Source of the DNA: an uncultured Paracoccaceae bacterium
GTDB taxonomy: Bacteria > Pseudomonadota > Alphaproteobacteria > Rhodobacterales > Rhodobacteraceae
DNA: 64,000 nt
Direction of reading: 5' to 3'
Assembly (NCBI GenBank): GCA_938016515.1
Contig: CALILP010000034.1
Location: forward strand, 1 to 64,000
The notes beneath the pieces were generated by a model that was not told where the DNA came from, made no database searches, and saw only the letters and a program-made list of their open reading frames with translations. Position 1 is the stretch's first letter. Each line of letters opens with the position of its first letter. The translations under genes and the position numbers were made by a program. This document shows positions 1-64,000 of the stretch, in pieces.

Positions 1-178
1 ATTCAATCGCAGGCCGGGTCAACCAGCCTTCCTGTTCCTGAGCACGCCACAGGATCGGAATGATCGCACTTGCCTGACGGCCTTCGGGGTATTTGGTCAT
101 CTGCGCCTCGGCCCATTTCTGGTTCTGTGGCGTGAACGCAAAGCTGTCCGGCTGTTCTGGGTGAAGTCTACGCAGCAT
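1..178 (-). CDS. nuoE: NADH-quinone oxidoreductase subunit E, N-terminal part (truncated by window edge)
   Basis: Reverse-strand reading from ATG at 178: [59 protein letters not shown], typical NuoE N-terminus; lies downstream of nuoD. Confidence 0.9.
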
Positions 179-230
179 GGGGTGGTCCCGTCTTAGATGT
201 CATGTCTGACCAAGTGGTCAGTTTGTCCTA

Positions 231-572
231 CTAGAGGCAGTTTGGTGACGTCAGGCGCACACTTTCGTCGCCGTCAGGGGCCAATGCGCCCTCGCCTTCC
301 AATTCTACCGTCAAACCTGCTAATTGGTCTTGGTTGATCGAGGCCTGTGCCATGATCGGACCAATCGTGTTGATATTGATGTTGCAGCCATTGTTTTCGA
401 TCGCCGCGACAAAACGTTCCCTGTCAGACAACTGAACCGTAGGGGCCAACACCTCTTCCGGTGCACCGGCGGCAGCAGGCGTCGGTGCCGCGCCACGAAG
501 ATCAGGGACAACCAAACCGTTTTCGCAAGCTGCCAAAAAGGCCATCGCGGTCAAAGCAAAGAGTGGTTTCAT
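231..572 (-). CDS. Small putative lipoprotein between nuoD and nuoE
   Basis: 113 aa, signal peptide with lipobox-like LAAC; start overlaps the nuoD stop (569-572). Confidence 0.75.
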
Positions 573-1807
573 CGGTCAATCTCCCCAAATACAACGTCCA
601 TTGTGCCAATGATCGCAGCAACATCAGCCAGCTGGTGGCCTGTTGCGACATGATCCATCGCCTGCAAATGCAAATAACCAGGCGCGCGCAGCTTGGCGCG
701 GTACGGCTTGTTGGTGCCGTCCGCCACCAGATAGACGCCAAACTCGCCTTTCGGCGCCTCAACGGCTGCGTAAATCTCGCCTTCAGGGACGTGGAACCCT
801 TCGGTATAAAGTTTAAAGTGGTGGATCAAGGCTTCCATCGAGGTCTTCATTTCGCCCCGTGACGGCGGCGTCATCTTGCCCCGCGCCATCACATCGCCCT
901 TCTCATGGCGCAGCTTTTCGCAGGCCTGACGGATGATGTGGGTAGACTGACGCATCTCTTCCATGCGGCACAGATACCGATCATAGCAGTCGCCGTTTTT
1001 GCCGACGGGCACCTGAAATTCGAACTCGTCATAGCATTCATACGGCTGCGCCCGACGCAGATCCCACGCAAGTCCAGAGCCGCGCACCATCACACCTGAG
1101 AAACCCCAGTCTTGGATTTCCTGCTCTGAAATCACGCCGATATCGCAGTTTCGCTGTTTGAAAATGCGGTTTTCGGTCAGCAGCCCATCGATATCGTCGA
1201 TGACTTTCGGGAATTCCACAGCCCATTGATCAATGTCTTCGATTAACTGATCCGGCAGGTCCTGATGCACACCGCCGGGGCGAAAGTAGGCAGCGTGCAG
1301 ACGTGCACCGCACGCACGCTCGTAGAACACCATCAGCTTTTCACGTTCTTCAAAACCCCACAGCGGCGGGGTCAATGCGCCCACATCCATCGCCTGCGTG
1401 GTGACGTTCAAAAGATGATTCAGAACGCGACCAATTTCTGAATATAGCACCCGGATCAAAGAGGCGCGGCGCGGTACTTCTGTGCCTGTCAGCTTCTCAA
1501 TCGCCAGACACCAGGCGTGTTCCTGGTTCATCGGGGCTACGTAATCCAACCTGTCGAAATACGGCAGGTTTTGCAGGTACGTCCGGCTTTCCATCAGCTT
1601 TTCGGTGCCGCGGTGCAGCAGGCCAATATGCGGATCGCACCTTTCAACAATTTCGCCGTCCAGCTCAAGCACCAGACGCAAAACACCGTGGGCCGCAGGG
1701 TGTTGCGGTCCAAAGTTGATGTTGAAGTTGCGGATCTTCTGTTCACCTGTCACGGCATCCGTAGAGCCATCGTCATAGGTGTTTGTGCGAATATCACCGT
1801 CCATCAT
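569..1807 (-). CDS. nuoD: NADH-quinone oxidoreductase subunit D
   Basis: 412 aa; [21 protein letters not shown] and terminal DVVFGEIDR motifs. Confidence 0.98.
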
Positions 1808-2688
1808 GTCAGGACCTCTCTGTTGTGATGCCAGCGTGCGGGCAGTTCGCCCATCAAGCCAAGCACGTAGTCATAATGTGGCAATAGCAGATCGCGGGCC
1901 TTCTTGGCCCGATCCACATCCAGCGTTGCCGAAGGCGAGGCATGAACGCGGCGATCAAACGACCCTTCTTGCGTCTCTAGCCCCAGAAATGCGCAAAGCC
2001 TGTCGACCGCAGTTTGGGTGAACAGATCTTCGTAAAACGCGATATGGAGCCGGTCTTCGGGGATGACGTTCTGCAATCGCGACAACATGCCGGAATAGTC
2101 GGACCGTGCGATCACCGGATCCTCTTTGCCGCGCAGCATCCGGTTGAACATGTGGTTTGCTTTTTCGTCGATATTCTGACCGTCTTTCAAACGCCAGCCT
2201 GCCATCATCCGCAGATTTGACCACAATCGATCCAGCGGATCGCGAAGCAACATTACAAAGCGCGTGTCGGGGGCCATACCAGCCATCTGCCCAAGCACAT
2301 CTTCGTCCAACAAGCCGTAAGCCGGGGTAATATCCCCCACCAGCCGTGTGCCGGGTCCCGCATTGCGGGTCAGATGGGCGAGGTAAGCATCATTTTCGAT
2401 AGCACCCCGTTTCATCACATCAATCCACGCCTCGACCTCGGCGATGCGGACATCCAGCCGGGCTGCTTTCTCGGGCTTGGCCAGCAGTGCATCTGCGACT
2501 AGCTTGGCGCGCACAGTTGCAAGACGGTCCATTTCCTTGGGCAATTTTGCTGGTGTGATCCGGTCAAAATAATGCAGCTCTTTGATCTGCGGCATTGCGC
2601 ATTGCGGGTGGTCGCAAAGATAGCGGTGCAACCAAGAGGTCCCCGCTTTCGTCGCCCCAACGCCGAACATGATTGTGCGTTCTGACAT
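1804..2688 (-). CDS. Sulfotransferase family protein
   Basis: N-terminal [21 protein letters not shown] resembles a PAPS-binding 5'-PSB loop; [10 protein letters not shown] 3'-PB-like motif. Confidence 0.88.
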
Positions 2689-3122
2689 CAGGCACCACCA
2701 TCCGGGGCATATTTTGCCATCACCTCAGCCTCGGTCATTTGATCGGTGATCCCGGCCAGCGCAAATGTTGACGGTTTCTTGTCGATGAAGATTTCCGAGG
2801 TGATCGGAAAAGCATCCTGATCGTCAAAAGCAGGGGCAGACACTGATTGATGCACACCATCCTTGGTTTGCCACATCAGCGTTGATCCACAGGTACTGCA
2901 AAAGACCCGCTGCCCCCAGTCGCTGCTATCAAAGATTGCAACGGGCGCACCCTCGTCAAAAGTCACTGTATTTGCGCAATATACGGCAAGAAAGACCCCA
3001 CCAGACCACTTCCGGCACATTTCGCAATGACAGGCCCCGCCCTTCATCTCTTGGGGCGTCGCCGCAAAAGAGCAGGCGCCGCACATACAGCGCCCTGTCA
3101 TGGAGGGGGCAGGGTTAGGCAT
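2688..3122 (-). CDS. GFA family (glutathione-dependent formaldehyde-activating enzyme-like) protein
   Basis: Cys pattern GRCMCGACSF...CHCEMCRKWSGG...FCSTCGS. Confidence 0.9.
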   Translation of the reverse strand: MPNPAPSMTGRCMCGACSFAATPQEMKGGACHCEMCRKWSGGVFLAVYCANTVTFDEGAPVAIFDSSDWGQRVFCSTCGSTLMWQTKDGVHQSVSAPAFDDQDAFPITSEIFIDKKPSTFALAGITDQMTEAEVMAKYAPDGGA

Positions 3123-3739
3123 TAGCCCTTCGCCTCTTCTTTTTCGGCCTTATCGTCACCAGGCAGGATGTATTCGGCACCTTCCCAAGGCGACATGAAG
3201 TCGAACTGGCGGTATTCCTGCACAAGGTTCACAGGCTCATAGACAACACGCTTTTGCACTTCGTCATAGCGGACTTCGGTGTATCCTGTCGTCGGGAAGT
3301 CCTTGCGCAGCGGATAGCCGCGGAAACCATAATCGGTCAGAATGCGCCGCAGGTCCGGGTGGCCCGAGAACAAAATACCGAACATGTCAAAAATCTCACG
3401 CTCGAACCAGTTTGCGGATGGATGCACCGAGATAATCGAGGGCACCATGTCCTGCTCGCGCACCTGCGTTTTCAGGCGGATGCGGTGGTTCTGATACATC
3501 GACAGGAAGTGGTAGACGACATCAAATCGCTTACCCCGGCTGGGGTAATCCACAGCCGTGATATCCACGAGCGACGAAAACTGGCAGGTCCCGTCTGTCT
3601 TTAGAAATTCAACGAAAGACACGAGGTTGGAGGCCGATACATTCAACGTCAGCTCGCCATTGGTGACCTCCCACGACAAAACGCAATCCGTGCGCTTCAG
3701 CTCGATGTGGGCGCCAAGTTGTTCAAGTGCTTCTGACAT
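3122..3739 (-). CDS. nuoC: NADH-quinone oxidoreductase subunit C
   Basis: [40 protein letters not shown] motif. Confidence 0.98.
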
Positions 3740-3743
3740 CTGC

Positions 3744-4277
3744 CTACCTTACGATTGTGCCGGTACGGCGAATTTTGCGTTGCAGCTGCAGGATGCCATA
3801 CATCAGCGCCTCAGCGGTAGGCGGACAGCCTGGTACATAAACGTCCACAGGCACGATCCGGTCGCAGCCACGCACAACCGAATAGCTGTAGTGGTAATAT
3901 CCGCCACCATTCGCGCAGGACCCCATCGAGATCACATAGCGCGGCTCTGGCATCTGGTCGTAGACCTTGCGCAGCGCGGGGGCCATCTTGTTGGTCAGCG
4001 TTCCCGCCACAATCATCAAGTCCGACTGCCGGGGGGAAGCACGGGGTGCCACGCCATACCGTTCCAGATCGTAACGGGGCATCGACGTGTGCATCATCTC
4101 AACCGCGCAGCAGGCCAACCCGAAGGTCATCCAGTGCAGAGACCCCGTCCGGGCCCAGTTGATCATGTCTGCCGTGGAAGTGACGAGAAAGCCCTTATCC
4201 TGCAGCTCTTTGTTCAAGACTTGGGTGGAATGGTCTTTGTCGACACCAGCGTCATTCAATCCTGCCGCAATACCCAT
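3744..4277 (-). CDS. nuoB: NADH-quinone oxidoreductase subunit B
   Basis: [15 protein letters not shown] ... [44 protein letters not shown]. Confidence 0.98.
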
Positions 4278-4616
4278 AACGATGCCTCTTGTTCAGTCGG
4301 TGCAGCACCAAGATACGCCCGGCGCCGCGTTGGGATTGGAGTATGCGGCACACCGCAAAAGGTCAAGGCGACAGTGTGCCGCGAAATCAGGCGTTTTGTG
4401 CAATTGAGCGGTGCATTTGGCCTGCCAATAGTTGGCTTAACCCATTGGTCATGATCCGCCTTTGAAATTGAACGATTTCATAATGTCGAAAGATCGCGTG
4501 CCCTGATCTATGGCTGGCTCTGGCACGTTATAGGATCGACAAAAACGTCGAATGTATGCCAGCGCATTTGGGCAGATGACGCGCTACATCGGCAAAGCGG
4601 ACGCCGGCAAAACGGC

Positions 4617-4982
4617 CTATTCCCACTCTAGCGCGCCCTTTTTCCACTCGTAGGCAAAGCCGATGGTCAGAACGCCAAGGAACACCATCATCGACCAGAA
4701 TCCGACCATGCTGATGTCCTGAAATGCAACGGCCCATGGGAACAGGAACGCCACCTCAAGGTCAAAGATGATAAACAGGATCGATACCAAGTAGAACCGG
4801 ACATCAAACTTCATGCGGGCATCGTCAAATGCGTTAAATCCGCATTCGTAGGCAGACACTTTTTCAGGGTCAGGATTGCGAACGGCAATGACGGCTGCAG
4901 CGGCGATCAACAGAAGGCCAAGCACAATGGCCAGCCCCAGAAAAATCATGATCGGCAGATATTCGTTCAGCATCTCTTGCAA
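4617..4982 (-). CDS. nuoA: NADH-quinone oxidoreductase subunit A
   Basis: [45 protein letters not shown]. Confidence 0.98.
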
Positions 4983-5189
4983 GGGGTGTTCCTTTCCCTG
5001 TCGGCAGAGGATCCCCTGCCCCGTCGTGGCTGACCTTCATCTACCTGCCCTCTCTCAGAGGGTCAACGGGTGACAAGCGCCGAAGCAGCCGTTTTCGAGA
5101 CCCACTGAATGGCCCCGCTTTACGTTTCATTCGCCAAACTGCGACCAGTAAGAGTAGCAGCCAGTTGCCAAAACACGTATCAAGCGACG

Positions 5190-6044
5190 ATGACCAAATC
5201 CCAAACATCCCCTGACAGCACCGTTCTGAGCCAATTCGCAGTGACAGCAGCCCAACTGGTCACGCGGACTCCCATTGCTGAAATTTGGAAAGTCGCGCGC
5301 GCAGACGGCACGCCTGCGGCCCTCAAGATCTACTACGACGGCAACATGCAAGACGAGGCACCCGGTTTCGACCTGCTGGCTGCCCAAAACGGGCAAGGGG
5401 CCGCCCTGATCTATGACCAGACTAATGACGCCGTCCTGATGGAATGGCTCGACGGCCCAAGCCTTGCAGATCTCGTAAGGCGTGGCGCTGACGATACCGC
5501 AAGCAAGGCTTTGGTGGATACCGCCAATCGCCTACACCAGATGCCGGCCGTACCTATCGCCGGCCTTGACCCACTGGAACGTCGCTTCACGTCGCTGTTT
5601 GATGCAAGGTTCGCTCATGACTGCCCCGCATCAGCTGTGGCAGCACTGCGCCGCGCCACCGCCCTGGGACACCACTTGATCGCATCCCAGTCCGACAAAC
5701 GCCCCCTTCATGGCGACTTCCACCACGAAAACATCAAAGGCAGCGCGCGCGGTTTCCTTGCCTTTGATGCAAAGGGGGTCTTTGGGGACAGGCACTATGA
5801 GTTGGCCAACGCCTTCTGGAACCCGCTTGACGCAAAGGGCTATGTCCGAAAACGCGAAACCATCCAGCGGCGATCTGCGATATGGGCAGCAGGGTTTGAG
5901 ACGACCCAATGCAAACTGATTGAATGGGCTGCAGCCTATACAGCGCTGTCACTATCATGGACATATAATAGAACGTTTGGCCCAGAGGTGGCAGAACATA
6001 TCCCGTACCTGGAAACCCTTTTGTCGTGCAGTGATGATCTCTGA
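5190..6044 (+). CDS. Aminoglycoside/hydroxyurea phosphotransferase (APH(6)/StrB-like) family kinase
   Basis: Kinase motifs LHGDFHHENIKGSARGFLAFDAKGVFGDRHYELANAFWNP; likely start at ATG 5190 (MTKSQTSP...) rather than 5109. Confidence 0.8.
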   Translation: MTKSQTSPDSTVLSQFAVTAAQLVTRTPIAEIWKVARADGTPAALKIYYDGNMQDEAPGFDLLAAQNGQGAALIYDQTNDAVLMEWLDGPSLADLVRRGADDTASKALVDTANRLHQMPAVPIAGLDPLERRFTSLFDARFAHDCPASAVAALRRATALGHHLIASQSDKRPLHGDFHHENIKGSARGFLAFDAKGVFGDRHYELANAFWNPLDAKGYVRKRETIQRRSAIWAAGFETTQCKLIEWAAAYTALSLSWTYNRTFGPEVAEHIPYLETLLSCSDDL

Positions 6045-6101
6045 GACGATCCTGAACCCGAGTGACGCCTTCAAGATGGCGCAGTTCCGCTTTCAGAGGA
6101 G

Positions 6102-6878
6102 CTACGCCCAGCGCGGCGCCCGCTTTTCAAAGAAGGCGGCGATGCCTTCGGGGGCCTCGGCACCGTCCCATTGGGCCGTAAGGGCCGCGATACTGCGATC
6201 AATCGTTGCTGCATCAATCACAGTTCCAAAACTCCGGGCATAGGATTTCGCAGCGGCCACAGCACCGGGAGCGCAGGCCAGATATGGGTCGACCTCGCGG
6301 GCAATTGCGTCATCCAGGTCGGTTGCAGGAACAACACGGCTGACAATGCCAAGATCACAGGCCTCGGAGGCATCAAAACGTCGCGACGACATGAACACAC
6401 GGCGTGCCCGCCCCTCGCCCATACGGGCCAGAACATAGGGGCCAATCGTGGCGGGGATCAGACCCAGCCGGGTTTCTGTCAATCCAAACATCGCAGTCTC
6501 TGCAGAAACCACGACGTCACAGACACAGCACATTCCCACGCCACCACCAAAAGCATCTGCGTGGACCCGGCCAATCAGTGGCTTGGTTAAGGTATTCAAG
6601 GTTTGCAACATCCCCGCAATCCGCCGAGCTTCTTGGGCACGGGTGTTGCTGTCAGCGTCCATCTGATCACGCATCCATCCCAAATCACCCCCGGCACAAA
6701 AGCTACCGCCATCAGCCGCCAGAACCACCACACGAACGGCTGGATCTGCGTCCAGCGCGGTTGCAGCAGCCGTCACCTCGTCCATCATCTGGGCGGACAG
6801 GGCATTGCGTTTCTCAGCGCGGTCCAGTGTCAGGGCCGCAACCCCGCGGACATCAATATCGACACTTACCAAATCCAT
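6102..6878 (-). CDS. Enoyl-CoA hydratase/isomerase, probable methylglutaconyl-CoA hydratase
   Basis: Crotonase fold motifs (AEKRNALS, GGSFCAGGDL, FGGGVGMCCVCDVVVS); embedded in leucine degradation operon. Confidence 0.88.
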   Translation of the reverse strand: MDLVSVDIDVRGVAALTLDRAEKRNALSAQMMDEVTAAATALDADPAVRVVVLAADGGSFCAGGDLGWMRDQMDADSNTRAQEARRIAGMLQTLNTLTKPLIGRVHADAFGGGVGMCCVCDVVVSAETAMFGLTETRLGLIPATIGPYVLARMGEGRARRVFMSSRRFDASEACDLGIVSRVVPATDLDDAIAREVDPYLACAPGAVAAAKSYARSFGTVIDAATIDRSIAALTAQWDGAEAPEGIAAFFEKRAPRWA

Positions 6879-6881
6879 GAT

Positions 6882-7736
6882 CTATCCCCTCATCCGCTGG
6901 GCTATCGCAGCGGCTTTTGCAATCACATCGCGATCAATACCGGTCTCAAAGCCCAATCGCTCGACATGGTCAATCACAGCCTCGGTCGCGACGTTTCCGG
7001 GGGCGCCGGGGGCATAAGGACACCCACCAAGCCCGCCCACGGCACTGTCGAAATGGCGCAATCCCCTGTCAATCGAGACCGAGATATTATCAAGAGCCTG
7101 CCCACCGGTATCATGAAAATGACCAGCAAGATCTAAGGCAGGGACATCGTCCAAAACCGCATCCAGCATCAAGGCGACACGGTCAGGCGACCCTTTTCCG
7201 ATGGTATCGCCCAACGACACCTGCATCGGGGCCAGCGCCCGCAGGTTTGCAACAGCTGCAGCAACGGCCTCGGGTGCAACCGGACCATCAAACGGACAAT
7301 CGGTGACGCAAGACACATACCCACGCACGCCAACACCCGCAGCAGTGGCTGCATCCACGACAGGACGCAGCCGGGCAATCGACTCAGCAACAGAGCAATT
7401 CAGGTTGGCCTGCGAAAACCCTTCAGAGGCAGAGACAAAGACAGCAATCTCAAACGGCCCTTTGGCAAAGGGTGTAAAACTATCCCAGCCACGCATATTC
7501 GGAACCAGCACGGCATAACGCACGCCTGCAACCAACTTGATTGCGCGCATAACATCTGCGGTATCAGCCATCTGCGGGACCCACTTGGGGCTGACAAAGG
7601 ACCCCACCTCAATGTCGCGCAAGCCACTTGTGCCTAGCAGATCAATCAAGGCAACTTTGTCAGCCAGATCAATCACGGCAGGCTCGTTCTGAAGCCCATC
7701 ACGGGGTCCCATCTCATGCAGCGTTATGAATGACAT
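6882..7736 (-). CDS. Hydroxymethylglutaryl-CoA lyase
   Basis: EMGPRDGLQNEP...VEVGSFVSPKWVPQMADT-like; GGLGGCPYAPGAPGNVATE. Confidence 0.95.
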   Translation of the reverse strand: MSFITLHEMGPRDGLQNEPAVIDLADKVALIDLLGTSGLRDIEVGSFVSPKWVPQMADTADVMRAIKLVAGVRYAVLVPNMRGWDSFTPFAKGPFEIAVFVSASEGFSQANLNCSVAESIARLRPVVDAATAAGVGVRGYVSCVTDCPFDGPVAPEAVAAAVANLRALAPMQVSLGDTIGKGSPDRVALMLDAVLDDVPALDLAGHFHDTGGQALDNISVSIDRGLRHFDSAVGGLGGCPYAPGAPGNVATEAVIDHVERLGFETGIDRDVIAKAAAIAQRMRG

Positions 7737-7744
7737 GAATCGCA

Positions 7745-7797
7745 GCCCCCCTTCTTTTGGTCCGAAATACTTTCGGGGGTTTGGGGACTGGCCCCCA
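7745..7797. repeat. Composite repeat module CCCCCCTTCTTTTGGTCCGAAATACTTTCGGGGGTTTGGGGACTGGCCCCC
   Basis: Shares the CTTCTTTTGGTC(C/G)GAAATACTTT core with 61707-61737. Confidence 0.75.
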
Positions 7798-7820
7798 TTT
7801 CATCCTAACACCGGGCACCA

Positions 7821-8486
7821 TCATGACTGCTCAATCGGCCACGGGTCGTAAAAATCTTTGGCATACAAGCCCTTGGCGTCCACAGGTGGCAATGCTTTTT
7901 GAAAGGCATCGCGCGCCGTGACCCGATCATACCAAGCAGCGACCATTGGACACCCATCCAAAGTCGCAAAATGCAGCCCCATGTAAAGGGCCTGCGCCAC
8001 ACCAATATCAGCGGCAGAAAATCCGCTGGCCAAAAGGTAATCGCGGCCGGTCAACCCCTGCTCTATGGTCTGGAAGGTCTTTGCCAGCCGTTTGGCCTCT
8101 AGGGTCATGACAATCGGGCTGCGCATATGATCTTCGTAGAGGGCGACGTGCTGTTGGGTCAGGGCTGCGGTATGCTGACTGATCGTCTCGGCAAAGTGGA
8201 TCCAGTCCAGCCATGCAGCACGTTCAGGATCGCCCACCAAGCGTCCCATCCCGGCGTCAGGGGCGTATTCGCACAGGACTTCGGCAATCGCACCGCTCTC
8301 ACAGATCGTTTGTCCGTCCAATTCCAACGCGGGGACCCGCCCAGTGGGATTGATCGCGAGGTAGTCAGGGGATCGCAACGCCTTATCGAACGAATGGACC
8401 TGCACTTCAAAATCGAGACCCAGCTCATGCAATAGCCACAAGCTACGCATCGACCGGGTCTGGTGACAATGATGTAGGCGGATCAT
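7821..8486 (-). CDS. Glutathione S-transferase family protein
   Basis: LHHCHQTRSMRSLWLLHELGLDFEVQ...NPTGRVPALELDGQTICESGAI thioredoxin-like GST N-domain. Confidence 0.92.
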   Translation of the reverse strand: MIRLHHCHQTRSMRSLWLLHELGLDFEVQVHSFDKALRSPDYLAINPTGRVPALELDGQTICESGAIAEVLCEYAPDAGMGRLVGDPERAAWLDWIHFAETISQHTAALTQQHVALYEDHMRSPIVMTLEAKRLAKTFQTIEQGLTGRDYLLASGFSAADIGVAQALYMGLHFATLDGCPMVAAWYDRVTARDAFQKALPPVDAKGLYAKDFYDPWPIEQS

Positions 8487-10417
8487 CCTGCGTCCTCCAG
8501 CGTAACCATTGCAGCGCCCGCTGTCACTTGGTCGCCTGTTGCAACAGATACGGCGGCCACAACGCCGTCTCGGGGGGCGCGCAAGACATGTTCCATCTTC
8601 ATGGCCTCCAACACGACCATCCGGTCACCGGCAGTGACGTGATCGCCAACAGATACAGTCACCGACCGAACCAATCCAGGCATTGGCGCCATGACGGCAT
8701 CAGCATGGGCCGTCTCTGATGCACGGTCCAGCGGGTCAACAAGTTCGCATGCCACAGCACGATCCGCAAAGACAGTCACAGCACCACCATGACGGATTGC
8801 ATGGGGCATCCGCTCAGAGCCGCAAAACCAAACACCTGAGCGGCGCTTACACGTGACAGAGGTCTTGTCGATTGCAATTTGGATCTGTCCGGGCGCCAAT
8901 ATTTGCAGCGTTGCAGCCAGATCCTTTTCACCACACCGCAGATAAGTGGTTTGAACCAAGGGAGCCCACAACGAGAACCCACTCAATGCCGTGTCCGCCT
9001 GATCAAGATCCGTGGCACAAAGAACCGCCGCTGCAATCTGGGTAAGTGTGATGTCAGGCACTGCACTAAGGGCGTTGATATCGCGGCCAATCAAACCTGT
9101 ATCAACATGTCCGGCTGCAAAATCGGTGTGCACCGCGAGGGCCCGCAAAAAATCCACATTGGTGACAGTACCGGCGATTTGTGTAGCGCCCAGCGCGCAA
9201 GACAGCTTTTGCAAAGCGGATGCACGGTCCGCCCCATGCACAGTGACCTTCGCAATCATCGGGTCGTACCAAGGTGAGATGTCGTCACCCGCTGCGACGC
9301 CACTGTCAATCCGCGCATCCGGCGGAAAGACAAGATGGTCCAACCTTCCGGTCGCAGGCAGGAAACCAGCCGGAACGTCCTCTGCATAGATGCGTGCCTC
9401 AAAGGCATGGCCGTTGATCGTGAGGTCGTCTTGGCAGGCGGGCAATGGCTGGCCCGCGGCAACGCGCAGCTGCCATGCGACCAGATCAACGCCGGTGATG
9501 GCTTCGGTGACCGGATGTTCGACCTGCAGGCGGGTATTCATTTCCATGAACCAGAACCCGTCAGGGCGCAGACCGTCGCTGCCATCGACAATGAATTCAA
9601 CGGTACCCGCGCCTGCGTAGCCAATCGCCTCGGCGGCAGTCACGGCGGCCTGTCCCATCGCCGTGCGCATCTCATCGGTCATGCCGGGTGCCGGGGCTTC
9701 TTCAATGACTTTCTGGTGGCGGCGCTGAAGAGAACAATCCCGCTCGAACAAATGCACAGCACGGGTGCCATCGCCAAAGACCTGCACTTCAATGTGTCGG
9801 GGGCTTTGCACGAATTTCTCTATCAGTACATCTGCGTTGCCAAAGGCTGTCTGGGCTTCTGCCTGCGCTGACGCCAAATTTTCTAGAAAAGTTGTGCCCC
9901 CCGCAACCAAGCGCATGCCTTTGCCACCGCCCCCGGCAACAGCCTTGATCAAAACCGGATAGCCAATCGCATCAGCCTGTTGCGCCAGAAAACCCGCATC
10001 CTGATTTGCCCCATGGTAGCCGGGCACCACGGGCACGTTCGCGGCCTCCATCAAGGCCTTCGCGGCGTCCTTCAACCCCATGGCCCGGATCGCGTCTGCG
10101 GAAGGGCCAATAAACGTCAGCCCCGCCTTAGCGACCGCGTCTACAAATTCAGGGTTCTCGGACAGAAAGCCATATCCGGGATGAATGGCCGCAGCCCCCG
10201 TGTCCAGGGCGGCCTGCACAATCAGGTCACCCCGCAAATAGCTGTCGGCCACCGGTGCAGGACCCAGCCGGACAGCCTCATCAGCCTGCGTCACATGCAA
10301 AGCGCTCGCATCAGCGTCAGAGTAAACTGCAACCGTTTTCACACCCATCCGGCGGGCGGTCTGGATCACGCGACAGGCGATTTCGCCTCGGTTGGCAATC
10401 AGGATTTTGTCAAACAT
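8483..10417 (-). CDS. mccA: Methylcrotonyl-CoA carboxylase biotin-containing (alpha) subunit
   Basis: Biotin carboxylase N-terminus FDKILIANRGEIACRVIQTARRMG; C-terminal biotinyl motif VLEAMKMEHVLRAP. Confidence 0.95.
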   Translation of the reverse strand: MFDKILIANRGEIACRVIQTARRMGVKTVAVYSDADASALHVTQADEAVRLGPAPVADSYLRGDLIVQAALDTGAAAIHPGYGFLSENPEFVDAVAKAGLTFIGPSADAIRAMGLKDAAKALMEAANVPVVPGYHGANQDAGFLAQQADAIGYPVLIKAVAGGGGKGMRLVAGGTTFLENLASAQAEAQTAFGNADVLIEKFVQSPRHIEVQVFGDGTRAVHLFERDCSLQRRHQKVIEEAPAPGMTDEMRTAMGQAAVTAAEAIGYAGAGTVEFIVDGSDGLRPDGFWFMEMNTRLQVEHPVTEAITGVDLVAWQLRVAAGQPLPACQDDLTINGHAFEARIYAEDVPAGFLPATGRLDHLVFPPDARIDSGVAAGDDISPWYDPMIAKVTVHGADRASALQKLSCALGATQIAGTVTNVDFLRALAVHTDFAAGHVDTGLIGRDINALSAVPDITLTQIAAAVLCATDLDQADTALSGFSLWAPLVQTTYLRCGEKDLAATLQILAPGQIQIAIDKTSVTCKRRSGVWFCGSERMPHAIRHGGAVTVFADRAVACELVDPLDRASETAHADAVMAPMPGLVRSVTVSVGDHVTAGDRMVVLEAMKMEHVLRAPRDGVVAAVSVATGDQVTAGAAMVTLEDAG

Positions 10418-10437
10418 CCGCAGGCCTCCTCAACTGA

Positions 10438-10462
10438 CCAACAAATTTTCGCAGAAAATTTG
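10438..10462. repeat. Palindrome CAAATTTTC-GCA-GAAAATTTG in the mccB-mccA gap
   Basis: 9-bp arms; single-module relative of the AAATTTTC/GAAAATTT repeats. Confidence 0.65.
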
Positions 10463-10492
10463 GTTGCCTCGGTTTCTTTTCGACAACGCGCC

Positions 10493-12067
10493 TCACATCC
10501 GAAACACGCCAAACTGCGTGTCCTCTATGGGTTTGTTCATCGCAGCGGCCAGTGACAAGGCCAACACGTCTCGGGATTGACGCGGATCGATTACCCCGTC
10601 GTCCCATAGCCGGGCAGAAGCGTATAGCGGATGGGATTGTGCTGCGAACATATCAATCGTGGGTTGCTTGAAGGCTGCCTCGTCTGCGTCCGACCACTCC
10701 TTTCCTGACCGCTCCAATGCGTCCCGTTTCACAGTTGCCAAAACACCTGCCGCCTGCTCTCCGCCCATCACTGAAATCCGAGACGTCGGCCAAGACCACA
10801 TGAAATCTGGCGAATAGGCCCGTCCGGCCAATCCGTAATTCCCAGCCCCAAAAGACCCGCCAATCACCATCGTAATCTTGGGCACCTTGGTCGTGGCAAC
10901 AGCCGTCACCATCTTGGCGCCATGTCGGGCAATGCCTTCGTTCTCGTACTTTTGACCAACCATAAACCCGGTGATGTTCTGCAAGAACACCAAGGGGATT
11001 TTGCGCTGGCTGCACAATTCAATGAAATGGGCGCCCTTTTGGGCAGCTTCAGAGAACAAAACGCCGTTGTTGGCAATAATCCCGCAGGGCCAGCCATCAA
11101 TATGGGCAAACCCGGTGACAAGGGTTTCCCCAAACCGGGCTTTGAACTCATCAAACCGAGACCCATCCACGACGCGGCGGATCACCTCGCGGCAGTCGTA
11201 GGGTGTGCGCAAATCGGCGGGAACAACATCAAACAAGGTGTCCGGGTCTTCCACGGGTGGTTCAGGCGGCAATCGGGATGCCGTCTGCACAGACGGAAGG
11301 GAACATGACGCCACCGCCTGACGCACCAAAGCCAAGGCATGCGCGTCATCTTCAGCCAGATAATCAGCCACGCCAGACAAGCGAGTATGTACGTCGCCGC
11401 CGCCCAAGTCTTCGGCGCTGACGATCTCGCCTGTGGCCGCTTTGACCAACGGCGGGCCGGCCAGAAAGATCGTGCCTTGCTCTTTCACGATGATCGAGAC
11501 GTCGGCCATCGCGGGCACATAGGCGCCCCCTGCAGTACAGGATCCCATAACAGCCGCAATCTGGGGGATGCCCTGCGCGGACATATTCGCCTGATTGTAA
11601 AATATCCGGCCAAAGTGGTCGCGGTCCGGGAAGACCTCGTCCTGATTTGGCAAGTTGGCACCACCACTGTCCACCAGATAGACACAGGGCAAATGGCAGG
11701 CCGCAGCAATTTCTTGCGCCCGCAGGTGCTTTTTGACGGTCATCGGATAGTACGTCCCACCCTTCACGGTGGCATCGTTACACACCACCATGACCTGCCG
11801 ACCAGACACACGTCCCACACCTGCGATGACGCCCGCACAGGGGGCCGCGTCGTCGTACATTCCATAAGCAGCCGTGGCGCCCACCTCTAGAAACGGCGAA
11901 CCGGGATCAAGCAGATTGGCGACCCGCTCTCGCGGCAGCATTTTGCCGCGGCTGATGTGGCGGGCGCAGGATTTCTCTCCGCCCCCTGCCGCAGCTGCGG
12001 CTGCTGCCTCTGCGACCACGGCCAAAGCGGCTTCGTGTGCAGCACGTCCTGTCAAGTCTTGCGTCAT
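10493..12067 (-). CDS. mccB: Methylcrotonyl-CoA carboxylase carboxyltransferase (beta) subunit
   Basis: 524 aa; [20 protein letters not shown]...[24 protein letters not shown]. Confidence 0.95.
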
Positions 12068-12543
12068 TGGGGTCCCGCCATATCGCGCAGCGCCAGTGCG
12101 CGGCTTGCTGTCATTATCATCCGGCAGTTACTTGCAGCGATGTTGCGCATAGAGCCACCGCCCCACCGATCATATTGCAACCCACAGTCGGCATCGCGAA
12201 ATGCGATCCAGGCGCGTTGCGCATCTCGCAAGCTGTCGGTAAGCGTAGCACCATCAGATCGGGCCCCAAACTGCTGTCGTAGATCGGTGTAGGCTTCATT
12301 CAGGATCGAATCCCAATCGGTCGTTTCAGCCGTGATACAGGTCACGATGCCCAATGTGGTGCTGCCACCCGGTTGCGCCTGACATGCGTTTGCGGCGTCA
12401 CCCAGACAGGCCGGATATATGTCACCGATAGCTGTCTGCGCGTAACAGGCCTGCACGGCCCCTGTGGCAATGGTCGGCTCTTGTGCGTGCACGCCAGAGG
12501 TCCAGACCAAAGCAGTGATGAAAGCAAAAAGGGATCGCATCAT
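12064..12543 (-). CDS. LprI/DUF1311-like secreted protein (copy 1)
   Basis: Signal peptide; [16 protein letters not shown]...[36 protein letters not shown]. Confidence 0.85.
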
Positions 12544-12854
12544 ACAGCTCCTTCAATACCAGCAACCGCGCGCAATTGGCCACGCGGCCCCGCCGGATAC
12601 TCAAACACAGCACCTTCGGGGTGCGTGCAAATGACGATCAGTCGAACATCTTCGCGGGGACTTGTGGTGGCCAAGCAATCCGTCAGTGCCGCGCCATCCC
12701 CTACATCGGCGACATAGATCTGTGCGTAATGCGTAATGATATCCGTCTCGGACACCGGTTGCCCCAGTCGTAGACCAAAGTAGCCAGCAAGAACAATCAA
12801 CCCCGCAAGAGGCGCGAATATCCACCGAGACTTTGCAACAGTCACTGGGCCCAT
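12540..12854 (-). CDS. Small membrane-anchored hypothetical protein
   Basis: Internal start at 12854 (MGPVTVAKSRWIFAPLAGLIVLAGYFGLRLG...), overlapping the adjacent LprI-like genes. Confidence 0.6.
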   Translation of the reverse strand: MGPVTVAKSRWIFAPLAGLIVLAGYFGLRLGQPVSETDIITHYAQIYVADVGDGAALTDCLATTSPREDVRLIVICTHPEGAVFEYPAGPRGQLRAVAGIEGAV

Positions 12855-13381
12855 CCCTTCAGGAACAAAGCCTGTTGCGCGGTCAGCACCATCTGGCAAG
12901 ACGCCAGCGCCGGGCCACCACCCGTGCCGCCGCCCCATTGCAGATAATCCCATTCACAAGCCGCATCGCGATAGGCGATCCACTGTCGTTGCATCGCGCG
13001 CATCTGAGCTACCAGATCTGGATAGTCTTCACGAAACGCACGCAACTCTGCAGTCGCCGTTGCCTGTGTTTCCAACAAGCCCTGAAAGGTTGCGTTCAAG
13101 CGGGCATCCCAATCATCCCGCTCTGCCCCATTGCAAAAGCCATACGCGACATTCGATCCTTGCGAGCGGGCAAAACAGGCGTCTGCGCCGACCCCGATAC
13201 ATTGGGAGGGCTCAACGATGGATTGGCTCAGGCAGTTTGCAAGATCGTCAGGATCATAAACGGGGACCTCCTGCGCAAACACTGCAGATCCCGTCGACGC
13301 GAAAAGCACGATCACCCCGACCCGCGCCAAGGGCGCTGCGCGTGACTGTAAGACCGCGATATGTTTGAAATGGCTCATCAA
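12842..13381 (-). CDS. LprI/DUF1311-like secreted protein (copy 2)
   Basis: WDARLNATFQGLLETQ...MRAMQRQWIAYRDAACEWDYLQWGGGTGGGPALASC. Confidence 0.85.
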   Translation of the reverse strand: MMSHFKHIAVLQSRAAPLARVGVIVLFASTGSAVFAQEVPVYDPDDLANCLSQSIVEPSQCIGVGADACFARSQGSNVAYGFCNGAERDDWDARLNATFQGLLETQATATAELRAFREDYPDLVAQMRAMQRQWIAYRDAACEWDYLQWGGGTGGGPALASCQMVLTAQQALFLKGWAQ

Positions 13382-13390
13382 ACCGCGCCC

Positions 13391-13885
13391 TCAGTTCTCA
13401 TAATCGCGACGTAGTCCGCGCAAGATGAAATGTTGCCGCGCCGTATGTTCTGACACGCAGCTATGGTACGCAGGGCCAGCGGCTGATCCAAAGGGTGCAG
13501 CCAGCGCAATCGCATTGCCGCAAGAGGCGTCACGATACCCGATCCACGCAAGCTGCATTTCCTGCAAGGCGATCTGCAAGTTGTCGGGCGCATATCCCAG
13601 ATCCTGCCCTTCACGATCCCGAGCCAGTCTGAGTAGGTGCTGATAGGCCTCGTTGAGCGCCCGATCCCAAAACGCGGCCTCGGCCTCGTGACATGCACCC
13701 AGCACGATGTTCGTGCCGCCACCGTTTTTCTGGGCACAGTCATGGGCGGCCTGACCCACACATATCATCGGATTGTCCTGCACACCCAGACAGCGGTCGA
13801 TCCAATGCCCGTCCACCACAAAATCCTGGGCCCATGCAGAACTGGCCGAGGCCATCACGATTGTGCACACCAGCCGCCTGATCAC
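13391..13885 (-). CDS. LprI/DUF1311-like secreted protein (copy 3)
   Basis: WDRALNEAYQHLLRLA...LQEMQLAWIGYRDASCGNAIAL; signal peptide. Confidence 0.85.
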   Translation of the reverse strand: MIRRLVCTIVMASASSAWAQDFVVDGHWIDRCLGVQDNPMICVGQAAHDCAQKNGGGTNIVLGACHEAEAAFWDRALNEAYQHLLRLARDREGQDLGYAPDNLQIALQEMQLAWIGYRDASCGNAIALAAPFGSAAGPAYHSCVSEHTARQHFILRGLRRDYEN

Positions 13886-15045
13886 CCCATCGCCCCCATC
13901 ATTTCGCGGCCGACCAGCATGCGGCGAATTTCGGACGTCCCGGCCCCGATTTCCATCAGCTTGGCGTCCCGGAACAGCCGGGCCACAGGTGCGTCGTTCA
14001 GAAAACCGGCCCCGCCCATCGCCTGCACAGCCTGATGGGCCTGTTTCATCGCCTCTTCGGAGGCGTAAAGACAGCAGGCCGCAGCATCCTGCCGGGTGAC
14101 AGTGCCATTGTCACAAGCGCGGGCGACCTCGTAGACATAGGCGCGGGCCGAGTTCATCGCCGTATACATATCCGCGATCTTGCCCTGCATCAGTTGGAAG
14201 CTCCCAATCGGCTGCCCAAATTGTTTACGACTGGACAGATACGGCATGACTTCGTCCAAACAGGCCGCCATGATCCCCAGGCCAATGCCTGCCAGCACCA
14301 CCCGCTCATAGTCGAGGCCTGACATCAGGACGCGGACGCCTTTGCCTTCTTCGCCCAGGACGTTCTCAAACGGGACGTGGACATCGTCAAAGATCAGCTC
14401 TGCTGTATTTGATCCACGCATCCCCAGCTTGTCAAAGTGGGGCGACGTGCTGAACCCGATCATCTCTTTTTCGATCAGAAAGGCCGTGATACCCTTGGCG
14501 CCTGCATCCGGGTCTGTCTTTGCATAAACGACCAAAGTATCCGCATCGGGCCCATTGGTGATCCAGTATTTATTGCCGTTCAGCCGGAAATGATCATTTC
14601 GCTTTTCGGCGCGCAACGACATGGACACAACGTCAGACCCGGCACCTGCCTCGGACATGGCCAAGGCACCAACATGTTCACCAGACACCAGTCGCGGCAG
14701 GTACTTTGACCGCTGTTCGTCAGACCCATTCAACTTGATTTGGTTCACACACAGATTGGAATGCGCCCCATATGACAACGACACCGAAGCACTGGCCCGC
14801 GCGATTTCTTCTACTGCGACGGTATGGGCCAAGTATGACATCCCTGCCCCGCCATAGGTTTCGTCCACCGTCACACCAAGAAGCCCCAGATCGCCCATCT
14901 CGCGCCATAAGGCCGCCGGAAAGACGTTGTCGCTATCGATCTTTGCGGCCATCGGCTTGACGCGCTCCTGCGCCCAGCCGTGCACCATATCGCGCAGGGC
15001 ATTCACGTCGTCCCCAAGATCAAATGTCATGGATGCCTGAAACAT
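13882..15045 (-). CDS. ivd: Isovaleryl-CoA dehydrogenase
   Basis: Acyl-CoA dehydrogenase; AMSEAGAGSDVVSMSLRAEK, YERVVLAGIGLGIM, QAMGGAGFLND; likely start MFQASMTFDLGDD. Confidence 0.94.
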   Translation of the reverse strand: MFQASMTFDLGDDVNALRDMVHGWAQERVKPMAAKIDSDNVFPAALWREMGDLGLLGVTVDETYGGAGMSYLAHTVAVEEIARASASVSLSYGAHSNLCVNQIKLNGSDEQRSKYLPRLVSGEHVGALAMSEAGAGSDVVSMSLRAEKRNDHFRLNGNKYWITNGPDADTLVVYAKTDPDAGAKGITAFLIEKEMIGFSTSPHFDKLGMRGSNTAELIFDDVHVPFENVLGEEGKGVRVLMSGLDYERVVLAGIGLGIMAACLDEVMPYLSSRKQFGQPIGSFQLMQGKIADMYTAMNSARAYVYEVARACDNGTVTRQDAAACCLYASEEAMKQAHQAVQAMGGAGFLNDAPVARLFRDAKLMEIGAGTSEIRRMLVGREMMGAMG

Positions 15046-15070
15046 AGACGAATCCCCTCCGCATGGATTT

Positions 15071-15088
15071 ATTGAACGCTTGTTCAAT
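15071..15088. promoter_or_regulatory. Perfect inverted repeat ATTGAAC-GCTT-GTTCAAT at the start of the liu operon (candidate operator)
   Basis: 7-bp arms, 4-bp spacer, immediately 5' of ivd. Confidence 0.6.
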
Positions 15089-15237
15089 TATAGGCGGAGG
15101 AGAACGGATCGGTCAACGTCCCATATGTGCAGGAAGGATTCTGGCGATACCCAAGGCACGCCAAGGATCGCACCAATGAAGCCGCGTCAACGAAAAGGGG
15201 CCCCACCATCAAAAGAGGGCAACATAAAAAAGTAACG

Positions 15238-16431
15238 TCAGGCGCTTTGAAATACGGCTGATACTTCGGCCCGAATGATCCGGGCGATCAACGCGCAATC
15301 CTCAAGGGAAAACGTGAGCGGCAAGCGCATATCGACAACCCCGGCCAAGACGCGGTCGCTTGTAGGCATCGGCGCAGTCGGCGCATATCGCCAGCTGTCG
15401 TAGCGCGAGGTAAAGCCAGCAGGCTCTGCACCACCGAACCACTTCAGCTCTACACCCCTTGCCTTACAGCGGTCGATCACCTCACCCACTGCATCCGCAG
15501 ACCAGTCCAACAGCAAGAACTGAAATGACGAGGCGACGAACCCCTCCTTTGCAGGTCGATCAATCAAGGCCAGCCCCGGCACATCCTGCAGCCCATCCTC
15601 GACCACACGGTACCGATCATTCCACCGATCACATTGTGTCCGTAGGTCTTTTAACTGAGGGCGCAGGATCGCGGCCCGCAGATTATCCATCCGGCCAGAG
15701 ATATTCGGGGTCTCGTATTTAATCTGGGCAAAGGCCTCTGGCGGCGGGGCAGCGCGGTGCTTTTCAAACAGCATGTAGCTGCCAGAAAGCATAATCGCGC
15801 GGGCCATCACCTCTGGGTCGTCGGTGATCAGAAAACCGCCCTCGCCCGAATTAATGTGCTTATAGGTCTGGGTCGAAAAACACCCAACTTTGCCCCAGCG
15901 ACCACTTGGCATCCCGTCCCAATGGGCCCCCATGGTATGGGCGCAATCCTCGATCACGGTGACACCAGCGGCATCACATAGCGCCATCAGGGCATCCATG
16001 TCGCAGATATGACCGCGCATATGTGACAGCATCAGCACCTTGGCCTGATCCAGCTTGGTCGCCAGATCGTCCAGATCAATCACCAAGTCTTCGGTGACAC
16101 CAACAAACACCGGCACCGCACCGACCGCGGCAATCGACCCCGGAACGGGGGCCAACGTGAAGGCGTTTGTCAGAACCCTGTCACCCGAACGGACGCCTAA
16201 AGCGCGCAAGGCCGTGGCCATCGCATACCCACCTGAGGCAACGGCGAGGCAATACTTAGCCCCGACCAAATCAGCGAATTCTTCTTCCAGCAATGCCGCT
16301 TCGGCGATCTCATCGCCGTGGGTGTTATAGCGGTGCAAGCGCCCGGACTGCATGACAGCCATCGCGGCTGCCATCGCGGCCTGCGGGATCGGTTCTTGCT
16401 GGGTGAAACTGCCGGTGAAATTCTGTGTCAT
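15238..16431 (-). CDS. DegT/DnrJ/EryC1/StrS aminotransferase family protein
   Basis: PLP enzyme motifs VIEDCAHTMGAHWDGMPSGRWGKVGCFSTQTYKHINSGEGGFLITDD. Confidence 0.9.
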   Translation of the reverse strand: MTQNFTGSFTQQEPIPQAAMAAAMAVMQSGRLHRYNTHGDEIAEAALLEEEFADLVGAKYCLAVASGGYAMATALRALGVRSGDRVLTNAFTLAPVPGSIAAVGAVPVFVGVTEDLVIDLDDLATKLDQAKVLMLSHMRGHICDMDALMALCDAAGVTVIEDCAHTMGAHWDGMPSGRWGKVGCFSTQTYKHINSGEGGFLITDDPEVMARAIMLSGSYMLFEKHRAAPPPEAFAQIKYETPNISGRMDNLRAAILRPQLKDLRTQCDRWNDRYRVVEDGLQDVPGLALIDRPAKEGFVASSFQFLLLDWSADAVGEVIDRCKARGVELKWFGGAEPAGFTSRYDSWRYAPTAPMPTSDRVLAGVVDMRLPLTFSLEDCALIARIIRAEVSAVFQSA

Positions 16432-16511
16432 CAGGAGACTTTGAAAGCGCAGATCACGGCGCGTCAATGGGACCGCGCATTTGTTCGCAAAGACTAATCT
16501 ACAATTTCGGA

Positions 16512-17183
16512 TTACCCGATAAGGCGACTGACCTCTGCATGCAGCTCGTCAAAGTGGTTGATGGTTCCTTCTGGCTTTAGCGCATGAACGTCATCGCCGC
16601 AGGGGCCGAAGGTGACAAGGATCGACGGGACACCTGCATTGCGGGACGTATCGCGATCTGTCTGGGTGTCCCCGATCAAAACGGTCTGATCTGGATGCCC
16701 GCCAGCCCGGCGCACCGTTTCGCGCAGGTGTTCCGGGTCAGGCTTGCGGACAGGAAGACTGTCAGACCCCAAAAGCGCCCCGAAGGCGTCGCGCACCCCA
16801 AGCGAGCGCATCAGATCCTCGGCCTGCCGAAATGGCTTGTTGGTACATATGCCGACTTTGTAGCCATCCCGCTTCAACGCTTCGACCGCATCCATTGCAC
16901 CGGGATACAGAAACGTGTGGGTGTCTAGGTCAGCAGCATAGGCCTCGATGAAGCGCGGGAATTCGGCGTCGACTGTATCCTCGTTCCAGACGAAACCGGG
17001 CACCCGACTAAACCCTAGCCGAAGCATGGCACGCGCACCCTTCACGGCCGTGCCAGCGTCGCCGGGTCCCAGCAGGTCGCCCAACCCAAGGCTGCGAAAC
17101 CTCACATTTGCCGCAGCCAGCAAGTCCCCGCTGGTATCTGCAAGTGTCCCATCCAAATCAAACATTACACTGCGCATTTGCAT
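16512..17183 (-). CDS. HAD hydrolase, phosphoglycolate phosphatase-like
   Basis: MFDLDGTLADTSGDL ... VRKPDPEHLRETVRRAGGHPDQTVLIGDTQTDRDTSRNAGVPSI; start chosen at internal Met. Confidence 0.88.
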   Translation of the reverse strand: MQMRSVMFDLDGTLADTSGDLLAAANVRFRSLGLGDLLGPGDAGTAVKGARAMLRLGFSRVPGFVWNEDTVDAEFPRFIEAYAADLDTHTFLYPGAMDAVEALKRDGYKVGICTNKPFRQAEDLMRSLGVRDAFGALLGSDSLPVRKPDPEHLRETVRRAGGHPDQTVLIGDTQTDRDTSRNAGVPSILVTFGPCGDDVHALKPEGTINHFDELHAEVSRLIG

Positions 17184-17297
17184 CCCCTTGCTGTTCGCTT
17201 TCTCTGTAACGAAGCGTAAACGGAAGTGAAGCCCTGCTACTTGCTCTTGGCCCTTGCTAAGGTAGAAGGGCACCAATGAAATAACGGCGGCAAGCGA

Positions 17298-18650
17298 ATG
17301 ACGACAGCTTTGATTATTTTGGGCGCAGGCATGGGAACGCGGATGAATTCCGACCTACCCAAAGTGCTGCACCACATTGCAGGGGCGCCAATGCTTGTCC
17401 ATGCCATGAAGGCGGGGGCGTCGCTTGCGCCAGAAAAGACAGTGATTGTCGCAGGCCATGGTGCCGAAGCCGTGCAGGCCGCCGCACAAAACTGGGATCC
17501 GGACGTTATTGTCGCTTTGCAAGCTGAACAGCTTGGGACAGCACATGCCGTGGACCAAGCCAAAGACGCCCTGCGTGATTTCGAAGGCGATGCGCTGGTC
17601 TTATATGGCGATACTCCTTTCATCCAACCGCAAACCCTGGAGGCAATGGCAACAGCGCGCGCCCATCATGACGTCGTCGTCCTTGGGTTCGAGGCCGCCG
17701 ATCCAGGTCGCTATGGGCGCTTGGTCACGCATGGGGATACGCTTGAAAAGATCGTCGAATTCAAAGACGCCTCCGAGGGTGAACGGGCCATTACCCTGTG
17801 CAACAGCGGTGTCATCATGGCGGATGCAGCGACGTTATTCGATCTGATCGCAGGCGTCGGCAATGACAACGCATCGCAAGAATACTACCTTACGGATATA
17901 ATCGGTATCGCGCGGTCCAAGGGTCTGACAGCGACCGTTGTGCGGTGCGACGAGGCCGAGACCCTTGGCGTGAACTCTCGTGCTGAACTTGCGAGTGCAG
18001 AAGCACAGTTTCAAGCGCGGGCCCGTGCTAACGCTCTGGACGACGGGGTCACTTTGTCGGCCCCCGAAACGGTCACCTTCGCCCATGATACAGTCATCGG
18101 CCGGGATAGTATTGTTGAACCAAACGTCGTCTTCGGACCAGAGGTCACCATCGAATCCGGGGCCACGATCCGGGCGTTCAGCCATCTTGAAGGCTGTCAT
18201 GTCTCTCGGGGGGCGGTTGTCGGGCCTTATGCGCGCCTGCGTCCCGGCACGGAATTAGCCGAACACACCAAGATCGGGAACTTCGTGGAAACCAAAAACG
18301 CACGGATCGCGGAAGGCGCAAAGGTCAACCACCTCAGCTACATCGGCGACGCGACTGTTGGCGAAAAGGCCAACATCGGTGCAGGAACCATTACCTGCAA
18401 CTACGACGGCGTATTCAAACATAAGACCAGCATCGGGGCGAACAGCTTTATCGGGTCCAACACGATGCTTGTGGCCCCGGTCACTGTGGGCACCGGAGCC
18501 ATGACCGGTAGTGGGTCAGTCATTACAGAAGATGTCCCAGACGGCGCATTAGGCCTTGGGCGGACAAGACAGACAAACCGACCCGGTTTTGCATCCAAAC
18601 TTTTTCAAATTCTGCGGGCCAAGAAAGCCCGCCAGACAAAGGGACATTAA
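17298..18650 (+). CDS. glmU: Bifunctional UDP-N-acetylglucosamine pyrophosphorylase/glucosamine-1-phosphate N-acetyltransferase
   Basis: ILGAGMGTRMNSDLPKVLH; left-handed beta-helix NHLSYIGDATVGEKANIGAGTITCNYDG. Confidence 0.98.
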   Translation: MTTALIILGAGMGTRMNSDLPKVLHHIAGAPMLVHAMKAGASLAPEKTVIVAGHGAEAVQAAAQNWDPDVIVALQAEQLGTAHAVDQAKDALRDFEGDALVLYGDTPFIQPQTLEAMATARAHHDVVVLGFEAADPGRYGRLVTHGDTLEKIVEFKDASEGERAITLCNSGVIMADAATLFDLIAGVGNDNASQEYYLTDIIGIARSKGLTATVVRCDEAETLGVNSRAELASAEAQFQARARANALDDGVTLSAPETVTFAHDTVIGRDSIVEPNVVFGPEVTIESGATIRAFSHLEGCHVSRGAVVGPYARLRPGTELAEHTKIGNFVETKNARIAEGAKVNHLSYIGDATVGEKANIGAGTITCNYDGVFKHKTSIGANSFIGSNTMLVAPVTVGTGAMTGSGSVITEDVPDGALGLGRTRQTNRPGFASKLFQILRAKKARQTKGH

Positions 18651-18653
18651 ACC

Positions 18654-20477
18654 ATGTGTGGTATTGTCGGCGTTCTCAGCACCCACCAAGCAGCCCCCAT
18701 TCTGATCGATAGCCTGCGGCGGCTGGAATACCGCGGCTATGACAGCGCAGGCATTGCCACGATCCACGATGATCGGCTTGATCGGCGGCGGGCGATGGGC
18801 AAGCTGGTCAACCTGTCCGACTTGCTGGTGCACGAGCCGTTGGCTGGCAAGTCTGGCATCGGCCACACCCGTTGGGCCACCCACGGTGTCCCATCAGTTG
18901 ACAACGCGCATCCCCACCGGGCTGGTGGCGTGGCTGTAGTCCACAACGGGATCATCGAAAACTTTCGTGAATTGCGCGAATTTCTATCCGATCAAGGCAT
19001 CGCCTATTCAACCGATACCGACACAGAAACAGTTGCCCTGCTTGCGCAATACTACCGCGACCAAGGCCTGTCGCCGCGTGACGCAGCAGAGCAAACCATC
19101 GCCCGCCTTGAAGGGGCCTATGCGCTGTGTTTCCTTTTCGACGGTGAAGACGATCTTTTGATCGCGGCGCGCAAAGGTTCTCCACTGGCGATTGGGCATG
19201 GCAATGGCGAGAACTTTGTCGGCTCAGACGCGATTGCTTTGGCCCCGATGACCGACCAAATCACTTACCTTGAAGAAGGCGACTGGGCGATCGTTACACG
19301 GACCTCTGTTGAAATCCGTGACGCAAACAACCACCAAGCAAACCGGGATGTGCAAACCATCGCCATCAACACGGCCGCTGTCGACAAAGGCGGCTACAAA
19401 CACTTTATGGCCAAGGAAATCGCCGAGCAGCCTACCGTGTTACAGGGGGCTCTGTCTCATTACATCAGCGCAGACGCAGACGCGATCACCCTACCCGCAC
19501 CGAACATCGACTTTGCCCAAGTCGAACGCATTACAATGGTTGCCTGCGGGACAGCCTTTTATGCCTGCATGGTCGCAAAATACTGGTTCGAACAAATCGC
19601 GCAAATGCCTGTCGAAATCGATGTCGCCTCTGAGTTCCGCTACCGCGAACCGCCTGTGACACCGGGCACGGTTGCGCTGTTTGTCTCTCAATCCGGCGAA
19701 ACCGCAGACACATTGGCCGCACTGCGCTACATGGCGGGCAAAGCGGACTCTATTGTGTCTGTAGTGAACGTCGAAACATCAAGCATTGCACGCGAAAGCG
19801 ATCTGGCGCTGCCAATCCTTGCAGGTGCGGAAATCGGGGTTGCGTCGACCAAGGCCTTTACCTGCCAGCTGACGACCCTTGCCATCCTCGCGATTGAAGC
19901 GGCCCGCGCGCGTGGCCATCTGACGACAGCGCAGGTCGCCGAAAAGCTTGCGACCTTGCGTGCTATGCCCGGCACTATCAACGCGGCTTTGGGTATTGAA
20001 AGCACCTGCATCGACATCGCGCGCAAACTTGCCGAGGCCCGTGACATCCTGTTTCTTGGGCGTGGCGCTATGTACCCGCTTGCCCATGAAGGTGCGCTGA
20101 AATTAAAGGAAATCAGCTATATTCACGCCGAAGCTTATGCATCCGGCGAGCTTAAGCACGGACCGATCGCACTGGTGGACGAAAACGTACCGATCATCGT
20201 CATGGCCCCGCGCGACAGTTTGTTTGAAAAGACGGTGTCCAACATGCAAGAAGTCATGGCACGCGGCGGCAAAGTCTTGTTGATCACGGACCAACAAGGC
20301 GCGACGGAAGCTGGCACTGGCGTATGGGACACGATCATCATGCCAGAGATTGACCCATTTTTAGCCCCGATCCTATACGCTGTTCCCGCACAATTGTTAG
20401 CCTATCATACAGCCATCGCCAAGGGGACGGACGTGGACCAACCGCGCAACCTTGCGAAATCAGTGACGGTAGAATGA
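18654..20477 (+). CDS. glmS: Glutamine-fructose-6-phosphate aminotransferase
   Basis: MCGIVGVLS...LEYRGYDSAGIA; C-terminal PRNLAKSVTVE. Confidence 0.99.
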   Translation: MCGIVGVLSTHQAAPILIDSLRRLEYRGYDSAGIATIHDDRLDRRRAMGKLVNLSDLLVHEPLAGKSGIGHTRWATHGVPSVDNAHPHRAGGVAVVHNGIIENFRELREFLSDQGIAYSTDTDTETVALLAQYYRDQGLSPRDAAEQTIARLEGAYALCFLFDGEDDLLIAARKGSPLAIGHGNGENFVGSDAIALAPMTDQITYLEEGDWAIVTRTSVEIRDANNHQANRDVQTIAINTAAVDKGGYKHFMAKEIAEQPTVLQGALSHYISADADAITLPAPNIDFAQVERITMVACGTAFYACMVAKYWFEQIAQMPVEIDVASEFRYREPPVTPGTVALFVSQSGETADTLAALRYMAGKADSIVSVVNVETSSIARESDLALPILAGAEIGVASTKAFTCQLTTLAILAIEAARARGHLTTAQVAEKLATLRAMPGTINAALGIESTCIDIARKLAEARDILFLGRGAMYPLAHEGALKLKEISYIHAEAYASGELKHGPIALVDENVPIIVMAPRDSLFEKTVSNMQEVMARGGKVLLITDQQGATEAGTGVWDTIIMPEIDPFLAPILYAVPAQLLAYHTAIAKGTDVDQPRNLAKSVTVE

Positions 20478-21020
20478 ATGGGCAAGCAATTCGACGCACT
20501 GCAAGACGACCACATCCGTTTTATCGACGAACAACACATGTTCTTCACCGGCAGTGCGGCGCCCACAGGTCGGGTCAATATCTCGCCTAAGGGTATGGAT
20601 TCCTTGCGTGTGCTGTCGCCCAACCGCATCTTGTGGCGCAATCTGACAGGATCTGGCAACGAAACGGACGGACACCTGCGACTGGCCAATCGGATCACGC
20701 TGATGTGGTGCTCGTTCACGACGCGACCCATCATCCTGCGGGCATTCGGGACCGCAACTGTCTCGCATGTTGATGACGCCGCTTGGGGCGATTTGGATGG
20801 TCACTTTCCACCGGCCCTTGGGGCACGTCAGGTCTTTGATGTCTCGGTCGATCTCGTGCAATCATCCTGCGGATATGGTGTTCCCTTCTTCAGCTTCGAA
20901 GGCGACCGCCCGGTGATGGACCAATGGGCGGCAGACAAAGGCGCTGATGGCGTGCGTCAGTACTGGACGGACCGTAACCAGACGACCATCGACGGGTTTC
21001 CAACGGAATTTTCGGAATGA
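20478..21020 (+). CDS. Pyridoxamine 5'-phosphate oxidase family protein
   Basis: FFTGSAAPTGRVNISPKGMDSLRVLSPNRILWRNLTGSGNET. Confidence 0.88.
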   Translation: MGKQFDALQDDHIRFIDEQHMFFTGSAAPTGRVNISPKGMDSLRVLSPNRILWRNLTGSGNETDGHLRLANRITLMWCSFTTRPIILRAFGTATVSHVDDAAWGDLDGHFPPALGARQVFDVSVDLVQSSCGYGVPFFSFEGDRPVMDQWAADKGADGVRQYWTDRNQTTIDGFPTEFSE

Positions 21021-21694
21021 CACCACAGGGTGCCATCGCAGCCCTCGGCGCTGATCCGGCCAAGGCCGCAGAAATGAAGGCCTACCATAAAGTTGACCGG
21101 CTTTATCTTGGCGTCGCAAACCCCGTGATCGATGCACATGTCAAAGACTGGCGTGCAGCACTGATATTGGATGATCGAATCGCCCTTGCGTCTGGTCTTT
21201 GGCAAACGAATGTCCATGAAGGACGCATCGCAGCGGCCAAATTGCTGACACAAGCGCGACTTCGGCCCGACGACACCGCTGCATGGGATCTTATTCAATC
21301 CTGGGTTCCCGACTTCGATGCTTGGGCCATCGCAGATCATGCCAGTATTGCAGGGCAGAAACGGTTGGTCGCAGATCCAGTGCGGCTCGACACAGTCGAA
21401 GGCTGGACGACGTCAGATCATATGTGGACCCGTCGGGCAGCCCTGGTGATGACCCTGCCGTGGACCAAGCAAAACCATCCCAAGCCTGCAGAAGAAGCCG
21501 CAAGAGACCGCATTCTGGGCTGGGCTGCAGCTTATGTCACTGACCACGACTGGTTTATCCAAAAAGCTGTCGGTTGGTGGCTGCGGGACCTTTCAAAGCA
21601 CGACGCACCAAGAGTCCGGGCTTTCTTGACAGCATATGGCGATCAGATCAAGCCATTTGCCCGCAAAGAAGCGGCGCGCAAATTGCCCGCTTAA
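21017..21694 (+). CDS. DNA alkylation repair (AlkD-like HEAT repeat) protein
   Basis: MWTRRAALVMTLPW...DHDWFIQKAVGWWLRDLSKHDAPRVRAFLTAY. Confidence 0.85.
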   Translation: MTPQGAIAALGADPAKAAEMKAYHKVDRLYLGVANPVIDAHVKDWRAALILDDRIALASGLWQTNVHEGRIAAAKLLTQARLRPDDTAAWDLIQSWVPDFDAWAIADHASIAGQKRLVADPVRLDTVEGWTTSDHMWTRRAALVMTLPWTKQNHPKPAEEAARDRILGWAAAYVTDHDWFIQKAVGWWLRDLSKHDAPRVRAFLTAYGDQIKPFARKEAARKLPA

Positions 21695-21705
21695 TGCACT
21701 TGCCG

Positions 21706-22833
21706 CTAGTGCACAGCACCCGCTGACAGCGGCCAATCGTGATGCAGGCCAACTTGGGCGGCAGGCATGGCGGACTGGCTGATACAGTTGCGACCAAGCG
21801 CTTTCGCACGGCGCAGCTCGCGATCCGCATGGGCCAGCATTTCGTCAAAGTCCGCGGGGCCATCTGTCCAATGTGCGCCAACACTGATCGACACTGACAG
21901 GTCTTCACCCTGAAAATGAACCGGTTCTTCACTGATACTGCGGCGAAACCGTTCACCGATGGCGCCAACAGCATCTTCATGCACGTTTGGCATAAACAGC
22001 GTGAATTCATCCCCGCCATGGCGCGAAAAGATCACCCGTTCACGGACGCTGCCTTCGATGCGGGCTGCGATGGCCGCCAAGGCAGCATCGCCAGCGGCAT
22101 GGCCATAGACATCGTTAATATCTTTGAAACGATCAATATCGAAGTAAAACAATGCCCGCCCCTGCACATTGCGATCTGACAACCGGCGCAGCTGGTCAGC
22201 CGCACCCCGGCGATTTAGCAGATTGGTCAGTGGATCGATCGAAGCATAGATGCGCAACTGCTCTGTATCGCGAACATATTGCGCTTCGCGACGCAAAACA
22301 AAGCCAAGGCCAACGGCACCCAAGATATTTGCGACAACCACATTGGGTGCGATTTCAGCCATGACATCGAGTGCGATATCGTACGGCAGCATGAATACAC
22401 TTAGCAGCGAAAGTGAAATCGCAACACCAAAGGCTGCATCTGACACAAGTGTCATCTGCGACATCTTAGGGGCAAGCATGCGCCACCCAATGCCAATACC
22501 AAAGGCGACAAGTAATCCGACGCAGCCAAGTGCCACACCGCCGCCACCTAGATACAGCCTGTAGGCCACACCGATTGCCAAGGTAATCAGCCCTGCGATC
22601 CACCCGACAAACACGACTGACAGTCCGACAAGCAAACCACGCAGATCAAAAATGAGGTCCTCGCCAATGTGGATGGGCGCGGACATCGCAAGAATGATGC
22701 CCAACCCAAAAAGGACACCGAAAGCCACCGAAGCCATCAGCGTGTCGCTGAAGCTGCGCAGGATCATGCTGTACAGAAATGCGAGCCCCATAAGGGTCAT
22801 CACCGGAAAGACCAATGTTTCAAAGCTTAGCAC
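21706..22833 (-). CDS. GGDEF-domain membrane protein (putative diguanylate cyclase)
   Basis: N-terminal TM helices; DPLTNLLNRRGA...FYFDIDRFKDINDVYGHAAGDAAL...FSRHGGDEF. Confidence 0.93.
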   Translation of the reverse strand: MLSFETLVFPVMTLMGLAFLYSMILRSFSDTLMASVAFGVLFGLGIILAMSAPIHIGEDLIFDLRGLLVGLSVVFVGWIAGLITLAIGVAYRLYLGGGGVALGCVGLLVAFGIGIGWRMLAPKMSQMTLVSDAAFGVAISLSLLSVFMLPYDIALDVMAEIAPNVVVANILGAVGLGFVLRREAQYVRDTEQLRIYASIDPLTNLLNRRGAADQLRRLSDRNVQGRALFYFDIDRFKDINDVYGHAAGDAALAAIAARIEGSVRERVIFSRHGGDEFTLFMPNVHEDAVGAIGERFRRSISEEPVHFQGEDLSVSISVGAHWTDGPADFDEMLAHADRELRRAKALGRNCISQSAMPAAQVGLHHDWPLSAGAVH

Positions 22834-22986
22834 GTTATCCTCACCATTTAGCGCCGCTGTGCAGACGGTATTGGCTGAGAGTTAACGATATCTAAATGCG
22901 CGGACGTTCAGGATTAAAAAATCGTTTCCGACATCTGAAAAGCATAGCAGTTCTGCCTGCAATGCTTTCATTTATATGGATAAATC

Positions 22987-23475
22987 CTAGTTGGCGAAAA
23001 CCCGCACATCCGCCAAGGCCGTTAACGGAATATCCAGAAGACGCATCGCAGCAAGGCTCATTTGGCTGCTTCCAGCGCTATCCCCGCCTGAAGGGCGCAG
23101 TTCCAGACTGATTGCTTTGCCGTTGTCGGGATACTCGACCCGCCCTGCTGTCAGGGTGTCGACCAAACCGGTCTTAAGCCAAATGCCCGGATCAGCCGCA
23201 GCACCCAAAGAAATATTCGTCGTGCCCAAGAGCTGCTCGCCCGCGGGTTCGACAACAGCAACAGCCGCCGCCCTGTCTTCGGCAGAGGTTGTATCAAATT
23301 CCTCAACCGTACGGGCCGCCGGCGGTGGTGGTGGTGGTGGCGTCGGGTCCAGTGTTTCAACTGGAACAGCAGCGGCAGCCTCAATGGCCGGACCGGGTGC
23401 ATCAGGGGTCAGTTGCCACGCGGGATCGGAGCAGGCAGCCAAGCTTAGGACGGGAAGAATATAGATCACTTTCAT
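22987..23475 (-). CDS. Putative lipoprotein with polyproline tract
   Basis: MKVIYILPVLSLAACSDP lipobox; PTPPPPPPPAA; listed ORF start at 23727 considered too long. Confidence 0.7.
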   Translation of the reverse strand: MKVIYILPVLSLAACSDPAWQLTPDAPGPAIEAAAAVPVETLDPTPPPPPPPAARTVEEFDTTSAEDRAAAVAVVEPAGEQLLGTTNISLGAAADPGIWLKTGLVDTLTAGRVEYPDNGKAISLELRPSGGDSAGSSQMSLAAMRLLDIPLTALADVRVFAN

Positions 23476-23561
23476 GTGCGTAACGCTATCTTGCGCGGCC
23501 AGATGGCGCAAGCGGCAAGCATGACCTTGCGCAGCACCTCGCCGCCTACTAGCGTGACTGC

Positions 23562-24566
23562 ATGAATGCTCCATTGATCGACCCATTCGCGCGCGCCATT
23601 TCATATTTGCGGGTTTCTGTAACGGACCGTTGCGACTTCCGTTGTGTCTATTGCATGTCCGAGAACATGACTTTCCTGCCGAAGAAAGACCTTCTGTCAC
23701 TCGAAGAGCTGGATAGGCTTTGTTCATCTTTCATCCGTCTTGGGGTCCGAAAGCTACGGATCACTGGCGGTGAACCCTTGGTCCGGCGCGATATCATGAC
23801 CTTCTTTCGCAGCATGTCTCGGCATCTGGACAGCGCAACGCTGGACGAGCTGACGCTGACTACAAACGGAAGCCAGCTTGAGAAATACGCCTCGGATCTT
23901 GCGGCGGCCGGTGTGAAACGGATCAACGTTTCACTTGATACGCTGGACGAGACAAAATTCGCGGAAATTACCCGCTGGGGCCGCTTGCCTCAGGTATTGC
24001 GCGGCATCGATGCTGCACAAAAGGCGGGCTTGCGGGTCAAGATCAACACAGTGGCCCTCGCGGGTTTTAATGAAGACGAACTGTTCACGCTTACCGATTG
24101 GTGCGCCAGCCGGAACATGGATATTACATTCATCGAGGTTATGCCGATGGGCGACATCGGCAACGAAGACCGGATCACCCAATATTGGTCGCTCAAGAAC
24201 TTGCGCGCGCGCTTGGCGGAACGGTCAAAGCTAACAGACCTGCCAGAAAGTACGGGTGGGCCTGCGCGGTATGTCCGCATCGAAAAAACCGGCCAAAAGA
24301 TCGGTTTCATCACGCCGCTGAGCCATAACTTCTGCGAAAGTTGCAACCGGGTTCGGGTGACCTGTACAGGCGAGATATACACCTGCTTGGGCCAAGAGGG
24401 ACATTCGGATCTGCGTGGGCCACTGCGGGCGTCTGAATCGGACGCGCACCTCGAAGACGCAATCCGGGCAGCAATTGCGCTCAAGCCCAAAGGCCACGAC
24501 TTTGACTATTCGCGCCAGCAGGCCGACGGACAAGTTAGCAGGCATATGTCACACACGGGCGGTTGA
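23562..24566 (+). CDS. moaA: GTP 3',8-cyclase (molybdenum cofactor biosynthesis protein A)
   Basis: Radical SAM CX3CX2[33 protein letters not shown]-terminal [25 protein letters not shown]. Confidence 0.98.
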
Positions 24567-24614
24567 ATGCTAAGCTACTGAGTGCCTACGCGATAGCGTG
24601 ACCAATCAGGGTTT

Positions 24615-24955
24615 ATCCTGGATCAGCAATTTGTCCCGGCGATGGCGATCCACACGAAAGATGACTTGCAGCTATGGCTGGCTAAGCCACCTACCTCGGC
24701 GTCAAAGCCCATGCTAGATGATCGAAACCAACACCGGGTAGCTGGGACAAGATCGTCGTCACCGCCCAAGACATCACAGCACGCGTTGAGTTGCTTGGTC
24801 GAAATGGCGATCAGTTCAGGAATGAGATCACCGAAGGGCCCACTCGCAATCAGGTCCTTTGTCAGGATCCCTCGGGCAACATAGTCGCGCTTTTCAGGCA
24901 AGTTGAGTGCCGCGTCGCACATGGTCGAAAGGATCTAGCCGGCCGTTGGACGCGC
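24615..24955 (+). pseudogene. Degraded/frameshifted VOC (glyoxalase/bleomycin resistance-like) family gene
   Basis: Frame A: FVPAMAIHTKDDLQLWLAKPPTSASKPMLDDR; frame B: KPTPGSWDKIVVTAQDITARVELLGRNGDQFRNEITEGPTRNQVLCQDPSGNIVALFRQ; the two pieces together resemble the C-terminal half of a VOC protein with a shift near 24720-24735. Confidence 0.75.
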
Positions 24956-24982
24956 AGGTGACAGGTCTTGCAAAGTCTGTCT

Positions 24983-26149
24983 TCACGGCCCAATCGGCAA
25001 ACGTTGCTCTACAATCTCAGCCCACCACGAACACCCTGCGGGGATAGCTTCATCGCTGAAATTATACTCGGGATGGTGAACTGACGCGGTGTCACCATTG
25101 CCGACCAGAATGTATGCGCCCGGCCGCTCTTCCAACATATAGGCAAAATCCTCGCCGCCCATCACAAGCGGGGCCACCGCACATGCTCCTGACACGTCCG
25201 CAGCCACTTTGGCGGCGAAATCGGTCTGCTCTTCATGGTTCACCATGCAGGGATATCCGCGATAAAAGCTGATATCGGCATCTGCGCCATATGCGGCGGC
25301 CGTGGTCTGAACCAATGTCGTAAAACGGGCCTCTGCCATGTCACGCATAGCATCAGACATTGTGCGGATTGTCCCTTTGAGATGGACACTTTGGGCGATC
25401 ACGTTGAAGGCCTTGGAGGAGCTTTCAACTGATGTCACAGACACGACGACCTGATCAACAGGATCAGCATTGCGACTGACAATCGACTGCAAAGCCAGGA
25501 CCACATGTGCGGCGACAAGCGTGCTATCCACGGTCTCTTGCGGCTTGGCGGCGTGGCCACCTTTGCCCTGAATGACAACCTCGAACTGATCTGTTGCAGC
25601 AAAGAAAGGACCGGGACGGATAGCAAAGGATCCCAAGGGTTGGCCCGGCCAGTTGTGCATGCCGTAAACCTCATCGATCTTGAATTGATCCATTAAGCCG
25701 TCTTCGCACATTTCACGACCACCACCACCGCCCTCTTCTGCGGGTTGGAAAATCACAACCACCGTTCCGTCAAAATTACGGGTTTCGACCAGGTACTGCG
25801 CAGCCCCTAACAACATGGCTGTGTGGCCATCGTGGCCGCAGGCATGCATGGCCCCGTCCGTCGTGGATTTGTATGGCAGGCCGGTTTCTTCATGGATTGG
25901 CAAAGCATCCATGTCAGCGCGCAACCCGATGACTTTACCAGATGTATTAGTGCGGCCTTTGATCACGCCCACGACGCCAGTTCGCCCCAAACCGGTCACA
26001 ACGTCGTCACAGCCAAAGGCCGTCAGCTTTTCAGCAACAAGGGCAGATGTCCGATAGGTCTCGAACAATATTTCAGGATGCGCATGAATATCTTGGCGCC
26101 ACGCTGTGATGTCCGGCAGCAACTCTGCAAAACGGTTCTTGATGGGCAT
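24983..26149 (-). CDS. M20 family amidohydrolase (hippurate hydrolase-like)
   Basis: HACGHDGHTAMLLGAAQYL, GQPLGSFAIRPGPFFAATDQFEVVIQGKGGHAA; start at internal Met 26149. Confidence 0.92.
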   Translation of the reverse strand: MPIKNRFAELLPDITAWRQDIHAHPEILFETYRTSALVAEKLTAFGCDDVVTGLGRTGVVGVIKGRTNTSGKVIGLRADMDALPIHEETGLPYKSTTDGAMHACGHDGHTAMLLGAAQYLVETRNFDGTVVVIFQPAEEGGGGGREMCEDGLMDQFKIDEVYGMHNWPGQPLGSFAIRPGPFFAATDQFEVVIQGKGGHAAKPQETVDSTLVAAHVVLALQSIVSRNADPVDQVVVSVTSVESSSKAFNVIAQSVHLKGTIRTMSDAMRDMAEARFTTLVQTTAAAYGADADISFYRGYPCMVNHEEQTDFAAKVAADVSGACAVAPLVMGGEDFAYMLEERPGAYILVGNGDTASVHHPEYNFSDEAIPAGCSWWAEIVEQRLPIGP

Positions 26150-26240
26150 GGCGAGGCTCCGGTGATGAGACGTTTGGAGCACCCTGCCTGCTCTGATGGA
26201 ACGCGACAAGGCCAACGCGGGAAACCAGACGAGAGAGAAA

Positions 26241-26282
26241 CGCTTTTTCCGGAAAAATCGGTCAAACTTTCTAGAAAATTTG
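26241..26282. repeat. Double palindrome element (CGCTTTTTCCGGAAAAATCG + CAAACTTTCTAGAAAATTTG)
   Basis: Same architecture as at 33513-33554 and 52668-52710; sits at the 3' end of the adjacent gene. Confidence 0.75.
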
Positions 26283-26284
26283 CA

Positions 26285-27565
26285 TCACTCCATATGTTTG
26301 CGAATGCGCTGTACCAAGACCCAAACACCAAGCAGAACCAAAGGTGTGGCAATTGCAGCCATCACCGCTTTTGGAACACCGTAAGCCTGCTCTAATGGCC
26401 CCACGACGTAAAGGACCAGATTGACGGCGTAGTAGCTAATCGCAACAACAGAAAGCCCTTCGACCGTACGCTGCAGCCGCAGCTGCAAATCAGCGCGTTT
26501 GTCCATTGATGTCAGCAGGTCCTGATTTTGCGCCGAGCGTTCGACATCCACCCGTGTCCGCAACAGATCGCCCGCGCGAAGCGCCCGCGATGACATCGCC
26601 TCTAGCCGGGCTTCCGTAGACTTTACCGTACGCATGGCAGGATCGAAGCGTCGCATCATAAATTCGCCAAACGTCTGGCGCCCCAAGAACCGCTCTTCAC
26701 GCAAAACGCCGATGCGCTGGTTGACCAGCCTGTCATAGGCCCCCGTTGCCCCAAACCGAAAACTGGATTTTGCGATGGTATTTTCAAGTTCAGCGGACGT
26801 CGTCAGAAGTTCCTGCAACACCGCATCGGGTTCTGACGTCCCGCTAGTCATATCCTCCAATAGTGCGGTCAGGCCATTGTCGATCTGGCCCAGTCGCGGT
26901 CCCAAATCGCGAACCATCGAAAGACCCAGCATCGACATCGCCTTATAGGTCTCAATCTCGCACAACCGCTGCACAACACGGCCCGTACGGCGCCCCCCTG
27001 TAACCCCGCGCGCAAAGACGGCGATCCGCATGTGGCCGCTTTCGTCGATCCGGAAGTCCCCTGCAACGACCAATTCGTCATTCAGCACACGGCTAATGGC
27101 CAGGCTCTCAGGGACAAACCAATCATCCACCTTTTTGATGATCTCGCTGTCATCATCCAGCAGCTCTACCCGGATCAAAGCAGAGGTGATCCGCACGCCG
27201 GGCGCTTGCGCCAACCAGTTTTGCGGGAAAAGCGAAAAGGTTGTGCCATCAAATGGGCGGCCAGCCACGCCTTCACCAAAGATCGTATAGGTGACAAACT
27301 CTGTGTGGCTTTCCCATTTCAGCATATGCTTGCCGATCTGCCCGGAATAATGGGTCGCCTCTGGTTGCGGATGCGAGGCACCGTACCGATCCAGTAAAGC
27401 GATCAAATGCGCGCGATCGGCTTCACGGTCACGGCCAGCTGCGTTCTGCGCAGGCTTGATCGCAAGATACGCCGCCCGGGCGGGCGCCTTAACATGGGGA
27501 AACGGACGGGCATGCAATTCGTTGGCCAGTGCATACCGCAGCGGATGATCTTCAATCGGTGACAT
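26285..27565 (-). CDS. DUF3422 family membrane protein
   Basis: HPLRYALANELHARPFPHVKAP; C-terminal two TM helices; start chosen at MSPIEDHP. Confidence 0.85.
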   Translation of the reverse strand: MSPIEDHPLRYALANELHARPFPHVKAPARAAYLAIKPAQNAAGRDREADRAHLIALLDRYGASHPQPEATHYSGQIGKHMLKWESHTEFVTYTIFGEGVAGRPFDGTTFSLFPQNWLAQAPGVRITSALIRVELLDDDSEIIKKVDDWFVPESLAISRVLNDELVVAGDFRIDESGHMRIAVFARGVTGGRRTGRVVQRLCEIETYKAMSMLGLSMVRDLGPRLGQIDNGLTALLEDMTSGTSEPDAVLQELLTTSAELENTIAKSSFRFGATGAYDRLVNQRIGVLREERFLGRQTFGEFMMRRFDPAMRTVKSTEARLEAMSSRALRAGDLLRTRVDVERSAQNQDLLTSMDKRADLQLRLQRTVEGLSVVAISYYAVNLVLYVVGPLEQAYGVPKAVMAAIATPLVLLGVWVLVQRIRKHME

Positions 27566-27777
27566 ATCTGATGCGCCTTTGTTCACTGCCTCGCAACCTA
27601 GCGGCAAATTCACGCAGGTAAAGAAAAATCGCGCGTTTATAATGTGTTAGCAGAGTGCAATGGTATACTGAACGCCCCTCACAAGCGCTTTTGTGTTTCA
27701 AGACAAGCACATCAAGTGTCGCGGACACGCCAACAGAACCACTTGTGAGGCCGCCAACATCACCCTAGACCCATCGT

Positions 27778-28341
27778 ATGGCCCGCACGTTGCTTTTCAA
27801 CAAACCTTTCGACGTCCTGTCTCAATTTACAGACGCGAAGTCTCCGACACCCCGCCGCACGTTGTCGGACTTCATAGATGTCCCAAGGGTCTATCCGGCT
27901 GGCCGGCTGGACAGGGATAGCGAAGGGCTTTTAATCCTGACGGACGATGGCAAACTGCAAGCACAGATCGCAAATCCAACGCATAAATTACCCAAGACAT
28001 ACTATGCTCAGGTCGAAGGCGACCCTTCAGAAAACGACCTGCAGCCGCTGCGCGATGGGGTCACATTGAAAGACGGACCAACGCGCCCCGCTCAGGTCAG
28101 CCTTATCGACCCACCGCGTCTCTGGGAAAGGGACCCACCGGTCCGGTATCGTAAATCTGTCCCCGACCGGTGGATCTCGCTGACGATCACCGAAGGACGC
28201 AATCGTCAGGTTCGGCGCATGACTGCGCATATTGGGTTTCCAACGCTGCGACTTGTGCGGTGGCGTGTTGGGATTTGGTCACTGGATGGGGTTGGCCCCG
28301 GCAAATGGATTGATGCCGTTGACGCAGATCCAAGCCGCTAA
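27778..28341 (+). CDS. Pseudouridine synthase (RsuA/RluE-like)
   Basis: LLFNKPFDVLSQFTD...VYPAGRLDRDSEGLLILTDDG...ITEGRNRQVRRMTAHIGFPTLRLVR. Confidence 0.95.
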   Translation: MARTLLFNKPFDVLSQFTDAKSPTPRRTLSDFIDVPRVYPAGRLDRDSEGLLILTDDGKLQAQIANPTHKLPKTYYAQVEGDPSENDLQPLRDGVTLKDGPTRPAQVSLIDPPRLWERDPPVRYRKSVPDRWISLTITEGRNRQVRRMTAHIGFPTLRLVRWRVGIWSLDGVGPGKWIDAVDADPSR

Positions 28342-28350
28342 GACGGCCGA

Positions 28351-29001
28351 TTAGTTTTCTCCAATCACTGTCATCGATGCTGCGTAGCGACCAGTTGCTG
28401 TGGTGACATCAATCTCTGGGTCTCGAACAGAAAAGGCGCGCACGGTGCTTTGGTTCGCTGCAGGTTCTGTGCGGGTCCCGCGCAATTTGCCGTCCAGACG
28501 CCCCTGCAAACCAAATTCAGTCCCGTCGTAGGTCACATTGCCGCCGAAATCGAAGGCCAGATCATTGGAAACCTCGGCCCCAACAACACCGTTGCTAAAA
28601 GTCAGCTGACCAGAGACATCAACTGAAATGTCATTGATCTGGGTGCGCCGAATATTCGTGACGCCACCACTTACAGCATCACCCGATGTCCCGAAATCCA
28701 CCTCAAGCCGCGAGTCCCCAACCAGTGCATCCGCATCTAGCCGCTGGTCGCTGTTGCGCATGCTTAGGAAGGCAGTTCCAAGAAAGGTGGCCGTACCTGT
28801 CGTCGGTACAGCATCAAATGCGGTGGCCGGAAGCTCTGCTATCCCCAACACGGGATCACCCAACACACGGACCCGCTGATCATTAACGTCCCCAACGCGA
28901 TCCGCAAAAGCGACAACGTCCTCGATCCGCTCCAGCTTGCTACACCCGGCCAAGGCCAGCGCCACGACCAATCCACCCAAAACCTGCGCTTTTTTCTTCA
29001 T
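28351..29001 (-). CDS. Putative lipoprotein with beta-rich, factor H/transferrin-binding-like C-domain
   Basis: MKKKAQVLGGLVVALALAGCSK lipobox; FSNGVVGAEVSNDLAFDFGGNVTYDGTEFGLQGRLDGKLRG. Confidence 0.6.
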   Translation of the reverse strand: MKKKAQVLGGLVVALALAGCSKLERIEDVVAFADRVGDVNDQRVRVLGDPVLGIAELPATAFDAVPTTGTATFLGTAFLSMRNSDQRLDADALVGDSRLEVDFGTSGDAVSGGVTNIRRTQINDISVDVSGQLTFSNGVVGAEVSNDLAFDFGGNVTYDGTEFGLQGRLDGKLRGTRTEPAANQSTVRAFSVRDPEIDVTTATGRYAASMTVIGEN

Positions 29002-29113
29002 GCCCACTCCACACCTCACTGATGACCGCAAAAGAAAGGCTTTCGCCCCGTTTGCTATGTGCCAAATGGCCAAACCGGTCTGTCAGGAATGTGTCAAAGC
29101 TGGGGTGGGTTGC

Positions 29114-29149
29114 TGCCAAGAACCTCAAATTTTCGATGGGTTCTTGGCA
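29114..29149. terminator. Strong inverted repeat TGCCAAGAACC...GGTTCTTGGCA between two minus-strand genes
   Basis: 11-bp perfect arms, 14-nt loop; no clear T tract. Confidence 0.4.
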
Positions 29150-29167
29150 AAGAGCGACGTGACCGCG

Positions 29168-29674
29168 CTAGGACAGACACGCGGGCCAAGCGACCCGGGC
29201 CGTTCCATCATCGCCGAACGTGCCTGTCGCGCTGTCTGAACCAACACTCACCTGCACTCGTGCGCCTGCGATCTCTGATCCGGACACCGTGATTTCGCGC
29301 GCACCAATCGTGTCATCCACATCGATGGTAAAGGCGACTTGTGCTCCGGGCGCAATCGCCGAAACCTCAAGGTTAAGCCCAGTGTCCCCATCTGTCACGT
29401 CTGAGGCACCGGTGACGATATCGCCACCCGCCACCAACTCGAACGGTTGAAATACTTCAACACCGCGCCCGGCTTCAGTGATATCAAAGATCAGTTTGCC
29501 TGCAGAGGAACTCAAATCGATCGTGATCTGAACAGGTGCATCATTACAAAGACCCGAAGCGCTGGTAATCGTGAAGCGATCTTTCGGCGCCCCATCCCGA
29601 AAGGTGACAGTCACGTCCGCTGCCGCCGGCATCGCCAGACATGTGATCATTGCTGCAAGTATTGTCTTTTTCAT
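29168..29674 (-). CDS. Secreted hypothetical protein
   Basis: MKKTILAAMITCLAMPAAADVTVTFRDGAPKDRF signal peptide. Confidence 0.7.
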   Translation of the reverse strand: MKKTILAAMITCLAMPAAADVTVTFRDGAPKDRFTITSASGLCNDAPVQITIDLSSSAGKLIFDITEAGRGVEVFQPFELVAGGDIVTGASDVTDGDTGLNLEVSAIAPGAQVAFTIDVDDTIGAREITVSGSEIAGARVQVSVGSDSATGTFGDDGTARVAWPACLS

Positions 29675-29772
29675 TGTATCCCTCGTTGGTTGGTCCACCT
29701 ACGACATCGTGCGATTAGCCCAATTGTCAAAGCCGTCAGGGAAAAATAGATCAACACGCGCCCATAAAAGGG

Positions 29773-29800
29773 AAGACCCCGCCGTTTCCAGCGAGGTCTT
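29773..29800 (-). terminator. Hairpin AAGACCCCGC-N8-GCGAGGTCTT 3' of pntB
   Basis: 10-bp arms with one mismatch, downstream of the pntB stop. Confidence 0.5.
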
Positions 29801-29810
29801 CATACTTGAT

Positions 29811-29832
29811 GTAGGGTGGGTGAAACCCACGC
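29811..29832 (-). repeat. GTAGGGTGGGTGAAACCCACGC dispersed hairpin repeat
   Basis: Near-identical copies at 47761, 47891, 50591, 52857. Confidence 0.85.
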
Positions 29833-29835
29833 ATG

Positions 29836-31353
29836 CTAGTCGATCTTCGGCAACAAGCTGTCCAACGACGCTTTCGCATCCCCATAGAACATCCGGGTGT
29901 TATCCTTAAAGAACAGCGGGTTCTCGATGCCGGAATACCCGGTCCCCTGCCCGCGCTTGGACACAAACACCTGCTTGGCTTTCCAACATTCCAGAACCGG
30001 CATCCCCGCAATGGGTGAGTTCGGATCGTCCTGTGCCGCCGGGTTCACGATGTCATTGGAGCCGATGACGATAGCCACATCCGTTTCCGGGAAGTCATCG
30101 TTGACCTCGTCCATTTCCATCACGATGTCATAAGGCACCTTCGCCTCGGCCAGCAGCACGTTCATGTGGCCCGGCAAGCGACCAGCGACAGGGTGGATCG
30201 CAAAGCGGACCTCTTTGCCCTGTGCCCGCAGTTTGCGCACCAGCTCGGCAACCGCCGTCTGGGCCTGCGCCACAGCCATCCCGTAACCCGGAATAATGAT
30301 GACGCTGTCCGCTTCGTTCAACGCAGTGGCAACGCCATCCGCATCAATCGCGACCTGCTCACCTTCCACAGCCATCTGCTCACCCGTGGCACCACCAAAG
30401 CCGCCAAGGATCACGCTGACGAAAGACCGGTTCATTGCCTTACACATGATATAAGACAGGATCGCACCGGAAGAGCCAACAAGCGCACCAACAACAATCA
30501 ACAGATCATTGCCGAGCGAGAAACCAATCGCCGCAGCGGCCCAGCCAGAGTAGCTGTTCAACATCGAGACGACGACCGGCATATCAGCGCCACCGATCCC
30601 CATGATCAGGTGATACCCGATGAAAAGACCCAGCAGCGTCAGCAGGACCAGCGCCCAAGACCCAGCACCGCCCATGTAGACGAACAGCAGCAGCAAGGAC
30701 GCCGCAGCAGCTCCCGCGTTCAGCATATGCCCACCGGGGAATTGTTTTGCACCCGTGTCGATCTCAAACGGCAGCAAGCTGGAAGAGCCTGCCAGCTTTG
30801 CGTATGCCACGACCGAACCGGTAAACGTCACCGCACCGATCCAGATCCCCAACACCAATTCGACGCGCAGAATAGAGATTTCTACGCCAGTCTTCTTAGC
30901 AATGAGTTGACCAAAGGCGGACAGCCCGGCGTGGACGTCCTTCGGCAGGCCAACGGCCGTAAGGCCGTCATCAGCCACGGCCCCCAAAACGCCACCGTTC
31001 TGGGCATAAAGGTCGCTGACAAAGTTGATCATGATGTCGGCGTTAAAGCCCACAAACACCGCAGCCAGACCAACCATCGAGTGCATGATCGCGACCAGCT
31101 CCGGCATCTGCGTCATCTGCACTTTCGTGGCCAGTTGGTACCCCACAGCAGCACCACCCGCGATCAACAGGACAGATAGCGGCCAAAGCCCCTGCCCCGG
31201 ACCGATGATGGTGGCCAGAACCGCAATCGCCATACCAGCGATGCCGTACCACACCGCACGTTTCGCACTTTCCTGACCCGACAGACCGCCAAGGCTTAGA
31301 ATGAAAAGAACAGCGGCAACCGCATAGGCCGCAATCGTAAATCCAAAGTCCAT
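29836..31353 (-). CDS. pntB: NAD(P) transhydrogenase subunit beta
   Basis: [22 protein letters not shown]-terminal [58 protein letters not shown]. Confidence 0.98.
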
Positions 31354-31366
31354 GTGACCGGCCCCC

Positions 31367-32986
31367 TTAAGATTTCTGGAACATGGCGAGCATGCGCCGT
31401 GTCACGAGGAAGCCACCGAAGATATTCACAGCAGCCATAAAGATACCAAGTGCGGCCAGTATCGAGATCAGGACCGAAGTCGATCCGACCTGCACCAACG
31501 CCCCCAGAATGATGATCGACGAGATCGCATTGGTCACGGCCATCAAAGGCGTGTGCAGCGAGTGGGCGACGTTCCAAATCACCTGGAAGCCGATGAAGAC
31601 GGACAGAATGAACACGATAAAGTGCTGCATGAAGCTGGCCGGGGCCACTGTGCCAATCAGCAAGAGCAGCGCACCGCCAAGGGCCAACAGGCCGACTTGC
31701 GTTTTCGTCTCTGTCTTGAAGTCAGCAACTTCCTTGGCGCGCTTTTCTTCAGCCGTCAGCTCTTTCGGAGCTTCCTTCTTTGGCTGTGCGGCAATTGCGG
31801 CTACCTTGGGCGGCGGCGGCGGAAAGGTAATCTCGCCCTTGTGGGTCGCCGTCGCACCCCGGATCACATCATCTTCCATGTTGTGATTGTACTTGCGGGT
31901 TTCCTCGCCAGTTTCTTCGTCTTTCACCTTGGGCGTCAGATCAGTCATCATGTGACGGATGTTGGTCGCGTAGAGTGTTGAAGACTGCGCGGCCATCCGG
32001 CTTGGGAAATCGGTGTAACCCACAATGGTCACGCCGTTTTCGGTAACGACCTTCTCGTCCTTCACGGTGCCCTCAGCGTTGCCGCCGCGTTCTGCCGCGA
32101 GGTCGACAATGACCGACCCCGGCTTCATGGACGCAATCATCTCTTTCGTCCAAAGCTTCGGCGCATCACGGCCCGGGATCAACGCCGTGGTGATCACGAT
32201 GTCCATGTCCGGGGCAATTTCGCTAAACTTCGCAAGCTGCGCCGCGGCAAACTCCGGGCTCGACACGGCGGCGTACCCACCTGTCGCTGATCCATCCTGC
32301 TGCTCTTCCTCAAAATCGAGGAACACAAACTCTGCGCCCATCGACTCAACCTGCTCGGCCACTTCGGGGCGGACGTCGAACGCATAAGTGATCGCACCGA
32401 GGGACGTTGCTGTCCCGATCGCAGCCAAACCAGCCACACCGGCACCAACAACCAAGACCTTGGCAGGCGGCACCTTGCCAGCGGCAGTCACCTGACCGGT
32501 AAAAAACCGGCCAAAGTTGTTGCCCGCCTCGATCACAGCGCGGTAGCCTGCGATATTGGCCATAGACGACAGCGCATCCATCTTCTGGGCCCGCGAGATC
32601 CGTGGAACCATGTCCATCGCAACAACGGTGGCACCCTGCTTGTTAGCAGCTTCCATCAGATCTTTGTTCTGACCGGGGTAAAAGAACGAGATCAACGTCT
32701 GTCCATCGCGCAGATGCTTGATCTCTTTCGGCTCTGGTGGGCGGACCTTGGCGACGAAATCGACTGCTTTGTAAAGGGCGGTGGCGGACTTGACGACCTC
32801 AACACCGGCGTCCTTGTAGGCAGCATCGGTGAAACCGGCAGACAGGCCCGCGCCCGCTTCGATCACACACTCATAGCCCAGCTTTTGCAGATCCTTGGCC
32901 GAGGCCGGGGTCATCGCGACCCTGTCTTCCCCCGGAAATACCTCGTTTGGCGCACCGATTTTCACAGGCAGTCTCCCACTCTTCAT
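31367..32986 (-). CDS. pntA: NAD(P) transhydrogenase subunit alpha
   Basis: [59 protein letters not shown]; start taken at internal Met. Confidence 0.97.
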
Positions 32987-33063
32987 TCTCGCTGCGATTG
33001 CAGTATAGCGCGAAAGAAAGTTTCGCAAGGCAGGGTCCAAGCATACCTCAGTATACGTGAGCG

Positions 33064-33501
33064 CTAAAGCCAGCGGCGGGTTGTCTCGCAATACTGTGTG
33101 AAGGCCTCGCCAAAGGCTTGCTGCAACCGGGCCTCTTCGGCTTTGATAAAGCGAACAGTGATCACCCACATGAAGGCGGGCACTAGGATCAGGGCGGGCA
33201 AATGGGACTGCCAGTAGAACAGAAAGCCCGTCAGGACAAAGGCGTCACCCAGATAAATCGGATTGCGGGTTTGGCTGAACATGCCGGTTGTGACCATAGC
33301 GTCAGGATCCCTGTGCGGAATGATTGTCGTCTTATGGCGGCGCATCTGGATGACGGCGATCAGGATGAAGGCAAGGCCCGCAAGGATAAGGCACACACCC
33401 ATCAGGGCCTGCTCGTAAAAGATTTCCGCGCCGCGGGGCATCGTGGCGCCCAGCAGCAGAAACCCAAACAACCACACCGGTGGCAGATCAATCCATTTCA
33501 A
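33064..33501 (-). CDS. Isoprenylcysteine/phospholipid methyltransferase-like membrane protein
   Basis: TTGMFSQTRNPIYLGDAFVLTGF...FIKAEEARLQQAFGEAFTQYCETTRRWL. Confidence 0.9.
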   Translation of the reverse strand: MKWIDLPPVWLFGFLLLGATMPRGAEIFYEQALMGVCLILAGLAFILIAVIQMRRHKTTIIPHRDPDAMVTTGMFSQTRNPIYLGDAFVLTGFLFYWQSHLPALILVPAFMWVITVRFIKAEEARLQQAFGEAFTQYCETTRRWL

Positions 33502-33512
33502 AAGTCACAACT

Positions 33513-33554
33513 CCAAATTTTCTAGAAAACTTGTATGATTTTTCCAGAAAAATC
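33513..33554. repeat. Double palindrome element (CCAAATTTTCTAGAAAACTTG + GATTTTTCCAGAAAAATC)
   Basis: Directly at the 3' end of the HlyD-like gene; same architecture as 26241-26282. Confidence 0.75.
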
Positions 33555-33559
33555 GACCC

Positions 33560-34729
33560 CTACCGTTCCTGTAACGCCTCCTGCGACCGATAGAGCGGTT
33601 TGGTAAGATAATCCAATACAGACTTTTCACCAGTGTGCAGCTCAACGCTGGCCTGCAAACCGGGGCGCATTTCGATCTGGCTTTGCCGTGCACCCAAATC
33701 TTCTCGATCGACGACCACTGTTACCTTGTAATGCGGATCAATGTCGGGCCGGTTTTCATCTTTGAACGTATCGGCCGAAATAAACTGCACATGACCCGTC
33801 ATCGCGCCATAGATCGTATAGTCATAGGCCGTAAACTTCACTGTCGCCGATTGTCCGGGCACCACATTTGCAATGTCCTGCGGTCGGACACGCGCCTCGA
33901 CGAACAGCTCGTCACCCAGCGGTGTGATCTGCGCAATCTCTTCACCGGGCCGGACAACGCCACCAATTGTTGTAATCGGCAAGGCATTCACAATGCCGCG
34001 CATGGGGGCCGTAATCACTGTCCGGGCCAGCTGGTCATTTGCCTGCCGCAAACTTTGACCCAACTGCGCCAGCTCCTGCAATGTCTCGGAATAGGCCGCC
34101 GCCCGCTCTAACTCAGTGCCATTGATGATCTCGCTCAACTTGATTTCAGCATCTGCATCCGCCTTGCGCGCCTTCGTTACCTCGATCAGGGCTACGATAT
34201 CGCGGGCCAACATGTCTTCCATCAAGGCCAGTTCGCGGCCCGTTTCTTCTTTTACACGCTTTGCACCTGCGACCTTGGCAGCAAAGTCACTTTGCCGGGC
34301 GGCCAGCAAAGACCGCTCGGATTCCACAATGAAGGGACTGCGGGCTGCAATATTGTTGGGCACGTCAAACACCGTGTCCCCTGCCATTTCCGCCTCCAGA
34401 CGCAGGCGGCGGACCTCGGCTGCCAAAACCTGATCCTCCAGATCAGCCACCGACGTCTCAAAGTTGGTCCCCCGCAGCCGCGCGATCACATCGCCCTGCG
34501 CCACTTCGTCCCCTTCAGAGACCAACAGATCAGCCAGAATGCCCCCTTCAAGGTTTTGCACAATTTGCGGGCGCGAGGCAGAGATCACCTCGCCCTCACC
34601 GCGCACAATCTCGTCCAACAAGGCAAACTTCGCCCAGGCGACAAAGACCAAGACGGTCAGCCCCACCAGCCAGATCGTCAGGCTTGGACCCTGCAGCCGC
34701 GTGTCAAATTGTGAATCAAACGTTGCCAT
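33560..34729 (-). CDS. Type I secretion periplasmic adaptor (HlyD family)
   Basis: VRGEGEVISASRPQIVQNLEGGILADLLVSEGDEVAQGDVIARL; C-terminal beta domain GLQASVELHTGEKSVLDYLTKPLYRSQEALQER. Confidence 0.95.
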   Translation of the reverse strand: MATFDSQFDTRLQGPSLTIWLVGLTVLVFVAWAKFALLDEIVRGEGEVISASRPQIVQNLEGGILADLLVSEGDEVAQGDVIARLRGTNFETSVADLEDQVLAAEVRRLRLEAEMAGDTVFDVPNNIAARSPFIVESERSLLAARQSDFAAKVAGAKRVKEETGRELALMEDMLARDIVALIEVTKARKADADAEIKLSEIINGTELERAAAYSETLQELAQLGQSLRQANDQLARTVITAPMRGIVNALPITTIGGVVRPGEEIAQITPLGDELFVEARVRPQDIANVVPGQSATVKFTAYDYTIYGAMTGHVQFISADTFKDENRPDIDPHYKVTVVVDREDLGARQSQIEMRPGLQASVELHTGEKSVLDYLTKPLYRSQEALQER

Positions 34730-34732
34730 CGG

Positions 34733-36925
34733 TTATCCCGCTTTCTTTGCTTTTTGGAGATGCGCCAGCACCTCATCTTTTGGTCCGTCCACGGTCAGGC
34801 GACCGTTTTGTAAGATCATCGTCCGGTCCGTGAGCGCCAGAATAGGCACGCGGTGCGTTGCGATAATCGCAGTCCGCCCGTCCAGCCATGTCTGCAAACG
34901 ATCCACCAATGTGGATTCCAGCGTCTGATCCAGCGCCGCCGTCGGTTCGTCCAGCAGACATACTTTCGGGTCCTGCAACCACAGCCGCGCCCAGCCAATC
35001 GACTGTCGCTGGCCGATGGACAGACCCTCACCGCCATCGCGGATTTCCAGATCAAGGCCTTTGGGGTGGTTGCGCACAAATGGCCCTAGCCCGGCAAAGT
35101 CCAAGGCCGCAAACATCCGGTCATCATCACGTTCCAACAACGTTAGGTTCAGGTTCTCGCGCAAGGTGCCCGCAAACAGGCGTACTTCTTGGCTGAGATA
35201 GCCAATCTGACGACGCAAATCGCGCGACATCACCTGCCCCATATCGATGCCATCAATCAGAATGCGTCCGTCAGTAGGGCGATGCAGTCCTGAAAGCACC
35301 TTCAACAGTGTCGACTTGCCAGAGCCATTGGCCCCCAGAACAGCCACCTTCTGGCCCGGCTTGATCGCCAAAGCGGGGATATCCAACGTATCGGCGGCCT
35401 CTTCGTCATAGGTGTAACGCAGGGCCCGTAACTCGAATCCGCCCCTGATTGCATTCTTGCGCAGATAGCTGCGGCCGTCCTCAACGTCTTGCGGGGCTTC
35501 GGCGACACCGTCCAGCGCCTCCAACGCGGCCTTGACCTGTGACCATCGGGCGAAAGTTGACGCAAGCCCGGTCAACGGCCCCAACGTCCGGGATGTCAGG
35601 ATGCCAACGGCGATGATCGTGCCCACAGTAAACGCGCCCTGAAACACCAGAAACGTCCCAACAACCACGGCTGAGACATAGGTGGCCTGCTGCACGCCCT
35701 GAGACCAGAACGTCAGGGTCGCAGACAGCTTGCGCTGTTCGGATGTGGCCAAGGATGACAAGGCATTCAACTCGCCCCAAATCCGGCGAAACCTTTCCTC
35801 TCCGCGATGGGCCTTGATCGTGTCTGCGTCGTAAATCGCCTCATGCAACAGCCGGGACGCCTTGGTCGAGGCCCCTTGGGTTTCCAAGGTCAGCCGCATC
35901 ATCTTGCGTTGCATAAAGAACGAGGGCAGCACCATCAGGATACCCCCCACCACCAGCACCCACACAACCGGACCGCCAATAGAGGCCACGAGTGCAAGGA
36001 ACAAAAAGATAAACGGCAAATCGGTCAACGTGCCAATGGTCGAGGCTGTAAAGAACTCGCGAATGGACGAAAACTCGCGCACGGCAGCAAAAGTTCCAGA
36101 CGGCGTCTGGCCCTTGATCCCCGCTTGCATCCCCAGCAACCGGTTCATCAGCAACGACTGAATGCGCAGCTCCATCTGGCGACCAGCACCGTCCATCAGC
36201 CGGGCGCGGGCAATCCGCAAACCAGCCTCAAGCAACATCGCAAGGCCGGCCCCAATCGCCAGCACCCAAAGCGTGGCAACAGATTGGTGTGGGATCACAC
36301 GGTCATAGACCTGCAAAGCAAACAACGCGACAGCCACAGCCAACAGGTTTGCAACAAACGACCCGAGGCACACCTCGAACATGATCCGCTTGTATTTCTT
36401 GATCTCACCCCAGAACCAATGATCGGGCTTGGCTTTCGTGGCATGACGGCGGCTAAGCTCTGCAACCGCGACATCAGCCTTGACCACGGTGCCTGTGAAA
36501 ACAGGGGCAAAGTCGGCGACATCCACTTCGACGCGGTGATCGCTGGCCTTAGCATCATAGATGATCAGGGTCTCGGCCACTTGTTCCAGCACCAACACCA
36601 TCTCGCCATCAGCAACCTGCGCTAAAGCAGGCCAGGTCTTGGGTTCTGCGACGGCGGACTTTGCAACGGCTGTCAAACCGGTACCGGCCAACACCTTGGC
36701 GACACCTGCAGGATCACGGCTTTGACTTTCCAAAACGTCGTCATGCGGCAAATCCACGCCCAGCAATCCGGCATATACGGACACCAGCTTGGCCTGCTCT
36801 ATGGCACGGGTTTGATGGCGGGTCGGGACATTTGCAACCGGAGTCGCGACTCTTTTGGGTTCGATCTTGGTCAGGGTCGCGCCACGCGCGCCATTGATGT
36901 CAAAGGATAAGACGGGAGGGCTCAT
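34733..36925 (-). CDS. Type I secretion ABC permease/ATPase (LapB-like, with N-terminal C39-like domain)
   Basis: Walker A VLGANGSGKSTLLKVLSGL; signature GGEGLSIGQRQSIGWARLWLQDPKVCLLDEPTAALDQTLE. Confidence 0.95.
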   Translation of the reverse strand: MSPPVLSFDINGARGATLTKIEPKRVATPVANVPTRHQTRAIEQAKLVSVYAGLLGVDLPHDDVLESQSRDPAGVAKVLAGTGLTAVAKSAVAEPKTWPALAQVADGEMVLVLEQVAETLIIYDAKASDHRVEVDVADFAPVFTGTVVKADVAVAELSRRHATKAKPDHWFWGEIKKYKRIMFEVCLGSFVANLLAVAVALFALQVYDRVIPHQSVATLWVLAIGAGLAMLLEAGLRIARARLMDGAGRQMELRIQSLLMNRLLGMQAGIKGQTPSGTFAAVREFSSIREFFTASTIGTLTDLPFIFLFLALVASIGGPVVWVLVVGGILMVLPSFFMQRKMMRLTLETQGASTKASRLLHEAIYDADTIKAHRGEERFRRIWGELNALSSLATSEQRKLSATLTFWSQGVQQATYVSAVVVGTFLVFQGAFTVGTIIAVGILTSRTLGPLTGLASTFARWSQVKAALEALDGVAEAPQDVEDGRSYLRKNAIRGGFELRALRYTYDEEAADTLDIPALAIKPGQKVAVLGANGSGKSTLLKVLSGLHRPTDGRILIDGIDMGQVMSRDLRRQIGYLSQEVRLFAGTLRENLNLTLLERDDDRMFAALDFAGLGPFVRNHPKGLDLEIRDGGEGLSIGQRQSIGWARLWLQDPKVCLLDEPTAALDQTLESTLVDRLQTWLDGRTAIIATHRVPILALTDRTMILQNGRLTVDGPKDEVLAHLQKAKKAG

Positions 36926-38268
36926 ATCTGTTCTCCATTCACCAGCGCACCCATCCGGGCGGCGATGCGTAGTTCCATGCGGGCGATTTCATAGCGCAAA
37001 GCCACAGCCTCGCGTTCGGTGCGAACCTTTGTCTCAAAGACCCCCACCACGTCAGGCACAGATCGGTGACCTGACCTGCGTTGCTCCGCAAACACCTGAT
37101 AATTGGCGTCGGCTTGCTCGGCCAAAACAGCGGCTTGCACCTCTTGGCGACGCAACGAGGCCAACTGAGACTGCAGGGCCTGTAACGACCGGTTCGCATC
37201 TTCCTGAACCTGACCCACGCGGGCGGCAGCAGCCTGACGCTGGGCGTCCAACGCGTCCAGTGAGGCACCGGTTCCAAGGCCAAAGCCCTCAGCGGCACCC
37301 ACATTTAAGCCACCCGACGACCCGCCATTTCCGGCAACGCCAGTGGCGGTAACCTGCGGCAAGAACCCAGCGCGTGCAGCGATACTCTCCGCAATCGCGC
37401 GCGCGGCCTCGGCCTCGGCCTTCATCACGGTCAATGCGCGATCACCCGGACCAGCCTGACCCACAGACGACAAGCCAGAGACACCGTCCAATGGTGTGGC
37501 GGCCATCGCGTTTAGCTCTGCCATCGCGGTGGCAGCGTTTTCACGATCCAAAGCCATATCAGCCTGCATCTGATTGCGCTTTTGCACCACGATTTGCAGG
37601 TCCACGCGGTTAGACACGCCGCCCTTCACGCGTTCTTCCATGACGTAAGCGAAATGATCCATCCGCTCCATCGCGTCGGCATTCACGCGTGCCTGTGCCC
37701 TCGCGGCTTGGGCATTCAGGTACAGACCCAAAGCTGTCATTACCCGATCATTTGTATTTTCAGCCAAAGCGACAGCTGCGACCTCGACATCGGCCTGCGC
37801 ATAGTCGCGTTCGGCCTTTTTACGGCCATTATCGAACAAGACCTGTTCGACAACCAGCTGGGCCACAACATCACTAAGAGAGGTCAAGGAAATCGTCGGG
37901 CCCAATGTCGGCAACCAATTCGTCGCCTCGGCCTCAGAACGCAGCATCGCGGCCCGCAAATCGGCCTCTGCGGCGCGGCTGTTTGCGGCCAACACGGAAG
38001 ACGCAACCTGTTGATACGCCCCCTCGCCCAGAACAGTGCGGCGGTTCAACAACCCCTCGATGATCGCAGATTGCGTCCCGTCCTGCATATTTGCATCTAA
38101 CGCAGCTTGTGGTGCGGCAGCCGATGCCTGCACCACCTCATCCTGTCCGCTAAACATGGAAAACGGCGCACGGGCGACATCGCCCAATTGCGCCGTGTTC
38201 ATGCAGCCTGATACGGCTGCGACGCCCGAAAGCATCAATACTATACGAATATTGCCCCAGCCATTCAC
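36922..38268 (-). CDS. TolC family outer membrane efflux/secretion protein
   Basis: Lipoprotein-like N-terminus (SGCMNTAQ), coiled-coil repeats typical of TolC-like proteins; overlaps start of ABC gene. Confidence 0.9.
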   Translation of the reverse strand: MNGWGNIRIVLMLSGVAAVSGCMNTAQLGDVARAPFSMFSGQDEVVQASAAAPQAALDANMQDGTQSAIIEGLLNRRTVLGEGAYQQVASSVLAANSRAAEADLRAAMLRSEAEATNWLPTLGPTISLTSLSDVVAQLVVEQVLFDNGRKKAERDYAQADVEVAAVALAENTNDRVMTALGLYLNAQAARAQARVNADAMERMDHFAYVMEERVKGGVSNRVDLQIVVQKRNQMQADMALDRENAATAMAELNAMAATPLDGVSGLSSVGQAGPGDRALTVMKAEAEAARAIAESIAARAGFLPQVTATGVAGNGGSSGGLNVGAAEGFGLGTGASLDALDAQRQAAAARVGQVQEDANRSLQALQSQLASLRRQEVQAAVLAEQADANYQVFAEQRRSGHRSVPDVVGVFETKVRTEREAVALRYEIARMELRIAARMGALVNGEQI

Positions 38269-38387
38269 CTGGCCACCCCGCCTATATACCTGCCAATGCC
38301 AACCCTCCGACCACTTATGCGGTTCTTTGAGGGGGTAACCCGGGGCGATCTTTGCGCCGCCCTCAGGTCTGATTATTCAAGCCCGTC

Positions 38388-41096
38388 TTAGACGACAGGG
38401 TTCAGCTGGATCGCGCTTTCGATCACAAGGCTGGTGTCATCACCAAGACTGTAGACATCGTAGGTCTGACCTTCGATTGTCCGCGTCTCGGTTGCAGCAA
38501 CGCCATTCAGCTCGTCCATGCGGACGACGTCATCGCTGCCACCGTGGATCACCAACTCGTTGTCATTGTCTGACAAGGCGCGCAGTTGCTCTGCGGTGAT
38601 CGTCAGCTCGGTACCACTGGTGTAATCGAGATCGATCGCACCAATATTGAAGGCATCCAGCGCACCGCTATCAAGATCCAGGTTGTTGTTGGCTGTCTCT
38701 TCCAGTGCGACCAGCGTGGCGTTGGTGTTGCCGGCTGTATCGCCTGTGTCCACAATCAGATGAGATCCGTCAGGAACCACTTCGTCAGCTGCAAACTCGT
38801 ACTGGCTGTCGCCATTGGCACGACTAAAGCTATCGACCACTGACACAGCCTCTGCACCTGCAGCACCGTCTGTGTACTGGTAGAAGTCAGCGCCATCCTC
38901 GAGCGGAACATCCACGCGGACTTCGGATACGCCGGTATCGACACGGAACACACCTTCGATGTTCGGCTCGTCTGGGACCATCAGATCGACAGTCACGGTA
39001 TCACTGATTGATGCTGTGTTACCTGCGACATCAGTTGCACTCACGACAATCTCGGCCTGAAAGTCATCGGCCTCACCAGCCGCGATCGTTTGCATGTCTG
39101 CGGCGGTAAAGTCGACTGACCATTCGCCGGACGCGGTCACAGTCGCTGTGCGCGTTACGCCGCCAAAGTCGACCACAACGGTCGAGCCTTCTTCGACCAC
39201 ACCTGTCAGGGTGACTCCGTCGGAGGCTTCGGCGTTGTTGATCACGTCGTCGCCTTCAACAGCACCGTCGTCGAACGCGAGACGATTTACGTAGGTGTCA
39301 TAGTCAATAGAGGTGTCGGTTGTTGCAGTATTGCCCGCAGCGTCCGTGGCGGTCGCAGACACGTGCGCCTGACCTTCACCTGCGGCAGGAAGCGTTGCGC
39401 CGTCAAAGTCAGCAGACCAAACACCGTTACCATCTGCGGTGACCGTCTGGGTATGCCCATCAAACGTCACTTCCACAGAGGCATCAGCATCCGTGTCGCC
39501 GGTCAATGTGATGCCATCTTCGCGCTCTGCAAAGTTGACCACGCCATCCGCACCGCCTGCATTGTCGTCGATGGTGATGCTGATATCCGTATCAATCGTC
39601 ACCGACCCGGTTGCCGTGGCAGAGTTGCCAGCCGCATCCGTTGCCGTTGCAGATACCGGGACAGTCAGCTCGCCCGTTGGCAGCTCTGCGCTGGTAAAGA
39701 CGGACGACCAGTTGCCGTCGCCATCAGCCTGCACAGTATGCTGAACGTCGCCCAAGGTGACGACGACAGTGGCGTTGGCCTCTGTAAGGCCTGTCATCTC
39801 AACACCGCTTGGATGCTCGGCGGCATTCACAACACCGTCCGCGCCGCCAGCGCTGTCATCCAACGTCAGATCAATGATCGTATCCACAACAACGGTCCCA
39901 GATGTGGACCCCGTGTTTCCAACGCTGTCTGTGGCATTCACAGTGATATCAAGATCGTATTCGCCTTGATCAATCACGCCTGCAGCAACATCCAGCGACC
40001 AGGTGCCGCCAGAAACGGTTGCATCGTATGTGTTGCCACCAAAGGTCACCGTCACAGTGGACCCGGCATCAACCGTTCCGGTCAGTGTGAACCCGTCGGA
40101 TTCTTCGGCAAAGTTGATGGTGCCGTCGGTTTCGACTGTTTCCGTTTCGATCGTGACGTTCACAACGGTATCAACAACCAAAGCGTCATCCGCCGTAGCA
40201 GAGCCACCCTCGTTGGTGACAGTAACACTGATGTCTTGCTCGTATTCGCCGTCAGCCACCTCGTCGGTTGTTAGGCTGACCGACCATGTGCCATCATCAC
40301 CGATCGTGATGTCCTTGGTTACATCGCCGACAGTGACCGTTCCGGTCGCACCCGGCGTGCCGGTGCCGGTGATGTCGACACCATCAGCATAGTCTTCGGC
40401 ATTCACGGTCGTGCCAGTGTCGCGGGTACCGGATGTAAATGTCACGGTTGGCGCTTCCAGATCATCGCCGCTTTCGCCGCCAGTCGAACTGTCATCACCA
40501 TCGCCACCATCAGGAGTGTCGTCAGGCTCGTCGTCGCTGCTACCGCTATCGCCAAGCACTTCGCCTCCAGTGCTGTCACCGTCACCACCGCCGCTCGCCA
40601 GCAAGCCAAGACCGGCCAGCGCTGCGGCGCCACCAATCAAAGGCAAAGCATTGCCAAAGGTGCTGCTGGTGATGCCAGCGGCTTCAACCGGAACAACGCC
40701 GGGGATCGCCACGTCAGAGCCGCGCACGAAATAAAGATCGTCGTCAGGGCTCCATTTCCCAAAGCTGTCCGCCTCAGCATAAGAGGCATACATCAAGTTG
40801 CCCTCACCCGCAGAGAGATTGGCCTCCGCCAAGGCACCGTTGGCCGAGATGAACAGATCGGCAACCGGGGCACCGTTGACACCGAAGAACCCATCGAGGG
40901 TCAAGACAGTACCATCTACCAATGTGATCTGCAGTGCACTACCTGCGCGTGTGTAGGAAAGGATATTACCGCGCATCAGGTTCAGCGAGATATCTTGCCC
41001 CGCGCCCACTGATACTGCATTGCCGTCAGCCCCACCAAGGGACCCACGCTGAACTACGCCCGCGTCACCGCGAACAACGAAATCAATCGCTGACAT
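38388..41096 (-). CDS. BapA-prefix, Ig-like-repeat type I secreted adhesin-like protein
   Basis: 902 aa; N-terminal BapA prefix-like region; low-complexity acidic linker; about five tandem ~95-100 aa Ig-like repeats (ATDAAGNSATATGSVTIDTD...); adjacent to complete T1SS. Confidence 0.88.
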   Translation of the reverse strand: MSAIDFVVRGDAGVVQRGSLGGADGNAVSVGAGQDISLNLMRGNILSYTRAGSALQITLVDGTVLTLDGFFGVNGAPVADLFISANGALAEANLSAGEGNLMYASYAEADSFGKWSPDDDLYFVRGSDVAIPGVVPVEAAGITSSTFGNALPLIGGAAALAGLGLLASGGGDGDSTGGEVLGDSGSSDDEPDDTPDGGDGDDSSTGGESGDDLEAPTVTFTSGTRDTGTTVNAEDYADGVDITGTGTPGATGTVTVGDVTKDITIGDDGTWSVSLTTDEVADGEYEQDISVTVTNEGGSATADDALVVDTVVNVTIETETVETDGTINFAEESDGFTLTGTVDAGSTVTVTFGGNTYDATVSGGTWSLDVAAGVIDQGEYDLDITVNATDSVGNTGSTSGTVVVDTIIDLTLDDSAGGADGVVNAAEHPSGVEMTGLTEANATVVVTLGDVQHTVQADGDGNWSSVFTSAELPTGELTVPVSATATDAAGNSATATGSVTIDTDISITIDDNAGGADGVVNFAEREDGITLTGDTDADASVEVTFDGHTQTVTADGNGVWSADFDGATLPAAGEGQAHVSATATDAAGNTATTDTSIDYDTYVNRLAFDDGAVEGDDVINNAEASDGVTLTGVVEEGSTVVVDFGGVTRTATVTASGEWSVDFTAADMQTIAAGEADDFQAEIVVSATDVAGNTASISDTVTVDLMVPDEPNIEGVFRVDTGVSEVRVDVPLEDGADFYQYTDGAAGAEAVSVVDSFSRANGDSQYEFAADEVVPDGSHLIVDTGDTAGNTNATLVALEETANNNLDLDSGALDAFNIGAIDLDYTSGTELTITAEQLRALSDNDNELVIHGGSDDVVRMDELNGVAATETRTIEGQTYDVYSLGDDTSLVIESAIQLNPVV

Positions 41097-41251
41097 TTAC
41101 TTGCTCCGCCTCTATTGCGCCCTCTTTGCGGGACGCACTTTTTAATTAACGAAGACGGTAACGATACCGATTCGCCGTGGCTAGGGGGAATCGGCGAAAA
41201 AATGACTCACAACGGGCAAACTGCGGCAAAAAAGACTCAGGTCGTAACTTT

Positions 41252-42121
41252 CTACAAAATACCGCTGGATTCACTTCCACTGGCAACTGACTGAGGTTGT
41301 TCCACAAAATATAGTTTCGCGTTCAAGACCGCGCCAAGCAAAATAAGGTATGCGCTGATGTATAACCACAAAAGCATACCGATCACGGCGCCGATAGACC
41401 CGTAGACCTCGTTGTAATTGCCAAAATTGGTCAGATAAAACGACAGCCCGACTGATGCGCCAATCCAAACGACAACCACCACAGCGGCCCCGATTGTCAC
41501 CCAAGGCCGTCGATTTGGACGCATATTTGGACCAAACCGGTACAAGATACTCAAGCCCGCAAACAGCACGAACAAAGCAATCAACCAACGCACCCCTTCC
41601 AGTATCCATGCGGTGGAACTCGCCAATGGCACGAAAGCAAGAACAACTGGCAGGATGACAACCGTAAGGAGCGCTGTAATCGCAAGCATCACCAGCGATA
41701 CCGTCAGCAACAAAGCCACAAAGGCTTGCCGGATACCGTTGCGTTGCGGGACGCCTTCAATCGCGTTGATCCCACCAATCAAACCCGCCACAGCAGCGCG
41801 CGATGACCACAATGCCAAAGCAATCGACACAAAAGTGGCCCACCCCAAGGTATCAGTGCGCGCATTCAGCAGGCTTTGTATCTGTGCTTGAAAGATATTG
41901 TAGGCGTCTTGCGGGATCACCTCTTCCATCAGGGCAAGCTGATCGGACACAATGACGGGGTCTGCGACAAGGCCAAAAACAGCAATGACCGCAGCGATGC
42001 CGGGAAAAACACCGAACATACCAAAAAAGGCAACGCCTGCTGCAATCAGACCAATGTGGCGCTCGCCTGCGGCGGTCCAGATATCATAGGCCGCTCGCCA
42101 AATCGCCAAAACACGGTTCAC
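41252..42121 (-). CDS. YihY/BrkB family membrane protein
   Basis: GLIAAGVAFFGMFGVFPGIAAVIAVFGLVADP...WASFVSIALALWSSRAAVAGLIGGINAIEGVPQRN-like. Confidence 0.93.
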   Translation of the reverse strand: MNRVLAIWRAAYDIWTAAGERHIGLIAAGVAFFGMFGVFPGIAAVIAVFGLVADPVIVSDQLALMEEVIPQDAYNIFQAQIQSLLNARTDTLGWATFVSIALALWSSRAAVAGLIGGINAIEGVPQRNGIRQAFVALLLTVSLVMLAITALLTVVILPVVLAFVPLASSTAWILEGVRWLIALFVLFAGLSILYRFGPNMRPNRRPWVTIGAAVVVVVWIGASVGLSFYLTNFGNYNEVYGSIGAVIGMLLWLYISAYLILLGAVLNAKLYFVEQPQSVASGSESSGIL

Positions 42122-42322
42122 ACCAAATCCCTCACTGCTTGAGTACTACTTAGTATAGTAGCTGAGGCATATCCACCTACCGCCCCTAGATCACCTTGGC
42201 AAAACTGTGATCTTTTTCCTGCCATTCCCGCCGATGACGCTGCCCACACGTCGAATCGGTTTTTGCTGACAGGCCTTGCGTTTAGGCTATCGCAAAAGGC
42301 ACCCAGAAAGCCGGAAAAGCAG

Positions 42323-42946
42323 ATGCAGGATATCACTACCGCCGTTAATCTGGTCGCGGACCGGATTCATGAGCTACGGGATACACAAGACCGTATCGTT
42401 GTTGGCATTGCCGGAGCCCCCGGCAGTGGCAAGTCGACATTGGCCAATGAAATCGCGCGCAGGCTGAACCTGCAACGATGCCCAACGGTCGTCGTCCCCA
42501 TGGACGGATTTCACCTTGATAACGCCATCCTGGACGAGATGGGTTTGCGCAATCGAAAAGGCTCACCTGAGACATTTGATGTGCGTGGATTTGTTCACTT
42601 AATCAAACGCCTACAAGCCAGAGATCACGTATATGCGCCAGCCTTTGACAGGACGCGTGATCTGTCTGTGGCCGGGGCGGTTGATGTCCCACCTGACCTG
42701 CCCGTCGTTTTGGTTGAGGGCAACTACCTGATGTTCGACGAGCCCGTCTGGAACGTGCTGCCCGGCATTTGGGACTTGTCTGTGCGTCTTGACGTCCCCA
42801 TCACAGAACTGCGGGCGCGACTGATCCAACGCTGGCTGAACCAAAACCTGTCACGGGCAGCAGCAACGCGCAGGGCGGAAAGCAACGATATTCCGAACGC
42901 AAACCGCATTATCGCCAAAGCCTTGCCCTGCGACATTACAGTTTGA
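42323..42946 (+). CDS. P-loop nucleoside/fructose-type kinase (uridine kinase-like)
   Basis: VGIAGAPGSGKSTLANEIARRLN; VPMDGFHLDNAILDEMGLRNRKGSPETFDVRGF. Confidence 0.9.
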   Translation: MQDITTAVNLVADRIHELRDTQDRIVVGIAGAPGSGKSTLANEIARRLNLQRCPTVVVPMDGFHLDNAILDEMGLRNRKGSPETFDVRGFVHLIKRLQARDHVYAPAFDRTRDLSVAGAVDVPPDLPVVLVEGNYLMFDEPVWNVLPGIWDLSVRLDVPITELRARLIQRWLNQNLSRAAATRRAESNDIPNANRIIAKALPCDITV

Positions 42947-43076
42947 CCTTAATACCGCGCACTAACCACCTGTAAAAAAACACGTTACCTAGGCAAATCT
43001 GAATTCAAACTCCGGCATGGAAACTCGCCAGCAGACCCCTTACATTGGCATCACTGTTGCCATTGGGGGCCAGTTG

Positions 43077-43694
43077 ATGCTGCCGCTTGAAAACCTTGTC
43101 GCCTGCCCGCAGTGCGACACACTGCACGCTCAGACAGACGTCCCTGACGGGGCGAAGGCACACTGCATGCGGTGTGGTGCGGCAATGGTCGAAACGCGCA
43201 GTACAGCAATCACCAATGTCCTTAGCTTGGCACTGACGTCCTTTGTCCTGATGATCGCTGCGGTCTCGTTTCCATTTCTGGACCTTTCCATCGGGGGCCA
43301 GACAAACGGAACATCTGTGTTGGGGGCTGTGATGGCCTTTTCCGATACGTTTTCATTGCCGCTCGCCTTTGCGGTTGCAGGGTTCATCGTGTTTCTGCCG
43401 CTTCTGCGGCTTGGGGCGATCATTGCAGCGGTCTTGCCTTTGGTGACGCACCGGACACCCGGACGATTTCACAGACATGCGTTTGGACTTGCTGAAACCT
43501 TGCGGCCTTGGTCGATGGCCGAGATCTTTATCGTTGGGGTATCAGTGGCGTTGGTCAAAGTGGCAGGACTTGCCACGATCTCATTTGGCCCGGCCTTTTG
43601 GGCCTTCACCCTTCTTGTGATCCTGACATTCTTTCAGGACACGCTTATTTGCAGGTATTCGGTATGGCGGGCGCTGGACACATCGCGGGCCTGA
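43077..43694 (+). CDS. Paraquat-inducible protein A-like, first half-size subunit
   Basis: NLVACPQCDTLHAQTDVPDGAKAHCMRCGAAM zinc ribbon plus TM helices. Confidence 0.9.
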   Translation: MLPLENLVACPQCDTLHAQTDVPDGAKAHCMRCGAAMVETRSTAITNVLSLALTSFVLMIAAVSFPFLDLSIGGQTNGTSVLGAVMAFSDTFSLPLAFAVAGFIVFLPLLRLGAIIAAVLPLVTHRTPGRFHRHAFGLAETLRPWSMAEIFIVGVSVALVKVAGLATISFGPAFWAFTLLVILTFFQDTLICRYSVWRALDTSRA

Positions 43695-44302
43695 CGACTG
43701 CGCGCGAAGCAGGCCTGATCGCCTGCCACCGCTGCGGGCAGGTCCATGACCAACAGGCGACGGAATGCAGGCGTTGCCATGCAACCCTGCACAGCCGCAA
43801 ACCTGACAGTCTGCAAAAAGTCTGGGCGTGGTGGCTGGCAGGGGTGATCACATTCATTCCAGCCAACATCTATCCGATGCTGATCACAAATACGCTGGTG
43901 GAAAACTCGGAAAGCACGATCATTGGCGGGGTTGTAGAGCTGATCCATTATGGGTCCTACGGGATCGCTTTCATCGTCTTTGTGGCCTCTATCATCATTC
44001 CTTTGGGCAAATTCTTTGCGATTGCCTATCTGGCGATCAGCGTGCAGCGCCGCTCCAATCTGAACCAACACCAGCGCAACCACTTGTTCCATGTGGTGGA
44101 ATTTATCGGACGATGGTCGATGATCGACGTCTTTGTGGTGGCGATTCTGTCGGCCTTGGTGCAGCTGGATACGGTGGCGTCAATCAATCCAGGTATTGCG
44201 GCTGTGAACTTCGCTTTATCGGTTGTCTTCACCATGCTTTCGGCCCAAAGCTTTGACCCACGTCTGATCTGGGACGCTGACAGGGCTGCCGCCAATGACT
44301 GA
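43664..44302 (+). CDS. Paraquat-inducible protein A-like, second half-size subunit
   Basis: GLIACHRCGQVHDQQATECRRCHATLHSRKPDSLQKVWAWWLAGVITFIPANIYPML; start inferred at 43664. Confidence 0.9.
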   Translation: MAGAGHIAGLTTAREAGLIACHRCGQVHDQQATECRRCHATLHSRKPDSLQKVWAWWLAGVITFIPANIYPMLITNTLVENSESTIIGGVVELIHYGSYGIAFIVFVASIIIPLGKFFAIAYLAISVQRRSNLNQHQRNHLFHVVEFIGRWSMIDVFVVAILSALVQLDTVASINPGIAAVNFALSVVFTMLSAQSFDPRLIWDADRAAAND

Positions 44303-46751
44303 GACACCACCCCCCGCACCGATGGACGTGCGCGTCCCTGAAAAACGCAGGCGCACTGGGCTTTCCTTCATCTGGCTGGTGCCGCTATTTGCCTTGGCTG
44401 TGATCCTCAGCGTGGCCTATCAGACCTACCTTGACCGAGGCGTTCTGATTGAAATCGCTTTTGCAAACGGATCAGGCATCACCAAAGAAACAACGATCAA
44501 ATACCGCGATATCGACATCGGAACCGTTGAGAAAGTCAGCTTTGCGGAAGGTCTGGACGTGGTCTTGGTCGAAGCGCGGGTTGATCAGACAGTGGCACCC
44601 TACCTTGATGATGACGCAGAGTTCTGGGTAGTACGGCCAGATGTCACGTTGCGCGGAGTGTCCGGGCTGGATACCGTCTTGTCGGGGGCCTATATCGCCG
44701 GCAAGTGGGATAATCAGGCAGACGTCGCCCAGACCAGCTTTAGCGGCTTGGACTCGGCACCTCTTTTGGCGGGAAACGAAGAAGGCGAACAGATCATTCT
44801 GCGCGCACCTAACGGGGCATCTTTGGCGCAAGGGGCGCCGATCCTGCACAAAGGCCTACAGGTGGGCTTCATTGACCAACCAGTCCTTGATCCGCGCGGC
44901 GTTGGTGTGATCGCAGCGGCCTTCATCGACGCGAATTATGTCGATCTGGTCACCACCAACACACGGTTCTGGGACACCTCTGGGTTTTCGATCAGCGTCG
45001 GTGCCAACGGCCTTGCGTTGAATGTCGACAGCATTGCGTCATTGATCGAAGGGGGGATTGCTTTCGATACCGTCGTGTCGGGCGGCGATCCAATTGGGCA
45101 AAACCGGTCACCAGACGTCTTTGACATCTTCGACAACGAAAACGCAGCCCGCGAAAGCCTGTTTGAACGACCCGACCGCACCCTTCTGACCGTCGGCATC
45201 CTGTTTGACGAAACGGTCAACGGCCTGACCCAAGGCTCTGCGGTCAAATATCAAGGGGTTCGTGTGGGCGAGGTCAGCGCGATCAATGCCATCGTCGTCG
45301 AAGAGAACGGGATCAGGCGCGTGCAACTGCGCACGACATTGGAAATCTCTCCAGCCCGGATCGGCATCTCGGATGACACTTCTGACGAAGACGCAATGAT
45401 CATCCTTGCAGGCTTTGTGGCCCAGGGCATGCGCGCGCGTCTGGTCACCGGCAATATCCTGACCGGCGCATTGGACGTCGAACTGTTGGATGTGGATAAC
45501 GCCCCCATCGCCTTTCTGGATATCGCCCGCGAGCCCTTCCCGATCATCCCGACCACAGCCTCGGACGTCTCGGACGTCGCCGATACGGCGGAAGGCGTGC
45601 TGGCCCGGATCAACGAGCTACCAATCGAAGAGCTGTTGCAAGGTGCCATCGATCTGATGGCCAGCATCGAAACGCTTGCCACAGACGGCGACCTGCGGGC
45701 AGCACCGGAAGAGTTGCGGGCGATCTTGGGTGACGTGCGCACATTGATTGCCTCAGACGGTGTGCAAGGCGCACCTGAAAGCGTGCAGTCAACGCTGGAA
45801 GGCATTGAAGCGGTCGTCGCCGACATCGCAACCATCGTGACGGACGCAACCGAGGCTGACCTCGTCGGGTCAATCTCTACCACATTGGACACCACCAATG
45901 CCGCGGTCGCAGGATTGGGCGAGGCGACATCGGCCCTGCCCCAGGTCATCGCGGAAATCGAAGCACTGACTGCAAAGGCCAATGCGCTTGATCTGGACGC
46001 CCTTCTTGCGCAGACCACCGCAACGCTGGATAGCATTGATACGCTTGTCGCCAGCGAAGATATCGCAGCCTTGCCCGGCAGCGTGAACGCAGCACTTGAT
46101 GAGGTCCGAACGCTGGTCTCGGATGTCCGCGAAGGCGGCGCGGTCGAGAACCTGAACGCAGCCCTCGCGGCCACCAGTAACGCCGCCCGGTCGGTTGCAA
46201 CATCGGTGCAAGACCTGCCGACACTTGCGGAAAACGCAAATGATTTGGTCAGCCAGTTGCAGGAAGCCACCGCAAACCTGCCCGCCATCACCGCACAAAT
46301 CGAAGAACTGGTGGCAACGGCCAATGACGCCGAAATCGCGGCACTTGTGACGCAGGCCAGTGACACTTTGAAAAGCATCGAAACGCTGCTGGGCAATGAA
46401 GGCACGCAACAGTTGCCAGCCGCGATCGCAACCTCGCTGGGCGAGATTGACGCGCTGATCACGGAAATCCGCGAGGGTGGCGCTGTGGCAAACGTGAATG
46501 CAGCGCTGGCATCAGCATCTGAGGCCGCACAAGCCATCGAAGACGCGGCTGTCGGCTTGCCCGCCTTGTCGCAACAAACCAGCCGCCTGATCGCCACCAT
46601 CAACGAGGTTGCAGCCGTCTACGGCGAACGCGGCCGCTTTACGGCAGATACGGCAGCAACCTTGCGCGACATTCAAGCGGCAGCAGACGCGGTATCCTCG
46701 CTGGCCCGCGCCATTCAGCGCAACCCTTCCTCCATCCTGACAGGACGATAA
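44295..46751 (+). CDS. pqiB: PqiB-like MCE-domain protein with long C-terminal repeat region
   Basis: SFIWLVPLFALAVILSVAYQTYLDRGVLIEIAFANGSGITKETTIKYRDIDIGTVEKV and further MCE domains; 818 aa. Confidence 0.93.
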   Translation: MTETPPPAPMDVRVPEKRRRTGLSFIWLVPLFALAVILSVAYQTYLDRGVLIEIAFANGSGITKETTIKYRDIDIGTVEKVSFAEGLDVVLVEARVDQTVAPYLDDDAEFWVVRPDVTLRGVSGLDTVLSGAYIAGKWDNQADVAQTSFSGLDSAPLLAGNEEGEQIILRAPNGASLAQGAPILHKGLQVGFIDQPVLDPRGVGVIAAAFIDANYVDLVTTNTRFWDTSGFSISVGANGLALNVDSIASLIEGGIAFDTVVSGGDPIGQNRSPDVFDIFDNENAARESLFERPDRTLLTVGILFDETVNGLTQGSAVKYQGVRVGEVSAINAIVVEENGIRRVQLRTTLEISPARIGISDDTSDEDAMIILAGFVAQGMRARLVTGNILTGALDVELLDVDNAPIAFLDIAREPFPIIPTTASDVSDVADTAEGVLARINELPIEELLQGAIDLMASIETLATDGDLRAAPEELRAILGDVRTLIASDGVQGAPESVQSTLEGIEAVVADIATIVTDATEADLVGSISTTLDTTNAAVAGLGEATSALPQVIAEIEALTAKANALDLDALLAQTTATLDSIDTLVASEDIAALPGSVNAALDEVRTLVSDVREGGAVENLNAALAATSNAARSVATSVQDLPTLAENANDLVSQLQEATANLPAITAQIEELVATANDAEIAALVTQASDTLKSIETLLGNEGTQQLPAAIATSLGEIDALITEIREGGAVANVNAALASASEAAQAIEDAAVGLPALSQQTSRLIATINEVAAVYGERGRFTADTAATLRDIQAAADAVSSLARAIQRNPSSILTGR

Positions 46752-47320
46752 TGCCCATGATCAAGCCCCTCCTGCTTTCCCTTGGTCTTTCTGCCGGTCT
46801 TGCGGCCTGTACCAGCCCAATCAACCGGGTGGATCTTGTGCCGCTGCAATCCACGCTGAACCTGCAATCCAGCGTGTCCTCTGCAATTGTGCGGACGATC
46901 TCGCTGCCAACCTACGCCGCAGAAGAAGAACTGTCGCTGCAAAGCCCGGAAGGCCTGATCACATCCGACGGGGCAATCCTGTGGGCTGATGCGCCAGAAC
47001 GGGCGGCGACATTGGCAGTCACTCGGCACCTCAACGACATCCTGTCGGCCTCGGTCGGGCCAGACCCCTGGCCCTTCGCAGGCATCCCGGATGTCACAGT
47101 CGAGGTCCGGGTCTCTGATATGCTGGCAGGCAACGACGGTGTATTCCGCCTGCGGGGCCAGTATTTCATCGGCGGGGACGGCATCGACTTCCGCAAAGTC
47201 GTGCGCAGCTTTGACTATGCAGTGCCCTTGCAAGTTGCAGGCATCGGCGGGGTAGCGGCAGCGCAGTCACAAGCCCTGCTAGAGCTGTCAGAGGACATCG
47301 CAGGCAGCCTGTCGCGTTAG
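46751..47320 (+). CDS. pqiC: PqiC-like ABC-type transport auxiliary lipoprotein
   Basis: LGLSAGLAACTSP lipobox; DGAILWADAPERAATLAVTRHLNDIL. Confidence 0.88.
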   Translation: MPMIKPLLLSLGLSAGLAACTSPINRVDLVPLQSTLNLQSSVSSAIVRTISLPTYAAEEELSLQSPEGLITSDGAILWADAPERAATLAVTRHLNDILSASVGPDPWPFAGIPDVTVEVRVSDMLAGNDGVFRLRGQYFIGGDGIDFRKVVRSFDYAVPLQVAGIGGVAAAQSQALLELSEDIAGSLSR

Positions 47321-47323
47321 GCG

Positions 47324-47743
47324 ATGGCAGACATTCAGATCACCACCGACCTGAACGCGATGGATCTCGATCCGATCATCGCGGAAATCGCGGGGTCCTA
47401 TTGGGCCAAGGATTTCTCTGCGGCGCAAATCCGCAACGCATTCACCCAGTCCCACTGTGTCGGCCTGAAAATCGACGGATCACAGGTAGGTTTCGCGCGG
47501 GCCCTCTCCGATCAGGTCATGAGCGCACACATCAAGGACGCAATCATCCTGCCCAGCTTTCGGGGTCAGGGATACGGCCGTGTTCTGATCAAAGCCCTGC
47601 TGGACCACCCCGCGCTCACGGCTGTGCCCAAATGGCACCTCGGTACCAAAGATGCGCAGCCGTTTTACGCCAAACTTGGGTTCCAGACATCACCTGACGG
47701 GACCTTTATGCACCTAACGCGGGCATTTCCGCGCGATAAGTGA
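47324..47743 (+). CDS. GNAT family N-acetyltransferase
   Basis: VGFARALSDQ...AIILPSFRGQGYGRVLIKALLDHP; YAKLGFQTSPDG. Confidence 0.93.
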   Translation: MADIQITTDLNAMDLDPIIAEIAGSYWAKDFSAAQIRNAFTQSHCVGLKIDGSQVGFARALSDQVMSAHIKDAIILPSFRGQGYGRVLIKALLDHPALTAVPKWHLGTKDAQPFYAKLGFQTSPDGTFMHLTRAFPRDK

Positions 47744-47760
47744 CCGCCGGTCGGCGCAAA

Positions 47761-47910
47761 CGTGGGTTTCACCCACCCTACACCCCGTCCCCGACAAAAC
47801 TGCAGACCGTCGATCCTTGCAAACGCCCATGACCAGCCGTAGGGCGGGGCTTCGACCCGCCGCAACCTCAGATGAAACACGACACCTTGCGTAGGGTGGG
47901 TGAAACCCAA
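47761..47910. repeat. Cluster of three GTAGGG(T/C)GGG... hairpin repeats (47761-47781 inverted, 47838-47862 GC variant, 47891-47910 direct)
   Basis: Read directly in the GNAT/ABC-ATPase intergenic region. Confidence 0.8.
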
Positions 47911-47958
47911 GCAGCACGCCACAAGCCCAAAGACTCCGGCAACACCTGCAGGTAGGCC

Positions 47959-49020
<1,062 letters not shown>

Positions 49021-49099
49021 GGGTTTCCCCTCCCCGCACTGTGCAAGCGCGATGCTTGCAGTTTCATTCGATAGCCGACAGCACGTCGTGGGTGCTGTG

Positions 49100-49129
49100 C
49101 CAGATCATCTTGTACCAGATCATCCTGTA
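49100..49129. repeat. Two tandem 15-bp repeats CCAGATCATC(T/C)TGTA in the ABC-transporter divergent promoter region
   Basis: Contiguous copies 49100-49114 and 49115-49129, one mismatch. Confidence 0.7.
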
Positions 49130-49302
49130 AATGCGTGCAACGCTCCCCTCCCGAGGGTCAGTTTGCTGTCGCGCATGATCACGGCTACCGTTCGACCTGT
49201 TGACAACACTAGGCGAGTCGCGTTTTAGTTTCAATATTCAAAACTAGGTTTCAAATAATGAGACCAAATGCGAATATCGACGGAGCACCAGGGAGGACAC
49301 CA

Positions 49303-50565
49303 ATGCGTTCCATCATGAAAACATCCTTTGCAGCCCTTGCGGCAGCAAGCATCGCAGCAACCGCTGCTATCGCAGACGGCCACCAGCTGTCTGGCGACCT
49401 GAAAATCACATCAGACATGTCCAACCCAGCACCACGTGCTGTGATGGAAGGCCTTGTCGCTGACTTTGGCGCATTGCACCCAGATCTGAACATCGAGCTG
49501 ACGATCGTTGATCGTGAAGCCTGGAAAACACAAATCCGGAACGCGCTGTCCGCGAACCCGCCAGACGTCGTGAACTGGTATGCTGCCAACCGTATGAAGC
49601 CATACGTCGATGCGGGCCTTTTTGCAGACATCTCTGACCTCTGGGCAGAAGAAGAGTTCGCAGCACTGGCATCCACCAAAGGTGCGATGACGCTGAACGA
49701 CGCCCAGTGGGGTGTGCCGTACACGTATTACCAGTGGGGCGTTTACTACCGCAAAGACATCTTCGAAGAGCTTGGCCTTGAAGAGCCAACAACTTGGGAT
49801 GAAGAGAAAGCCAACTGTCAGGCAATCCTCGACTCTGGTCGTAAGTGCTACACCATCGGCTCCAAGTTCCTGTGGACAGCTGGCGGCTGGTTTGACTACA
49901 TCAACTCCCGCACAAACGGCTATGACTTCCACATCGCGCTGGCTTCTGGCGAGATCGAGTGGACAGACGACCGCGTCCGTCAGACATTCGCCAACTGGCG
50001 CGAGCTGATCGACATGGGGGCGTTCATCGACGACCACCAGACTTACTCTTGGCAGGAAGCCCTGCCATTCATGGTCAACGGTGAAGCCGCATCTTATCTG
50101 ATGGGTAACTTCTCTGTCGCAGCCTTCCGCGAAGGCGGCCTGACAGACGACCAGCTGGACTTCTACCAGTTCCCGGTTATCAACCCTGACGTTGATTTTG
50201 CGGAAGACGCGCCAACAGATACGTTTCACCTGACCTCTGGCGCAGCAAATCCTGAAGCCGGGAAGGAATTCCTGCGCTTTGTGACATCCGCTGACGTTCA
50301 GACAAAGATCAACTCGGGCGACGCGCTGGGTCAGCTGCCAGTGAACGCAAACTCTTCTATCGACGATGACAAGTTCCTTGCCGAAGGCTTCGAGATGCTT
50401 TCAACCAACGCAGGTGGCGGCATCATGCAGTTCTTCGACCGTGACTTCTCTGCAGAGATGGCATCTGTCGGCATGGAAGGCCTGCAAGAGTTCATGGTGT
50501 TCCCAGATAACCTGGACGACATCCTGGCCCGCTTGGAAGACACGCGTCAGCGTATCTATCAGTAA
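49303..50565 (+). CDS. ABC transporter sugar-type substrate-binding protein, candidate SQ/SQ-glycoside binding protein
   Basis: Signal peptide MKTSFAALAAASIAATAAIADG; ExtSBP1 pattern NPPDVVNWYAANRMKPYVDAGLFADISDLW. Confidence 0.93.
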   Translation: MRSIMKTSFAALAAASIAATAAIADGHQLSGDLKITSDMSNPAPRAVMEGLVADFGALHPDLNIELTIVDREAWKTQIRNALSANPPDVVNWYAANRMKPYVDAGLFADISDLWAEEEFAALASTKGAMTLNDAQWGVPYTYYQWGVYYRKDIFEELGLEEPTTWDEEKANCQAILDSGRKCYTIGSKFLWTAGGWFDYINSRTNGYDFHIALASGEIEWTDDRVRQTFANWRELIDMGAFIDDHQTYSWQEALPFMVNGEAASYLMGNFSVAAFREGGLTDDQLDFYQFPVINPDVDFAEDAPTDTFHLTSGAANPEAGKEFLRFVTSADVQTKINSGDALGQLPVNANSSIDDDKFLAEGFEMLSTNAGGGIMQFFDRDFSAEMASVGMEGLQEFMVFPDNLDDILARLEDTRQRIYQ

Positions 50566-50590
50566 GCAAATACTGTGCACCCGCCCTACC

Positions 50591-50612
50591 GTAGGGTGGG
50601 TGCAACCCACGT
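50591..50612 (+). repeat. GTAGGGTGGGTGCAACCCACGT hairpin repeat between binding-protein and permease genes
   Basis: Related to copies at 29811, 47761, 47891, 52857. Confidence 0.85.
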
Positions 50613-50721
50613 GCGTCGGATCAGCCCGCAGCACGGCTCCGGCACCAAACGTACCAACCCATCCGCAAGGCCATCGATCCGGGCCTTTCGCATGTGTTGA
50701 CCTTGGGGAGGAGACGACACC

Positions 50722-51666
50722 ATGACCACCGCGAGTACAAACACCCAACCCGCCGAACGCGGCTGGTATAAACGCAACGAAATCGCGATTACACCGTGGC
50801 TGTTTCTGCTGCCGGCAATCCTGTTCTTTGCGGTCTATGTTATTATGCCTATCGCACAATCCTTCTGGATCTCATTCCATGCGTGGGACGGTCTAGGAGA
50901 GAAAACATGGGTGGGGACTGCGAACTACGAACGGCTGTTCGGAATCGGGGACCAGAATATGGACCGCAAGTTCCAGATCTCGTTCTGGAACAACATTAAA
51001 TGGCTGTTCCTCTATCTACTGGCCATCCCCATGGGCTTGTTCATCGCTCTCTTCCTGAACCAAACAGTGAGGGGGATCAGGCTTTATAAGTCTCTGTTCT
51101 TCTTCCCCTTTGTGATCTCACAGGTCGTCGTGGGTCTCGTGTTCTCATGGTTTTATCTGCCTAACGACGGAGCCTTCGACCAGATTGTGGGCCTCTTCGG
51201 GATCGACATCTCTGGTGGGGTCCTTGGCAACCCGAATACAGCCACCTACGGGATCATCGCAGCGGGGCTTTGGCCACAAACGGCCTATTGCATGATCCTC
51301 TACCTGACGGGTCTGAACGCAGTAGACCCAGAACAGGTCGAGGCAGCACGTCTGGACGGCGCAAAGGGCTGGAAAATGCTGTGGTACGTGATCGTGCCGC
51401 AACTCAAACCAGCAACCTTCATCGCCTTCGTGGTCACCATCGTTGGCGCGCTACGGAGCTTTGACTTTATCGCGGTGATGACCAACGGCGGACCGTTCGG
51501 GTCCACACGGGTCCTCAGCTTCTACATGTTCGAGGAATCGCTGTCGGAATTTGGTTTCCGCATGGGGTACGGGGCGGCCATCGCCGTGGTTCTGTTCTTC
51601 ATCATGCTGGGCTTTATCGTCTACTTCCTGTGGTCGATGTACCAAGACGAAAAGGGAGCGCACTGA
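50722..51666 (+). CDS. Sugar ABC transporter permease (MalF-type)
   Basis: PWLFLLPAILFFAVYVIMPIAQSFWISFHAWDG; EAA loop EQVEAARLDGAKGWKMLWYVIVPQLKP. Confidence 0.95.
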   Translation: MTTASTNTQPAERGWYKRNEIAITPWLFLLPAILFFAVYVIMPIAQSFWISFHAWDGLGEKTWVGTANYERLFGIGDQNMDRKFQISFWNNIKWLFLYLLAIPMGLFIALFLNQTVRGIRLYKSLFFFPFVISQVVVGLVFSWFYLPNDGAFDQIVGLFGIDISGGVLGNPNTATYGIIAAGLWPQTAYCMILYLTGLNAVDPEQVEAARLDGAKGWKMLWYVIVPQLKPATFIAFVVTIVGALRSFDFIAVMTNGGPFGSTRVLSFYMFEESLSEFGFRMGYGAAIAVVLFFIMLGFIVYFLWSMYQDEKGAH

Positions 51667-51667
51667 T

Positions 51668-52516
51668 ATGTTTCCAACACCCATCGAAAAACAATCGCGC
51701 GGCATGCAAATCGGATATCAGGCGTTTCTGCCTGTGGCGCTGGTCCTTTGGCTCCTGCCGCTGCTTGCAGTCGCACTTTTCTCAATCAAGCCAGACGCAG
51801 ATTTCGCCAATGGCAACTTCTGGGGGCTGCCCTCTTCGTTCGAGGCGTTCAATAACTACGGCAAGGTGTTCTTTGAATCCAACATGCCGCGCTATCTGCT
51901 GAACTCGCTTCTGATTACAGTGCCCACGGTCATCGGGGCAGTGGCACTCTCGGCGATGGCGGGCTTTGCACTTGGGGTCTACCGGTTCAAAGGCAACCTG
52001 CTGATCTTCTTTATGTTCATCGCAGGCAACTTTGTGCCCTTCCAGATCTTGATGGTGCCAGTGCGGGACCTGACAGTCAGCCTTGGCATGTATGACACGA
52101 TCCGCGGCCTCGTGCTGTTCCACATTGCGTTCCAGACGGGGTTTTGCACGCTGTTCATGCGGAACTTCATCCGGGCCCTGCCCTTCCCGCTGATCGAAGC
52201 GGCACGGGTGGAAGGCATCGCAGAATGGCGCATCTTCTGGTACGTGGTCCTGCCCTTGATGAAACCGGCACTTGCAGCACTCGCAGTGCTGATCTTCACC
52301 TTCATCTGGAATGACTACTTCTGGGCAGTGGTGCTGACACAAGGGCCAAGCGCACAGCCAGTGACAGCAGGCATCACAGAGTTCAACTCGCAATTCCGGG
52401 CAGCCTACCACCTGATGAGCGCAGGCTCGATCGTGGCAGCCCTCCCGCCTGTGGCGATGTTCTTCCTGATGCAAAAGCACTTCATCGCGGGCCTGACCCT
52501 CGGCGCCGTCAAATAA
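51668..52516 (+). CDS. Sugar ABC transporter permease (MalG-type)
   Basis: EAA loop LIEAARVEGIAEWRIFWYVVLPLMKPALAAL; start at MFPTPIEKQSRGM. Confidence 0.95.
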   Translation: MFPTPIEKQSRGMQIGYQAFLPVALVLWLLPLLAVALFSIKPDADFANGNFWGLPSSFEAFNNYGKVFFESNMPRYLLNSLLITVPTVIGAVALSAMAGFALGVYRFKGNLLIFFMFIAGNFVPFQILMVPVRDLTVSLGMYDTIRGLVLFHIAFQTGFCTLFMRNFIRALPFPLIEAARVEGIAEWRIFWYVVLPLMKPALAALAVLIFTFIWNDYFWAVVLTQGPSAQPVTAGITEFNSQFRAAYHLMSAGSIVAALPPVAMFFLMQKHFIAGLTLGAVK

Positions 52517-52538
52517 TCCAAGGCGTGCTACAAAAGAT

Positions 52539-52570
52539 AACAGGCGTCCGGCCCCACCCGGACGCCTGTT
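52539..52570. terminator. Strong hairpin AACAGGCGTCCGG-N-CCGGACGCCTGTT after the ABC permease gene
   Basis: 13-bp arms, 6-nt loop; A-rich 5' and T-rich 3' flanks. Confidence 0.75.
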
Positions 52571-52667
52571 CCACTTCATTTTGCCAAAACAACTCTCCCC
52601 GCTGGAAAGCGTCCCGCAGGGGCATCCTCACGACCAACCAGATCGCAAAATCCCCTCGCAACGCGCC

Positions 52668-52710
52668 CAAATTTTCCAGAGAATTTGATCGATTTTTCAC
52701 GTACAAATCG
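52668..52710. repeat. Double palindrome element (CAAATTTTCCAGAGAATTTG + CGATTTTTCACGTACAAATCG, degenerate)
   Basis: Same architecture as 26241-26282 and 33513-33554. Confidence 0.65.
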
Positions 52711-52856
52711 CCTGCGCCGCATCGTCACACACCGGATCGGGGGGGACCACATATCGGCCACTGTCCACATCTCGCGCCTTAACGGCTCATGACACCCCAG
52801 CACGTCTTCCCCGCGGGGAAGGTTTTGGGTCTGCAACCGCAGCCCTCACGATGCAC

Positions 52857-52878
52857 GTAGGGTGGGTGAAACCCACGC
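52857..52878 (+). repeat. GTAGGGTGGGTGAAACCCACGC hairpin repeat
   Basis: Identical to the copy at 29811-29832. Confidence 0.85.
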
Positions 52879-52890
52879 ACGACCCACGCT

Positions 52891-53994
52891 TCACAAGTTG
52901 GCAAAATCAATCGAAATCGCCTGCCCTGTCCGCGCGCTTTCTTGTGCTGCCAAACCCATCGCCACAGCCCGTAACCCATCGTCGGCCGTCACCTCAACCA
53001 CACCTTCGCCACGGATCACCGCATTGAACCGCTGGTGCTGGTAAAACGTCGAGCCGTTGTGATCACCCGCTTCCAAAATCGCAGGGTCGACCGGGATCTC
53101 CGCAACAATCGGCCCTTTCGGCGCACGCGGCGAAATGATCAGCTGCGGCACCGGGGCATCACCCAGCGCCTTCGGCCAGAACCGTCCCGGTCCGGGCACC
53201 AGCGCCTCGATTTTGGCCTTGGGGCCCATGGCCACGATCTCTTCCTGATACCGCGATCCTTCCGCGAACATACACAGCTCAAGCATCGCCCGGGCGCCAC
53301 CCGCGAAATCGATAATCACATAGCCATTGTCCCAGATATCCGGCGTCTGCCCGTCATAGCTTTCCTCGGTATGGTTCACCGACTGCCCAGCAGATGCCAT
53401 TACCCGCACCGGCTCGTCTTTCAAAATAAACCGCATCAGATCGAAGAAGTGACAGCATTTTTCCACCAGCGTGCCCCCGGTCTTGGCGTTGAACCGGTTC
53501 CAGTCTCCGATCTTGGGCAGGAACGGAAATCGGTGTTCGCGGACGGTTAACATCTTGATCCCACCCGTCGCCTGCTGCGCCTGCTCGATCAAGGCGGCAA
53601 CGGGTGGCATATAACGATATTCCATCGCGACCCAGAAAGGTGCGGGGTAATCAGCGGCCAAGTCCGCGACGGTCTGAGCTTGGCCCGGATCCGTATAAAG
53701 CGGCTTTTCACATAGGACCGGCAAAGGTCGGGTCTTGGCAATCACCTGCAACTGATCGACGTGTAGGTAATTTGGGCTGACGATTACCAATGCATCAAGG
53801 GCCTCAAACGCCAGCAGATCCTCAAGGCTTTCGGCCACATAGGCATCCCCCGCCAGAACCGCACAGCTCTGCGCCAGATCGCGCACCGGATCAAAAACAG
53901 CCAAGACCTTCCCGTGGGGAAGAAGTCCAATGTTCTGGATATGCTCGCGCGCCATCATCCCGCATCCGATGATGCCGTATCTTACCATTTCCAA
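52891..53994 (-). CDS. Gfo/Idh/MocA family NAD-dependent protein; candidate oxidoreductive sulfoquinovosidase (GH188/SqgA-type)
   Basis: YGIIGCGMMAREHIQNI Rossmann start; VLCEKPLYTD; GGTLVEKCCHFFDLMRFI. Family call firm; glycosidase role inferred from context. Confidence 0.88.
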   Translation of the reverse strand: MEMVRYGIIGCGMMAREHIQNIGLLPHGKVLAVFDPVRDLAQSCAVLAGDAYVAESLEDLLAFEALDALVIVSPNYLHVDQLQVIAKTRPLPVLCEKPLYTDPGQAQTVADLAADYPAPFWVAMEYRYMPPVAALIEQAQQATGGIKMLTVREHRFPFLPKIGDWNRFNAKTGGTLVEKCCHFFDLMRFILKDEPVRVMASAGQSVNHTEESYDGQTPDIWDNGYVIIDFAGGARAMLELCMFAEGSRYQEEIVAMGPKAKIEALVPGPGRFWPKALGDAPVPQLIISPRAPKGPIVAEIPVDPAILEAGDHNGSTFYQHQRFNAVIRGEGVVEVTADDGLRAVAMGLAAQESARTGQAISIDFANL

Positions 53995-53999
53995 CGTTG

Positions 54000-54719
54000 T
54001 TACCCTTTTCCCATGCGCGATACATAGCGCGCCTTGTCATAATCGAACCAAGTCCGCGAAAACTCTGCCGCAGCCCCTGTGCCATCCGCACTGATCCGCT
54101 CAATATATCCAGCCGTCTGTCCGGCCTGCATGTGATAGCTATCCGGCGTCCAATCCGGCATCGGCGCAACACCGATTTCATCAACGACCGACGCGATCAC
54201 AAGCCCCAGATCGTTCCGGTAGAAGTGGTACAAAGACTCGCTCAAGTCGGACATCGTCACCTGATCACGGTAACTGCCATCCAACCATATCTCTTCCAAA
54301 GCGATCAGCGCATCGCCCAAGTACCGCAACCGCCTGATCCGGTGCCCTTCATCCGACGCCCCAAAGGCCCGCGTTTTCGCCACCCGGTCCACGGACAAAA
54401 CCTGCGCCGTCGGCAATCCTGCCCCCGCCAGCAATTCCAGCCGAAAGAACGCATACAGGGCCGTATTCGCAGGAGCATGGCGCACGTAGTTGCCCGATCC
54501 CTGAACGCGGGTCAGCATGCCTTTCTCGGCGAGATCACCCAGCGCCTTGCGCAAGGTCCCCACCGAGATACCAAGGTCCGCTGCCATCTCACGTTCAGGC
54601 GGCAAACGTGCGCCATCGGCCAGATGGCCGGCGGCAATCTCGCGGATCAGCATTTCGCTGATCTGGATGTATTTTGGCAATGCCGCGCTGGCGTCCACAG
54701 GCCCGGTCCCTGATCCCAA
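54000..54719 (-). CDS. GntR family transcriptional regulator with UTRA (HutC-type) domain
   Basis: IREIAAGHLADGARLPPEREMAADLGISVGTLRKALGDLAEKGMLTRVQGSGNYV. Confidence 0.95.
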   Translation of the reverse strand: MGSGTGPVDASAALPKYIQISEMLIREIAAGHLADGARLPPEREMAADLGISVGTLRKALGDLAEKGMLTRVQGSGNYVRHAPANTALYAFFRLELLAGAGLPTAQVLSVDRVAKTRAFGASDEGHRIRRLRYLGDALIALEEIWLDGSYRDQVTMSDLSESLYHFYRNDLGLVIASVVDEIGVAPMPDWTPDSYHMQAGQTAGYIERISADGTGAAAEFSRTWFDYDKARYVSRMGKG

Positions 54720-54792
54720 TTGATATATGATTGATGCACCTAAAGTCCCATGCTAGGCAAGAGGCAACAGCGCACAATTTGCGGAGGAATCA

Positions 54793-55950
54793 ATGACCGT
54801 TGTCCCTATCACCAGCCCCGACCTTGATGCGGCAGAAGTCAGCTGGTTTTCCGCGCTTTGCTCTGATGACTACCAATTCCTTGGGGTGCCGGACGGCGAC
54901 CTGCGCTCCAGCTGGGAGCATTGCCGTGACATCGCCCTGACAGCAGAGAAGCAGGGCTTTCGGAATATCCTTGCGCCGTCCTCCTATCAGGTCGGCCAAG
55001 ACACAATGTCTTTCGTGTCCGGCATGGCCCCGCTTACCGAGAAGATCAATTTCCTTGCCGCGATCCGCTGCGGTGAGATGCAGCCGATTATGCTGGCGCG
55101 GACTGTGGCGACGCTGGATCACATGCTCAAAGGGCGCCTGACCCTCAACGTTATCTCATCGGATTTCCCCGGCGAGGTCGCGCCCTCTCCATACCGCTAC
55201 AAACGGTCCCACGAGGTCGTCCAAATCCTGCGGCAGGCGTGGACCCAAGACGAGATCAACCACGACGGTGAAGTCTACCAATTCGCCAACGTTCCAACTG
55301 GTCCGGCGAAACCTTACCAGCAGAACGGCGGCCCACTGCTTTACTTCGGCGGCTACTCTCCCGATGCGATGGAACTTTGCGGTGCCCAGTGTGATGTCTA
55401 TCTGATGTGGCCGGAAACCAAGGATATGCTGGAACAGCGGATGAAGGACGTGCATGCACGGGCGGAAGGCCATAACCGCACGCTAGACTACGGTCTGCGG
55501 GTCCATATGATCGTGCGGGATACGGAAGCCGAGGCGAAGGAATACGCTGACTACATCGCGAGCAAACTGGATGATGAATATGGCAAGCTGATCCGGGATC
55601 GGGCGCATGACAGCATCTCGCTCGGCGTGGCGCATCAAGCCAAAGCACGCGAGCTCGCCGATAAGTTCGGATACTCTGAGCCCGGCCTTTGGACTGGTGT
55701 TGGTCGCGCGCGGTCTGGCTGTGGCGCTGCTCTTGTCGGGTCAACAGATCAGGTTATCTCCAAGATCGAAGAGTACCAAAAGATGGGCATCCGCGCCTTC
55801 ATCTTCTCGGGCTATCCCCATATCGATGAGGCCGAACACTTTGGCAGCCGCGTGATGCCTCACCTGAAAACATGCTCGCTGCCGCACGCTTACGGGCGTG
55901 TCCCCGCAGAGACCCCCGCAACACCCCTTGGTACAGGACCCCGTACATGA
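54793..55950 (+). CDS. smoC: FMNH2-dependent LLM-class monooxygenase, SmoC-like sulfoquinovose monooxygenase candidate
   Basis: SsuD-family fold: GFRNILAPSSYQVGQDTMSFVSGMAPLTEKINFLAAIRCGE; GGPLLYFGGYSPDAMELC; WTGVGRARSGCGAALVGS; operonic with AKR and flavin reductase. Confidence 0.82.
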   Translation: MTVVPITSPDLDAAEVSWFSALCSDDYQFLGVPDGDLRSSWEHCRDIALTAEKQGFRNILAPSSYQVGQDTMSFVSGMAPLTEKINFLAAIRCGEMQPIMLARTVATLDHMLKGRLTLNVISSDFPGEVAPSPYRYKRSHEVVQILRQAWTQDEINHDGEVYQFANVPTGPAKPYQQNGGPLLYFGGYSPDAMELCGAQCDVYLMWPETKDMLEQRMKDVHARAEGHNRTLDYGLRVHMIVRDTEAEAKEYADYIASKLDDEYGKLIRDRAHDSISLGVAHQAKARELADKFGYSEPGLWTGVGRARSGCGAALVGSTDQVISKIEEYQKMGIRAFIFSGYPHIDEAEHFGSRVMPHLKTCSLPHAYGRVPAETPATPLGTGPRT

Positions 55951-56837
55951 ACCGCGTTTCCATCACCGACGACCTTTCTTTCAGCCGCATCGTCTACGGC
56001 ATGTGGCGCTTGTCCGACGACAGCGACACCAGCACAGGCCACGTGCAAGCCAAAATCGAGGCCTGTCTGGAACAGGGCATCACCACGATGGACCAAGCCG
56101 ACATCTACGGCGGTTATGAAGCAGAAGAGGTCTTGGGCAACGCCTTGAAGGCGGCCCCCCACCTGAAAGACAAGATCGAGATCGTCACCAAGTGCGACAT
56201 CCTGATCCCGGCTGGGCGCTATTCCGGTGTCTCCGGTAAGTTCTACGACACGAGCCGCGCGCATATTGAGGCGTCCGTGGATCATTCCCTACGGCTGATG
56301 AACGTCGATCGGATCGACACGTTGCTGATCCACCGTCCCGATCCGCTGATGGACCACCATGAAACGGGGGCTGCTTTGGACGCTGTTGTGGCGTCCGGGA
56401 AAGTGCGCACCGTCGGTGTGTCCAATTTCAAACTTCACGACTGGACGCTGCTGCAATCTGCCATGACCAACAAGCTGGTCACCAACCAGATCGAACTCAG
56501 CCTCACCGCTCACGAAGGCTTCACCAACGGCGATGTCGCCTACCTGCAAGAGCGCGGCGTGCCGATTATGGCTTGGTCCCCTCTTGGCGGTGGCGCTTTG
56601 CTGACATCCGACAGTGCGACCCGCGCACTGATGACCGAGATCGGCGATGCTCACGGCGTTGACGCAAGTGCTGTTGCTGTTGCCTGGCTTCTGGCGCATC
56701 CTGCGGGGATCATGCCTGTGATGGGCACCAATACACTCAGCCGGATTGCCGCGTTGTCGGACGCCCTCAAGGTCGACATGACACGCGAACGCTGGTTCCA
56801 GCTTTATACCGCCGCACTTGGCCACGAGGTTCCTTAA
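55947..56837 (+). CDS. smoB: Aldo/keto reductase, SmoB-like 6-oxo-glucose reductase candidate
   Basis: RIVYGMWRLSDDSDTSTGHVQAKIEACLEQGITTMDQADIYGGYEAEEVLGNALKAAP; VTNQIELSLTAHEGFTNGD. Confidence 0.82.
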   Translation: MNRVSITDDLSFSRIVYGMWRLSDDSDTSTGHVQAKIEACLEQGITTMDQADIYGGYEAEEVLGNALKAAPHLKDKIEIVTKCDILIPAGRYSGVSGKFYDTSRAHIEASVDHSLRLMNVDRIDTLLIHRPDPLMDHHETGAALDAVVASGKVRTVGVSNFKLHDWTLLQSAMTNKLVTNQIELSLTAHEGFTNGDVAYLQERGVPIMAWSPLGGGALLTSDSATRALMTEIGDAHGVDASAVAVAWLLAHPAGIMPVMGTNTLSRIAALSDALKVDMTRERWFQLYTAALGHEVP

Positions 56838-57337
56838 TGAACGCACCAACAACATTTGATCCAGCAGTTGACGCACGCAGCTTTCGCGACGCGCTTGGGT
56901 CCTTCGTGACCGGCGTGACGGTCGTCACAACCGACAGCCCCGAAGGCCCGGTTGCGATCGTGGCCAACAGCTTTGCCAGTGTGTCTTTGGACCCGCCGTT
57001 GGTGCTGTGGTCGCCTGCGAAGGCCTCCAAGCGGTTCGAGCATTTCGCAGGCTCTCGCAGGTTTGCCGTCCACATTCTGGGGGCCGATCAACAGGATGTC
57101 TGCGCTCAGATCATTGCCTCCAAGACCGCCATCAGCAAGGTGCCGATGCATCTGTCCCATTGCGGGATGCCGATTATCGAAGGGGCTTTGTCGACATTTG
57201 AGTGTAATCTTGAAGCGACCCATGATGCCGGTGATCATGTGATCGTCGTGGGCTTGGTCACCAAAGCGCACCATCAGGGGGGCGATCCGCTGGTGTTTCA
57301 TGGCGGCAAGTACGGTGCGTTTCATCCAGCGGAATGA
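56837..57337 (+). CDS. smoA: Flavin reductase (SmoA-like NAD(P)H:FMN reductase)
   Basis: FRDALGSFVTGVTVVTTDSPEGPVAIVANSFASVSLDPPLVLWSPAKASKRFEHFAGSRRFAVHIL. Confidence 0.85.
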   Translation: MNAPTTFDPAVDARSFRDALGSFVTGVTVVTTDSPEGPVAIVANSFASVSLDPPLVLWSPAKASKRFEHFAGSRRFAVHILGADQQDVCAQIIASKTAISKVPMHLSHCGMPIIEGALSTFECNLEATHDAGDHVIVVGLVTKAHHQGGDPLVFHGGKYGAFHPAE

Positions 57338-57351
57338 GTGCTGTGGGGGAA

Positions 57352-57420
57352 CGATTTTTCTCGAAAAATCGGATGGGGGTCAGCCCCGAAACCCTCGAAG
57401 GTATTTAAGACCAAAAGAAG
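57352..57420 (+). repeat. Composite 3'-end element: CGATTTTTCTCGAAAAATCG followed by GGGGGTCAGCCCC...GGTATTTAAGACCAAAAGAAG
   Basis: Shares modules with 7745-7797 and 61531-61596. Confidence 0.7.
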
Positions 57421-57453
57421 AAGGAGGGTTGCGCTCTTCTTGTTGTGTTGCGC

Positions 57454-58650
57454 CTAGTCCTGCCGGATCAGTACGCCAAGATCAGCCACATTGGTGCCTG
57501 TCGCCTCTGTCATCAAGAGATCACCAGCGAGGTGAAGGGCCGCGTAGCTATCGTTGTTTGCAAGCAGCCCCCCGAGGTCTCCACCTGCTGCTTTGATCCG
57601 GTCAAGCGTCCCCTCGTCTACAAGCCCGCCCGCCGCATCGGTTGGCCCATCCCGCCCATCTGATCCGCCCTGCAGGCAGGTCCATTTGGTCCAGCCCCGG
57701 TCTTTGGCCTGCAGTGCAATCCGCAAGGCCAGTTCTTGGTTGCGCCCCCCGCGCCCGGTGCCTTTGAGGACCACAGTCGTTTCTCCGCCCCACAGTGTGA
57801 TGCCTGACCCCGCCTGATCGCAGATCGCTTTCGCAGCATCCGCCACGTCTCCTTCAACCGGATCGAGAACTTTGGCCTGTGGCACCTTTTCCGCCATGGC
57901 GGCCACGCTTTGCCCGTTGGATCCAATCAGGATATTGCGATGGTTTGGCAAACGTGATGGTGCCCGAGCGTTTTTCAAATGGGTTTGGATGGCACCTGGC
58001 ACCTGGTCCCAGATCCTCGCCTGATCCAATACCTCAATCGCTTGCGCGGCCGTCCCAAGCGGTGGCGCTGTTGGCCCACTGGCGATCGTCGACAGATCGT
58101 CCCCCACAACGTCCGACAGGATCAGGGCTGTCACAGGATGCGGGGCTGCTGCCTGTAAAAAGCCACCCCCTTTGATCCGGCTAACCTGTTGGCGCACCAG
58201 GTTCATTTGGGTGATATCCAGACCAGCCCCCAAGAGAAGAGCGTTGAGCCGGGCTTTTTCCGCCAAAGATACCCCATCAGCGGGTGCAGGCAACAAAGCT
58301 GACCCTCCGCCCGAGATCAGGGCAAGCACCGGTCCGGTGACCTGTCCCAGATCATCTAGCACAGCCTCTGCAGCGATAGCTCCATTTTCATCCGGCACCG
58401 GATGGCCCGCAGCCATTACCCTGGTCCCGGCCAGGTCCACCGCGTTCTCGTAGTTCGTCACAACCCGTGTCGGGACCCCTGGGAACGCCGCTAAGGCAGC
58501 TTCGGCCATTTGAACCCCTGCTTTGCCAACTGCAATCATCAAAGCAGGTTGATCTACCTCACCGATATGGCGGGCCACAGCCGCCCTCGGGTCTGCGGCA
58601 ACAACCCCGGCAGTAAAAATCTGGCGGGCATGGGCACGCAGGTCGGTCAT
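57454..58650 (-). CDS. Glycerate kinase, MOFRL/TtuD (GckA) family
   Basis: MIAVGKAGVQMAEAALAAFPG; ALISGGGSALLPAPADGVSLAEKARLNALLLGAG; LILSDVVGDDLSTIASGPTAPP. Confidence 0.93.
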   Translation of the reverse strand: MTDLRAHARQIFTAGVVAADPRAAVARHIGEVDQPALMIAVGKAGVQMAEAALAAFPGVPTRVVTNYENAVDLAGTRVMAAGHPVPDENGAIAAEAVLDDLGQVTGPVLALISGGGSALLPAPADGVSLAEKARLNALLLGAGLDITQMNLVRQQVSRIKGGGFLQAAAPHPVTALILSDVVGDDLSTIASGPTAPPLGTAAQAIEVLDQARIWDQVPGAIQTHLKNARAPSRLPNHRNILIGSNGQSVAAMAEKVPQAKVLDPVEGDVADAAKAICDQAGSGITLWGGETTVVLKGTGRGGRNQELALRIALQAKDRGWTKWTCLQGGSDGRDGPTDAAGGLVDEGTLDRIKAAGGDLGGLLANNDSYAALHLAGDLLMTEATGTNVADLGVLIRQD

Positions 58651-58740
58651 CGTGGCACTCCTTTTGATGCGGGCACCTTACGCAGAGGCGCGCCCAACAC
58701 AACCCCAGCAAATGTTTGACCGATCCGGCGACTCGCGATA

Positions 58741-58755
58741 GAACAAAATAGGAAC
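58741..58755 (+). promoter_or_regulatory. Alphaproteobacterial LexA/SOS box GAAC-AAAATAG-GAAC
   Basis: Exact GAAC-N7-GAAC, 21 nt upstream of the imuA ATG. Confidence 0.85.
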
Positions 58756-58776
58756 ATTAAGAAATCAGGAGCCTCC

Positions 58777-59472
58777 GTGCAGTGCACCACATCCCCCCTC
58801 TCTGCCACGACCCTCAGCCGCCATCTGCCCAAATCCCCGCCTCAGGGACGTGGACAAGCGGACCAAGCCACCTTGGTCGAAATCTTTGCGGACAGTGTTG
58901 TGGATGGTGGGGCGACAGGCTTTGCACTCGGACAAATCGCAGGAACACAAATCGGGTCTGGCAAACCGCTGTTGTGGATCCAGGACAGGGTGACCCGGCG
59001 GGAGGCCGGACGACCCTGCCTGGCAGGATTGCAAACCGGGGGGGACATCATCCATGTGAATGTGAACAAGGCCACAGATGCGCTGTGGGCGATGGAAGAA
59101 GGGCTGCGCTGTGGGGATTTGTGCGGTGTGATCGGGGAAATCTGGGGGGATCCGCCTGCGCTGGACTTCACAGCCACCAAGCGACTGGCGCTCAGGGCAG
59201 AAGCCAACACCATCCCAGCCTGGCTGATGCGACGGGCCACAGCCCCCAACCTGAGTGCGGCACGAGACCGGTGGCGGATCAAAAGCCTGGCAAGCCTGGC
59301 GCATCCGCACGACAACCGGGCACCGGGGCGGGCACAATGGCAAGCCGACCTCTTTCGGTCACGCAGGCAAACACCCGGACAATGGGTGGTGCATCATGAC
59401 ACAAGCACAGGCTTACACTTCAGTCATCAAACAGCCGCGCAAAGCAGGGAGGATACAGCCCTACAAGCCTGA
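58777..59472 (+). CDS. imuA: ImuA-like (RecA/SulA-like) SOS mutagenesis protein
   Basis: DIIHVNVNKATDALWAMEEGLRCGDLCGVIGEIWGDPPALDFTATKRLALRAEANTIPAWLMRR; followed by imuB and dnaE2. Confidence 0.88.
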   Translation: MQCTTSPLSATTLSRHLPKSPPQGRGQADQATLVEIFADSVVDGGATGFALGQIAGTQIGSGKPLLWIQDRVTRREAGRPCLAGLQTGGDIIHVNVNKATDALWAMEEGLRCGDLCGVIGEIWGDPPALDFTATKRLALRAEANTIPAWLMRRATAPNLSAARDRWRIKSLASLAHPHDNRAPGRAQWQADLFRSRRQTPGQWVVHHDTSTGLHFSHQTAAQSREDTALQA

Positions 59473-59676
59473 TACCGCTTACACCCAAAATCTGGCAAAA
59501 CAACGGGCCACCAGAACACAAAGCATCTTTGATCCAAAAACATGGCCGCCAAAAACGGCACACCCGGCGCGCCATAACACGACGCAAAGGCACAGCCACC
59601 ACGCCCCGGCTTCTTTGTTTCTTTCTATATCCTCCCCGAAGGGTCCCGCATCCCACCCCAAACGCAGGCGGCTGCG

Positions 59677-61530
59677 ATGACGCGTCAGGACAAGCTGCCT
59701 GTCCTGACATTCCCCCAGCCGTCAAAATCACAGACAGCAGACCGCCCCACAGCGACACAAGACAAACTGGCCCGTGCGATAGAGGCCCTTCGGGCGGCAG
59801 TGGAAGCCGAAGTGGCCACCCCCAAAGACACCGACACGACACCTGAGCCAGACAGCTTCACCCCCATCGGAGCCCCCAAAACGCAGCCGCGCTGGCAGGC
59901 GGGACGGGATAACGCGCAGACCGCTGGGTCCGGGCGGGTGGGTGCCGCCGCAGGCGCAGTCATCCCGGCCGATACATCCAAAACACCTATAGACAAGAAC
60001 CCGCTGACCCGGCGGATCACGGCAATCCACCTACCCCGCTTTGCCATGGAACGCTGGCAACGGTGGGCCAGCCAGCAAGGGGACGCGCCGCCAGAAGACA
60101 TCCCAGCAGCCCTTGCGGTCGAAGGCACCCATGGGCCAGTGATCCACGCCACCAACCGGGCAGCAGAGACACAGGGCGTCTACAAAGGGGCTCGGGTTGT
60201 GGATATGCGGGCGCTTTGCCCGGACCTGAAGATCACATTCGCAGATATCGGAGGCGACCAGAAAGCACTGGAAAAACTGATGATGTGGGCCCGGCGGTGG
60301 TGTCCTTGGACAGCAATTGATGGCCCGGCAGGGATGATCTTTGATACCACCGGATCGGATCACCTGTGGGGTGGAGAAGCCGCAATGCTGCGGGATATGG
60401 AAGAGCGGCTGTCCCACTTGGGCCTCTCTGCCACGCTCGCAGTCAGCCCCAGCCACGGGGCGTCATGGGCTCTCAGCCGGTTTGGCGGGGTACGCGAAGT
60501 CTGCGCCCCCGAAACCCTCTCGCGGCGGATGTCCAACATGCCGGTCCGGGCTCTGCGCCTGACCGGAGACACGGTGCAGCTGCTTAACCGTCTGGGCCTG
60601 AAAACTGTCGGTGATCTGGCGGCGGTGCCGCGGATCTCGCTGGCCCGCCGGTTCAGCAACGCCCCCTTACAACAAAACCCGCTGCTACGGCTGGATCAGA
60701 TGATGGGCCGTCTGGCCGAACCGGTCAGCGCCAGCGATGATCCGCCCCGCTTTGCGGTGCAGGCCAATCTGGCAGAGCCCATACAAGACCCGACCCCACA
60801 TCTGCCTGCCCTGTGTCATGACCTCTGTGAGGGGCTGCAAAAGGCAGGCTTTGGCGCCCGGCGCATCCGGGTCACGGTGTTTCGCAGCGACGGCGAGGTC
60901 AGCCATGTGGATGCGGCCACCGCCCAACCGAACCGGGATCCCGACCACCTGCTGCGGCTGTTTGACGACAAGCTCGAGCGGATCAACCCGGGCTTTGGTT
61001 TCGACCTAATCACACTGGGTGCCACAGTGGCCGAGGTGATGCAGGCCAGCCAACCGGGCCTCGACCAAAAGGGCAGCGACGGGGCGGATTTGGCCCGCCT
61101 GCTCGACCGGCTGACAGCCCGTCTTGGGGCCCCGGCGATCCGTCGCCCCATCCCCAACGATAGCCACATCCCCGAACGAGCCGAGGTCTGGGAGGCTGCG
61201 ATCCACACTAAACCCGCCATCACGTCTCCGCGCACAGACCGGCCTGTCCGCCTGTTTGACCACCCAGAAGAGGTCCGGGTGCTCTACGCCGTCCCCGAAG
61301 GCCCGCCCGCCCAGTTTATCTGGCGCCGTGTCACCCGCCGTGTGGTTCGCTTTGCAGGCCCCGAACGCATCGCGCCCGAATGGTGGCGCGACATGCCCGG
61401 CACACGGTTGCGCGATTATTACAAGGTCGAGGATCAGTTGAACCACCGGCTCTGGCTTTACCGCAGTGGCGTGTTGGGTGACGACCGTGGCGCAACACCC
61501 CGTTGGTTTGTGCATGGGGTGTTTGCGTGA
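59677..61530 (+). CDS. imuB: ImuB, Y-family polymerase-like protein of the mutasome
   Basis: ITAIHLPRFAMERWQRW...VVDMRALCPDLKITFADIGGDQKALEKLMMWARRWCPWTAIDGPAGMIFDTTGSDHLWGG. Confidence 0.93.
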   Translation: MTRQDKLPVLTFPQPSKSQTADRPTATQDKLARAIEALRAAVEAEVATPKDTDTTPEPDSFTPIGAPKTQPRWQAGRDNAQTAGSGRVGAAAGAVIPADTSKTPIDKNPLTRRITAIHLPRFAMERWQRWASQQGDAPPEDIPAALAVEGTHGPVIHATNRAAETQGVYKGARVVDMRALCPDLKITFADIGGDQKALEKLMMWARRWCPWTAIDGPAGMIFDTTGSDHLWGGEAAMLRDMEERLSHLGLSATLAVSPSHGASWALSRFGGVREVCAPETLSRRMSNMPVRALRLTGDTVQLLNRLGLKTVGDLAAVPRISLARRFSNAPLQQNPLLRLDQMMGRLAEPVSASDDPPRFAVQANLAEPIQDPTPHLPALCHDLCEGLQKAGFGARRIRVTVFRSDGEVSHVDAATAQPNRDPDHLLRLFDDKLERINPGFGFDLITLGATVAEVMQASQPGLDQKGSDGADLARLLDRLTARLGAPAIRRPIPNDSHIPERAEVWEAAIHTKPAITSPRTDRPVRLFDHPEEVRVLYAVPEGPPAQFIWRRVTRRVVRFAGPERIAPEWWRDMPGTRLRDYYKVEDQLNHRLWLYRSGVLGDDRGATPRWFVHGVFA

Positions 61531-61754
61531 TTTTCCTGCAGAAAATGTGGGGGCCTTGCCCCCAAACCCCCAAAGTATTTCTGACCAAAAGAAGGAGGGG
61601 TTCATTAACCTTAACGACATATTCTATTTTTGCGGAACAGGCGGAAGCGCCGATGGCCGTACCGGAAGAAGGCGTTTCGTCCCTTTCAAGGGGGGCGGAA
61701 CGCTTATCTTCTTTTGGTCGGAAATACTTTGGGGAGCGCGAGGGGTTAGCCCCT
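61531..61754. repeat. Inverted pair of composite 3'-end repeats in the imuB-dnaE2 gap (61531-61598 and 61707-61754)
   Basis: CCCCCAAAGTATTTCTGACCAAAAGAAGG vs reverse complement CTCCCCAAAGTATTTCCGACCAAAAGAAGA. Confidence 0.8.
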
Positions 61755-61782
61755 CTCTCTGTGCTCGCCGCAGGCGCTGACC

Positions 61783-64000
61783 ATGCCTGAGAACGATCAC
61801 GCCCATCCCCGCCGCACGGTCCCCGAAGACGGGATCTATACGCCCAACGCCCCTGCTGCATTTGTAGAGCTCGGTGTCGCCACCTGTTTTTCCTTTCTGC
61901 GCGGTGCCTCTGATGCTGTGGATCTGGCCACCACAGCCTGGGAGTTGGGATATGACACGATCGGCTGTGCTGACCTGAACAGTTTTGCCGGTGCTGTCCG
62001 TATTCACTCAGAGGCCACCACCTGTGCGTTGCGTCCCTTGATTGGCACCCGGATCATGTTGCTAGATGGGGCGCAGTTCCTTGTCTATCCCAAAACCCGC
62101 AGGGCCTATGGACGCTTGTGTCAGCTGATCTCGAAGGGGCGCACCCGGGATGTGGATGGGAATTGGCAGCTTAAGGGAGCCTGTGATCTGACCCTGCAGG
62201 ATCTGGTGGATCATGCTGACGGGTCGGTTGTGATTGCGGTTCCCCCCAAGGCCCTTTCCCAGTTCGCCCGCGCGTTGCAGAAGCTGGTCAAAGCCTTGCC
62301 GCAACTGACCCATCTGGCCGCCAGTTATCATTATCATGGCGATGATCGCGCCCGGCTGAACCGGTTGGATGCTTTGGCAGATCAGCACGGGCTGACCCTG
62401 CTGGCCACGAATGACATTCTTTACCATGCCCCGGATCGTCGTCCGTTGCAGGATGTGATGACCTGTATTCGCGAAAAGACAACCATTGCCAAAGCCGGAT
62501 CAAAGCTGCTCCCGAACGCAGAGCGGCATCTGAAATCACCTGCTGAGATGTGCCGTCTGTTTACCGAGTGGCCCCATGCTATTCGCGCCACCCGCGATTT
62601 GGCTGATCAGCTGTCCTTCTCGCTGAACGAGTTGCGGTATGAATATCCCTCCGAGGTAGTCCCCGACGGGATGGGTCCGCAGGCCTATCTGGAGCAGTTG
62701 ACCTGGAAAGGCGCGGAGAGCCGGTATCCTGACGGGATACCAAGCGAGACGCGCGCCACGATCATCAAAGAGCTGGCGATGATCCAAAAGAAGGACATCG
62801 CCCAGTATTTCCTGACCATTCAGGATATTGTCCGCTATGCCCGGCACGAGGCTGAACCGCCCATTCTGTGTCAGGGACGCGGGTCGGCTGCGAACTCTGC
62901 CGTTTGTTATGTGTTAGGGATTACCGCAGTTGATCCTGCCCAGCACCAGTTGCTGTTTGAGCGGTTCATCTCTGAGGACCGTGATGAGCCCCCAGATATT
63001 GATGTGGATTTTGAGCATGAGCGCCGCGAGGAGGTCATTCAGCATATCTACGAAAAGTACGGCCGCCATCGTGCCGGCCTTTGTGCCACCGTCATTCATT
63101 ACCGCCCCCGATCGGCCATCCGCGAGGTCGGCAAGGTCATGGGCCTGTCCGAGGATGTGACAGGTGCGCTTGCCAAGACGATCTGGGGGGCGTGGGGCAA
63201 GGATGTGGATGGCACCCATGTGTCAGAGGCCGGGCTAGACCTGTCTGATCCGGTGTTGCGCCGCACCATTGTCATCGCTCAGCAACTGATCGGAATGCCC
63301 CGCCATTTGGGCCAGCATGTCGGCGGCTTTATTCTGACCGAGAAAGCCCTGACCGAGACTGTTCCAATTGGCAACGGTGCCATGCCCGACCGCTCTTTCA
63401 TTGAGTGGGACAAGGATGACATTGATGCTTTGGGCATTCTGAAGGTCGATATTCTGGCTTTGGGGATGCTGACCTGTATCCGCAAATGCTTTGATCTGAT
63501 TGACGCCCATTATGGTGAGCGCTGGGATCTGGCCACCGTCCCGCAGGAAGACCCCCGCGTGTATGATATGCTGTGCAAAGGCGACAGCATTGGGGTGTTT
63601 CAGGTCGAAAGCCGGGCACAGATCAACATGCTGCCCCGCCTGCGCCCTCGCACGTTTTATGATCTGGTGATCGAGGTCGCCATTGTTCGCCCCGGTCCAA
63701 TCCAAGGCGACATGGTGCATCCGTATTTGCGCAGGCGGTCGGGCGAAGAACCGATCAGCTACCCTGCCCCTGCCGCCCCACACGATCCGCGCGAGTTAAA
63801 AAAGATTTTGGGCCGCACCTTGGGCGTCCCTATCTTTCAGGAACAGGCGATGAAGATCGCGATTGATGCGGCGAAGTTTTCCTCCAAGGAGGCCAATGAG
63901 CTGCGCAAGGCGATGGCCACGTTTCGCTCCAGGGGCACCATCGGGTTGCTGGAGGACAAGATGGTGGGCCGTATGGTGGAGCGGGGCTATGACCCGGAGT
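61783..64000 (+). CDS. dnaE2: Error-prone DNA polymerase DnaE2, N-terminal part (truncated by window edge)
   Basis: Translation from ATG 61783: MPENDHAHPRR...FVELGVATCFSFLRGASDAVDLATTAWELGYDTIGCADLNSFAGAVRIHSEA ... LCQGRGSAANSAVCYVLGIT ... PPDIDVDFEHERREEVIQHIYEKYG. Confidence 0.96.
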   Translation, partial: MPENDHAHPRRTVPEDGIYTPNAPAAFVELGVATCFSFLRGASDAVDLATTAWELGYDTIGCADLNSFAGAVRIHSEATTCALRPLIGTRIMLLDGAQFLVYPKTRRAYGRLCQLISKGRTRDVDGNWQLKGACDLTLQDLVDHADGSVVIAVPPKALSQFARALQKLVKALPQLTHLAASYHYHGDDRARLNRLDALADQHGLTLLATNDILYHAPDRRPLQDVMTCIREKTTIAKAGSKLLPNAERHLKSPAEMCRLFTEWPHAIRATRDLADQLSFSLNELRYEYPSEVVPDGMGPQAYLEQLTWKGAESRYPDGIPSETRATIIKELAMIQKKDIAQYFLTIQDIVRYARHEAEPPILCQGRGSAANSAVCYVLGITAVDPAQHQLLFERFISEDRDEPPDIDVDFEHERREEVIQHIYEKYGRHRAGLCATVIHYRPRSAIREVGKVMGLSEDVTGALAKTIWGAWGKDVDGTHVSEAGLDLSDPVLRRTIVIAQQLIGMPRHLGQHVGGFILTEKALTETVPIGNGAMPDRSFIEWDKDDIDALGILKVDILALGMLTCIRKCFDLIDAHYGERWDLATVPQEDPRVYDMLCKGDSIGVFQVESRAQINMLPRLRPRTFYDLVIEVAIVRPGPIQGDMVHPYLRRRSGEEPISYPAPAAPHDPRELKKILGRTLGVPIFQEQAMKIAIDAAKFSSKEANELRKAMATFRSRGTIGLLEDKMVGRMVERGYDPE

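Follow-up and report, generated by a model that had tools for sequence, protein, structure and literature searches.

The sulfo-SMO cluster of Agrobacterium tumefaciens combines the GH31 enzyme SmoI with the ABC transporter SmoEFGH. The SmoA, SmoB and SmoC chemistry of that cluster is common to the locus described here, which carries a GH188 gene where A. tumefaciens has GH31 and whose adjoining ABC transporter has a binding protein that is no orthologue of SmoF. The A. tumefaciens transporter is noted in PMC9594981. Kaur et al. 2023 (PMC10755693) defined family GH188 from the FlSqgA and ArSqgA enzymes, listed their active-site residues, and reported that nearly all sulfo-SMO clusters in the marine Roseobacter clade carry GH188 and lack GH31. 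SqgA activity has been assayed for proteins of Arthrobacter, Flavobacterium and Cryobacterium, and the described Arthrobacter SqgA cluster is of the sulfo-EMP type, whereas the present one is sulfo-SMO.

The window, which is the whole 64,000-nucleotide stretch of DNA that was analysed, contains a predicted sqgA gene beside a GntR-type regulator gene and divergent SMO genes (Table 1). The encoded protein resembles FlSqgA (8qc2/8qc8) and ArSqgA (8qc3/8qc5/8qc6) over its full length at 52-53% identity and has the same catalytic and sulfonate-binding residues, and its sulfoquinovose degradation cluster likewise lacks GH31. The arrangement is the same as in the GH188/sulfo-SMO clusters of the Roseobacter clade (Kaur et al. 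2023, Figs 5 and S17); unlike in those clusters, the TRAP transporter genes lie on a separate contig and a galactoside-type ABC transporter adjoins the SMO genes instead. Because the exchange of GH31 for GH188 is already published for this clade, the gene is a further GH188 member in a known setting and not a new substitution.

Table 1. Features at and around the predicted sqgA locus (positions in the window)
Feature	Position	Strand	Basis
ABC sugar transporter, putative galactoside importer	47959..52516		orthologues in IclR/GH36/GH42/DgoK operons
ABC ATPase	47959-49020	-	
ABC binding protein	49258-50565	+	
ABC permeases (two)	50722-51666 and 51551-52516	+ (both)	
Terminator-like hairpin between ABC transporter and sqgA	52539..52570	-	pattern scan, 13 pairs, T-rich tail
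sqgA, predicted GH188 NAD+-dependent sulfoquinovosidase, 367 aa	52891..53994	-	PDB phmmer matches and residue mapping
GntR/UTRA regulator gene, leading the gntR-sqgA unit	54000..54719	-	Pfam GntR and UTRA; adjoins sqgA in 79/80 relatives
Operator-like motif AATTGATATATGATTGATGCAC in the gntR-smoC interval, with ATTGAT occurring twice, 11 bp apart	54718..54739	+	motif scan
smoC-like FMN-dependent sulfoquinovose monooxygenase (C-S cleavage)	54793..55950	+	PDB match 7olf, 7oh2
smoB-like aldo-keto reductase (6-oxo-glucose to glucose)	55947..56837	+	7bbz match; Pfam Aldo_ket_red
smoA-like flavin reductase	56837..57337	+	Pfam Flavin_Reduct; position conserved in relatives

Identity of the Gfo/Idh/MocA protein

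The sqgA reading frame is uninterrupted and begins with a TTG codon that has a GGG run 8 nt upstream, and its product contains both the N- and the C-terminal domain of the Gfo/Idh/MocA superfamily (Pfam). Only 5 bp separate the stop codon of the GntR/UTRA gene from the sqgA start, and the frequent spacing of 3-6 bp between the two genes in relatives is consistent with co-transcription. The first-pass annotation had described a Gfo/Idh/MocA gene 5 bp from, and apparently co-transcribed with, the GntR gene, and the reading frame, the domains and the spacing bear this out.

A phmmer search of all PDB chains returned 8zn9 as the top match (E 7.8e-153, 62% identity), a structure deposited as 'Oxidoreductase, putative' for which a literature search found no citing paper, together with FlSqgA 8qc2 (E 8.7e-117, 53% identity) and ArSqgA 8qc3 (E 8.3e-115, 52% identity). 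The first match after the SqgA-type chains is the inositol dehydrogenase 4hkt with an E-value of 2.3e-17, about 100 orders of magnitude weaker, and full-length similarity to the characterised SqgA enzymes is thus well above that to other Gfo/Idh/MocA enzymes. In a tree of SqgA with five Gfo/Idh/MocA paralogues from the same genome, the paralogue branches reach about 10 changes per site and only the closest neighbours are informative.

The active-site residues of ArSqgA, taken from PMC10755693 and mapped onto the protein, correspond to K97, Y126, E153, R155, L159, K161, E178, H182 and H312, and all nine catalytic or substrate-contact positions are kept here and in 80/80 relatives. The catalytic residues K107, Y136, E189, H193 and H321 of ArSqgA are K97, Y126, E178, H182 and H312, respectively, and the sulfonate triad R166, L170 and K172 is R155, L159 and K161. 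The residue published as 'Glu163' aligns with a position that is not conserved, and the conserved glutamate, E153 in the present protein, lies one residue later, probably reflecting a difference in numbering. In its sulfonate-site residues the protein differs from the Tyr variant described in PMC11465081.

Dehydrogenases make up most of the Gfo/Idh/MocA fold and the nearest NCBIfam model to the protein is that of inositol 2-dehydrogenase (IolG), features that would suit an NAD(P)-dependent dehydrogenase of free sulfoquinovose or 6-oxo-glucose performing a net oxidation with no glycoside cleavage. However, the match to this model (TIGR04380) reaches 107.3 bits, far under its cut-off of 355, all SqgA-specific residues including the sulfonate triad and the aglycone-side H312 are retained, and the sulfo-SMO route does not require an extra dehydrogenase, so that such an activity is very improbable. 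Orthology to inositol dehydrogenase, which the first-pass annotation had named as one of two observations that would overturn its reading, was therefore not found.

The second such observation was a GH31 sulfoquinovosidase elsewhere under the same regulator. A search of the whole assembly, which is 81.4% complete, gave no match to GH31 (PF01055), and this gateway enzyme of the sulfo-SMO pathway is likely to be truly absent. Across 121 genomes of the family, SqgA is present in 47 of the 48 that carry SmoC (Fisher p 7e-21, a statistic that ignores kinship), and GH31 occurs in 14/121, nine of these with SmoC. Taken together, the homology to crystallised SqgA enzymes, the conserved active site and sulfonate pocket, the gene context and the absence of GH31 support, with high confidence, the prediction that the gene is sqgA and encodes a GH188 sulfoquinovosidase, and the earlier suggestion of an NAD-dependent enzyme of this type in place of GH31 is upheld by the same evidence.

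SMO genes, regulator and TRAP transporter

The genes divergent from gntR-sqgA encode SmoC-, SmoB- and SmoA-like proteins, so that SmoC, SmoB and a flavin reductase occur together in one cluster, as expected of a sulfo-SMO pathway. Full-length matches of the SmoC-like protein are 7olf (E 1.9e-222) and 7oh2 (E 2.2e-216), both presumably SmoC structures carrying generic names in the PDB, compared with E 8.2e-54 for SsuD 1nqk. The SmoB-like protein matches 7bbz, which we take to be SmoB, likewise under a generic name, with an E-value of 7.4e-125 across about 300 residues, again a full-length match. Past the SMO genes lies a glycerate 2-kinase-like gene (57454-58650, minus strand), which is also found near SMO genes in L029, L030 and L075.

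Gene context was compared across the 80 loci closest to the present SqgA by similarity, almost all of them from Rhodobacteraceae, in which shared context is to be read as consistency and not as an independent sample. Around sqgA, a GntR gene is present in 79/80, smoC in 79/80 and both in 78/80 of these relatives. In about nine of them (L017, L018, L020, L025, L030, L036, L056 and others), a gene for a TauE/SafE-like membrane protein, by its sequence a possible sulfite exporter, lies downstream of sqgA.

An operator motif, AATTGATACACTATTGATGCAC, was derived from the relatives only and is found upstream of smoC in 74/77 relatives with a score of more than 10 bits. In the window it has a sole match, between gntR and smoC, which scores 27.7 bits, whereas twenty shuffled 64-kb sequences gave 7.3 at most. 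As this site overlaps the TTG codon listed as the start of the GntR gene at 54719, the GTG at 54698 is probably the start instead. A pattern search of the whole genome returned only the window site, a site on contig C100 (1270-1291, 32.9 bits) upstream of a DctQ gene at 1419, and a weaker site that is present twice. The weaker copies, with 3 mismatches, lie at C65:232-253 and C159:172-193, directly upstream of a peptide-type ABC permease gene and next to sequence resembling an FMN riboswitch. C65 and C159 look like overlapping stretches of a single locus, and these matches were left out of the regulon. We infer that the GntR protein binds the 22-bp motif, and it probably represses gntR-sqgA, smoCBA and a distant TRAP transporter through a common operator.

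The TRAP transporter downstream of the C100 site consists of DctQ, DctM and DctP (L120:1270-4663), is unlinked from the window and has a DctP (C100:3602-4663) that is 82% identical to that of a relative (L024). Genes for DctQ, DctM and DctP lie directly 3' of smoCBA in at least 58/80 relatives, a minimum because gene calls in the relatives are imperfect. Given this conserved linkage to SMO genes in relatives and the shared operator motif, the TRAP transporter is more likely to import sulfoquinovose than the adjoining ABC transporter. Among the papers searched, which covered part of the key Roseobacter work, none was found that describes a sulfoquinovose TRAP transporter.

The adjoining ABC transporter

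The ABC transporter genes form a separate unit that is convergent with sqgA, and terminator-like hairpins such as the one between them are about as common in this region as in shuffled sequence (pattern scan). The first-pass annotation envisaged transporter, GH188 enzyme and SMO genes as a self-contained route, which would require that the ABC transporter has been recruited as an importer of sulfoquinovosyl glycerol. An orthologous set does adjoin SMO genes in one of the 80 relatives, Yoonia ponticola (L009), as it does here, and the ABC binding protein occurs together with SqgA in 44/48 cases among the 121 family genomes (p 2e-15, again ignoring kinship). Against this, the orthologues of the transporter, which are 71-78% identical, are placed in the galactoside operons of other family genomes; the binding protein has AcbH 3oo6 as its closest PDB match (E 6.7e-42) and resembles SmoF weakly (7nbz, E 3.5e-4 over only about 70 residues), which does not amount to orthology; and no operator motif was found at the transporter in the window scan.

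The galactoside operons of relatives encode IclR, a GH36 or GH4 alpha-galactosidase, a GH42 beta-galactosidase and a galactonate-type dehydratase, and also carry DgoK, a KDPG-type aldolase and a lactonase; these family names were confirmed with Pfam on the copy in the present genome, except GH4 and the dehydratase, which were assigned from sequence. The copy in the present genome, on contig C92 (L117:2551-10793), comprises IclR, GH36, DgoK, aldolase, lactonase, GH42 and an aldose epimerase, and lacks the operator motif in the whole-genome pattern search. In it, IclR directly faces GH36 and the transporter genes are missing where relatives have them, and the galactoside operon of Y. ponticola has the same gap. 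With both operons transporter-less, the cell would need the ABC transporter beside the SMO genes for galactosides, and the simplest reading of the gene neighbourhoods is that the galactoside transporter was relocated beside SMO in this lineage.

Recruitment to sulfoquinovosyl glycerol is accordingly unlikely, and the proposal of a self-contained unit is not supported, given the placement of the ABC orthologues and the operator shared with the TRAP genes. A reading of the co-occurrence with SqgA as support for a sulfoquinovose transport role is overturned by the gene neighbourhoods, and the correlation could stem from common ancestry or from joint use of thylakoid-lipid head groups. The ABC transporter is read as a putative galactoside importer because its orthologues belong to galactoside operons and the C92 operon has no transporter of its own, and it probably lies outside the sulfoquinovose route. 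A moderately probable reading of the gene order and operator sites is that the importer for the GH188/sulfo-SMO route in the Roseobacter group is the TRAP system (DctPQM) under the GntR operator of smoC, with the ABC transporter beside the present cluster being a relocated galactoside importer. A different sugar ABC transporter, with an ATPase 53-57% identical to that of the window and permeases about 25-30% identical, is found near SMO genes in L028, L044, L065 and L066; the transporter of the cluster thus varies by lineage.

Predicted route and its meaning

By analogy with the characterised GH188 enzymes, a sulfoquinovoside, for instance sulfoquinovosyl glycerol, would be transiently oxidised at C3 by the NAD+ bound to SqgA, its sulfonate being held by R155 and K161 together with the L159 backbone. 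The aglycone would then be eliminated across C1-C2 and water added, and re-reduction of C3 would complete a net hydrolysis that yields free sulfoquinovose and leaves NAD+ unchanged, the cofactor being used catalytically. SmoC together with SmoA would release sulfite from sulfoquinovose, and SmoB would reduce the resulting 6-oxo-glucose to glucose.

The signature of GH188 in place of GH31 marks the gateway enzyme in an unannotated genome of the Roseobacter group, and the organism is predicted to use sulfolipid head groups, beyond free sulfoquinovose. Adjacency alone would probably pick the wrong transporter, whereas the conserved operator and the relatives point to the TRAP system as a candidate for importing sulfoquinovose in an abundant group of marine bacteria.
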